From IMG/VR virus record IMGVR_UViG_3300028383_000181, positions 1-32,365 of that record: DNA of 32,365 bases; one strand, 5' to 3'. The notes under the pieces are model-generated. The model was not told where the DNA came from. It was given only the letters and a program-made list of their open reading frames with translations, and searched no databases. Positions within the stretch are counted from its first letter, which is position 1. Each line of letters begins with the position of its first letter. The DNA is from a virus. Positions 1-32,365 of this stretch are shown here, piece by piece. Position numbers and translations under genes: made by a program.

Positions 1-1
1 C

Positions 2-1333
2 GGTAGGGGTGAAGATGAGGGGGCGGGTACACCGGACTGGGGTAACCCTCTGGAGCGGTTCTATCTGGTCACCGGGGATTTCTTTGACCTGAAGACCCAG
101 AAGTTCATCTCGGCCGATGCGATGGACCGTATGACGTCGAATTATTCGATGACATGGGATAACGGAAAGCGGGTCGAGCCCTCGGCGCGCAAGAGGTACA
201 TGGCCAAGAATGTGCAGCACGTCGATGCCGTGGACTTCTGGCCGGGTAGGGATCGAATGTTCATCGGAAGGGAAGGTGATACGTTGAACACCTACACGCC
301 GTTGCCGCCGATCTCTGGGGGTCCGAGCGGGTGCGATGTCTGGCTGGATCGAGTTAGAGAGGTGTTCGGGGGTCGGGAGGCCGAGATCATCTTCGACTGG
401 ATGGCGTTCGTGTTGCAGAACCCCGGCAAGAAGATCGGCTGGGCGCTGGTGTTGCTGTCAGAGCATGAAGGGGCCGGCAAGGACTTCACATTGAACCCGC
501 TGGTCAAGGCGCTTGGGAAGTATACATCGACGACGCCGATGAATTACATCGCGGAGGACAAGAACGCCGGTGTGATCTTCAACAAGATGTTCCTGCTGGT
601 CGAAGAGGGGGCCGTGGGGAAGTTCAATGACAAGATGGACATTTCGGAGAAACTGAAGAATTGGATCGGGGGTGATCCAGATACGATACCCATCCGGGCG
701 ATGCGCAAGGATCTGTTCGAGGTTCAGAATGTCCTGAACATCGCATTGGTAGGGAACCACCTGGACGCGCTGCACATGGAGAAGAACTCCCGGCGGTATT
801 ACCCGATCATCACCGAGTATGGGATCGAGCTGTCGCTGGAAGAGAAGCGTGAGCTGTGGCGTGCGGAATGGGAGTGGATGAAGGACCGTGAGGGGTGGAA
901 GGCCTGTGCGCGGTGGCTGATGGACAGGGAGCTTGGAGATCGGGTTTCCGCGGGGATGCCGGCGCCGACATCGCCATACATGCAGCAGGTGCTTCGGGCC
1001 GGGATGCCACCAGGTGCAGACTGGATCGAGGAGTATATCGAGGGGCGGTCGTGGGTGTCGACACGGCAGATCGCTGAAGCGGCTGCTGGAGCGGAACAGG
1101 TAGGCGGTGTGCGAGTGCCAACGGGGAAGGTTCTGGTGCGCGTTCTGGAGGGTTTCGGGTTCAAGAAAGTCGTTGGGGAACGGATATCCGTGCGGGTTGA
1201 TGGGCGTGTCGAGAAGCATCTGGTTCTGTCCACGCGTGATGTGGATAAGGGAGATATTTATGACACGTTATCTTCTGGTGATATGGAAACTATAGATAAA
1301 GCGCAAAAACGTGGTCACCTAAAGGCTATATAG
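2..1333 (+). CDS. Phage replicative helicase (D5/SF3-like, DUF5906 type), 5' end outside window
   Basis: The frame is open from base 2, and the residues before the first ATG (122) read as normal protein, so the gene begins upstream of the window. Counting from base 2, a P-loop of the form EHEGAGKD lies near residues 154-161, followed about 40 residues later by a Walker B-like FLLVEE and then a LVGNHLD segment that fits the sensor region of superfamily 3 helicases. This arrangement matches the ATPase part of phage and plasmid primase-helicases of the DUF5906/NrS-1 polymerase type, which unwind DNA at the phage replication fork. About 150 C-terminal residues after the ATPase carry no motif I recognise. 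Any primase or polymerase domain would lie upstream and cannot be seen. The family assignment is from motif recognition only. Confidence 0.8.
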   Translation, partial: GRGEDEGAGTPDWGNPLERFYLVTGDFFDLKTQKFISADAMDRMTSNYSMTWDNGKRVEPSARKRYMAKNVQHVDAVDFWPGRDRMFIGREGDTLNTYTPLPPISGGPSGCDVWLDRVREVFGGREAEIIFDWMAFVLQNPGKKIGWALVLLSEHEGAGKDFTLNPLVKALGKYTSTTPMNYIAEDKNAGVIFNKMFLLVEEGAVGKFNDKMDISEKLKNWIGGDPDTIPIRAMRKDLFEVQNVLNIALVGNHLDALHMEKNSRRYYPIITEYGIELSLEEKRELWRAEWEWMKDREGWKACARWLMDRELGDRVSAGMPAPTSPYMQQVLRAGMPPGADWIEEYIEGRSWVSTRQIAEAAAGAEQVGGVRVPTGKVLVRVLEGFGFKKVVGERISVRVDGRVEKHLVLSTRDVDKGDIYDTLSSGDMETIDKAQKRGHLKAI

Positions 1334-1340
1334 TCACTTG

Positions 1341-1369
1341 GTGGCCAGGAGGTTTTTATTTCTGGCCAC
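1341..1369 (+). terminator. Hairpin just after the helicase stop, possible terminator
   Basis: GTGGCCAG (1341-1348) and CTGGCCAC (1362-1369) form a perfect 8-bp stem, extendable by a G-T and an A-T pair, beginning 8 bases after the stop codon. Only a short GAATTTTC follows, so it is not a strong intrinsic terminator. It could also protect the mRNA 3' end. Confidence 0.35.
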
Positions 1370-1405
1370 GGAATTTTCTGTTGTTGCGTAAGGGTTTATC
1401 TGCTT

Positions 1406-1544
1406 TGTAGTCACTGTAGTCAGTTATTATATTATTATAGAGCAAAATAGAGAGAGGGAGGGTAGGTTAGTTAAAATAAGGGAAGAGGGTGGAGAGATAG
1501 GGATAGGAAGGAGTCAGGTGGACACAGTGGACACAGTGACTACA
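1406..1544 (+). repeat. 11-bp inverted repeat spanning the AT-rich leader of the next gene
   Basis: TGTAGTCACTG at 1406-1416 is the exact reverse complement of CAGTGACTACA at 1534-1544. A second partial copy, TGTAGTCAG, lies at 1415-1423, and TAGTCACTTGG begins at the helicase stop (1331). The left arm is in the AT-rich intergenic stretch; the right arm lies inside the first codons of the 1518 gene, overlapping the doubled GTGGACACA at its start. Pairing of the arms in the mRNA would place the ribosome site in a large loop. Whether it is an RNA structure or a protein-binding pair is unknown. Confidence 0.4.
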
Positions 1545-1853
1545 GAACTTGGAGTTGGAAGAGCGAAGGAGTGTTGCAAGATGCAAGAAACGGATAAGAA
1601 GGAAGAGCCGTGGGAACCTTTGGCACGGGCGTTCTTACGAGGGGTCGAGGATAGCTTCACTTTGTACGAGCTCAGGGAAGCCTTGGCTATTCACAGGGGT
1701 AAGGCTCCGATGGATCGCGTGCTTGGTCCTTGGTTGCGTGAAAGGGGCTGGGAGAGACGTCAGAGCAGCGTCATGCGGACTGTTTGGAAGAGGACGGATG
1801 GTGCGGAACCGGGGTTTTCTGGTAGTATGCTCAAGAGCTTGAAGAGAAACTGA
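1518..1853 (+). CDS. Small winged-helix-like protein of unknown function
   Basis: A 111-aa protein with a GTG start, chosen because GGAAGGAG (1506-1513) lies just upstream. Residues about 45-95 read as two or three amphipathic helices (FTLYELREAL, then MDRVLGPWLRERGWERR) and a VWKR strand. This resembles the winged-helix tail often found at the C-terminus of phage VapE-type and D5-type primase-helicases. It follows the helicase gene directly, so it may be a detached domain working with it, but that is inference. The first codons are made of the repeated GTGGACACA. No catalytic motif is seen and I cannot name a family. Confidence 0.6.
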   Translation: MDTVDTVTTELGVGRAKECCKMQETDKKEEPWEPLARAFLRGVEDSFTLYELREALAIHRGKAPMDRVLGPWLRERGWERRQSSVMRTVWKRTDGAEPGFSGSMLKSLKRN

Positions 1854-1872
1854 TAGGTTTCAAATACTTATG

Positions 1873-1892
1873 AATTGAACAGGTGTTCAATT
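1873..1892 (+). promoter_or_regulatory. 20-bp dyad operator candidate (GAACN4GTTC)
   Basis: AATTGAACAGGTGTTCAATT has 9-bp perfect arms around a GG centre. It lies 20 bases before the best start codon of the next gene (1912). Its core fits GAAC-N4-GTTC, the pattern of Gram-positive LexA sites; alphaproteobacterial LexA usually uses direct GTTC repeats, so a phage-encoded regulator is at least as likely. Its position suggests control of the 1912 gene. Confidence 0.5.
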
Positions 1893-1911
1893 AATGGATG
1901 AAGGAGGCGAA

Positions 1912-2307
1912 ATGCCCGGAGCTGAAAGACGTATTCCTGTGCCGCAGAATAAAGGGGCATCAGTAACCACGAAAAAGCACATGAAAAAGCACATCGATAG
2001 GTACTTGCAAGAAGTGGCTTTTGATGCTGCGCAGCATATCTATAATACCATGACGGATAAGAATATGCCACCTGACCTGCGTTTGCGAGCAGCATTCGAC
2101 ATTATGGATAGAACTCAAGGAAAGTCAGCGGGAAAAGTAGAGCAGCGCGTTATTGACGACGTCGAGGATCAACGATCGATGCCGGATCTCAACAATGTTC
2201 CGACCGGTGAGCTCGAGCAGATCCTTGAGCAGCTTGAGAAGTACCAGCAACCGGCACAGATCGAGGGAACCGCTGTGCGCGACGAGGAGTTCGATCTCGA
2301 CGGCTGA
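1912..2307 (+). CDS. Possible terminase small subunit-like protein
   Basis: The start at 1912 is preferred over ATGs at 1894 and 1898 because AAGGAGG (1901-1907) sits at ribosome-binding distance; the product is 131 aa. A basic N-terminus (KKHMKKHIDRYLQE) is followed by helices with the pattern PPDLRLRAAFDIMDRTQGKS. That pattern (several missing-domain residues, then LRAA...ILDR..GK) is common in small terminase subunits and related phage proteins that carry an oligomerisation helix pair. The C-terminus is a glutamate/glutamine-rich helix and an acidic tail. No clear N-terminal HTH is visible. TerL lies 4.2 kb downstream, which is unusual for a terminase pair, so the call stays tentative. Confidence 0.45.
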   Translation: MPGAERRIPVPQNKGASVTTKKHMKKHIDRYLQEVAFDAAQHIYNTMTDKNMPPDLRLRAAFDIMDRTQGKSAGKVEQRVIDDVEDQRSMPDLNNVPTGELEQILEQLEKYQQPAQIEGTAVRDEEFDLDG

Positions 2308-2333
2308 GGGGGTCACCCAACGAAGGACATACC

Positions 2334-2525
2334 ATGCCAGAACGAACAGCCACAGTCGAATTTGCAGCTGCAGACAGACGCTACGAGGTCCAGGACGTCG
2401 CCTGCACCGGGACGACCATCGCAGAGGCCGAGAGAGACGCTGTGAGGACCGCTGCGCGCTATGTGAGGGGTGAGGGGCACCGAGAGACGCTGCACCTCGT
2501 CTCGGTCAGCACATCGCCGCTCTGA
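2334..2525 (+). CDS. Small hypothetical protein
   Basis: A 63-aa ORF starting 26 bases after the previous stop with GAAGGA (2322-2327) at proper spacing. The predicted protein reads as strand-strand-helix-strand (TATVEFAAADRRYEV, then an alanine-rich AEAERDAVRTAARYV helix, then LHLVSVST), a compact and plausible small alpha/beta fold. No known motif. Its stop is followed within 5 bases by the first tandem-repeat array. Confidence 0.5.
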   Translation: MPERTATVEFAAADRRYEVQDVACTGTTIAEAERDAVRTAARYVRGEGHRETLHLVSVSTSPL

Positions 2526-2529
2526 GTTT

Positions 2530-2667
2530 CGCTGGACCGTCAGTGACATTTGCGCTGGACCGTCAGTGGAATTTGCGCTGGGGCGTCAGTGACATTTGCG
2601 CTGGACCGTCATCCGATATTTCCACGGGGCGTCAGTGACATTTGCGCTGGACCGTCACCAGGCGCAG
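2530..2667 (+). repeat. Tandem array A: six copies of a 23-bp unit
   Basis: The unit is CGCTGGACCGTCAGTG followed by ACATTTG. Copies begin at 2530, 2553, 2576, 2599, 2623 and 2645; the fourth is 24 bases and the fifth 22. The unit core GTCAGTGAC is itself a dyad (GTCA-G-TGAC). The last copy runs directly into array B. Such iterons usually bind a replication, partition or repressor protein; which one applies is unknown. Confidence 0.85.
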
Positions 2668-2875
2668 CTGACGCCGAATAGCGTCACCTGACGCCGAATA
2701 GCGTCACCTGACGCCGAATAGCGTCACCTGACGCCGAATAGCGTCACCTGACGCCGAATAGCGTCATAGCGTCACCTGACGCCGAATAGCGTCACCTGAC
2801 GCCGAATAGCGTCACCTGACGCCGAATAGCGTCACATGACTCCGAATAGCGTCACATGACTCCGAATAGCGTCAA
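2668..2875 (+). repeat. Tandem array B: ten copies of a 20-bp dyad unit
   Basis: The unit CTGACGCCGAATAGCGTCAC contains the inverted pair TGACGC and GCGTCA around CGAATA. Copies begin at 2668, 2688, 2708, 2728, 2748, 2776, 2796, 2816, 2836 and 2856. The fifth is followed by a 9-base partial duplication (2767-2775), and the last two are variants beginning ATGACTCC, which weakens one arm. There is no spacer sequence between units. The half-site CGTCA/TGACG is shared with array A, so one protein may bind both. Confidence 0.9.
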
Positions 2876-2879
2876 CGGA

Positions 2880-2898
2880 TGGTTTAATATTAAACTAA
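2880..2898 (+). promoter_or_regulatory. GTTTA-N4-TAAAC palindrome, left copy
   Basis: TGGTTTAATATTAAACTAA contains the 14-bp perfect palindrome GTTTAATATTAAAC (2882-2895). A near copy occurs at 4477-4495 on the other side of the three-gene cassette, keeping the TAAACTAA flank. A shared element at both edges suggests a site for one regulator or a boundary of the cassette. Confidence 0.6.
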
Positions 2899-2900
2899 TT

Positions 2901-2982
2901 ACCAGGACGAGCTGGATCCGGACATCGGCGACCAGGACGAGCTGGATCCGGACATCGGCGACCAGGACGAGCTGGATCCGGA
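2901..2982 (+). repeat. Tandem array C: 30-bp unit, about 2.7 copies, with GATC
   Basis: Exact 30-base units start at 2901 and 2931 and a partial third at 2961. Each holds GCTGGATCCGG, so a GATC falls at 2915, 2945 and 2975. One frame could encode an acidic 10-residue repeat, but an in-frame stop just upstream and the absence of a start argue against translation. It lies between the left palindrome and the cassette promoter. Confidence 0.85.
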
Positions 2983-3012
2983 TAGTATTTTTGCTTTTCT
3001 CAATTTTATCGC

Positions 3013-3041
3013 TTGACGTTATAGGCGGGAACGCCTATCTG
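3013..3041 (+). promoter_or_regulatory. Cassette promoter with overlapping operator
   Basis: TTGACG (3013-3018) and TATCTG (3036-3041) are separated by 17 bases, a good -35 and a weak -10. The spacer holds a perfect 7-bp dyad, ATAGGCG-GGAA-CGCCTAT (3021-3038), reaching into the -10. A protein bound there would block the promoter, so the cassette beginning at 3077 is probably repressed. The regulator is not identified. Confidence 0.55.
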
Positions 3042-3076
3042 TTTCCTATCGCAACGCAAGACAAGGAAACGCTCCC

Positions 3077-3379
3077 ATGTTCAATAAATTCGACTTCGAC
3101 GCCGCTACACCTGAAACGCTAGCCGACCGTTTGGGCGAATTGGAATCGCGCAAAGCAGCAATTCAGGATGAAATCGACGCCACCAAGGGCGCGATTCTGG
3201 AAAGCGGCACCAGCAAGGCCAATGGCAAGCGTTATGCATTCACCGTTGTTGCCGCAACAGAACGCGAATCGTTCAGCAGTAGCAAGGCAAAGGCAATGCT
3301 TTCCGCCGCGCAGATAGCGGCCTGCACGTCCATCTCGCAGGTCAAGGCCAGCGTGCGGATCCGGGCGCGCAAAGTATAA
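3077..3379 (+). CDS. Small helical phage protein, first gene of the cassette
   Basis: A 100-aa protein with AAGGAAA (3063-3069) upstream of ATG. Residues 10-45 form a likely coiled helix (ADRLGELESRKAAIQDEIDA). A basic strand (GKRYAFTVVAATERESF) then leads into KAMLSAAQIAACTSISQVKA and a very basic end (VRIRARKV). The pattern ATxRExF...KAxLsxxQIAACT...VRVxAR is one I recall from small phage hypothetical proteins of unknown role. It shares the promoter at 3013 with the next two genes. No enzyme motif is present. Confidence 0.65.
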   Translation: MFNKFDFDAATPETLADRLGELESRKAAIQDEIDATKGAILESGTSKANGKRYAFTVVAATERESFSSSKAKAMLSAAQIAACTSISQVKASVRIRARKV

Positions 3380-3387
3380 GGCAACTA

Positions 3388-3407
3388 GGCGCGGCAATTG
3401 CCGCGCC
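3388..3407 (+). repeat. 20-bp perfect palindrome between cassette genes 1 and 2
   Basis: GGCGCGGCAATTGCCGCGCC is perfectly self-complementary. It has no T-run on either strand, so it is not a standard terminator. As RNA it would form a very stable stem 30 bases before the next start, and could protect or pause the transcript; as DNA it could bind a dimeric protein. Confidence 0.6.
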
Positions 3408-3436
3408 AAAACAAAAGCAAGTAAAGGAAAGATATC

Positions 3437-4144
3437 ATGGCACAATTGAAAAGCGGAATCATTTACGAAGGTCCGAGCGCATTGGATGCAAAACCTATCG
3501 TTGTTATCGCGATATATTCTAATCGGAATCGCAAAACCGGGGGCATGCTCCAAACGTATATATTGAGATCCGATATAGATCCGCGCGTGGCCAGTAAAAC
3601 AGGCCAGGATTATTCTATCTGCGGCGATTGTCCGTTGCGTGGCGACGCCAATGAGGATCCGAATCGCGTTATAGCTAAGAATCGTGCTTGTTATGTTAAT
3701 ATCGGGCAAGGGCCGTTAATTGCGTGGCGCGCCTATAATCGCGGAATCTATCCTGATGCAAAGAATCATGATGCATGCGCGGATCTAGGCCGCGGTCGCA
3801 TGGTCAGGCTCGGCACCTATGGGGATCCGGCGCTTATTCCTGACTATGTAACAGCGTCGTTGCTGTCCGATTGTAAAGGCTGGACTGGTTACACGCACCA
3901 AAAGCCGCGGCGCGCTGACATCCTGATGCAGAGCGCCGACAGCCTCGAGGAAGCAGAAGAACACTGGGCTCATGGGCGTCGTACGTTTCGCACGGTAGAT
4001 AGCGTGGCCGATATCGTTGCCAGGAAAGAGATCTTGTGTCCAGCAAGCAAAGAGGCCGGCGCGCGCACAACTTGCGAATCCTGCGGCTTGTGCGCTGGCA
4101 ATGCGACCAACACAACCAAATCAATTGCGATTCCGTTTCATTAA
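3437..4144 (+). CDS. Cysteine-rich phage protein (DUF7227-like, unknown function)
   Basis: A 235-aa protein with AAGGAAAG (3424-3430 area) before ATG. Recognisable blocks in order: an N-terminal IIYEGPSALDAKPIVVIAI; ICGDCPLRG near residue 62; ACYVNIGQGPLIAWRAY near 83; GRGRMVRLGTYGDPA near 115; TFRTVDSVADIV; and a C-terminal ILCPASKEAG, CESCGLC and SIAIPFH. The CxxC pairs suggest a metal-binding fold. I recall this arrangement as a conserved phage family of unknown function (DUF7227 is the name I associate with it, from memory). Its codon choice is more AT-tolerant than the structural genes. It is the central gene of the array-flanked cassette. No catalytic activity can be assigned. Confidence 0.65.
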   Translation: MAQLKSGIIYEGPSALDAKPIVVIAIYSNRNRKTGGMLQTYILRSDIDPRVASKTGQDYSICGDCPLRGDANEDPNRVIAKNRACYVNIGQGPLIAWRAYNRGIYPDAKNHDACADLGRGRMVRLGTYGDPALIPDYVTASLLSDCKGWTGYTHQKPRRADILMQSADSLEEAEEHWAHGRRTFRTVDSVADIVARKEILCPASKEAGARTTCESCGLCAGNATNTTKSIAIPFH

Positions 4145-4156
4145 AGGGGAAAGACA

Positions 4157-4357
4157 GTGCAGCATGTATCGGTAACTTACTCTAAGATATCGCGCCGCTG
4201 GCAAGCTATGGTCGACGGCAATCAAGACAGGCGTGTTATCTTTACCGGATCAAAAGCAGACGCGATATCCCATGGCATATGGGAATCAAAAGCAATGGGG
4301 CAGCGATTGTTTTTGTTTGATCGTGAGGGATTGAATCCGCGACAGATCTTGCCGTGA
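4157..4357 (+). CDS. DUF2188-like small protein, third gene of the cassette
   Basis: A 66-aa ORF beginning at GTG, 12 bases after the previous stop, with AAAGGGGAAAG immediately upstream. The fold pattern is strand (VSVTYSKISRRWQAMVDG), strand (DRRVIFTGSK), helix (ADAISHGIWESKAMG) and strand (RLFLFDREG). This alternation, with W in the first hairpin and a final short FDREG strand, is like DUF2188 proteins, whose role is unknown. It ends 5 bases before the first unit of array D and so is the last gene of the cassette. Confidence 0.55.
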   Translation: MQHVSVTYSKISRRWQAMVDGNQDRRVIFTGSKADAISHGIWESKAMGQRLFLFDREGLNPRQILP

Positions 4358-4362
4358 ATTAA

Positions 4363-4475
4363 TGTGATCACATCTCCACCTGGATCTTGTGATCACATCT
4401 CCACCTGGATCTTGTGATCACATCTCCACCTGGATCACGTTTCCGCTTGAATGTGATCACGTTTCCGTCTGGAAA
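4363..4475 (+). repeat. Tandem array D: GATC-rich iterons
   Basis: Three exact 25-bp units start at 4363, 4388 and 4413. Each begins with the palindrome TGTGATCACA and contains CTCCACCTGGATC. Two diverged copies with ATCACGTTTCCG follow (from about 4434 and 4456). GATC occurs at 4366, 4383, 4391, 4408, 4416, 4433 and 4456, seven in 94 bases. The phage encodes its own adenine methylase at 5737-6213, so this array may be read by methylation state. Confidence 0.85.
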
Positions 4476-4476
4476 G

Positions 4477-4495
4477 TAGTTTAGTGTTAAACTAA
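4477..4495 (+). promoter_or_regulatory. GTTTA-N4-TAAAC palindrome, right copy
   Basis: TAGTTTAGTGTTAAACTAA has 7-bp arms TAGTTTA and TAAACTA around GTGT. It matches the left copy (2880-2898) at all but four positions, and like that copy directly adjoins a tandem-repeat array. Confidence 0.6.
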
Positions 4496-4505
4496 ATTCC
4501 CCAGA

Positions 4506-4529
4506 GGGGGGTCAGCCGATTGGCCCCCT
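4506..4529 (+). terminator. Strong hairpin after the cassette, no T-run
   Basis: GGGGGGTCAG (4506-4515) pairs with TTGGCCCCCT (4520-4529), allowing G-T wobbles, around a CCGA loop. It is placed where the cassette transcript should end. The lack of a downstream U-tract makes intrinsic termination uncertain. Confidence 0.4.
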
Positions 4530-4735
4530 AGCACTCACCCCTGCCCCCACAACATTTTCATTCGTTTCGCACCATACCACCCCCATACCCCAAATTACCC
4601 GTTTCGCACCATACCACTTCAACCTCAGTAAACAATCTCAATCCTACCACGGACTGTCATGGTGATGATCTCATTGCGGTGACGATCAAAAGCGCACCAA
4701 CAATCTAGCTGATCTTGCGCCCCGTGTGAATCATC
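4530..4735. repeat. Non-coding stretch with an 18-bp direct repeat
   Basis: CGTTTCGCACCATACCAC occurs exactly at 4563-4580 and 4600-4617, 37 bases apart, in a C-rich, G-poor strand. No credible gene is present between 4358 and 4735. The repeat could be a pair of binding sites for a regulator of the gene at 4736; no promoter consensus is clear. Confidence 0.55.
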
Positions 4736-5074
4736 ATGCGGGGTATGCAGGATAGAACCATCAACAATGCGCTACTGGCGCTGTACCGGGCTGGTGAAGG
4801 GCTTGAGCATGTAGAAGCCCTGATGGCCCTGCGCGGCGTAGAGAAGCCAGCTATAATGCACGACAGGCCATTGTCGCGGGGTAGGTGCAAGCGGCTGGTC
4901 TTGTCTATGCTGCCCTGTACGTCCTCTCAGATCGCTGACGCCATACAAGAGGCAGTACCAGGTGTTTCCCGCAAGAGCGCAGTTCAGCGGGCCTACATGG
5001 CGCTGACGCGGCTAGAGGCGCGTGGGGTGGTGCGGCGTGAAGGGCGCACTTGGCACTTACGAAGTTTCAACTAA
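4736..5074 (+). CDS. Small winged-helix DNA-binding-like protein
   Basis: A 112-aa ORF; an in-frame ATG at 4745 is an equally possible start, and neither has a strong ribosome site. The N-terminal half is helical (ALLALYRAGEGLEHVEALMAL). The C-terminal half reads as a winged helix: KRLVLSML, TSSQIADAIQEAV, SAVQRAYMALTRLEARGVVRREGRTWHL, with the final strand-turn-strand typical of the wing. Such proteins are often small phage regulators. The following gene begins 50 bases downstream. Confidence 0.6.
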   Translation: MRGMQDRTINNALLALYRAGEGLEHVEALMALRGVEKPAIMHDRPLSRGRCKRLVLSMLPCTSSQIADAIQEAVPGVSRKSAVQRAYMALTRLEARGVVRREGRTWHLRSFN

Positions 5075-5124
5075 TTGACAACTTACTGGTCGTTGGTCAT
5101 GGTAAGTCGGAGAGGAAGGCGAAG

Positions 5125-5436
5125 ATGGAAGTAAAGCTGATTTCCGAAAGCGGCCTTAGCCTATGGCTAGGCTCAAACGAGCAAGTTCAAGTACCCATGT
5201 GCAAGAAAGAGCGCGCCGAATGCCGCAAGGCACTGCTCGACGCGCTCAAGCTACTTGATGAGACTATCGTTAAATATGATACTCTTTCCACGGGAGGCGC
5301 GATGGATGCACCCGTGATACAAAGTTTACCACATCTCGACGATTGCCTCGGAGTTTTTGATTACTCTCGCCCATCAGAACAATTAGCGAGCAACCCAAAG
5401 ACGCGCTTACGGATTGTATCATCCGATCAGCGGTAG
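5125..5436 (+). CDS. Hypothetical protein
   Basis: The frame stays open from 5050 (TTG), but ATG 5125 has AGGAAGG (5113-5119) at good spacing and avoids overlap with the upstream gene, giving 103 aa. Visible elements are a strand pair (VKLISESGLSLWLG), a cysteine-containing helix (KERAECRKALLDALKLLDETI) and a proline/serine-rich end with no obvious fold. Its last 18 bases overlap the 3' end of the - strand operon, so the two transcripts converge here. I do not recognise a family. Confidence 0.55.
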   Translation: MEVKLISESGLSLWLGSNEQVQVPMCKKERAECRKALLDALKLLDETIVKYDTLSTGGAMDAPVIQSLPHLDDCLGVFDYSRPSEQLASNPKTRLRIVSSDQR

Positions 5437-5544
5437 TTGGGCTTCGATGCGGTCGGCGGCTTCGGTTGCCGTTGAATAGTCAAGGCGTGCGTCTGGCATC
5501 CCCATGAACTCACAATCGCGCAGCCGTTTCACTAAATCACTCAT
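5419..5544 (-). CDS. 41-aa protein at the end of the - strand operon
   Basis: Translating the - strand from ATG 5544 gives MSDLVKRLRDCEFMGMPDAR followed by 21 residues ending in ATEAADRIEAQLPLIG and a TGA at 5421-5419. An AAGGAG lies 6 bases upstream of the ATG, inside the end of the regulator gene, and the start overlaps that gene's stop by 8 bases. Short phage proteins starting MSDLVxRLR and containing EAADxIE are common in alphaproteobacterial phages; their role is unknown. Confidence 0.55.
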   Translation of the reverse strand: MSDLVKRLRDCEFMGMPDARLDYSTATEAADRIEAQLPLIG

Positions 5545-5740
5545 CTTCTATCTCCTTGTACATCACCACCCGGCGCATCCCGATCCCACGAGCCACTCTA
5601 TCCGACAGGAGAAAGTGTCCGTTCAGGACGCCAGTGATCATGGCTTTCGTGACTCCGATCTGACGTGCCAACTCAGCCTTTGACCCGGCCTCGCGTGCCG
5701 CCTCCCGGAGCCGCTCCTTTGCTTCATCTTCGGTCATCAT
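5537..5740 (-). CDS. Cro/CI-type helix-turn-helix regulator
   Basis: A 67-aa protein. The start at 5740 (ATGATG) is preferred over a far upstream one because it overlaps the methylase stop as ATGATG/TGA, a coupling junction. Residues 17-42 (SKAELARQIGVTKAMITGVL) form a clear lambda-repressor-like HTH: helix, AxxLG-like turn, recognition helix with TKAMITG. The rest (LSDRVARGIGMRRVVMYKEI) fits helix 4-5 of the fold. It probably binds operators in the control region upstream of the operon (6214-6324). The small size and lack of a second domain suggest a Cro-like or accessory repressor. Confidence 0.75.
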   Translation of the reverse strand: MMTEDEAKERLREAAREAGSKAELARQIGVTKAMITGVLNGHFLLSDRVARGIGMRRVVMYKEIEDE

Positions 5741-6213
5741 ACGGACACCACCATTCCCAGCCGGCACCGCAACAGCGCGGCCAGTCCCCGGTCCCCAGCC
5801 CCAAGAAGCACTGTGCCGGTTCCAGGGCTCCCGCCGATCGACCCATCCGGCCGTTCGTACTTGACCTTCCCGGCCAAGAAGCACATCGCATCAGCCTTCA
5901 CGGCATACTCCTGGAACCACGGCGCAGATGTTCGATCAGGTACCAAAGCGATCCCGTTTCCATGTTCGAAGAACTTCTTGAGCCACATCCTCTTGTGGCG
6001 CTGGTGACCGAAGGGCGGGTTCATCCAGACAAACCCAGTCCATTCAGCATCCAGCCCGTTTGCTCCTTCATCGAGCCACATGTCACAAGGGACATACCGC
6101 GGACCACCCCACGGCGCCGCCACGTCCATATCGAACCTACAGCCCAGCGCGTCGAAGATGAACTTTGGAGTGTACCACTCGTTGCTCTCACCGGCTTTTT
6201 CATAAGCAGCCAT
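5737..6213 (-). CDS. dam: Phage DNA N6-adenine methyltransferase (Dam family)
   Basis: A 158-aa protein; ATG 6213 is chosen over the TTG at 6216 because GAGGAG lies 6 bases upstream of the ATG. The N-terminus has NEWYTPKFIFDALG and FDMDVAA, then FVWMNPPFG near residue 63, the NPPF catalytic loop that corresponds to the DPPY motif of adenine methylases. LVPDRTSAPWFQEY and the final FLAGKVKYERPDGS follow. Length and motif order match phage Dam-type enzymes (PF05869), which methylate adenine, typically in GATC. It is the first gene of a three-gene - strand operon. The nearby GATC-dense arrays (4363-4475, 2901-2982) are possible targets; that link is inference. Confidence 0.85.
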   Translation of the reverse strand: MAAYEKAGESNEWYTPKFIFDALGCRFDMDVAAPWGGPRYVPCDMWLDEGANGLDAEWTGFVWMNPPFGHQRHKRMWLKKFFEHGNGIALVPDRTSAPWFQEYAVKADAMCFLAGKVKYERPDGSIGGSPGTGTVLLGAGDRGLAALLRCRLGMVVSV

Positions 6214-6324
6214 CAAACTCTCCTCTCTTGCATTACACCAGATGTTTACACCTACTAAATCACACTTGCAAGAACTTTCGCATTATGCAAGAAAGTAATC
6301 GTCAAATCCGGATATTACTACGAC
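6214..6324. promoter_or_regulatory. Divergent control region with CTTGCA half-sites
   Basis: This 111-base AT-richer stretch separates the - strand methylase operon from the + strand HTH gene. It holds CTTGCA at 6227-6232, the palindrome CTTGCAAG at 6265-6272 and the inverse half-site TGCAAG at 6286-6291, the last two forming an inverted pair. These are good candidates for operators of the HTH proteins encoded on either side. No -10/-35 pair is convincing enough to call. Confidence 0.5.
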
Positions 6325-6528
6325 ATGACGACTGATACGATCACCCCGATCCTGCGCACGGCCTTTCCGGGCCAGCGCAGCCCGATCCCGCAAGCGGCCG
6401 AGTGGTTCGACGTGGACCAGTCGACGATCTACAGATGGATCAAAGACCCATCGTCAACACCTCGGTACGCCCTGCTGCTTCTCGCCTACCTCGATCTGCT
6501 GGGGCCTGTTCCGCCGTATGACCAATGA
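6325..6528 (+). CDS. Small HTH protein preceding the terminase
   Basis: A 67-aa protein. PIPQAAEWFDVDQSTIYRWI (residues 21-40) is a helix-turn-helix whose recognition helix carries DQSTIYRWI, and SSTPRYALLLLAYLDLLG adds a closing helix. There is no visible ribosome-binding sequence before the ATG, so a leaderless or weakly translated start is possible. Its stop overlaps the terminase start (ATGA, 6525-6528), which suggests translational coupling. It could be a regulator acting at 6214-6324 or a minimal DNA-recognition subunit for packaging; its size is far below usual small terminases. Confidence 0.65.
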   Translation: MTTDTITPILRTAFPGQRSPIPQAAEWFDVDQSTIYRWIKDPSSTPRYALLLLAYLDLLGPVPPYDQ

Positions 6529-8933
6529 TCCACGACGCACTCACAGAACATCTGACAGCCGTACACAACGGCGAGATCACCCGCTTCATCGCTACCATAC
6601 CGCCTGGACCGATGCGTGATGACTCCATCGTCGAGACATCTCGTGGATCTAAGCTGTTGCGTGATATCACCACAGACGATCACGTCCTGACACATACGGG
6701 CAAATACCGACCGGTCACAGATGTCCATGACCAAGGCACTTTGCCCATCCTGGAAATCAAGACCTTCAGCGGTCGCACGGTCCATGCCGCTCCGACACAT
6801 CCGTTTCTCACCCCCACTGGGTGGGTTGAGGCGCAACGTCTGCGGGTGGACGATAACCTCGCGGTCGTTAACCCTCAGCAACCCCGCGATGAATGCGAAA
6901 TTGCACCGGAAACTGCGCGTCTCCTTGGGTATATGGTGGGGGACGGTTCTCTTCGAAGTGCTACCCCTGCTTTTACCAACATGGACTATGATTCCATTCA
7001 GGATTTCATAGAGTGCCTGAATTTTCATGGCTTCGAGCATACGATATTGAAGCGGAAAAACAGGACTGCTTGGGTGGTGAATGTACGAGGAGGTCGTCCT
7101 GTCCATGAGTTTTTCGCATCATTTGATTTGATGTGGAAGGGAAGCTACGAAAAGCACATCCCAGACCAGATCAAATCGGATGGAACGGAAACACTCCGTC
7201 ACTTTCTCGGTGCATACTGGTCTTGTGACGGTTCCCTAAACATTCGCAAGACCCACTCCCGTGGGTCTATATATCGAGCCCACGCAACGACTGTATCTAA
7301 CCGGTTGGCTCAAGATCTCCACTACGCTCTTACTCAGTGTGGAATTGAATCCCGCATTCGCATCAGAACGAGCAATACCCTGAAATCCAAGCGTCAGAAT
7401 ACGGGTATCTATACCTACTACCAACTTGAAATACAGAAAGAGGAACACACTGCGCATATTCTCGATCTGCCGGGGCTATGTCAGCGGAAAGCGCAATATC
7501 GTGATCAACTGAGGAAGAAATTCACCCGTGTGACGTGGGAAGATCCGATCATATCTATCGAACCCTCTGAACCTGCGCGTTGCATGTGTTTGACAGTAGA
7601 CACGGATCACTCGTTCACTTGCTCAGGTATCGCGGTCAAGAACTCGACCAAATCTCTGACCACGCGCGTCTTCTCTCCGGTCTGGGGGTGGCTGCAGAAT
7701 CCACACTCCCGGTATATCGGGGCTTCCTACGCGCACCATCTCTCGACACGGGACAATAGGCGGGCCCAGCAGCTGATCACGTCGGACTGGTTCCGTCAGC
7801 GCTTTCCTGAACTCAAGATCGACCCCCGCCGGCAAGCGGTCGAGAACTTCGGCAACAATCAGACCGGCTGGATGCTGGCAACCTCGGTTGAAGGCATCGG
7901 CACCGGCGAACGTGGCGACCAGTTCGTGATCGACGACCCTCTCAGCGCCAAGCAGGCCGACTCTCCGACGTACCGCCAAGCTGCGCTGAAATGGTTCTAC
8001 GAGACCGTTCCGTCGCGTCTTAACGATCTCGACTCTGGTCAGATCCTGATCATCATGCAGCGTCTTCATGAAGAGGATGTGGCCAATGCGGCGATCGAAC
8101 TGGGCTACGACCACCTCAACATTCCCATGCACTTCGACACCGAGCAGATCCGCAAGCCCACCTCGATCGGCTGGACAGATCCGCGGACCAAACATAATCA
8201 GCTGATGTGGCCTGAGCGATTCTCCGAGAGCGCCGTCATAAAGCTGGAGCAGTCCCTCGGACCTTACGCATCGGCTGCGCAGCTCGAGCAGACACCAGTT
8301 CCCCGCACCGGCGGTCTGATCGAGACGGACCTGATAATCATGAAAGAGCAAGCCCCGGCGTCCATTATGGACCCGGACAACCCGAACATCATCCGGGTTC
8401 GGGCATGGGACTTTGCCGGGTCGAAAGGTAAAGGCGCCTATACCGTCGGCGCGCTTCTGGCCACAGACATCACCGATCCGGATCGGTCGCTGTATATTCT
8501 CGATGTCCGCCGGCAACGCCTGAACCCGGCAGGGGTCCGGGCGCTGGTCTCGAGCACCGCAGAAGATGACCCACCGGGGACGGTAATTCTGTACCCGAAA
8601 GACCCTGGTCAGTCTGGGTTGGACCAAGTCCAGTCATATGCTACCCTGCTCGAAGGATACTCACACAAGGCAGAGCCACAGACAGGATCGAAAGAAGAAC
8701 GAGCGGAACCTTTTGCAGCCAAGGTCGGTGCATCTCAAGTCTATCTTCTCGAAAAGGGATGGACAGATCACTATAAACAAGAACTTCGCTTTTTCCCGAA
8801 AGGGAAGTATAAGGACCAAGTCGATGCCACGGCATCCGCGTACAATGAAATCGCAAGGCGACTGCGTCATAAGCGAACCCCGGAAGTGCGGCTGGTATCG
8901 GAGTCGCAATCGAATAGAGCGAAGGTGAACTGA
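6525..8933 (+). CDS. terL: Terminase large subunit, interrupted by an intein
   Basis: An 802-aa precursor. Removing residues 29-373 leaves 457 aa, a normal TerL. Joined exteins give IPPG-STKSLTTRVFSP, a proper Walker A, followed by SRYIGASY. Walker B is FVIDDPLS near residue 467. The nuclease half has RAWDFAGSKG near 626, a DPGQ segment and a final YKDQVDATASAYNE, matching the metal-binding acids of phage terminase nucleases. The N-extein has only 28 residues; a stop just upstream (6519) excludes a longer start, so the usual adenine-binding N-terminus is missing. The enzyme pumps DNA into the prohead using ATP and cuts concatemers, docking on the portal encoded next (1-base overlap). Confidence 0.93.
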   Translation: MIHDALTEHLTAVHNGEITRFIATIPPGPMRDDSIVETSRGSKLLRDITTDDHVLTHTGKYRPVTDVHDQGTLPILEIKTFSGRTVHAAPTHPFLTPTGWVEAQRLRVDDNLAVVNPQQPRDECEIAPETARLLGYMVGDGSLRSATPAFTNMDYDSIQDFIECLNFHGFEHTILKRKNRTAWVVNVRGGRPVHEFFASFDLMWKGSYEKHIPDQIKSDGTETLRHFLGAYWSCDGSLNIRKTHSRGSIYRAHATTVSNRLAQDLHYALTQCGIESRIRIRTSNTLKSKRQNTGIYTYYQLEIQKEEHTAHILDLPGLCQRKAQYRDQLRKKFTRVTWEDPIISIEPSEPARCMCLTVDTDHSFTCSGIAVKNSTKSLTTRVFSPVWGWLQNPHSRYIGASYAHHLSTRDNRRAQQLITSDWFRQRFPELKIDPRRQAVENFGNNQTGWMLATSVEGIGTGERGDQFVIDDPLSAKQADSPTYRQAALKWFYETVPSRLNDLDSGQILIIMQRLHEEDVANAAIELGYDHLNIPMHFDTEQIRKPTSIGWTDPRTKHNQLMWPERFSESAVIKLEQSLGPYASAAQLEQTPVPRTGGLIETDLIIMKEQAPASIMDPDNPNIIRVRAWDFAGSKGKGAYTVGALLATDITDPDRSLYILDVRRQRLNPAGVRALVSSTAEDDPPGTVILYPKDPGQSGLDQVQSYATLLEGYSHKAEPQTGSKEERAEPFAAKVGASQVYLLEKGWTDHYKQELRFFPKGKYKDQVDATASAYNEIARRLRHKRTPEVRLVSESQSNRAKVN
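6609..7643 (+). mobile_element. Intein with LAGLIDADG homing endonuclease in TerL Walker A
   Basis: Residues 29-373 (345 aa) of the terminase precursor. Splicing block A is DDSIVETSRG; block B surrounds THPFLTPTGW; the endonuclease motifs are LLGYMVGDG (133-141) and FLGAYWSCDG (227-236), both with their catalytic aspartates; block F is CMCLTV (353-358); block G ends GIAVKN before Ser374. The N-terminal border is set by restoring the PPGxxKS motif. On that basis residue 1 is proline, not Cys/Ser, and the penultimate residue is lysine instead of histidine. The element is probably mobile through the endonuclease, which would cut intein-free terL genes at the Walker A codons. Confidence 0.88.
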
Positions 8934-10258
8934 TGGCCAAGGCACCGACAAAGCCCAATATGACAAAAGAGATCGGTGTCTCCGTCGACCGGAACCCGAG
9001 CAACCAGATCCGCCCGGACGAGTTCCTGTCCCAGCTGCGCGGACAGCGAGGTATTCGCCGCTTCCGAGAAATGCGCGAGAATGATGCAACGGTCGGCGCA
9101 ATCATGTTCACGATCGAGCAGATGCTGCGGCCGGTGAAATGGGAGTTCAAACCGTCCTCCGATTCCCAAGAGGCGATTGTCGCCGCTGACGTCGTCAACC
9201 GGTCAATAAACAGCCTGGAGATCCCGTTCACCGAGTTCATTTCGGATGCTTTGAGTTTCTTCACCTACGGGTTTTCCACGTTCGAGAAGGTATTTCATCG
9301 AGATCCGGCAACAGGATACATCATGCTGTCGCGCCTTTCGCCGCGGCCGCAATGGTCCATTGAGAGGATGAAAACGAAACCTTCTGGTGATCTGGTCTCC
9401 GTCGAGCAGTCTTCGTATTTCAAGCGCGTCTCGATCCCCGCCGAAAAGGTGGTTCACTTCCGCACCACTCCGGAGAACCAGAATCCCAGCGGTCGCAGCG
9501 CACTGCGAAACGCATACGTCTCCTATTACCGGCTATCTCACCTGCAAGAGATCGAAGCGATTGCCATTGAACGGGAACTGAACGGTCTTCCGGTTGGTCG
9601 CATCCCGTCCAGTTTCCTCGGGGCGAACGCCACTGCCGACCAGAAGAATGTCCGCTTCGAGATGGAGAAGATCCTCCGCGAGATCAAGAAGAACGAGCAA
9701 GGCTTCATGCTTCTGCCTTCCGAGCTGCAGACAGATGAGGAAGGCAAACTGTCGACCAAATATCTCGTCGACGTCCAGCTCTTGTCTTCGAACGGGACCA
9801 GGGACATCGATGTTTCCAAGGCCATCATACGATACCAGCAGGACATCGCCCGATCGGTCATGGCCGATTTCGTCATGCTCGGCGCCAACGACCGCGGATC
9901 TTTTGCCATGTCATCCTCGAAGTCGGCGCTTTTCCTGAAAGCTCTGCATGGGTACATGGACAACATCCGAGGTACCCTGAAGACACAGTTGATGCCTCAG
10001 TGGATGGAGATGAACGGGCTTCCCGCCAGCGCCGCACCGAATATATCCTACGGTGTGATCCAGTCTATCAATATCGACGAACTCGGAACCTACGTTCAGA
10101 AACTGGCCATGGCCGGGGCGCCTCTGTTCCCTGATGGTCCGCTCGAGGATCACCTGCGTTCAGAAGCGAACTTACCGTCATCCTCCGGCGAGGGAATGCC
10201 GATCGTTGATGACGGAGACACAACGCCACCTGACGAGGAACAGGAGCCACAAGAGTGA
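8933..10258 (+). CDS. Portal protein (DUF935/Mu gp29-like)
   Basis: A 441-aa protein starting within the terminase stop (TGATG). Segments typical of DUF935-type portals are seen in order: RPDEFLSQLRGQRGIRRFRE, DATVGAIMFTIEQMLRPVKW, FFTYGFSTFEKVF, VHFRTTPENQNPSGRSALR with the following helix-rich YRLSHLQEIEAIAIEREL, and a C-terminal acidic, proline-rich tail (DDGDTTPPDEEQEPQE). Twelve copies would form the ring at one capsid vertex through which DNA passes and on which the terminase docks. Its place directly after terL supports the call. The tail ends at a GTGA overlap with the next gene. Confidence 0.88.
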   Translation: MAKAPTKPNMTKEIGVSVDRNPSNQIRPDEFLSQLRGQRGIRRFREMRENDATVGAIMFTIEQMLRPVKWEFKPSSDSQEAIVAADVVNRSINSLEIPFTEFISDALSFFTYGFSTFEKVFHRDPATGYIMLSRLSPRPQWSIERMKTKPSGDLVSVEQSSYFKRVSIPAEKVVHFRTTPENQNPSGRSALRNAYVSYYRLSHLQEIEAIAIERELNGLPVGRIPSSFLGANATADQKNVRFEMEKILREIKKNEQGFMLLPSELQTDEEGKLSTKYLVDVQLLSSNGTRDIDVSKAIIRYQQDIARSVMADFVMLGANDRGSFAMSSSKSALFLKALHGYMDNIRGTLKTQLMPQWMEMNGLPASAAPNISYGVIQSINIDELGTYVQKLAMAGAPLFPDGPLEDHLRSEANLPSSSGEGMPIVDDGDTTPPDEEQEPQE

Positions 10259-10578
10259 CCCTTTCCGAGATCGAACGTCAGTTGCACGAGAATCCTGGCC
10301 CGCTCCTCAGGAGCGCCGGATTGCCGTCGGATGCGGTGTTCCTCCCGCGCCGCATCCGACGTGCCATTGCATATTACCGTCGAGCGTTGAAGTTTTCCCC
10401 GATGGAAGCACTCAAGGACGACATGCGGGACCAACGGTTCGATCCGACACTGCACCAGATGACTCTTCCCGATCACAAGGTCGACCGGATGTGCCAAGCG
10501 TATGAACAGCGCGCCCAGCGGCAGCACTGCCGCGCTTTGGCCCGCACCGTATCCTCCAGATTGAAGGCGTACACCTGA
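10255..10578 (+). CDS. Hypothetical protein after the portal
   Basis: A 107-aa, arginine-rich protein starting at a GTG that overlaps the portal stop (GTGA). It is mostly helical (RRIRRAIAYYRRALKFSPMEALKDDM), with a basic C-terminus ending SSRLKAYT. No known domain is recognised. Its last 25 bases occur again at 11890-11916, after the next gene, so this gene formerly abutted the protease gene at 11914. A role in head assembly is suggested only by position. Confidence 0.6.
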   Translation: MTLSEIERQLHENPGPLLRSAGLPSDAVFLPRRIRRAIAYYRRALKFSPMEALKDDMRDQRFDPTLHQMTLPDHKVDRMCQAYEQRAQRQHCRALARTVSSRLKAYT

Positions 10579-10580
10579 TG
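10554..10580 (+). repeat. Left copy of a 27-bp direct repeat flanking gene 10578-11873
   Basis: CTCCAGATTGAAGGCGTACA (10554-10573) plus a C and CTGATG ends the upstream gene and supplies the start of the next. It includes a GAAGG ribosome-site-like segment and the TGATG coupling junction. The right copy at 11890-11916 differs at one base. Confidence 0.8.
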
Positions 10581-11873
10581 GTCAAGCCGGTCAGAAGTTG
10601 GATCGAAAAGCTGTTTCTGGTTCAATCCAGGTTCGAGAACGGAGAATCCGAACTCATAACCCAGATCAACCCGAACACAGCGGTTGGAGATGCATTTGGT
10701 CGTATCCGATCGAGCACCCCGGCTACTCTGTTCGACAGTCAACTTCAATATGACAAGCAACCCATTTTGTGGGATGAAAAGACGATCGGATCGGCTACAT
10801 CGACACATCTCCCAAACGAATCCTCCGTGGAAATGGCAGTCACCACCGCTAATGGCGATTCGGTGATTCGCCAAACACGGGAGTACATTCGATACCAACC
10901 TGGTAAATCCCAGCTTGTCCTGTGCACATTCGTTCTAGGGTCTCCCCAAGACGGAACCACAAAACTGGTCGGGTATGGCGACGGTAAAAATGGGATATTT
11001 ATAGGGCAAGACGGCGGTGGAGTGTTCGTTCTTCTTCGCAGCAGCAGCTCTGAATCAGTGGACGATAGCCGGAAGGTCTACCAATCAGATTGGAACCTAA
11101 ACACGTTCTCCCTAGGCACTGCATCGGGAGAGGATCTTGATCTCTCCAGTACCCAAATCCTTGTTATAGACTTTGAATGGCTTGGTGTTGGTAGGGTCCG
11201 TTTGGGTTTGAACATTAATGGAGTAACTTACTACTTCCACGAGTTTTTGAATGCCAACAGGCTCGATAAAGTCTACATGACGACCGCAAACCTTCCGGTG
11301 AGGTATGAAATCACAAATACCAAAGACGTAGCGGCATCTTCTTCATTGAAACATATATGTACATCAGTTTCTTCTGAGGGTGGTGTTGAATCTACAATAA
11401 CATACCCTTTTTCCCGTGAAATTTTAGATGTTCCTATTGGGACTGGAGTTGAGAACGAAACTGTTGTCTTCGCTATACGCCAATCTCTATTGTTTAAAGG
11501 AATTGAAAATAGATCTAAATTTCGCCCTGCAAGATACGAGGTATTGGCGGAAGGAGGAAATATTGTTACTAAGGTAGTCTATAACCCTTCAATAGTAGGA
11601 GGAACTTGGGTTCCGATAGATGGTGAATATAGTTCCCTAGAAGGAAATGCGACTGCAACTTCATATACGGGTGGAGTTAATGTAGTAACAACAATCGCTC
11701 CAGGTGGTTCTCCGAAAGAAGGTAACCCTGTGTTCGACGATGTAATCACAGCCAAGTTACCCTTCGGTTTAGGGATAGATGGTGATGATCCGATTGCACT
11801 GGCGCTTGTTGCCTACTCTAATATCAACAATGTAACTGCGTCCTTTACATTCCACTGGGACGAGGTCCGTTGA
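10578..11873 (+). CDS. Virion structural protein, marine-phage type, apparently inserted
   Basis: A 431-aa protein that starts inside the previous stop (TGATG). Blocks I recognise from marine phage structural proteins are AFGRIRSSTPATLFDSQLQY, WDEKTIG, QTREYIRYQPGKSQLVLCTF, LVGYGDGKNGIFIG, FEWLGVGRVRLGLNINGV, and LPVRYEITN. The pattern is beta-rich with no enzyme motif and fits a capsid- or neck-decorating or fibre-like protein. From about 11080 the DNA is visibly richer in A and T than the flanking head genes. Together with the flanking direct repeats this suggests arrival by recombination. The exact location in the virion is unknown. Confidence 0.7.
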   Translation: MVKPVRSWIEKLFLVQSRFENGESELITQINPNTAVGDAFGRIRSSTPATLFDSQLQYDKQPILWDEKTIGSATSTHLPNESSVEMAVTTANGDSVIRQTREYIRYQPGKSQLVLCTFVLGSPQDGTTKLVGYGDGKNGIFIGQDGGGVFVLLRSSSSESVDDSRKVYQSDWNLNTFSLGTASGEDLDLSSTQILVIDFEWLGVGRVRLGLNINGVTYYFHEFLNANRLDKVYMTTANLPVRYEITNTKDVAASSSLKHICTSVSSEGGVESTITYPFSREILDVPIGTGVENETVVFAIRQSLLFKGIENRSKFRPARYEVLAEGGNIVTKVVYNPSIVGGTWVPIDGEYSSLEGNATATSYTGGVNVVTTIAPGGSPKEGNPVFDDVITAKLPFGLGIDGDDPIALALVAYSNINNVTASFTFHWDEVR

Positions 11874-11914
11874 TGTCTCTTATGAATTTCTCCAGATTGA
11901 AGGCGTACAACTGA
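11873..11914 (+). pseudogene. 13-codon remnant left by duplication of the 10255 gene end
   Basis: The mini-ORF MSLMNFSRLKAYN begins inside the stop of the 10578 gene and ends inside the start of the protease gene. Its last seven residues SRLKAYN repeat the SRLKAYT end of the 10255 gene. It is best read as scar sequence that keeps a stop/start junction and a GAAGG site in front of the next gene. Confidence 0.6.
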
Positions 11915-11916
11915 TG
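11890..11916 (+). repeat. Right copy of the 27-bp direct repeat
   Basis: CTCCAGATTGAAGGCGTACA (11890-11909), then A and CTGATG, identical to 10554-10580 except one base. It supplies the upstream context and start codon of the protease gene. Confidence 0.8.
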
Positions 11917-13428
11917 CCATATTCGAACACATCCGAACTCCCCAAATCGGTCAAAGATCGTCTTTCTCCGGGCAAGCAGAGACAGTGGATGGCGACATTC
12001 AACTCTATCTACGATCGCACCGATAGCGAAGGTCAGGCTTTCGCTGGAGCGAATGCTGCGGTGAAAAAAGCAATGGGGTACAAAAACGGTAAAAGGTCTG
12101 ATACGGTGACATCCAAATCGGACACCAACAAGGCAACGCCTACGATGACATCGGTTCATGTACCCAATGCAGGTGACGACGAGAAGACCCGGAAGGCGGA
12201 CTTCAAGGTTGGCGATCGTGTGGAATGGAACTCCTCCGGCGGCAAGGCCCAAGGGGTGATCCGGCAGATCGTCACGAGCGGGACCGTCCCGGGCATCGAC
12301 GGCGACGTAAAGGTGACCGGGTCCAAGGACAAGCCGGCCGCGAGGATCAGCGTTCTGGATGACGACGGGAAGCCGACGGACACGACTGTCGGGCATAAGC
12401 TGTCGACCCTGAGCAGCCTCAAGAAAGCCGAGAGTTACACACCTCCTGAGGGGGCAAAGAACGCCGCCAAGCGTGTCCTGCGCTGGAAGGAAAAGTACGG
12501 CGATGAAGTCAACGGGATGACCAGCGTTGGCTGGAGACGTGCGCGGCAACTGGCGTCAGGAGATGCGGTCTCCCTCGACACAGTGAAGCGTATGGCACAG
12601 TTCGCTCGCCACAAGAAGAACTCCAAGATCGATCCCAAATACCGCGGGACCCCGTGGAAAGACGCAGGGTATGTCGCCTGGCTCGGCTGGGGCGGTGACA
12701 CCGGCGTGAACTGGGCCAAGCGGATCTCGGAGCGAGAAACGGAGAAGTCTTTCAGTACAGAGATCGATCCGCCTGATTTCGTAATGGAGAAGCGCCAGGT
12801 TGGTGACGACATGTTCAGTACCGCAGCTGAGGCCCGCGCAGCATCCTATGGCATGGGTTTTCAAGGTACGATCCATGTTCATGATACGGAAGATGGGGCA
12901 TTCTATATGCCGGGGGAGACTCACGATGAGTATCTCTCTGCAAAGAAACGCATGGCTGGAATTGAGTCTGAGGATGACGAAGTTTCCGAAATCGATGGCG
13001 CTATTGAACGGGTCGTGAGGACGGTTATGGATTCTGTACTTGCAAAGTCTTTCACTATCGAAGCAGATGTTGTAAAAGCGGAACAGCAAATCGCATACGG
13101 ATGGGCATCGGTTGTGTCCATTGATGGAAAAGAGCTTGTTGATAAGCAAGGACACGTCATAACGTCGGCAGAGATGGAAAAGATGGCAAACAGCTTCATG
13201 ATGTCACGAAGGGTGGCGAAGGAGATGCACACGGGAGGTTCCGTGGGCGAAGTTATCCATTCCATGCCGATCACAAAGCAACTGATGAAAACCCTCAACC
13301 TCGAAGGCGATACAGAAGGGTGGCTCATTGGTGTGAAGATCAACGACCCCGATGTCTGGAAGCGCGTCAAGGATGGCACGCTAAAGGCATTTTCCATCGG
13401 TGGAAAAGGGGTTCTGACTGATGTATAA
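11914..13428 (+). CDS. Prohead protease (XkdF-like) with N-terminal ChaB and HVA1-like domains
   Basis: A 504-aa multi-domain protein. Residues 1-55 (ELPKSVKDRLSPGKQRQW, then AVKKAMG) match ChaB. Residues about 95-170 (FKVGDRVEWNSSGGKAQGVI...GHKLSTLSSL) match the HVA1/DUF2945 beta domain. Residues 175-275 (AKRVLRWKEKYG, GYVAWLGWGGDTGVNWAKR) form a helical block often seen in these phage proteins. The C-terminus (IAYGWASVV, TSAEMEKMANSFM, EMHTGGSVGEVIHSM, GWLIGVKI, GTLKAFSIGGKG) is an XkdF-type serine protease core that would process the scaffold in the prohead. The frame stops at 13428, but the same frame resumes 8 codons later with the usual last strand of the protease (see 13453). Confidence 0.75.
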   Translation: MPYSNTSELPKSVKDRLSPGKQRQWMATFNSIYDRTDSEGQAFAGANAAVKKAMGYKNGKRSDTVTSKSDTNKATPTMTSVHVPNAGDDEKTRKADFKVGDRVEWNSSGGKAQGVIRQIVTSGTVPGIDGDVKVTGSKDKPAARISVLDDDGKPTDTTVGHKLSTLSSLKKAESYTPPEGAKNAAKRVLRWKEKYGDEVNGMTSVGWRRARQLASGDAVSLDTVKRMAQFARHKKNSKIDPKYRGTPWKDAGYVAWLGWGGDTGVNWAKRISERETEKSFSTEIDPPDFVMEKRQVGDDMFSTAAEARAASYGMGFQGTIHVHDTEDGAFYMPGETHDEYLSAKKRMAGIESEDDEVSEIDGAIERVVRTVMDSVLAKSFTIEADVVKAEQQIAYGWASVVSIDGKELVDKQGHVITSAEMEKMANSFMMSRRVAKEMHTGGSVGEVIHSMPITKQLMKTLNLEGDTEGWLIGVKINDPDVWKRVKDGTLKAFSIGGKGVLTDV

Positions 13429-13452
13429 CCGCGACATTCGAAAGGGACTGAC

Positions 13453-14301
13453 ATGCCGGAAAGCCTGAGCGACATCGTCCTGGAAGAAATTTCATTCGTC
13501 GATAATCCGGCGAACCAGGAGGCAAACATCCTCCTGTTCAAGAGGTCCGCTTCGGACGTCCAACCAAAGGAGGCCAAGATGGCTGACAAAATGACTCCGG
13601 AGCAAGAGGCCCGGATGAAAGCGTACATGGACAAAGGTTACGGCAAGGACAAAGCCCGTGAAATGGCGATGACCAAGTCGGCCGAAGGTCTTATCGAAGA
13701 GATCGAGACGCTCACCGCGACAAACGAAGATCTGACCAAGTCTTTCGATGAGGCATCGGAAAAGTTGATGAACATCGAAATGGCACTCGAGAAGGCGGGT
13801 ATTACCCTGACCGAAGAGGGTTCGATCGAGAAGAGCGCCGATCCCGAGTATGTCGAGGTCGACGGAGAACGTGTCGAGAAATCGGCAATCCCGGCACCGC
13901 TCCTGAAGCGCATGGAAGCTGACAGCCAGCGCATTGCCGCTCTCGAGAAGCGCGACAACGAGGTCAAGCTGGCCAAGCGGGCGAAGGATGAACTTCCGAA
14001 TCTCGCCGGCACTGACCTGCAGAAGGGCCAACTCCTCGAGGCCGTCGAGAAGACAGATGGCTCCGAAGATCTCCTGCGCGCCCTCAAGGCAGCTGACGCT
14101 GCTGTCGCCAAGATGTTCGAGGAAGTCGGCAAAGGTCAGGATGACACCGACGACACCGGACCCAGCGCCACCCTCGAAAAGATGGTGTCTGATTACGCTT
14201 CGGAGAACAAGGTTCCGCGTGAATCTGCGTTCGTCGAGGTTACCCGCAAAGGCGAAGGCCGGGAACTGTACAAGCAGGTCCGGTCTGAGCGCAGCAACTA
14301 A
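13453..14301 (+). CDS. Scaffold protein carrying the last protease segment
   Basis: A 282-aa protein with AAAGGG (13441-13446) before ATG. The N-terminus SDIVLEEISFVDNPANQEAN is the segment that normally ends the prohead protease core (EISxVDxPANxxA). The rest is highly charged and mostly helical: two coiled segments (AEGLIEEIETLTATNEDLTK; LLKRMEADSQRIAALEKRDN) and an acidic linker (GKGQDDTDDTGPSA). This is typical of internal scaffolds that guide capsid assembly and are then degraded. It lies in the same frame as the protease, separated by one TAA and seven sense codons. Confidence 0.7.
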   Translation: MPESLSDIVLEEISFVDNPANQEANILLFKRSASDVQPKEAKMADKMTPEQEARMKAYMDKGYGKDKAREMAMTKSAEGLIEEIETLTATNEDLTKSFDEASEKLMNIEMALEKAGITLTEEGSIEKSADPEYVEVDGERVEKSAIPAPLLKRMEADSQRIAALEKRDNEVKLAKRAKDELPNLAGTDLQKGQLLEAVEKTDGSEDLLRALKAADAAVAKMFEEVGKGQDDTDDTGPSATLEKMVSDYASENKVPRESAFVEVTRKGEGRELYKQVRSERSN

Positions 14302-14313
14302 GGAGGCCGACCG

Positions 14314-14673
14314 ATGGCTTACACACTTACGGGTCAAAACGTGACCCTTGAAGCTGGCCAGGATCTGTCCTCCAGCCAATACTTCTTCGTCGCTGTCGCA
14401 GCGGATGGTCAGGTTGACCCCGCCGGCGATGGGGCTTTTGCCGAAGGAGTTCTTCAGAATGATCCGGATGCTGCAGGTAAAGCTGCAAACGTCCAGATCG
14501 ACGGCATCTCCAAGGTCACCGCTGCAGGCGCGATCTCCGTCGGTGATGCTGTTTCGTCCGCGGCCACAGGTAAAGCCAACACGGCTGCTTCCGGTGACGT
14601 GATCCTTGGAACTGCGCTGGAAGCGGCGACGGCAGATGGCGATGTCATCTCTGTTCTGCTGAAAACGCGATAA
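14314..14673 (+). CDS. Capsid decoration (cement) protein, DUF2190-like
   Basis: A 119-aa alanine/glycine/valine-rich protein with a strong AAGGAGG ribosome site 6 bases before ATG. Short strands separated by AADGQVDPAGDGAFAEGVLQ and AISVGDAVSSAATGKANTAA, with a GDVILGTALEAATADGDVIS end, fit the small beta proteins (DUF2190-type) that sit on the outside of HK97-fold capsids and stabilise them. Its place just before the major capsid gene is standard for such proteins. Confidence 0.75.
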   Translation: MAYTLTGQNVTLEAGQDLSSSQYFFVAVAADGQVDPAGDGAFAEGVLQNDPDAAGKAANVQIDGISKVTAAGAISVGDAVSSAATGKANTAASGDVILGTALEAATADGDVISVLLKTR

Positions 14674-14689
14674 TTAGGGGGCTCTGAAA

Positions 14690-15688
14690 ATGCCGAATCC
14701 TACCCAAACCAGCGTCCATGTGGATCAGCCGCTCACGGACGTATCTGTTGCATTCCTCCAGAATGCATCGAATTTCGTTGCGCGGCGTGTCTTCCCGATC
14801 GTCCGTTCGGACAAGGCGTCCAACGTCTACTACGAATACGATCGTGGTGACTTCAACCGGGACGAAGCGCAGAAGCGCGCCCCCGGCACGGAATCCGCCG
14901 GTGGTGGCTACCGCCTGAAGACGAACACATTCAACTGTGAAGTGTTTGCTTTCCACAAGGACATCCCGTGGCAGATCGAAGCGAATGCGGACGAGGTCAT
15001 CGACCTTGAGAACGACGCAGCTCAATTCGTGGCGCACAAGATGCTCATCAAACAGGAGAAGAAGTTCGCTTCCGATTACCTGTCGACAGGCACCTGGTCC
15101 ACCGACATCACCGGTACGGCATCGAGCCCCGGCGCCGGTGAGGTCATCCAGTGGAATGATGACTCTGCTGATCCGATCCGGAACATCCGGGATGCGATTT
15201 CTGACATCGAAGAGTCGACTGGCTACACGCCCAATGTCCTGACGCTTGGCAAGCCGGTCTTCGATGCTCTGGAAGACCATCCGGATATTGTGGATCGTAT
15301 CAAATACTCGGGCATGACCGACCGCAGCGGCTCTCCTGCCCGCGTCAACGAGCGTACTCTCGCACAGCTCTTCGGGCTGGATGAGATCCTCGTGATGCGC
15401 GCGATCGAGAACACCGCCAAGGAAGGCCAGACCAACTCGAGCTCCTTCATTGCTGGCAAGAACGCCCTGCTGACCCACCGTGCGGCCAACCCGACACGGA
15501 TGACACCGTCGGCGGGTTACACGTTCACATGGACCGGCTACGTCGAAGGTATGAACGACCTGGGCTTCGCCACTTCGCGCTTTGATCTGGAGTGGCTCAA
15601 GTCGACCCGTGTTGAAGGTGAATGTGCTTTCGACCAGAAGCTGGTTTCGGCCGACATGGGCTATTTCTGGAGCGGCATCGTCGCGTAA
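14690..15688 (+). CDS. Major capsid protein (HK97 fold, E-type)
   Basis: A 332-aa protein. Features seen: an N-terminal VDQPLTDVSVAFLQNASNFV and ARRVFPIVRSDKASNVYYEYDRGD, the YDRGDFN...KRAPGTES loop, AFHKDIPWQIEANAD, a TGYTPNVLTLGKPVFDAL segment that fits the P-domain spine region, KNALLTHRA, and a C-terminal VEGECAFDQKLVSADMGYFW. This order and length match capsid proteins of siphoviruses with E-type heads. It follows the decoration gene by 16 bases and is followed by the strongest terminator in the window, as expected for the most abundant virion protein. Confidence 0.88.
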   Translation: MPNPTQTSVHVDQPLTDVSVAFLQNASNFVARRVFPIVRSDKASNVYYEYDRGDFNRDEAQKRAPGTESAGGGYRLKTNTFNCEVFAFHKDIPWQIEANADEVIDLENDAAQFVAHKMLIKQEKKFASDYLSTGTWSTDITGTASSPGAGEVIQWNDDSADPIRNIRDAISDIEESTGYTPNVLTLGKPVFDALEDHPDIVDRIKYSGMTDRSGSPARVNERTLAQLFGLDEILVMRAIENTAKEGQTNSSSFIAGKNALLTHRAANPTRMTPSAGYTFTWTGYVEGMNDLGFATSRFDLEWLKSTRVEGECAFDQKLVSADMGYFWSGIVA

Positions 15689-15715
15689 GCGTCGACCCTC
15701 TGGGAACAGAATCTT

Positions 15716-15747
15716 AGGCCCGCCGTATTTCCACGGTGGGCCTTTTT
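15716..15747 (+). terminator. Rho-independent terminator after the major capsid gene
   Basis: AGGCCCGCCGT (15716-15726) and ACGGTGGGCCT (15733-15743) form an 11-bp stem with one G-T pair and a 6-base loop. A run of five T follows (15743-15747). It would end or attenuate the head transcript before the connector genes. Confidence 0.9.
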
Positions 15748-15761
15748 CATAGGAGAAGAAA

Positions 15762-16157
15762 ATGTCCCGATACCCACTTCCGCGTCAGTTTGATCCGAAG
15801 AAACCGCTCGAGGTCCGCGTATGGTTCCGCTGGGCCGGCCGTGATTATGAGCCGGGTCAACCTTTCGACTGGCGCAACAAAGGAATTCCCATCCGCCGTG
15901 TTCGGCAGATGTTTGACTCAGGAAAGATCAAAGAGGCTCAGTTCGACATCGAAGATCCGGTTGCCGAAACGCCCGATCCGATTGACGAGACGCCCGAAAC
16001 GGTCGACTTCGATCTCGATTTCTCTGATGGGTTGGATGAGATCTACAGCCTGAAGGATCTGAAACAGATCGCTGAATCTGAAGGTGCGCCGACCAAGCGG
16101 AGCCTCAAAGAGCAACGAGACGCGATCCGAGATCACCGGAACTCCAGCGATGGATGA
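15762..16157 (+). CDS. Hypothetical protein with C-terminal HeH/SAP-like helices
   Basis: A 131-aa protein with AGGAGAAG directly upstream of ATG. The N-terminal half (PLEVRVWFRWAGRDYEPGQP) is a small beta region, the middle (VAETPDPIDETPETVDFDLD) an acidic linker, and the end (YSLKDLKQIAESEGAPTKRS) a helix-extended-helix like motif common in phage connector-region proteins. Its position between major capsid and connector genes suggests a virion-assembly part. The stop overlaps the methyltransferase-like gene by 8 bases. Confidence 0.65.
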   Translation: MSRYPLPRQFDPKKPLEVRVWFRWAGRDYEPGQPFDWRNKGIPIRRVRQMFDSGKIKEAQFDIEDPVAETPDPIDETPETVDFDLDFSDGLDEIYSLKDLKQIAESEGAPTKRSLKEQRDAIRDHRNSSDG

Positions 16158-16704
16158 CGTGACCGAGGGGGAGCGATCCAAGTACGAGCGGATGTGGGAT
16201 CTGGATGACTACCGGACCTACAGCCCCGGTGAGAAAGCTCTCCCTGTGATGCTCTCTGTCCTCAAAGATGGCACAACCCTCGGAGACTTCGGATGTGGCA
16301 CTGGGCGAGCCGCACAGAGCCTGCAGGCACGCGGATTCGATGTCATGGGCATCGACTTCGCTACCAACTGCTTGGACCCGGGTGTCGACATCCCATTCGA
16401 GCAGCACTGCCTATGGGAGCTCCCCTCTGATATGCTGTTTGACGTGGGGTACTGCACCGATGTGATGGAGCATATTCCGCCGCGGAAGGTACATGCCACG
16501 CTCAAGTGCATTTCCGGCGCCACCCGGCTGGGTTGCTTCTTCCAGATCGCTACCTTCAAGGACAAATTCGGGGAGAAGATCGGTGAGCCTCTCCATCTGT
16601 CAGTCCAGCCGGCAGAGGTCTGGGAGTCGGTCTTGATGAAACACTGGCCTCACGTCATGATGCTTTGCGGAGGACGGGACGCCCGCTTCTGGGTTTCGCA
16701 CTGA
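16150..16704 (+). CDS. Class I SAM-dependent methyltransferase-like protein
   Basis: The ATG at 16150 gives 184 aa beginning MDDVTEGERSKYERMW and overlaps the previous stop; a longer in-frame start at 16084 is unlikely. Motif I is LGDFGCGTGRAAQSL near residues 44-58, followed by GFDVMGIDFATNCLD, which holds the acidic residue that binds the SAM ribose, and GYCTDVMEHIPPRKV. The family with YCTDVMEHIP is one I recall from phage genomes, placed among head-tail genes. Substrate is unknown; nothing indicates DNA specificity, so it may modify a small molecule, protein or sugar. Confidence 0.75.
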   Translation: MDDVTEGERSKYERMWDLDDYRTYSPGEKALPVMLSVLKDGTTLGDFGCGTGRAAQSLQARGFDVMGIDFATNCLDPGVDIPFEQHCLWELPSDMLFDVGYCTDVMEHIPPRKVHATLKCISGATRLGCFFQIATFKDKFGEKIGEPLHLSVQPAEVWESVLMKHWPHVMMLCGGRDARFWVSH

Positions 16705-16759
16705 CTAGCGTTTCACGGAATTTTGCGGTATGAATGTAGGCGATGCATAGGGAAGCGTT

Positions 16760-17236
16760 ATGACCTGGAGCTACGATCCATCTAATATCGGGACTGCGAA
16801 TGAGTCTAACCGATTGGATTCTGTCCGGTCGTTGATCCAGGATACGGATGTTCAATCACAGCAGTTGCAGGACGAGGAGATACTCTTCCACCTGTCTCAG
16901 GCATCTGATGACATCTACCTGGCATCTGCGATCGCATGTGATTCCCTTGCACTTAAATATGCAAGGTATGGCAACACCTCCATCGACAACGGGGGTATCG
17001 ATGTCGACTTCAATGAAGTGGCAAAGAGCTATCGCGTCATGGCCAGTCAGATGCGCAAGCAAAGCCAGAAGACCGGGATCTCGGGCATCGGAGTTCCTCG
17101 CGCAGGTGGCATCTCAAAGGATGCAATGAAGACCGTGTACCAGAACGAAGATCGAGTGGACCCGTCTTTCCGTCAACGCCAGTTTCGAAACCCGCCGGCG
17201 ATTTCGTCGGAGGATGATGATGATAGGATTCGATGA
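16760..17236 (+). CDS. Head-tail connector (gp6-like adaptor)
   Basis: A 158-aa protein with AGGGAAG upstream. DSVRSLIQDTDVQSQQLQDE, EEILFHLSQASDDIYLASAI and CDSLALKYAR form the helical pattern of phage adaptor proteins (lxDTDxxxxxLxDEEI...AA..a...La.kya), which bind beneath the portal. The last 50 residues are polar with an acidic end. It begins a run of overlapping connector and tail genes. Confidence 0.75.
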   Translation: MTWSYDPSNIGTANESNRLDSVRSLIQDTDVQSQQLQDEEILFHLSQASDDIYLASAIACDSLALKYARYGNTSIDNGGIDVDFNEVAKSYRVMASQMRKQSQKTGISGIGVPRAGGISKDAMKTVYQNEDRVDPSFRQRQFRNPPAISSEDDDDRIR

Positions 17237-17874
17237 TGCAACGCACTTACAGTGAAGTATCCCGCTATCTCGAAGGGGAAACCGTCATCGTAATCGGTGG
17301 CGGACCTTCGCTTGTCGATTTCGACTTCGACACCCTGGAAGGTTTCAACATGATCGGGGCCAACGATGCTGGCCTTCTCACCAAGGCTCAGACGATTATC
17401 ACCTTGGACCGGAACTACTATCGGAACCGGCTGAAGGAAATGGTCAAGAAGGCACGGGAAGGGCGTATGGTGTATGCGGCGCTGCCCACTGACCTACCCC
17501 CAGACACGAAATTTCCCGATGAAATTGTCCATCTCCAGTTCAAGCGTGGTCGGGGATTGGCGCAGAACCCGGAGATGATCTACGGGCTCAACTCCGGCTT
17601 TGCGGCACTGAATGTTGCGTACCTCTCTGGAGCGAAGGATATCCGCCTGATCGGGTTCGACTTCAAGTTCAACCCTGACCAGCCTCACTGGCACAAAGAA
17701 TACTCCTGGTACACCCAGAAGAACGATCGCCAGATCCAGAGATGGGCGAAAGACTTTGAACTGACGCTCCCTCAACTGGAAGCGGCCGGCGCCCGAGTCA
17801 CCAACTATGTGGGCCCGGAAGGATCGGCCATCACGGCATACAAAACACGACCTCTGGGGGATGTCTCAAAGTGA
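17233..17874 (+). CDS. DUF115/MptE-like protein of unknown substrate
   Basis: A 213-aa protein starting at ATGATG overlapping the preceding stop. VIVIGGGPSLVDFDF near residue 18 is the conserved GGGPS loop; GLNSGFAALNVAYLSGAKDI and LIGFDFKFNPDQPHWHKEYS near residue 120-155 match the second half of DUF115/MptE-like proteins, a Rossmann-type fold related to pyrophosphokinases and sialyltransferase-like enzymes. Such genes recur in phages near capsid-tail connector genes and may take part in glycan or nucleotide modification. The precise reaction cannot be read from the sequence. Confidence 0.7.
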   Translation: MMQRTYSEVSRYLEGETVIVIGGGPSLVDFDFDTLEGFNMIGANDAGLLTKAQTIITLDRNYYRNRLKEMVKKAREGRMVYAALPTDLPPDTKFPDEIVHLQFKRGRGLAQNPEMIYGLNSGFAALNVAYLSGAKDIRLIGFDFKFNPDQPHWHKEYSWYTQKNDRQIQRWAKDFELTLPQLEAAGARVTNYVGPEGSAITAYKTRPLGDVSK

Positions 17875-18242
17875 ACATGGGCCAGATCCTCCAGGATAGC
17901 GCGGCACAGCTGTTCCGTCTGCATGGGTATCAGGTGACACTGTCCCGTCCGACGGACAGCAACGGAGCGACCTATGATCCCGCCACCGGTGGGATGGTCA
18001 ATCCAGAAACTCCGAAGCCCTTGACGTGGAACGGTGTGGGGTTCTTCACGAGCTATCGTGTGGATGACATCGGTGACACCTCAATCAAGACCGATGACAG
18101 GAAACTTCTCCTGCAAGCCAAAGGGCTGGTGCGACCGCCGGAGATCAACGATCTCGTCGATTCCGAGGTGACTATCCTGAACGTCGAGAAGGTTCGCTCT
18201 GGAGCAACGACCACTCACTATGTGTGCCAGACGAGGGGCTGA
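17871..18242 (+). CDS. Head closure/head-tail joining protein
   Basis: A 123-aa protein starting at GTG in the overlap with the previous stop (an ATG lies at 17877). The pattern WNGVGFFTSYRVDDIGDTSI, then DRKLLLQAKGLVRPPEINDL, VTILNVEKVRSGATTTHYVC is that of small beta-barrel head-closure proteins (GV...Y....I.gt.I..gDr.lll...g...P...D). It probably plugs the portal-adaptor channel and docks the tail. Confidence 0.7.
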   Translation: MNMGQILQDSAAQLFRLHGYQVTLSRPTDSNGATYDPATGGMVNPETPKPLTWNGVGFFTSYRVDDIGDTSIKTDDRKLLLQAKGLVRPPEINDLVDSEVTILNVEKVRSGATTTHYVCQTRG

Positions 18243-18245
18243 CCG

Positions 18246-18692
18246 ATGGTTCAGATGCGCGTTGTCACAAAACTCAGTGGAATCGATCAAGTCCTTCGGG
18301 ATTTTCCGGATCAGGTAGATCAGATCAAACGTGACGTGCTGGAGGAGATGGCGAAAGAGGTCGCACTGAATAGCCCGGTCTGGGGCGGGGATTACGTTAC
18401 GAACCATCAGATAGGTCTGCGCAGTGGATCGTTCACGGCATCGAAAACAGGGACACCCTTCCCTCCCCGTTTATCCGAAAGCGAGGCCGAAACAAAACGG
18501 CAGGAGGGGTACGAGAGTTTGCTCCGAGACATTTCCGCTATCAACATCAAGTCAGAGAACTTTGTCGTGCGGAACCGGATGACATATGCAGGTATAGTTG
18601 AAGGGAACTATGGCGTCTATGCACAGGCACGGAAAGCAGCAGCAATCGCAGTCCGAGAAGCGGTGGAACGGGCCCGGAGGACCGGCAGATGA
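18246..18692 (+). CDS. HK97 gp10-like neck/tail protein
   Basis: A 148-aa protein beginning 3 bases after the previous stop. LSGIDQVLRDFPDQVDQIKR, ALNSPVWGGDYVTNH, LRSGSF and a C-terminal YAGIVEGNYGVYAQ before a basic helix are the elements of gp10-like tail-completion proteins (a.sPv.tG.LR.S...Y...vE.G). It works with the tail terminator at the head-tail interface. Confidence 0.75.
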   Translation: MVQMRVVTKLSGIDQVLRDFPDQVDQIKRDVLEEMAKEVALNSPVWGGDYVTNHQIGLRSGSFTASKTGTPFPPRLSESEAETKRQEGYESLLRDISAINIKSENFVVRNRMTYAGIVEGNYGVYAQARKAAAIAVREAVERARRTGR

Positions 18693-19099
18693 GTGTGATC
18701 TACGACGGCATTCGAGAAGCATTGGATTCAGCTCTTGCTGGCTTATCTGGCTTGCCGGATGTGTTCTTTCAGAATGCTCCCGAGGAGGACTCGACCCCAA
18801 CTCTCTACCTGTCGACCCGTATCTTTTTCACGTCACGCCGGCCCGCAACTCGAGGACCAAACCCCCAACATCGATACGAGGGTATCTACCGGATCATAAT
18901 CTGCGTCCCGAAGCGTTCTGGTACAGGTCAGGCTCTCAGGTACGCTGAGATATTGACTGAGGCGTTTGACGGATCAACAGACATCGAGGGGGCAACGAAA
19001 ACCGTCTCGATCGACTTCACGGAACTCGCATCGAACTTCGAACAAGATCCATACTGGTGCATTCCTGTTGATGTGAACTGGTACATCTACGACCGATGA
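18689..19099 (+). CDS. Tail terminator-like protein (DUF4128 type)
   Basis: A 136-aa protein overlapping the previous gene by four bases. IYDGIREALDSALAGL and LPDVFFQNAP are followed by a strand pattern (TPTLYLSTRIFF; YEGIYRIIICVPKRSGTGQA; EILTEAF) and a final WCIPVDVNWYIYDR. The order matches small tail terminators of siphoviruses, which cap the tail tube. It directly precedes the tail tube gene, as expected. Confidence 0.7.
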   Translation: MSVIYDGIREALDSALAGLSGLPDVFFQNAPEEDSTPTLYLSTRIFFTSRRPATRGPNPQHRYEGIYRIIICVPKRSGTGQALRYAEILTEAFDGSTDIEGATKTVSIDFTELASNFEQDPYWCIPVDVNWYIYDR

Positions 19100-19161
19100 T
19101 TGTCTTGGACTGAACATGCGTGTACTATTTCAACCGAAACTGAAACCATTGAGGTGACAAC

Positions 19162-20082
19162 ATGACATTCTCTCAAGGCTCAAGAAGTTCCCTCAGCTAT
19201 GGGGTTCAGAGCGACTTCACCACCCAGGCATCCGCGAATTTCACCAATATCCCGATCAAGACGCATTCTCTTGATCTAACCAAAGAGCGGCTCGAAGGTG
19301 CGGACATCCAGGAAGACCGTATGCCGCGTGTGGATCGGCACGGAAACCGGAGTAATGCCGGCAGTATCGAAGTTGACCTCCGGAAAGGCGATTACGATGA
19401 CCTGATCGAGTGCGCGATGCTCAGTACCTTTGGGTCGAACAACGAGATGACGATCGGCACCACTCAGCAGTTCCTTACGATCGAGGATGCGGCCAACGAT
19501 GTCTCCCAGTTCCGCCTGTTCACGGGTATGACAGCCAACACGATGGAAATGTCGATTGCTCCGAACCAGATGGTCCAGACGACGTTTGGCATGATCGGCC
19601 GCAACATGGAGCAAAACCAGAGTTCAAGTGCCGGTACGGTCACCGCGGCTTCGAATAACAGTCCTTTCGACAGCTACAACGGCGCCATCTATGAAGGCGG
19701 AATCGGAAGTGGGGATCTGATCGAATCGGTGAACTCGATCAGCTTCACCCTCACCAATTCGTTCGCTCCGACACCTGTGATCGGATCTGATATTGCTCCG
19801 CATCTCGAGTATGGCCGATCGGTCATCACGGGCGAGATCATGGTCTATTATGAAAACAACAGCCTCATCGACAAGTTCATCGACGAGGTCGAGAGTTCGC
19901 TTCAAGTGTCAGTCGATGATCCGTCGAAGTCGAACGCTTATACTTTGCTGTTCCCTCGGGTCAAGTACAACGGTGCTTCTGTTCCGGTTGCAGATCCGCA
20001 GTCTCGGATGATTACCCTGCCGTTTGTCGCGTTGTTTGACTCCGTCGAAGGAACCCAGTTCAAGATAACCCGAACTGTCTAA
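19162..20082 (+). CDS. Major tail tube protein
   Basis: A 306-aa protein. It begins SQGSRSSLSYGVQSDFTTQA and continues with FTNIPIKTHSLDLTKERLEG, GSIEVDLRKGDYDDLIECAM and repeated beta segments (FRLFTGMTANTMEMSIAPNQ; SISFTLTNSFAPTPVIGSDI; LEYGRSVITGEIMVYYENNS). This is the pattern of phage tail tube proteins with two beta domains (Phage_tube_2 type), which stack in rings to form the tail. Its position between terminator and chaperones is canonical. Confidence 0.85.
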   Translation: MTFSQGSRSSLSYGVQSDFTTQASANFTNIPIKTHSLDLTKERLEGADIQEDRMPRVDRHGNRSNAGSIEVDLRKGDYDDLIECAMLSTFGSNNEMTIGTTQQFLTIEDAANDVSQFRLFTGMTANTMEMSIAPNQMVQTTFGMIGRNMEQNQSSSAGTVTAASNNSPFDSYNGAIYEGGIGSGDLIESVNSISFTLTNSFAPTPVIGSDIAPHLEYGRSVITGEIMVYYENNSLIDKFIDEVESSLQVSVDDPSKSNAYTLLFPRVKYNGASVPVADPQSRMITLPFVALFDSVEGTQFKITRTV

Positions 20083-20119
20083 TTCCGGCGGGGTCAACCC
20101 CTGTGCTTCGCTGGAACCT

Positions 20120-20152
20120 GGGGCGGCATATTCGTCGGGGATATGCCGCCCC
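20120..20152 (+). repeat. 12-bp perfect hairpin between tail tube and chaperone genes
   Basis: GGGGCGGCATAT (20120-20131) and ATATGCCGCCCC (20141-20152) pair fully around a 9-base loop. No T-run follows, so it may stabilise or pause the tail-tube transcript instead of ending it. A second small hairpin, GGGGT-CA-ACCCC, lies just upstream near 20090-20101. Confidence 0.65.
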
Positions 20153-20181
20153 TCACCCCGACACCCCGACATGGAGATACC

Positions 20182-20604
20182 ATGAACCTCGATAGCATTG
20201 GCCGCGCCAAAGACGAATCCACCCTGTACATCAAGAACCCGTCAAACGGTCCCTCAAATGGTAAGGTCGTGAAGAACGACGACGGTACTGATATGGAAGT
20301 CACCATCTTCGGTGAATACTCCGATGAGTGGAAGAACGCGCTCTACGAACGCACGAAAAACCGGATCGAGAAGTCCAAGGAAACCGGACAGACATCCATG
20401 TCCTTCGAGGAGATGGAGGAAGAGAACTTCGAGGTGACCTGCCTCTGTACAAAGTCGTGGAACCTGACCGACAAAGATGGCCCCATCGAGCCCACACCTG
20501 AGAATGTCCGGAGGATCTACACCGAGTATCCGTGGGTATACCAGCAGGTCCGGACTCACATGGAGAACTCGTCCAATTTTTTGGACCCATCCGCCGAGAC
20601 CTGA
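20182..20604 (+). CDS. Tail assembly chaperone, unshifted product (gpG-like)
   Basis: The ATG at 20182 has GGAGATACC upstream; an ATG at 20143 lies in the hairpin region and is rejected. The 140-aa product begins MNLDSIGRAKDESTLYIKNP and contains TIFGEYSDEWKNALYERTKN, EENFEVTCLCTKSWNL and a C-terminal ENVRRIYTEYPWVYQQVRTH. These are the features of gpG-like chaperones that coat the tape-measure protein during tail assembly. Near its end it contains the heptamer TTTTTTG in the correct phase for a -1 shift. Confidence 0.8.
   Translation: MNLDSIGRAKDESTLYIKNPSNGPSNGKVVKNDDGTDMEVTIFGEYSDEWKNALYERTKNRIEKSKETGQTSMSFEEMEEENFEVTCLCTKSWNLTDKDGPIEPTPENVRRIYTEYPWVYQQVRTHMENSSNFLDPSAET
20577..20583 (+). 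promoter_or_regulatory. Programmed -1 frameshift site TTTTTTG
   Basis: In the chaperone frame the bases read T-TTT-TTG, the classic X-XXY-YYZ order. After slipping back by one, translation continues at 20583 with GPIRRDLIEYARRLF and stays open to 20921. The length and place match the lambda G/GT arrangement. Confidence 0.88.
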
Positions 20605-20924
20605 TCGAGTACGCTCGGCGTCTCTTCTTACTGGAATCCCGGGATGACAAAGGTGTCAGTACCCGGGAGTACCTACAGCAGAGAGCCCGGACGACAGGTA
20701 AGGTGGCTCCTGAACTGAAACTACCGGACTTCCCTGATGCGGGGCAGTATCTATGGGACTATTTCATTGATCTGAACAAGGGCAGGTTCAGTGGTATGAA
20801 CGGTCCGGAGGCGTTCAGTTGGCGTGATATAGAAGCATGGTGCAATCTTCGTAATAAAACGCTATCATCAGAGGAACTGGACATCTTGATGGCCATAGAT
20901 CGTGAATGGATCAACGCCAGATAG
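20580..20924 (+). CDS. Frameshift extension of the tail chaperone (gpT-like part)
   Basis: This -1 frame encodes GPIRRDLIEYARRLFLLESR, RTTGKVAPELKLPDFPDAGQ, YLWDYFIDLNKG and FSWRDIEAWCNLRNKTLSSE, the T domain of tail chaperones, ending with ILMAIDREWINAR. It has no good start of its own (the first in-frame start is a GTG at 20532 inside the G gene with no ribosome site), so it is made as a fusion of about 247 aa with the 20182 product. GT and G together bring the tape measure to the tail tube. Confidence 0.82.
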   Translation, partial: FGPIRRDLIEYARRLFLLESRDDKGVSTREYLQQRARTTGKVAPELKLPDFPDAGQYLWDYFIDLNKGRFSGMNGPEAFSWRDIEAWCNLRNKTLSSEELDILMAIDREWINAR

Positions 20925-20936
20925 TAGGAGTTTGCC

Positions 20937-20973
20937 GTGGCAACGCTGAATGAAGTCGACATCCAACTCAGGG
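20937..20973 (+). other. Detached start of the tape-measure gene
   Basis: GTG 20937 has TAGGAG (20925-20930) at a 6-base spacing and encodes VATLNEVDIQLR, the expected opening of a tape-measure protein. The frame then runs into a stop at 21009. Another frame, open from 20954, reads GAQTQLAREYAVLNGMTETY and joins the main ORF. Restoring one G in the GGG at 20971-20973 would join the two into LRGAQTQLARE. Confidence 0.6.
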
Positions 20974-21016
20974 CGCACAGACACAGCTTGCCCGAGAGTA
21001 TGCCGTCCTGAACGGT

Positions 21017-23533
21017 ATGACGGAGACCTACGTCAGAGAAGGCAGGGAGTATAGCCGGGTCGCAACTAATCAGGCGAAGGCCACATTGGTGACCAAGGCT
21101 GCGACAGAACAGGCGTCAGCGGCACAGGCTCAGTACGCTCAGCGTATGGAGGATCTTCGGCTTCGGATTGACCCTGTGTACCGCGCCTCGCAGCAGTATA
21201 AGAAATCCTTGCGTGAGCTGATTCAGTTTCAAAGGGCCAGCGATCAGCCTATGGAGCAGTACCGTAAGCAGGTTGCTCTGTTGAAGGAAGAGTTCCGTAA
21301 AGTGTCTATGGGTGGGCGAGGTGCCCGCCGGTCGATGAGCAACCTAGGTATAGGTATCCAGCAAACTGGTTACCAGATCAGTGACTTTGCCATCCAAGTT
21401 CAAAGTGGACAAAGTGTTCTTGTTGCGTTTAGTCAACAGGCTTCGCAGTTGGTAGGTGTCCTACCCCTTGTGGCAAATGATATAGGTTTGAGCGCTCGTG
21501 CAGCCCTTGGATTAAGTGCTGGCCTTGGTATCGCTATCCCTCTGGTGACAACTGCGGCTAATGTTCTTCTTAATATGGGTAGAGAGTCAAAAGAGGCCGA
21601 AGGTGAAGTGGATTCCCTTTCTGATACTATGGACAGAGCGACATCCCTGTTCCAAAGAGCAAATAAACCTGTAGAAGATCTTACTGATACTTATGGAAAA
21701 TTTGCAGATGAAGTTAAAAGAGCAGCAGATTTTGCTGCCCGGACTGCCCTTCTTGAGTTAGGAGATAAAGTAGCTGAATTTAATCAAAATCTACGAGAAG
21801 AAGGTAACCTTGATGGTCTTATTGACAGACTGAACGCTCTTAGAGTAGCTGAAGAAAAACTAGAAAACGCTCCAGAAGGCTCAGGTCAGGGTTTTGCCCA
21901 GCGTGTAGGTGTTCTTCAGCTGCAAGTATCTTCTTTGTCAGAGAAAATGGGACTCACAGTTGTTCAGGCTGAGAACTTGAATGTGGCCCTTAATGCTATG
22001 ACAGAAGCCAGTGGGCCTGAAGCTATTGCGCAAAGTGCATCTGATATGCTCGACTTCATGCGAAAGGTCGAAGAGGAAACAGGTAAAGTACCTCCCTCTT
22101 TTAGACCCCTCATACCTCTCCTGGAAGAAGCTGTCCGTAAAGGAGCAGCTCTTTCTGGAGAAATAGATGGATCAACTGACGCAGCTTCCAGCCTCACAAA
22201 TCAATTTGACAGAGCAGTAGATAAAATCAACGCTATGTCTTCTGCAATAAGGAATTTCTATTCCGAATTGAGATCCGGTGGGCTCAATATACAAGCACTG
22301 GAGGCGCAACTATCAGCGTTACAGGGCGGTGCCACTAGGGCAGAAGCTAAAGGAGAGGGTCTCCGCAAAGAGCTTATGAGTACCGACCTCGCTCGGGAGA
22401 TAATGACTTCAGGAAGCGTAGGAGAGCAGGCCACGTTTCGGATGCAAGTGAACCAAAGAGTGGCTGATTCTATCCGCGAATCTCAGCTATCAAAACAAAT
22501 ATCTGAGTTCGGTGCAGGAGGTTCTGGTGGCGCAGGAGGCGGCGCAGGAGGCGGCTTTGATCCCCAAGAGTACATCGCCGGGTTGGAGCAGGAAGCACGG
22601 TTCAAGCGCACTCTGGTCGGGCTGTCCGATGAGCAGGTCAAGACCGAAGAACGCCGGCAGTCGATCGTCGAAAAACTGACTCAAGACGGCGAAAATCTGA
22701 CGGAGACCGAGTCGGAGCGCGTCGAAAAACTGTTGGAGACGGAAGCCCAGACGCGCCGTTTGATGGAGGCTGAAGAACAGCGCCAAGCCATGATGGACCA
22801 AGTGGAAGGTCACATGAAGAACGCTTTGATGTCGGTGGTAGATGGCTCCAAGTCCGTAGAAGATGCCTTCCGAAGCATGATGCGTAACATCCTGCTGGCC
22901 GTCTATGAACAGCAGGTGGCACAGCCCGCCGCAGAAGGTATTGGGAACCTGATCAGCACAGGAATAAGTTCACTGTTCCCTAGCGCGAAAGGGAACGTCT
23001 TCAGCGGTGGGGATCGTGTCACTGCATATGCTGATGGTGGCGTCGTCGACCGGGCGACCATGTTCCCGATGAGAGGTGGCACGGGCCTCATGGGCGAGGC
23101 TGGTCCGGAAGCGATCATGCCGCTCAAGCGCGGAAAGGGGGGCAAGCTGGGCGTGGCTTCTGAAGGTGGGGGTAGCCTGACTGTCAATGTTGTCATGGAC
23201 CCAAGCACAGGCGCCCTCGGTGCCTTCGTGCAGGACCAAGCGGGGCAAGTGGTTGCCAAGGCGAGATATCACTTCGCGCGCGAAACGCCGTTGCCACCAG
23301 CGAGTCGAAGTTCAGTTTCAGCCAGCAGATCATCCGCCACCCCGGTCAACGCTGGGAGGCAGATGTCTCCTTACCCCCTGTTCGCCGGGATCTTATGGCT
23401 CCGTGGATCTCCATGCTTATGTCACTTCGAGGACAGTTCGGTACTTTCCTGTTGGGTGATCCCGACTTCACGGGGCCGCAAGGGACTGCGACATCGGCCA
23501 CAGTGTCGGGGTCGGAAGGCAGTGAGACGTTGA
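21017..23533 (+). CDS. Tail tape-measure protein, frame disturbed at both ends
   Basis: The intact ORF is 838 aa from ATG 21017, but homologous-looking sequence (TQLAREYAVLNG) continues upstream without a start (see 20937). The N-terminal 120 residues are helical and charged; about residues 120-190 are hydrophobic (QSVLVAFSQQASQLVGVLPL and ALGLSAGLGIAIPLVTTAAN); the middle is heptad-rich; a GGSGGAGGGAGGG hinge lies near residue 500. The C-terminal MFPMRGGTGLMGEAGPEAIM is the conserved end motif of these proteins. After about 23275 the reading is arginine/serine/proline-rich nonsense, while another frame holds the next tail protein. The DNA of 21500-22480 is AT-richer than both ends. The protein sets tail length and fills the tube. 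Confidence 0.85.
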   Translation: MTETYVREGREYSRVATNQAKATLVTKAATEQASAAQAQYAQRMEDLRLRIDPVYRASQQYKKSLRELIQFQRASDQPMEQYRKQVALLKEEFRKVSMGGRGARRSMSNLGIGIQQTGYQISDFAIQVQSGQSVLVAFSQQASQLVGVLPLVANDIGLSARAALGLSAGLGIAIPLVTTAANVLLNMGRESKEAEGEVDSLSDTMDRATSLFQRANKPVEDLTDTYGKFADEVKRAADFAARTALLELGDKVAEFNQNLREEGNLDGLIDRLNALRVAEEKLENAPEGSGQGFAQRVGVLQLQVSSLSEKMGLTVVQAENLNVALNAMTEASGPEAIAQSASDMLDFMRKVEEETGKVPPSFRPLIPLLEEAVRKGAALSGEIDGSTDAASSLTNQFDRAVDKINAMSSAIRNFYSELRSGGLNIQALEAQLSALQGGATRAEAKGEGLRKELMSTDLAREIMTSGSVGEQATFRMQVNQRVADSIRESQLSKQISEFGAGGSGGAGGGAGGGFDPQEYIAGLEQEARFKRTLVGLSDEQVKTEERRQSIVEKLTQDGENLTETESERVEKLLETEAQTRRLMEAEEQRQAMMDQVEGHMKNALMSVVDGSKSVEDAFRSMMRNILLAVYEQQVAQPAAEGIGNLISTGISSLFPSAKGNVFSGGDRVTAYADGGVVDRATMFPMRGGTGLMGEAGPEAIMPLKRGKGGKLGVASEGGGSLTVNVVMDPSTGALGAFVQDQAGQVVAKARYHFARETPLPPASRSSVSASRSSATPVNAGRQMSPYPLFAGILWLRGSPCLCHFEDSSVLSCWVIPTSRGRKGLRHRPQCRGRKAVRR

Positions 23534-23802
23534 CCTTCACCATGAGCGGCACCCTACTGGCGGGTGACTACGTTCAGCTCGGGTCTGGGTCCAGCGCCCG
23601 TCTGTATCGACTTCTCGAAGATCGCTCCGGTAGCGGGACGGCAGAGGTCTGGCCTGCTCTTCGGACGGCATACTCAGGCGCGGCAGCCACCCTGTCAAAC
23701 CCTCGAGGTGTATTTCGACTCGCCTCGTCCGTGACTGAGTGGAGCATCAACAGCAGTAGCATCTACGGTATCAACTTCTCGGCAGTGGAGGTCATTACAT
23801 GA
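23395..23802 (+). CDS. Distal tail protein (beta-rich), N-terminus missing its start
   Basis: From ATG 23395 the protein is 135 aa: APWISMLMSLRGQFGTFLLG, GDPDFTGPQGTA, then a beta domain (TFTMSGTLLAGDYVQLGSGS, ARLYRLLEDRSGSGTAEVWP) and EWSINSSSIYGINFSAVEVI. In the same frame upstream, RNAVATSESKFSFSQQIIRH and PGQRWEADVSLPPVRRD are clearly part of it, because G.rW.a..slPP..R...W..fl.sLrG..GTF.lgDP is the standard order. No start exists between the stop at 23173 and 23395. The gene therefore appears joined out of frame to the tape-measure end. Confidence 0.7.
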   Translation: MAPWISMLMSLRGQFGTFLLGDPDFTGPQGTATSATVSGSEGSETLTFTMSGTLLAGDYVQLGSGSSARLYRLLEDRSGSGTAEVWPALRTAYSGAAATLSNPRGVFRLASSVTEWSINSSSIYGINFSAVEVIT

Positions 23803-24359
23803 GCCGCGACATCTCAACCCCCGTCAACACGGCCGTCGCAGCTGCCGAGATCCAGCCTTTCTTCGCAGTGGATCTACTATTTGACAGCCCGAATGAGCTC
23901 TACCTTTGGTCGGGATACGGCACCAAGACAATCGCCGGTAAAGATTATCTCGGGGCAGGGGAACTGTTGGCTATTTCGTCAGTGACGGAGACCAACGATA
24001 TATCTGCGCAGGGTGCGACGATCACCATCAGCGGTGTCCCGAGCGATTTACTGGCGAAAGCCTTTAACGAGCCATACCAGAACCGCGGCTGCAACATCTA
24101 CTTTGGTGTGGTCGGATCGGAAGATGATTACGCGAGCGTGTTCGCAGGATACCTCGACACGATGAACATCACCGAAGGGCCAGAGACCGGGACCATTGAA
24201 CTTTCGGTCGAGAACAGGCTCATCGACTTGGAACGCGCCCGCGTGTTCCGCTACACTGATTCATTTCAGAAAAGCCAGTTTACGGGAGATAAAGGTCTCG
24301 AGTTCGTCGCGTCCCTCCAGGACCAGCGTCTACCCTGGGGCAAAGGAATCAGCGATTGA
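23799..24359 (+). CDS. DUF2163-type tail protein, N-terminal domain
   Basis: A 186-aa protein overlapping the previous stop by four bases. FFAVDLLFDSPNELYLWSGY opens it, GELLAISSVTETNDISAQGA and TITISGVPSDLLAKAF follow, and IELSVENRLIDLERARVFRY with FTGDKGLEFVASLQDQRLPW closes it. This is the order of DUF2163-type proteins found in tails of alphaproteobacterial phages and gene transfer agents, usually followed by a peptidase and then the tip protein. Here a GNAT gene takes the place of the peptidase. Confidence 0.75.
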   Translation: MSRDISTPVNTAVAAAEIQPFFAVDLLFDSPNELYLWSGYGTKTIAGKDYLGAGELLAISSVTETNDISAQGATITISGVPSDLLAKAFNEPYQNRGCNIYFGVVGSEDDYASVFAGYLDTMNITEGPETGTIELSVENRLIDLERARVFRYTDSFQKSQFTGDKGLEFVASLQDQRLPWGKGISD

Positions 24360-24808
24360 TCTACCAACAGGAGTTCATCGACGACATCTACGAGGACTGC
24401 CAACCCTTGATTGCGCAGCACTGGGAAGAGATTGCGCTGAACCAAGACAAAATCAAGTTGAACCCAAACTGGGATGCTTACCGATCATTGGAAGGTATTG
24501 GTGCTTTTCGGATATTCACTGCGCGGGATGATGGCAAGTTGGTCGGGTACTTCGCAGTGTTTGTCGAACCGAACCTCCACTACCAAGATCATCTATTTGC
24601 TCGAAACGATGTGCTTTTCCTACACGAAGACTACCGAAAAGGGTTTTGCGGTGTGAAACTCATCCGTTTTGCGGAGAAGTGCCTGAAAGATGACGGCGTG
24701 TCTGTCCTTGCGATAAACACGAAGGCGCACAAAGACTTCTCTTCCGTTCTAAACTGGATGGGTTTCACTAAGACCGAGACCGTCCACACGAAATATATAG
24801 GTGTATAG
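24356..24808 (+). CDS. GNAT-fold acetyltransferase-like protein
   Basis: A 150-aa protein starting at TTG in a TTGA overlap with the previous stop. FRIFTARDDGKLVGYFAVFV, then LFLHEDYRKGFCGVKLIRFA and VLAINTKAHKDFSSVLNWMG with FTKTETVHTKY match the acetyl-CoA-binding core of GNAT enzymes (strand 4, the R/Q-x-x-G-x-G/A loop in weak form as RKGFCGVKL, and the final helix). Phages often carry such genes just before the tail-tip gene; the substrate is unknown. It stands where a tail peptidase is expected, and its DNA is slightly AT-richer than its neighbours. Confidence 0.75.
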   Translation: MIYQQEFIDDIYEDCQPLIAQHWEEIALNQDKIKLNPNWDAYRSLEGIGAFRIFTARDDGKLVGYFAVFVEPNLHYQDHLFARNDVLFLHEDYRKGFCGVKLIRFAEKCLKDDGVSVLAINTKAHKDFSSVLNWMGFTKTETVHTKYIGV

Positions 24809-27800
24809 ATGGCTATTTCCGCAGGGTCAGCACTCATATCTACTGTGGGAGCAGGTGTCACTCTCTCAGGAGGGACGATCGCGTTCTCAGCGGCCGCTCT
24901 CATCGGAAAGAGTTTTGTAACTCACTTTCTTGTGTCCACCGCCATTGGAGCGGCCATCAACGCTCTTACCCCCAAACCCGGTACTCCAGGTGCTGCAGGT
25001 TACACCGTCACTGCCAAGGGGTCCAATCTGGACCACCAGATCATCTATGGACAGACCCGCGTGGCTGGTGCGGTAGTGGCTGACTTCCTGAGCGGGGAAG
25101 GTGGGGCTGAAGGTACTCGTTTCCTCCACCGCGTTCAGGTGATGGCTGGACACGAGATCGAGTCTTATGAAGAGATATACGTCAACTCCTACAAGGTGAC
25201 GGAGTGGAAAGCGAACACGGCAGCTGGTGCCGGCGCGGTCACGGGTATCACCGACTTGACTCCTTGGCTCAATGACCCGTTCGCAGTCCTTGTGCCGACC
25301 AAACTGGTCGAGGTCGACCCGGATGGAACCGAGACCGTGGTCGAGGATTATGACTTCGATGAATATAATGCTCTAGCCATGCAGTTCTGGACGGGCGCTG
25401 ATGACCAGACTGCATCTACCAAACTCATCGCGAGTATCCCAAACAGCAAATGGACCTCGGATCATCGCTTGCGGGGGCGCGCCTATATGTACATCCGCAT
25501 GGGGCGTGATGTGGATGGCGATAACTTCCCTACAGGGGTGCCTGAGATCACCGCGGTCATCAAAGGTCGCAAGGTATATGACCCCCGCGAGGTATCCCAT
25601 GATCCGGGCGACAAGTCTACTTGGGAGTGGAGCAGCAATCCGGCTCTTTGTACCCGCGATTATCTGACCCAGGACTTCGGTCTGGGCGAGAAAGACATCC
25701 AGGTTGACGACGATCTGGTTACAGACGCCGCGGATGTCTGCGATCAGACAGCCGATGACGGCTCCACAAGATACACCTGCAATGGTGCGTTCACGACGGG
25801 CATACAGCCCTACGATTTCCTGAACAGCATTCTCACGTCAATGGGTGGCCTACTTTGGTATGCTCAGGGTCAGTGGCGAATGAAGCCTGCGTACTGGACC
25901 GCGCCTGTAGAGAGTTTCAACGAAGACGATTTCAGATCCACCATCAGTGTATCGACTCGGCACAGCCGCAAGGACAACTTCAACACCGTCGAAGGGACAT
26001 TCCGTGGGCCCAAGAGTAACTACTCACTCACCACGTTCCCTGCCGTGGATAGTGCGGCATCTATCGCGGCGGATGGAGGTACGGTCAGTAAGATCGATCT
26101 TGAGATGCCGTTCACTGACACGCCAGAAGAAGCACGTCGGATTGCGCGTATCGTGCTGGAGCGCAATCGGCAACAGATTACTGTCCGTGCCTCGTTCGGC
26201 CTCAAGGCTTTCCGGGTGCAAGTTGGTGATACCATAAATCTCAGTTTTGAACGCTTTGGTTGGGTCAACAAGACTTTTGAAGTTACCGAATGGACCTTCG
26301 GTAATGTTGATCAGTATGACATTCAAATAGATCTTACCCTCCGTGAGATCACTGAAAACGTATTCGATGAAGTAGACGACGGTGCTGTCTTTGAATTGGA
26401 TAACGCTGATGTCCCCTCTCCATTGGCAGGATTGACCGTTGCTAACCTCACAGCAACTTCCAGTGGGTTCACATCCACAGATGGCACTTTTGTCCCTAAC
26501 ATCCTGGTCGATTGGGATTCTGTATTAAACTCTAATGTTGCAGAGTATATCGTTGAATGGGGACGTGCAGCCTTTAGTTTTGCTGAGTATGGAGGTGAAG
26601 TCACTGATACAGGCTCTTTTACGACAAGAGAGCAATTCATTTTTGATGCTTACAATGACATCCTCTTGAGAAACCCTGACCAGAGCGGTTTTGATTTCTA
26701 TAATACGGGTGGTGGATCTGGCCTGACAGAGACTCAGATCAGGTTGCAGCTACAAAACTCTCCTGAGAAAAGAGCTATCAGCGGGAGTGTCAGGGTTGGT
26801 GGGGAGACCACAGAGTATACCATCTCTCCAGCAGCAGATGATTCCATGTATTCCATCAGGGTCAAAGCTATCAATGACTTTGGTACCTCATCTAAATGGG
26901 CAACTGTCACAGTTAATGTAGGTGTAGATGATACTGTCCCGGATGCTCCTACCGGCCTTTCTGCTGTTGGTTCATTTGGGTTTATTAATTTAAGCTGGGT
27001 AAACCCTCCCGATGTTGATTTCAATTTTGTTGAAGTATGGGAATCGACAGATAATAATCTTTCTAATGCAAGTCAAATTTCTGTAGTTCCTGGGAATGAC
27101 TTTAAGAGAGGCAACCTGTCTCCATTCACTACTAGGTACTACTGGGTACGGGCAGTTGATTACTCTGGTAACAAATCTAGCTTTGCAGGACCATCAGTAG
27201 CCACAACTGAGCAGATTACCGCTGGTGATATTGGAAATGCTGTTATTGATTATGACAATTTTGCTTCAGACGTAGTAAATCTATTTAATAGTATTCAATC
27301 TGACATAGGACAAGTATCAGATGATACTGTTGCTCTTGAGTCTGATGTTTCAACTCTTCAAAGCCAATTTACAACACTAGATGGTGAGGTTTCTACTAAC
27401 AGTACCGCTGTTTCTGGGTTAGAAACTAGAGTTACCAGTAATGAAGGCTCCATCTCAACCAATGCGTCTCAGATTACATCTTTAGAGTCTAGTTTAACAA
27501 CACTAGACGGTGAAGTTTCAGGTAACGCAACAGCTATCTCTGGTTTAGACACTAGAGTTACTGATAATGAGGGAGACATTACTGCTCAAGCCAGTCAAAT
27601 CTCCAGCCTATCCACAACAGTTGATGGTAACACCACAACTGTGACACAAGTTTCGGAGAGTGTTGACGGGATCGAGGGTCGTTATGGCGTAGAAATCGAC
27701 AACAACGGAAACATCACCGGATATCAACTTCTTTCTGGTGTCGGAGGTTCCGCATTTAATGTCCGTGCCGATCAGTTTGCAGTATTCGACAGTAACAACA

Positions 27801-28822
27801 ACGGAGGCGACAATCCGTTCACTATTTTAACAACGTCTACAACTATTGATGGAGTTACTTACCCAGCTGGTACTTATGTGCAAAACACATTGTTTGCCGA
27901 AGCGATTAGTGTCGGTACAACTAGCCAAGGGTTGTTTGTTAATTCTTTAGGTAAAGAGGATGCTGTTTATGTGTACCAAGATAGCGATTTAATTTACGGA
28001 CTTTTCGTTGAGAACTTTTACAATCCAGGTTTCTCTGAGGGAGCGGGAGGTGCGGCTCTTTTTAAGTCTTTTGGTGGTTTCACTGTAGAAATAAACAACA
28101 CAGAAAATAATCAAAGTACAGATGACGCCGCGGTGTTCGCTCAGAACTCTGACTCGCGACTTAGTGTTGGAGGAGCTGTATGGCTTGGGGAGTCTGGTCT
28201 TGATGGTGGTTATGGAGTAAATGTACTCAGAGGTGGGTATTATGACACATCTGGAGAAGGATACCTCCCTTTCACTGGATCTCACGAAGCGATGGTACTT
28301 AAAACAGAGGTTCTATCTCAAGGAGACATTGTGTGTGACCATGCAGTCGTTGCCAAAAGTATTAGTGACTCTTTCACTGAGGTAGTAAGGTCTACGAAAC
28401 CAAACATGCCTTCTGCAATAGGTGTCTATAAGGGTCCGAGATCTTCAGGCTGGGTAGGTATTGCGGCTTTCGTCGATAAAGACACTACTTCTGAAAACTC
28501 TTTGGCACCTGCAACAAACAGTGAAGGGGAAAAGGTTCATAGGGGACGTATTAAAGCATATAACCTAGACTGGACTGTGTATGAAGATGACTATACCCCC
28601 ATCTTTGTCAACTCTGTAGGTGAAGGTGCCATAAATGTCTGCGGCGAAGCTGGGAATATCTCAAAGGGTGATCTGATCGTGACCAGCAACATGGCCGGTA
28701 AGGGGATGAGGCAGTCGGACGACATCGTGCGGAGCTATACCGTCGCCAAAGCGCGGGAGGATGTGACTTTCTCGAGCCCAACTGAGGTGAAGATGATCGC
28801 CTGTATTTATCTGTGCGGGTGA
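24809..28822 (+). CDS. Tail-tip/host-specificity protein (J-like) with nested DUF4214 domain
   Basis: A 1337-aa protein beginning one base after the previous stop. Residues 1-60 are hydrophobic (FSAAALIGKSFVTHFLVSTA); 65-500 are the J-like tip core (DHQIIYGQTRVAGAVVADFL, TWEWSSNPALCTRDYLTQDF, EEARRIARIVLERNRQQITV). About 535-710 is an FN3-like domain interrupted at 605-655 by DUF4214 (FDAYNDILLRNPDQSGFDFY); a second FN3 follows (VPDAPTGLSAVGSFGFINLS). Residues about 812-977 are a trimeric coiled coil made of roughly 42-residue repeats (TLDGEVSTNSTAVSGLETRV). The C-terminus (GAINVCGEAGNISKGDLIVT, MIACIYLCG) resembles the end of cyanophage fibre proteins. It probably contacts the host surface. 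The second half is AT-richer than the first. Confidence 0.85.
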   Translation: MAISAGSALISTVGAGVTLSGGTIAFSAAALIGKSFVTHFLVSTAIGAAINALTPKPGTPGAAGYTVTAKGSNLDHQIIYGQTRVAGAVVADFLSGEGGAEGTRFLHRVQVMAGHEIESYEEIYVNSYKVTEWKANTAAGAGAVTGITDLTPWLNDPFAVLVPTKLVEVDPDGTETVVEDYDFDEYNALAMQFWTGADDQTASTKLIASIPNSKWTSDHRLRGRAYMYIRMGRDVDGDNFPTGVPEITAVIKGRKVYDPREVSHDPGDKSTWEWSSNPALCTRDYLTQDFGLGEKDIQVDDDLVTDAADVCDQTADDGSTRYTCNGAFTTGIQPYDFLNSILTSMGGLLWYAQGQWRMKPAYWTAPVESFNEDDFRSTISVSTRHSRKDNFNTVEGTFRGPKSNYSLTTFPAVDSAASIAADGGTVSKIDLEMPFTDTPEEARRIARIVLERNRQQITVRASFGLKAFRVQVGDTINLSFERFGWVNKTFEVTEWTFGNVDQYDIQIDLTLREITENVFDEVDDGAVFELDNADVPSPLAGLTVANLTATSSGFTSTDGTFVPNILVDWDSVLNSNVAEYIVEWGRAAFSFAEYGGEVTDTGSFTTREQFIFDAYNDILLRNPDQSGFDFYNTGGGSGLTETQIRLQLQNSPEKRAISGSVRVGGETTEYTISPAADDSMYSIRVKAINDFGTSSKWATVTVNVGVDDTVPDAPTGLSAVGSFGFINLSWVNPPDVDFNFVEVWESTDNNLSNASQISVVPGNDFKRGNLSPFTTRYYWVRAVDYSGNKSSFAGPSVATTEQITAGDIGNAVIDYDNFASDVVNLFNSIQSDIGQVSDDTVALESDVSTLQSQFTTLDGEVSTNSTAVSGLETRVTSNEGSISTNASQITSLESSLTTLDGEVSGNATAISGLDTRVTDNEGDITAQASQISSLSTTVDGNTTTVTQVSESVDGIEGRYGVEIDNNGNITGYQLLSGVGGSAFNVRADQFAVFDSNNNGGDNPFTILTTSTTIDGVTYPAGTYVQNTLFAEAISVGTTSQGLFVNSLGKEDAVYVYQDSDLIYGLFVENFYNPGFSEGAGGAALFKSFGGFTVEINNTENNQSTDDAAVFAQNSDSRLSVGGAVWLGESGLDGGYGVNVLRGGYYDTSGEGYLPFTGSHEAMVLKTEVLSQGDIVCDHAVVAKSISDSFTEVVRSTKPNMPSAIGVYKGPRSSGWVGIAAFVDKDTTSENSLAPATNSEGEKVHRGRIKAYNLDWTVYEDDYTPIFVNSVGEGAINVCGEAGNISKGDLIVTSNMAGKGMRQSDDIVRSYTVAKAREDVTFSSPTEVKMIACIYLCG

Positions 28823-28854
28823 TCTATTGGTCAGAAGAACGAAACTCAGCGCTT

Positions 28855-28940
28855 TCGTGACATACTCCGTGTGGTGTGATAATCTCGAGATGCATATTCG
28901 TGACATACTCCGTGTGGTGTGATAATCTCGAGATGCATAT
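28855..28940 (+). repeat. Perfect tandem duplication of a 43-bp promoter-like unit
   Basis: Bases 28855-28897 and 28898-28940 are identical. Each unit has GTGACA, 15 bases, then GATAAT inside TGTGATAAT (an extended -10 form), followed by the palindromes ATCTCGAGAT and ATGCAT. It lies in the only sizeable gap between the tip protein and the next gene. It could be a doubled promoter for the fibre genes; the spacing is short for sigma-70. Confidence 0.75.
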
Positions 28941-28967
28941 GCGAAAACAACCTTCGGAGGCCCAAAT

Positions 28968-29405
28968 ATGGCTACTTTTCAAAAAGTGAACGACTTCGTG
29001 GTGAATGCTGTTCACAACATGGATCTCGAGAGCGACCAGATCACTGTCGCACTGTCCGACACTGCACCTGCTTCGGAAACACTCAACCCGACGGGTGATG
29101 GCAACGGTGTCTTGTCTAACGTGACGGAGATCACGTACACGAACCTTTCGTCGCGCACCGTCACAACTACAGAGTCGTCCCAGACTGGCGGAACCTATAA
29201 GCTTGTCCTGGCTGACCTGACGTTGACGTCCTCAACTGGATCGACCGGCCCGTTCCGTTATGTATACCTCTACAACGAGACCGTGGCGACACCTGCGGAC
29301 CCGCTGATTGGCTATTATGACTACGGATCCTCGTTGACCTTGAACGACGGCGACTCGCTCACAATCGATTTCTCGGATGCTAACGGCGTCCTCCAGATCG
29401 CTTAA
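28968..29405 (+). CDS. Small phage structural protein
   Basis: A 145-aa protein with TCGGAGG upstream of ATG. MATFQKVNDFVVNAVHNMDL and ESDQITVALSDTAPASETLN begin it; NVTEITYTNLSSRTVTTTES and TYKLVLADLTLTSSTGSTGP continue a beta pattern to YVYLYNETVATPADPLIGYY. Proteins of this form (MATFQKxNxFVxNLxxxxHNL...DqixVALsnTaP) recur in phage structural regions and probably form small beta proteins on the tail or capsid. It is the first gene after the duplicated promoter-like unit. Confidence 0.7.
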   Translation: MATFQKVNDFVVNAVHNMDLESDQITVALSDTAPASETLNPTGDGNGVLSNVTEITYTNLSSRTVTTTESSQTGGTYKLVLADLTLTSSTGSTGPFRYVYLYNETVATPADPLIGYYDYGSSLTLNDGDSLTIDFSDANGVLQIA

Positions 29406-29421
29406 TCGGAGAAACTGAAAA

Positions 29422-30423
29422 ATGGTAACTCTCGTCAACCGCGCAAAAATGACCACCGCCACCACTGGTACAGGAGATATTGATCTTGGGTCAGCGGTTG
29501 ACGGGTACCAGTCCTTCTCCGCTGCTGGTGTAGCGGATGGTTCTACTGTCCGTTATGTGATTGAAGATGGCAGTAATTGGGAGATCGGCACTGGTGTTTA
29601 TACTGCCAGCGGGACAACGCTGACGCGGACTGTCCTTGAAAGTTCTAACGCAGACGCGGCTATTTCCCTTAGTGGGACTGCTCAGGTGTTCATTGGTGCT
29701 GCTGCTGATGACTTGCCTGCTGTCACTAAAGGCACACTCACCAAAACCTTTTCGGCAGGTGAGACCTCCACCATTGCTTTGTCTCAGGCTATTTCCGCTG
29801 GCGCGCCTGTCGTGAGTGTAACCAAGGAAGTGCCTCAGACTGGTGTTACAAGTAATACTTGGGACGTGGCGACTGACGGTGCGAACTATGATCGGCATGA
29901 TACTGCTGCGGCTACTACTCTGACGCCGGGTGAGGTTGGGTTTAGTGATATTGATGGAAGTTCTTACGATTCTGTGTCGTTTAGTGTATCTGGTCAAGAT
30001 AATTCTCCCGAAGGCATAGCCTTTAATGATGATGGCACTAAGATGTACATGGTTGGGCAGAGTAACGACTCAGTCTTTCAGTATTCTCTTTCTACAGGCT
30101 TTGACCTAAGCACAGCTTCTTATGATTCAGTATCCTTTAGTGTAGCTTCTGAAGATACTCTCCCCAGAGGCATAACCTTCAATACTGACGGTACTAAGAT
30201 GTATATTGTTGGGGGTAGTAGCAACTCAGTCTTCCAGTATTCCTTATCTACAGGCTTTGACTTAAGCACAGCTTCTTATGACTCAGTATCCTTTAGTGTA
30301 GCTACTGAAGATGGTTCTCCCACAGGCATAGCCTTTAATACTGATGGCACTAAAATGTATATGGTTGGGTATAGTATCGACTCAGTCTTTCAGTATTCTC
30401 TGTCTACAGGCTTCGACTACTGA
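29422..30423 (+). CDS. Tail fibre, first segment, with beta-propeller repeats
   Basis: The visible intact ORF is 333 aa. Residues 1-170 ([40 protein letters not shown]) are a tail-attachment-like beta region seen in marine phage fibres. From residue 182 come 52-residue repeats: YDSVSFSV, then EDxxPxGIxFNxDGTKMY, a VG and [17 protein letters not shown], three copies, DNA period exactly 156 bases (29962, 30118, 30274). FNxDGTKMYxVG is typical of beta-propeller blades in the lactonase/YncE style. The frame ends at 30423 because about 41 bases expected of the repeat are missing at 30416-30417; the propeller continues in the next frame. Confidence 0.75.
30318..30416 (+). repeat. 99-bp segment repeated exactly at the window end
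   Basis: Bases 30318-30416 are identical to 32267-32365. The first copy ends exactly where the reading frame breaks, and the second ends exactly at the last base of the window. The copies are inside the fibre propeller repeats. Confidence 0.9.
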
Positions 30424-30958
30424 AGACGGTAGCCCCTACGGCATAGCCTTCAATACTGATGGCACTAAGATGTATATGGTTGGGTCTATTAACGACTCAG
30501 TCTTCCAATACACAGTACCCTCTTCCGAAGCCCTTGTACTCGGCACAGGCTCCTTCGCCTCTACAGACGTAGGTAAGACCATCGAAGGTAATGGCGGGGA
30601 AGCTATTCTTACGGCGACTGACGGTAGCTACAGCCTTGTGACTGCGTTCAATGATACGAGTACTATTGCGTCTGGTGACTGGAGCATGTTTGCTACGGTG
30701 TTTGATGCGACGAATGGGTTGGAGTTGAGTGGTTTGGTAGGGGACGGCTTTGATATTGATGGTGCGAGTTATGACTCAGTGTCATTTAGCGTAGCTTCTG
30801 AAGATACTGCCCCCACAGGCATAATCTTCAATAATGATGGTACTAAGATGTATATGGTTGGGGGTTTTAACGACTCAGTCTATCAGTATAGCCTGTCTAC
30901 AGCCTTTGACCTAAGCACTGCTTCTTACGACTCTGTAAGTTTTAGTGTAAGTCCCTAG
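30417..30958 (+). pseudogene. Tail fibre, second segment (frame-shifted continuation)
   Basis: In frame 2 the propeller continues from the break: [20 protein letters not shown], then a distinct non-propeller region (ALVLGTGSFASTDVGKTIEG, YSLVTAFNDTSTIASGDWSM) and another blade ([20 protein letters not shown]). It ends at TAG 30956-30958, where a deletion of about 14 bases in the usual repeat changes frame again. It has no start of its own; ATG 30344 lies in the wrong-frame part of the previous segment. It is a continuation broken by repeat deletions, either real or from assembly. Confidence 0.65.
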
Positions 30959-32365
30959 TGGCCTAGCCTTCAATGCTGATGGCACTAAGATGTATATTGT
31001 TGGGCTTTCTAACGACACAGTCTATCAATACACCACAACCTCTTTCATCCAACCCACAGCCCAATACACCCCCGCAATCACCAACGCTGGTGGACAAATC
31101 GACAGCACCTACTGGACCGACATCAACTCCATGACAACAACCCAAGTAGCGGGCGATGGTCAGGTCTATTACGCTGTGTCTACGGATGGTCGCACCACTT
31201 GGAAAGTCATTGATAATACTGTAGTAAATGAAACAGAGACTTTGGCTGTCACTGTTGCAACAGGAACTCTTTATCAAGGTGGTGGTTCAACAGGTAATGT
31301 ATTTTATATTGAAGGTAACGAGAATCCTCCTCTTGGTCTGACTCGTGGAAATACTTACATTTTTGATCAAAGTGATGCTAGTAATAGTAATCATCCTCTA
31401 CGATTCCAGTTAACTGATGGTACATCATATACAGATGGTGTGACTGTTAATGGTACACCAGGAACTGCCGGGGCTAATGTAACCTTTGTTGTTCCTGCTA
31501 ATGCACCTGATGCTCTTGAATATTATTGTTCAGTACATGGTATTGGTATGGGCGGTCCTATTGATGTACATGATTTAAGAAATACTCGAGAGATTGTGAG
31601 AGATGATTTTGGTCAATGGCAACTAAACAATGCTAGTGGATATTTAACTGAGATTTGGGTCGCCGCTGCGGTGAATGATGAGTTGTATGCACTGCAAGAG
31701 GCTTTGGATACTGCTGGTCAGGTTACTGTGGGTTATAATGATGCCTCTGAGTGGAGCTATGACTCAGTTTCCTTCAGCGTAGCTACTGAAGATGCTGCCC
31801 CCTTAGGCATAGCCTTCAACACTGATGGCACTAAGATGTACATGCTTGGGAATGCTAACGACTCAGTCTTCCAGTATTCCTTGTCTACTGCCTTTGACCT
31901 AAGCACAGCTTCTTACGACTCGGTGTCCTTTAGTGTAGCTACTGAAGATTCTACCTTTAGAGACATGGCCTTTAATAATGATGGCACTAAAATGTATATT
32001 GTTGCGGATGATAACAACTCAGTCTTCCAGTATTCCTTGTCTACTGGCTTTGATCTAGGCACTGCTTCTTATGACTCAGTAAGTTTTGATGTAAGTGGTC
32101 AGGATGGTGGCCCCGACGGCATAGCCTTTAATACTGATGGCACTAAGATGTATATAGTTGGGAATAGCAACGACTCAGTCTATCAGTATTCTTTGTCCAC
32201 AGCTTTTGACCTAAGCACAGCTTCTTACGATTCAGTTTCTTTTAGTGTAGCGTCTGAAGATTCTGATCCCACAGGCATAGCCTTTAATACTGATGGCACT
32301 AAAATGTATATGGTTGGGTATAGTATCGACTCAGTCTTTCAGTATTCTCTGTCTACAGGCTTCGA
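30954..32365 (+). CDS. Tail fibre, third segment, with cupredoxin-like domain (runs off window)
   Basis: Frame 0 is open from about 30954 to the end of the window. It continues the blade ([15 protein letters not shown]), then holds a linker (AQYTPAITNAGGQIDSTYWT), a cupredoxin-like module at about 31308-31560 (LGLTRGNTYIFDQSDASNSN, HPLRFQL, APDALEYYCSVHGIGMGG), a helical segment (EIVRDDFGQWQLNNASGYLT) and at least four more 52-residue blades. The His in HPLRF and the C-x2-H-x4-M group have the spacing of type-1 copper ligands. The whole 29422-32365 region was probably one long fibre gene. Confidence 0.65.
31308..31560 (+). other. Cupredoxin-like domain within the fibre
   Basis: The block begins EGNENPPLGLTRGNTYIFDQ, has SNHPLRFQLTDGTSYTDGVT and VNGTPGTAGANVTFVVPANA, and ends EYYCSVHGIGMGGP. 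The His of HPLRF, Cys of YYCSVH, the following His and the Met of GMGG are placed as in plastocyanin-like sites. Related modules occur in marine phage and bacterial surface proteins, as I recall. Confidence 0.65.
32267..32365 (+). repeat. 99-bp repeat at the window end (second copy)
   Basis: Identical to 30318-30416 over 99 bases, flush with the final base. An exact repeat of this size at a contig end is typical of where a short-read assembler stops in a repeat. Confidence 0.9.

Follow-up and report, generated by a model that had tools for sequence, protein, structure and literature searches.

The gene for the terminase large subunit (TerL) in the analysed window (the whole stretch of DNA under study, a 32,365-base virus record) is interrupted within its ATPase loop by an intein that begins with proline. 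Taking the available comparisons together, we consider it likely that this element is a splicing, homing-endonuclease-bearing intein that employs class 3-type chemistry, and its removal from the precursor probably starts with an internal cysteine. The element belongs to a family of inteins (with Pro at residue 1, Phe at B:12, Cys at F:4 and Val at G:5; hereafter the Pro1-Phe-Cys-Val family) that, judged by its residues, shares traits with each of two established intein classes. What is unusual is that a large family lacks the Trp and Thr typical of class 3; its core is class 1-like, and the window intein is inserted at a shifted site.

Intein borders and anatomy in terL

Pfam searches of the insert in the TerL open reading frame (ORF) returned weak matches to Intein_splicing (below the cut-off) and PT-HINT. 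Removal of codons 29-373 leaves a 457-aa TerL (...IPPG-STKSLTTRVF...), and this product can be aligned, gap-free through the junction, to the TerL of Shewanella phage S0112 (...VPPG-CTKSMTTSVF...; 38%, E 5e-109), which has no intein. This extein match fixes the borders and Pro1, and the family alignment agrees with them independently. An N-border at another position was ruled out, as moving it in either direction would leave the Walker A region of TerL with a residue too many or too few. The features on which the following sections draw are (the caret marks the insertion site):

6525..8933, + strand: terL precursor ORF, open, 802 aa (N-extein 28 aa, intein 345 aa, C-extein 429 aa)
6609..7643, + strand: intein P1-N345 (codons 29-373), at the G^S site in the Walker A stretch IPPG^STKS, placed by the spliced extein and family alignments
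6609..6611, + strand: Pro1 codon CCG (ORF codon 29), at the N-scissile junction
6798..6800, + strand: His64, block B:10, invariant across all inteins of the tree set
6804..6806, + strand: Phe66, block B:12 (ORF Phe94); Trp in WCT class 3, Phe being the commonest class 1 residue
6921..6953, + strand: first LAGLIDADG motif, LLGYMVGDGSL (sequence; Pfam LAGLIDADG_3)
7203..7238, + strand: second LAGLIDADG motif, FLGAYWSCDGSL (sequence; Pfam LAGLIDADG_3)
7581..7583, + strand: Cys325, block F:2; among the family codons read, Cys in 49/51 and Thr in both Asp1 members
7587..7589, + strand: Cys327, block F:4 (ORF Cys355), proposed first nucleophile; Cys in 51/51 non-redundant family members
7635..7643, + strand: Val343 (G:5, ORF Val371), Lys344 (G:6, ORF Lys372) and Asn345 (G:7; ORF codon 373, 7641-7643)
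7644..7646, + strand: Ser+1 of the C-extein (ORF Ser374), proposed second branch point (spliced extein alignment)
7644..8930, + strand: TerL C-extein with the Terminase_6C RNase H-like nuclease domain (Pfam; extein alignment)

Two LAGLIDADG motifs, with the aspartate kept in both, mark the insert as a LAGLIDADG homing endonuclease intein. AlphaFold2, run on the window precursor fragment with 31 relatives as alignment, predicted an intein fold joined to a LAGLIDADG domain (mean pLDDT 84.5). The Foldseek matches of the window model in the PDB included the LAGLIDADG inteins TliVMA and PI-SceI, as well as the class 1 mini-inteins of Npu DnaB (TMt 0.85) and Ssp DnaB (up to 0.84).

A first-pass annotation of this DNA had placed an intein at 6609-7643 in the terminase, with the Walker A motif restored upon its removal, proline as residue 1 and no nucleophile at that position. 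The placement is confirmed by the gapless alignment of the spliced product to S0112 TerL, while Pro1 is borne out by both the extein and the family alignments; the ORF residues Phe94, Cys355, Val371, Lys372 and Ser374 are as it had given them, the aspartates of both LAGLIDADG motifs are intact as it had stated, and the fold modelling that it had suggested as a check returned the intein and LAGLIDADG architecture described above. Overall, the observation was confirmed and the interpretation attached to it was partly supported (see below).

The TerL start lies 28 aa before the intein, and the protein is about 50 aa shorter than S0112 TerL (window 6325-6608); the start overlaps a small HTH-like ORF (6325-6528) via ATGA. 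No remnant of the usual TerL N-terminus was found in the three frames upstream of terL. The ORF that adjoins terL on the minus strand (5737-6216) resembles, by eye only, phage N6-adenine methyltransferases. A single near relative of the window phage was found (L002, 98%), the sequence of which starts downstream of the intein.

A family of proline-first inteins in P-loop proteins

Over its full length the insert can be aligned with TerL inteins from jumbo phages of Caulobacter and Brevundimonas (E to 7e-23), a match that, like the predicted fold, shows that the resemblance to inteins is no accident. In these relatives the annotated or readable residue 1 is Pro, accompanied by Cys F:4, Phe B:12 and Val G:5; the TerL intein of Mesorhizobium phage Cp1R7A-A1 carries Asp1. 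Searching IMG/VR with the window intein alone returned no relative, and as a 10-row intein alignment was too divergent to serve as a search seed, we used DNA patterns on the F block and the N-junction instead. Scanning IMG/VR and the GTDB genomes with the block F pattern recovered further TerL members, other P-loop proteins and many RuvB proteins of Micromonosporaceae (junctions GPPGLGK^P...VVHN^TTLANI). Additional members are a Streptomyces locus, an acidobacterial MAG and a Pseudaminobacter TerL.

Across the 51 non-redundant members, residue 1 is Pro in 49 and Asp in two (codons CCG 27, CCC 11, CCA 7, CCT 4 and GAC 2), and the use of all four Pro codons is as expected if the amino acid is under selection. 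Position G:5 is held by Val in 50 members and Ile in one, B:12 by Phe in nearly all, the penultimate G:6 by His in 45, Lys in five and Arg in one, and the +1 residue is Ser or Thr throughout. Of the 48 members whose junction is on record, 47 have Lys at -1 and only the window departs from this (Gly); its site is therefore shifted inside the same loop, three residues upstream (G^S) of the position before the Walker A Ser/Thr at which the other members are inserted (K^S/T). The window intein carries the four residues by which the Pro1-Phe-Cys-Val family is recognised, and lacks the usual (not defining) Lys^Ser/Thr insertion. One TerL from IMG/VR (L026, ORF m1_841) contains two inteins, a Pro1-Cys F:4 type at Walker A and a Cys1-Asp F:4 type downstream, and three TerL inteins of the Mesorhizobium/Pseudaminobacter type (L006, L038, L065) have Asp1, Cys3 and Cys F:4, without the F:2 Cys.

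Pro1 or Asp1 is paired with Cys F:4 in 51/51 non-redundant members. Because this cysteine was part of the block F pattern by which most members were found, the test of F:4 is unbiased only in the N-junction and intein-wide searches. When the N-junction alone was searched, K^P at Walker A went together with Cys F:4 in 11/11 distinct inteins with a readable C-terminus (L042, L260, L263 and L264 among them were found solely in this way), and K^C at Walker A with Asp F:4 in 5/5 distinct inteins and Cys F:4 in 0/5 (Fisher p 2e-4 for the association in these samples, nominal since the members are related). Within the wider set, Cys1 inteins had Asp F:4 in 41/44 cases and Cys F:4 in 0/44. The pattern PPGHAK-Cys matched 8 contigs, in none of which an intein was detectable. 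A move of the starting nucleophile from residue 1 to F:4 would be expected to produce such a pairing between the two positions.

Many Micromonosporaceae (L055-L081) carry the Pro1 intein type at the Walker A of RuvB, and these relatives are under purifying selection: the median dN/dS of 17 RuvB inteins was 0.15 for the intein as a whole and 0.12 for its splicing domain (NG86; approximate values, given the high dS). The Asanoa genome has no strong RuvB_N match other than the interrupted RuvB, and therefore a loss of splicing should cost RuvB. The distribution of the RuvB intein is patchy, as most RuvB matches were uninterrupted in 60 other sampled genomes of the same bacterial family. An intein that did not splice would inactivate the Walker A loop, and terminase activity, as the first-pass annotation had proposed, would presumably depend on splicing.

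Class assignment and candidate splicing route

For working purposes, Hoffmann et al. 2020 define class 3 inteins by the absence of Cys from position 1 and its presence at C2:4 (= F:4) (PMC7891396). On its residues the window intein is class 3 in this sense, as position 1 holds Pro (no Ser/Thr/Cys) and F:4 holds Cys327. Two of the three positions of the WCT signature are different, with Phe66 in place of Trp B:12 and Val343 in place of Thr G:5; in a class 3 set of 1701 inteins, 6.1% deviate at the Trp and 4.6% at the Thr (PMC7891396). The Cys/Ser/Thr at position 1 that marks class 1 is absent (Pro1), and so are the Ala1, Cys+1 and Asp F:4 of the class 2 KlbA inteins (here Pro1, Ser+1 and Cys F:4).

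The earlier statement that the intein fits neither class cleanly holds for the WCT signature but not for the definition of Hoffmann et al. 2020, by which the intein is class 3 (PMC7891396). Its penultimate Lys, singled out at that time, is present and not remarkable, given the family counts above (His 45, Lys 5, Arg 1) and the occurrence of penultimate Gly, Lys and Ser in mycobacteriophage inteins (PMC5050341). The suggestion that Cys355 (F:4) could serve as nucleophile was a sound guess. The intein is, however, no orphan: Pro1 (Asp1 in two), Phe B:12, Cys F:4 and Val G:5 are common to the family of 51 non-redundant sequences.

Class 1 inteins (e.g., L155 and L162 at Walker A, and L151 in a mycobacteriophage portal gene) resemble the family in having Phe as the commonest residue at B:12, Val as the commonest at G:5 and the same F-G spacing (counted from F:4 to the closing Asn, 18 residues for the family and for almost every class 1 intein measured, against 20-21 for WCT class 3), and differ by Cys1, Thr/Ser B:7 and Asp F:4, as opposed to Pro1, Ala B:7 and Cys F:4. 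The WCT class 3 inteins (Bethlehem phage DnaB, the founding intein of class 3, Msm DnaB-1 and the TerL inteins of phages N1M2, L014, and Petp2012, L148) likewise need no position-1 nucleophile and share Cys F:4, His B:10 and Ser/Thr+1, whereas the window family is without Trp B:12 and Thr G:5; L148, a WCT mycobacteriophage TerL intein from Fromanvirus (the genus of Bethlehem), also has Pro1. With the TerL inteins of phiCbK-like Caulobacter phages (Dolichocephalovirinae) the window shares Pro1, Phe B:12, Cys F:4, Val G:5, the location in the TerL Walker A and Ser+1, and with those of CcrSC and J4 the penultimate Lys too; identity to the window is 24-28%, and their site is K^S in PPGHAK^STYAS versus G^S in IPPG^STKS. 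The AceL NrdHF intein, a class 3 (MCT) case with a non-Trp B:12 and no penultimate His, indicates that such deviations can be active, although it is split, keeps Thr G:5 and has a residue other than Pro at position 1 (PMC7891396).

By the route that we propose, His64 (B:10) would strain the Gly28-Pro29 bond and Cys327 (F:4) would attack it directly, giving a thioester branch in block F; the N-extein would be transferred to Ser+1, Asn345 would cyclise and thereby release the intein, and an O-N shift would yield IPPG-STKS. We infer class 3-type splicing from the exact restoration of the TerL Walker A, from the pairing of residue 1 with F:4, from the retention of Pro1 while its codon varies, from the purifying selection on the RuvB relatives and from the occurrence of Pro1 in the WCT intein L148; against it we count the Gly at -1 of the window, unlike the Lys of 47 other members. 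The +1 residue is Ser or Thr in all class 3 inteins but one, as in the window family, and mutants of class 3 inteins indicate that Cys F:4 is essential, that the loss of Thr G:5 can be mild and that the loss of Trp B:12 is worse (PMC5222942). An MCT intein, which has no Trp, splices well, and a Thr-to-Ala mutant was about 10-fold slower (PMC7891396).

A loss of function in the window copy (i.e., an intein that no longer splices or only cleaves, with a TerL that is inactive or complemented) appears unlikely to us. It would be in line with the Gly for Lys at -1, the Lys for His at the penultimate position, the insertion site three residues off relative to the family and a TerL start unusually close to Walker A; nevertheless, the frame is open, the LAGLIDADG Asp, His64, Cys327, Asn345 and Ser+1 are all intact, Walker A is restored exactly and a penultimate Lys/Arg recurs in other family members. 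We give very little credence to a class 2-like route, by which Ser+1 would attack the Gly-Pro bond directly and Cys327 would merely replace the catalytic Asp. Position 1 is indeed without a nucleophile, and since class 1 inteins with Cys F:4 exist (PMC3196547), this cysteine need not be a branch point; yet class 2 as known so far consists of KlbA orthologues, which have Ala1 and Cys+1 and require Asp F:4 (PMC4031507), whereas the window has Ser+1 and Asp F:4 is absent from every family member. Moreover, Ser+1 was unable to start splicing in class 3 inteins (PMC5222942). The least probable reading is that Cys325 (F:2) and not Cys327 acts as nucleophile, or that the two form a redox pair that gates splicing: a Cys at F:2 was found in 49/51 codons read, but the Asp1 members are without it and yet keep F:4, the position at which the branch forms in those class 3 inteins that have been studied (PMC7891396, PMC3196547, PMC5222942).

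Origin of the family and earlier reports

Trees of the splicing domain were inferred with residue 1, B:12, F:4 and G:5 masked, and rest on about 120 columns only. The free tree recovered the Pro1 family (98/78) and the WCT inteins (100/99) as separate groups, with the Cys1 inteins on one side (98/97), an arrangement that a single origin would fit if the tree is rooted within class 1. Constraining the Pro1 family to group with the class 1 phage intein L151 was not rejected and scored slightly better (p-AU 0.55, lnL 2 higher), and neither was grouping it with six phage class 1 inteins rejected (p-AU 0.14). Tentatively, the Pro1-Phe-Cys-Val family might represent a second, independent conversion from class 1 to internal-cysteine (class 3-type) splicing, during which the class 1-like Phe B:12, Val G:5 and F-G spacing of 18 were kept, a scenario that we regard as possible and somewhat short of even odds. 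If it held true, class 3 chemistry would have arisen at least twice, and neither Trp B:12 nor Thr G:5 would be required for it. Being a natural group in which class 1-like residues occur together with Cys F:4 and position 1 offers no nucleophile, the family would reveal which parts of WCT are dispensable, and its hosts are conserved P-loop enzymes (TerL, RuvB), in which a failure of splicing should inactivate the ATPase.

Neither Pro1 nor class 3-type splicing is new. Gill et al. 2012 placed the start of the phiCbK TerL intein at Pro131 and, for functional Pro-first inteins, referred to the paper that founded class 3, Tori et al. 2010 (PMC3556154); Pro1 is likewise found in the WCT intein L148. 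Our literature search retrieved no paper in which the Pro1-Phe-Cys-Val inteins are treated as one group; Hoffmann et al. may list such sequences in their supplementary table.

Elsewhere in the window, the short ORF 2856-3122 encodes a tandem TRTSWIRTSA repeat. Two ORFs (29422-30423 and 30344-30958) overlap in different frames and carry the same repeat in both; the overlap within 29422-30958 possibly reflects a frameshift inside an array of repeats, or an error of assembly close to the end of the contig.
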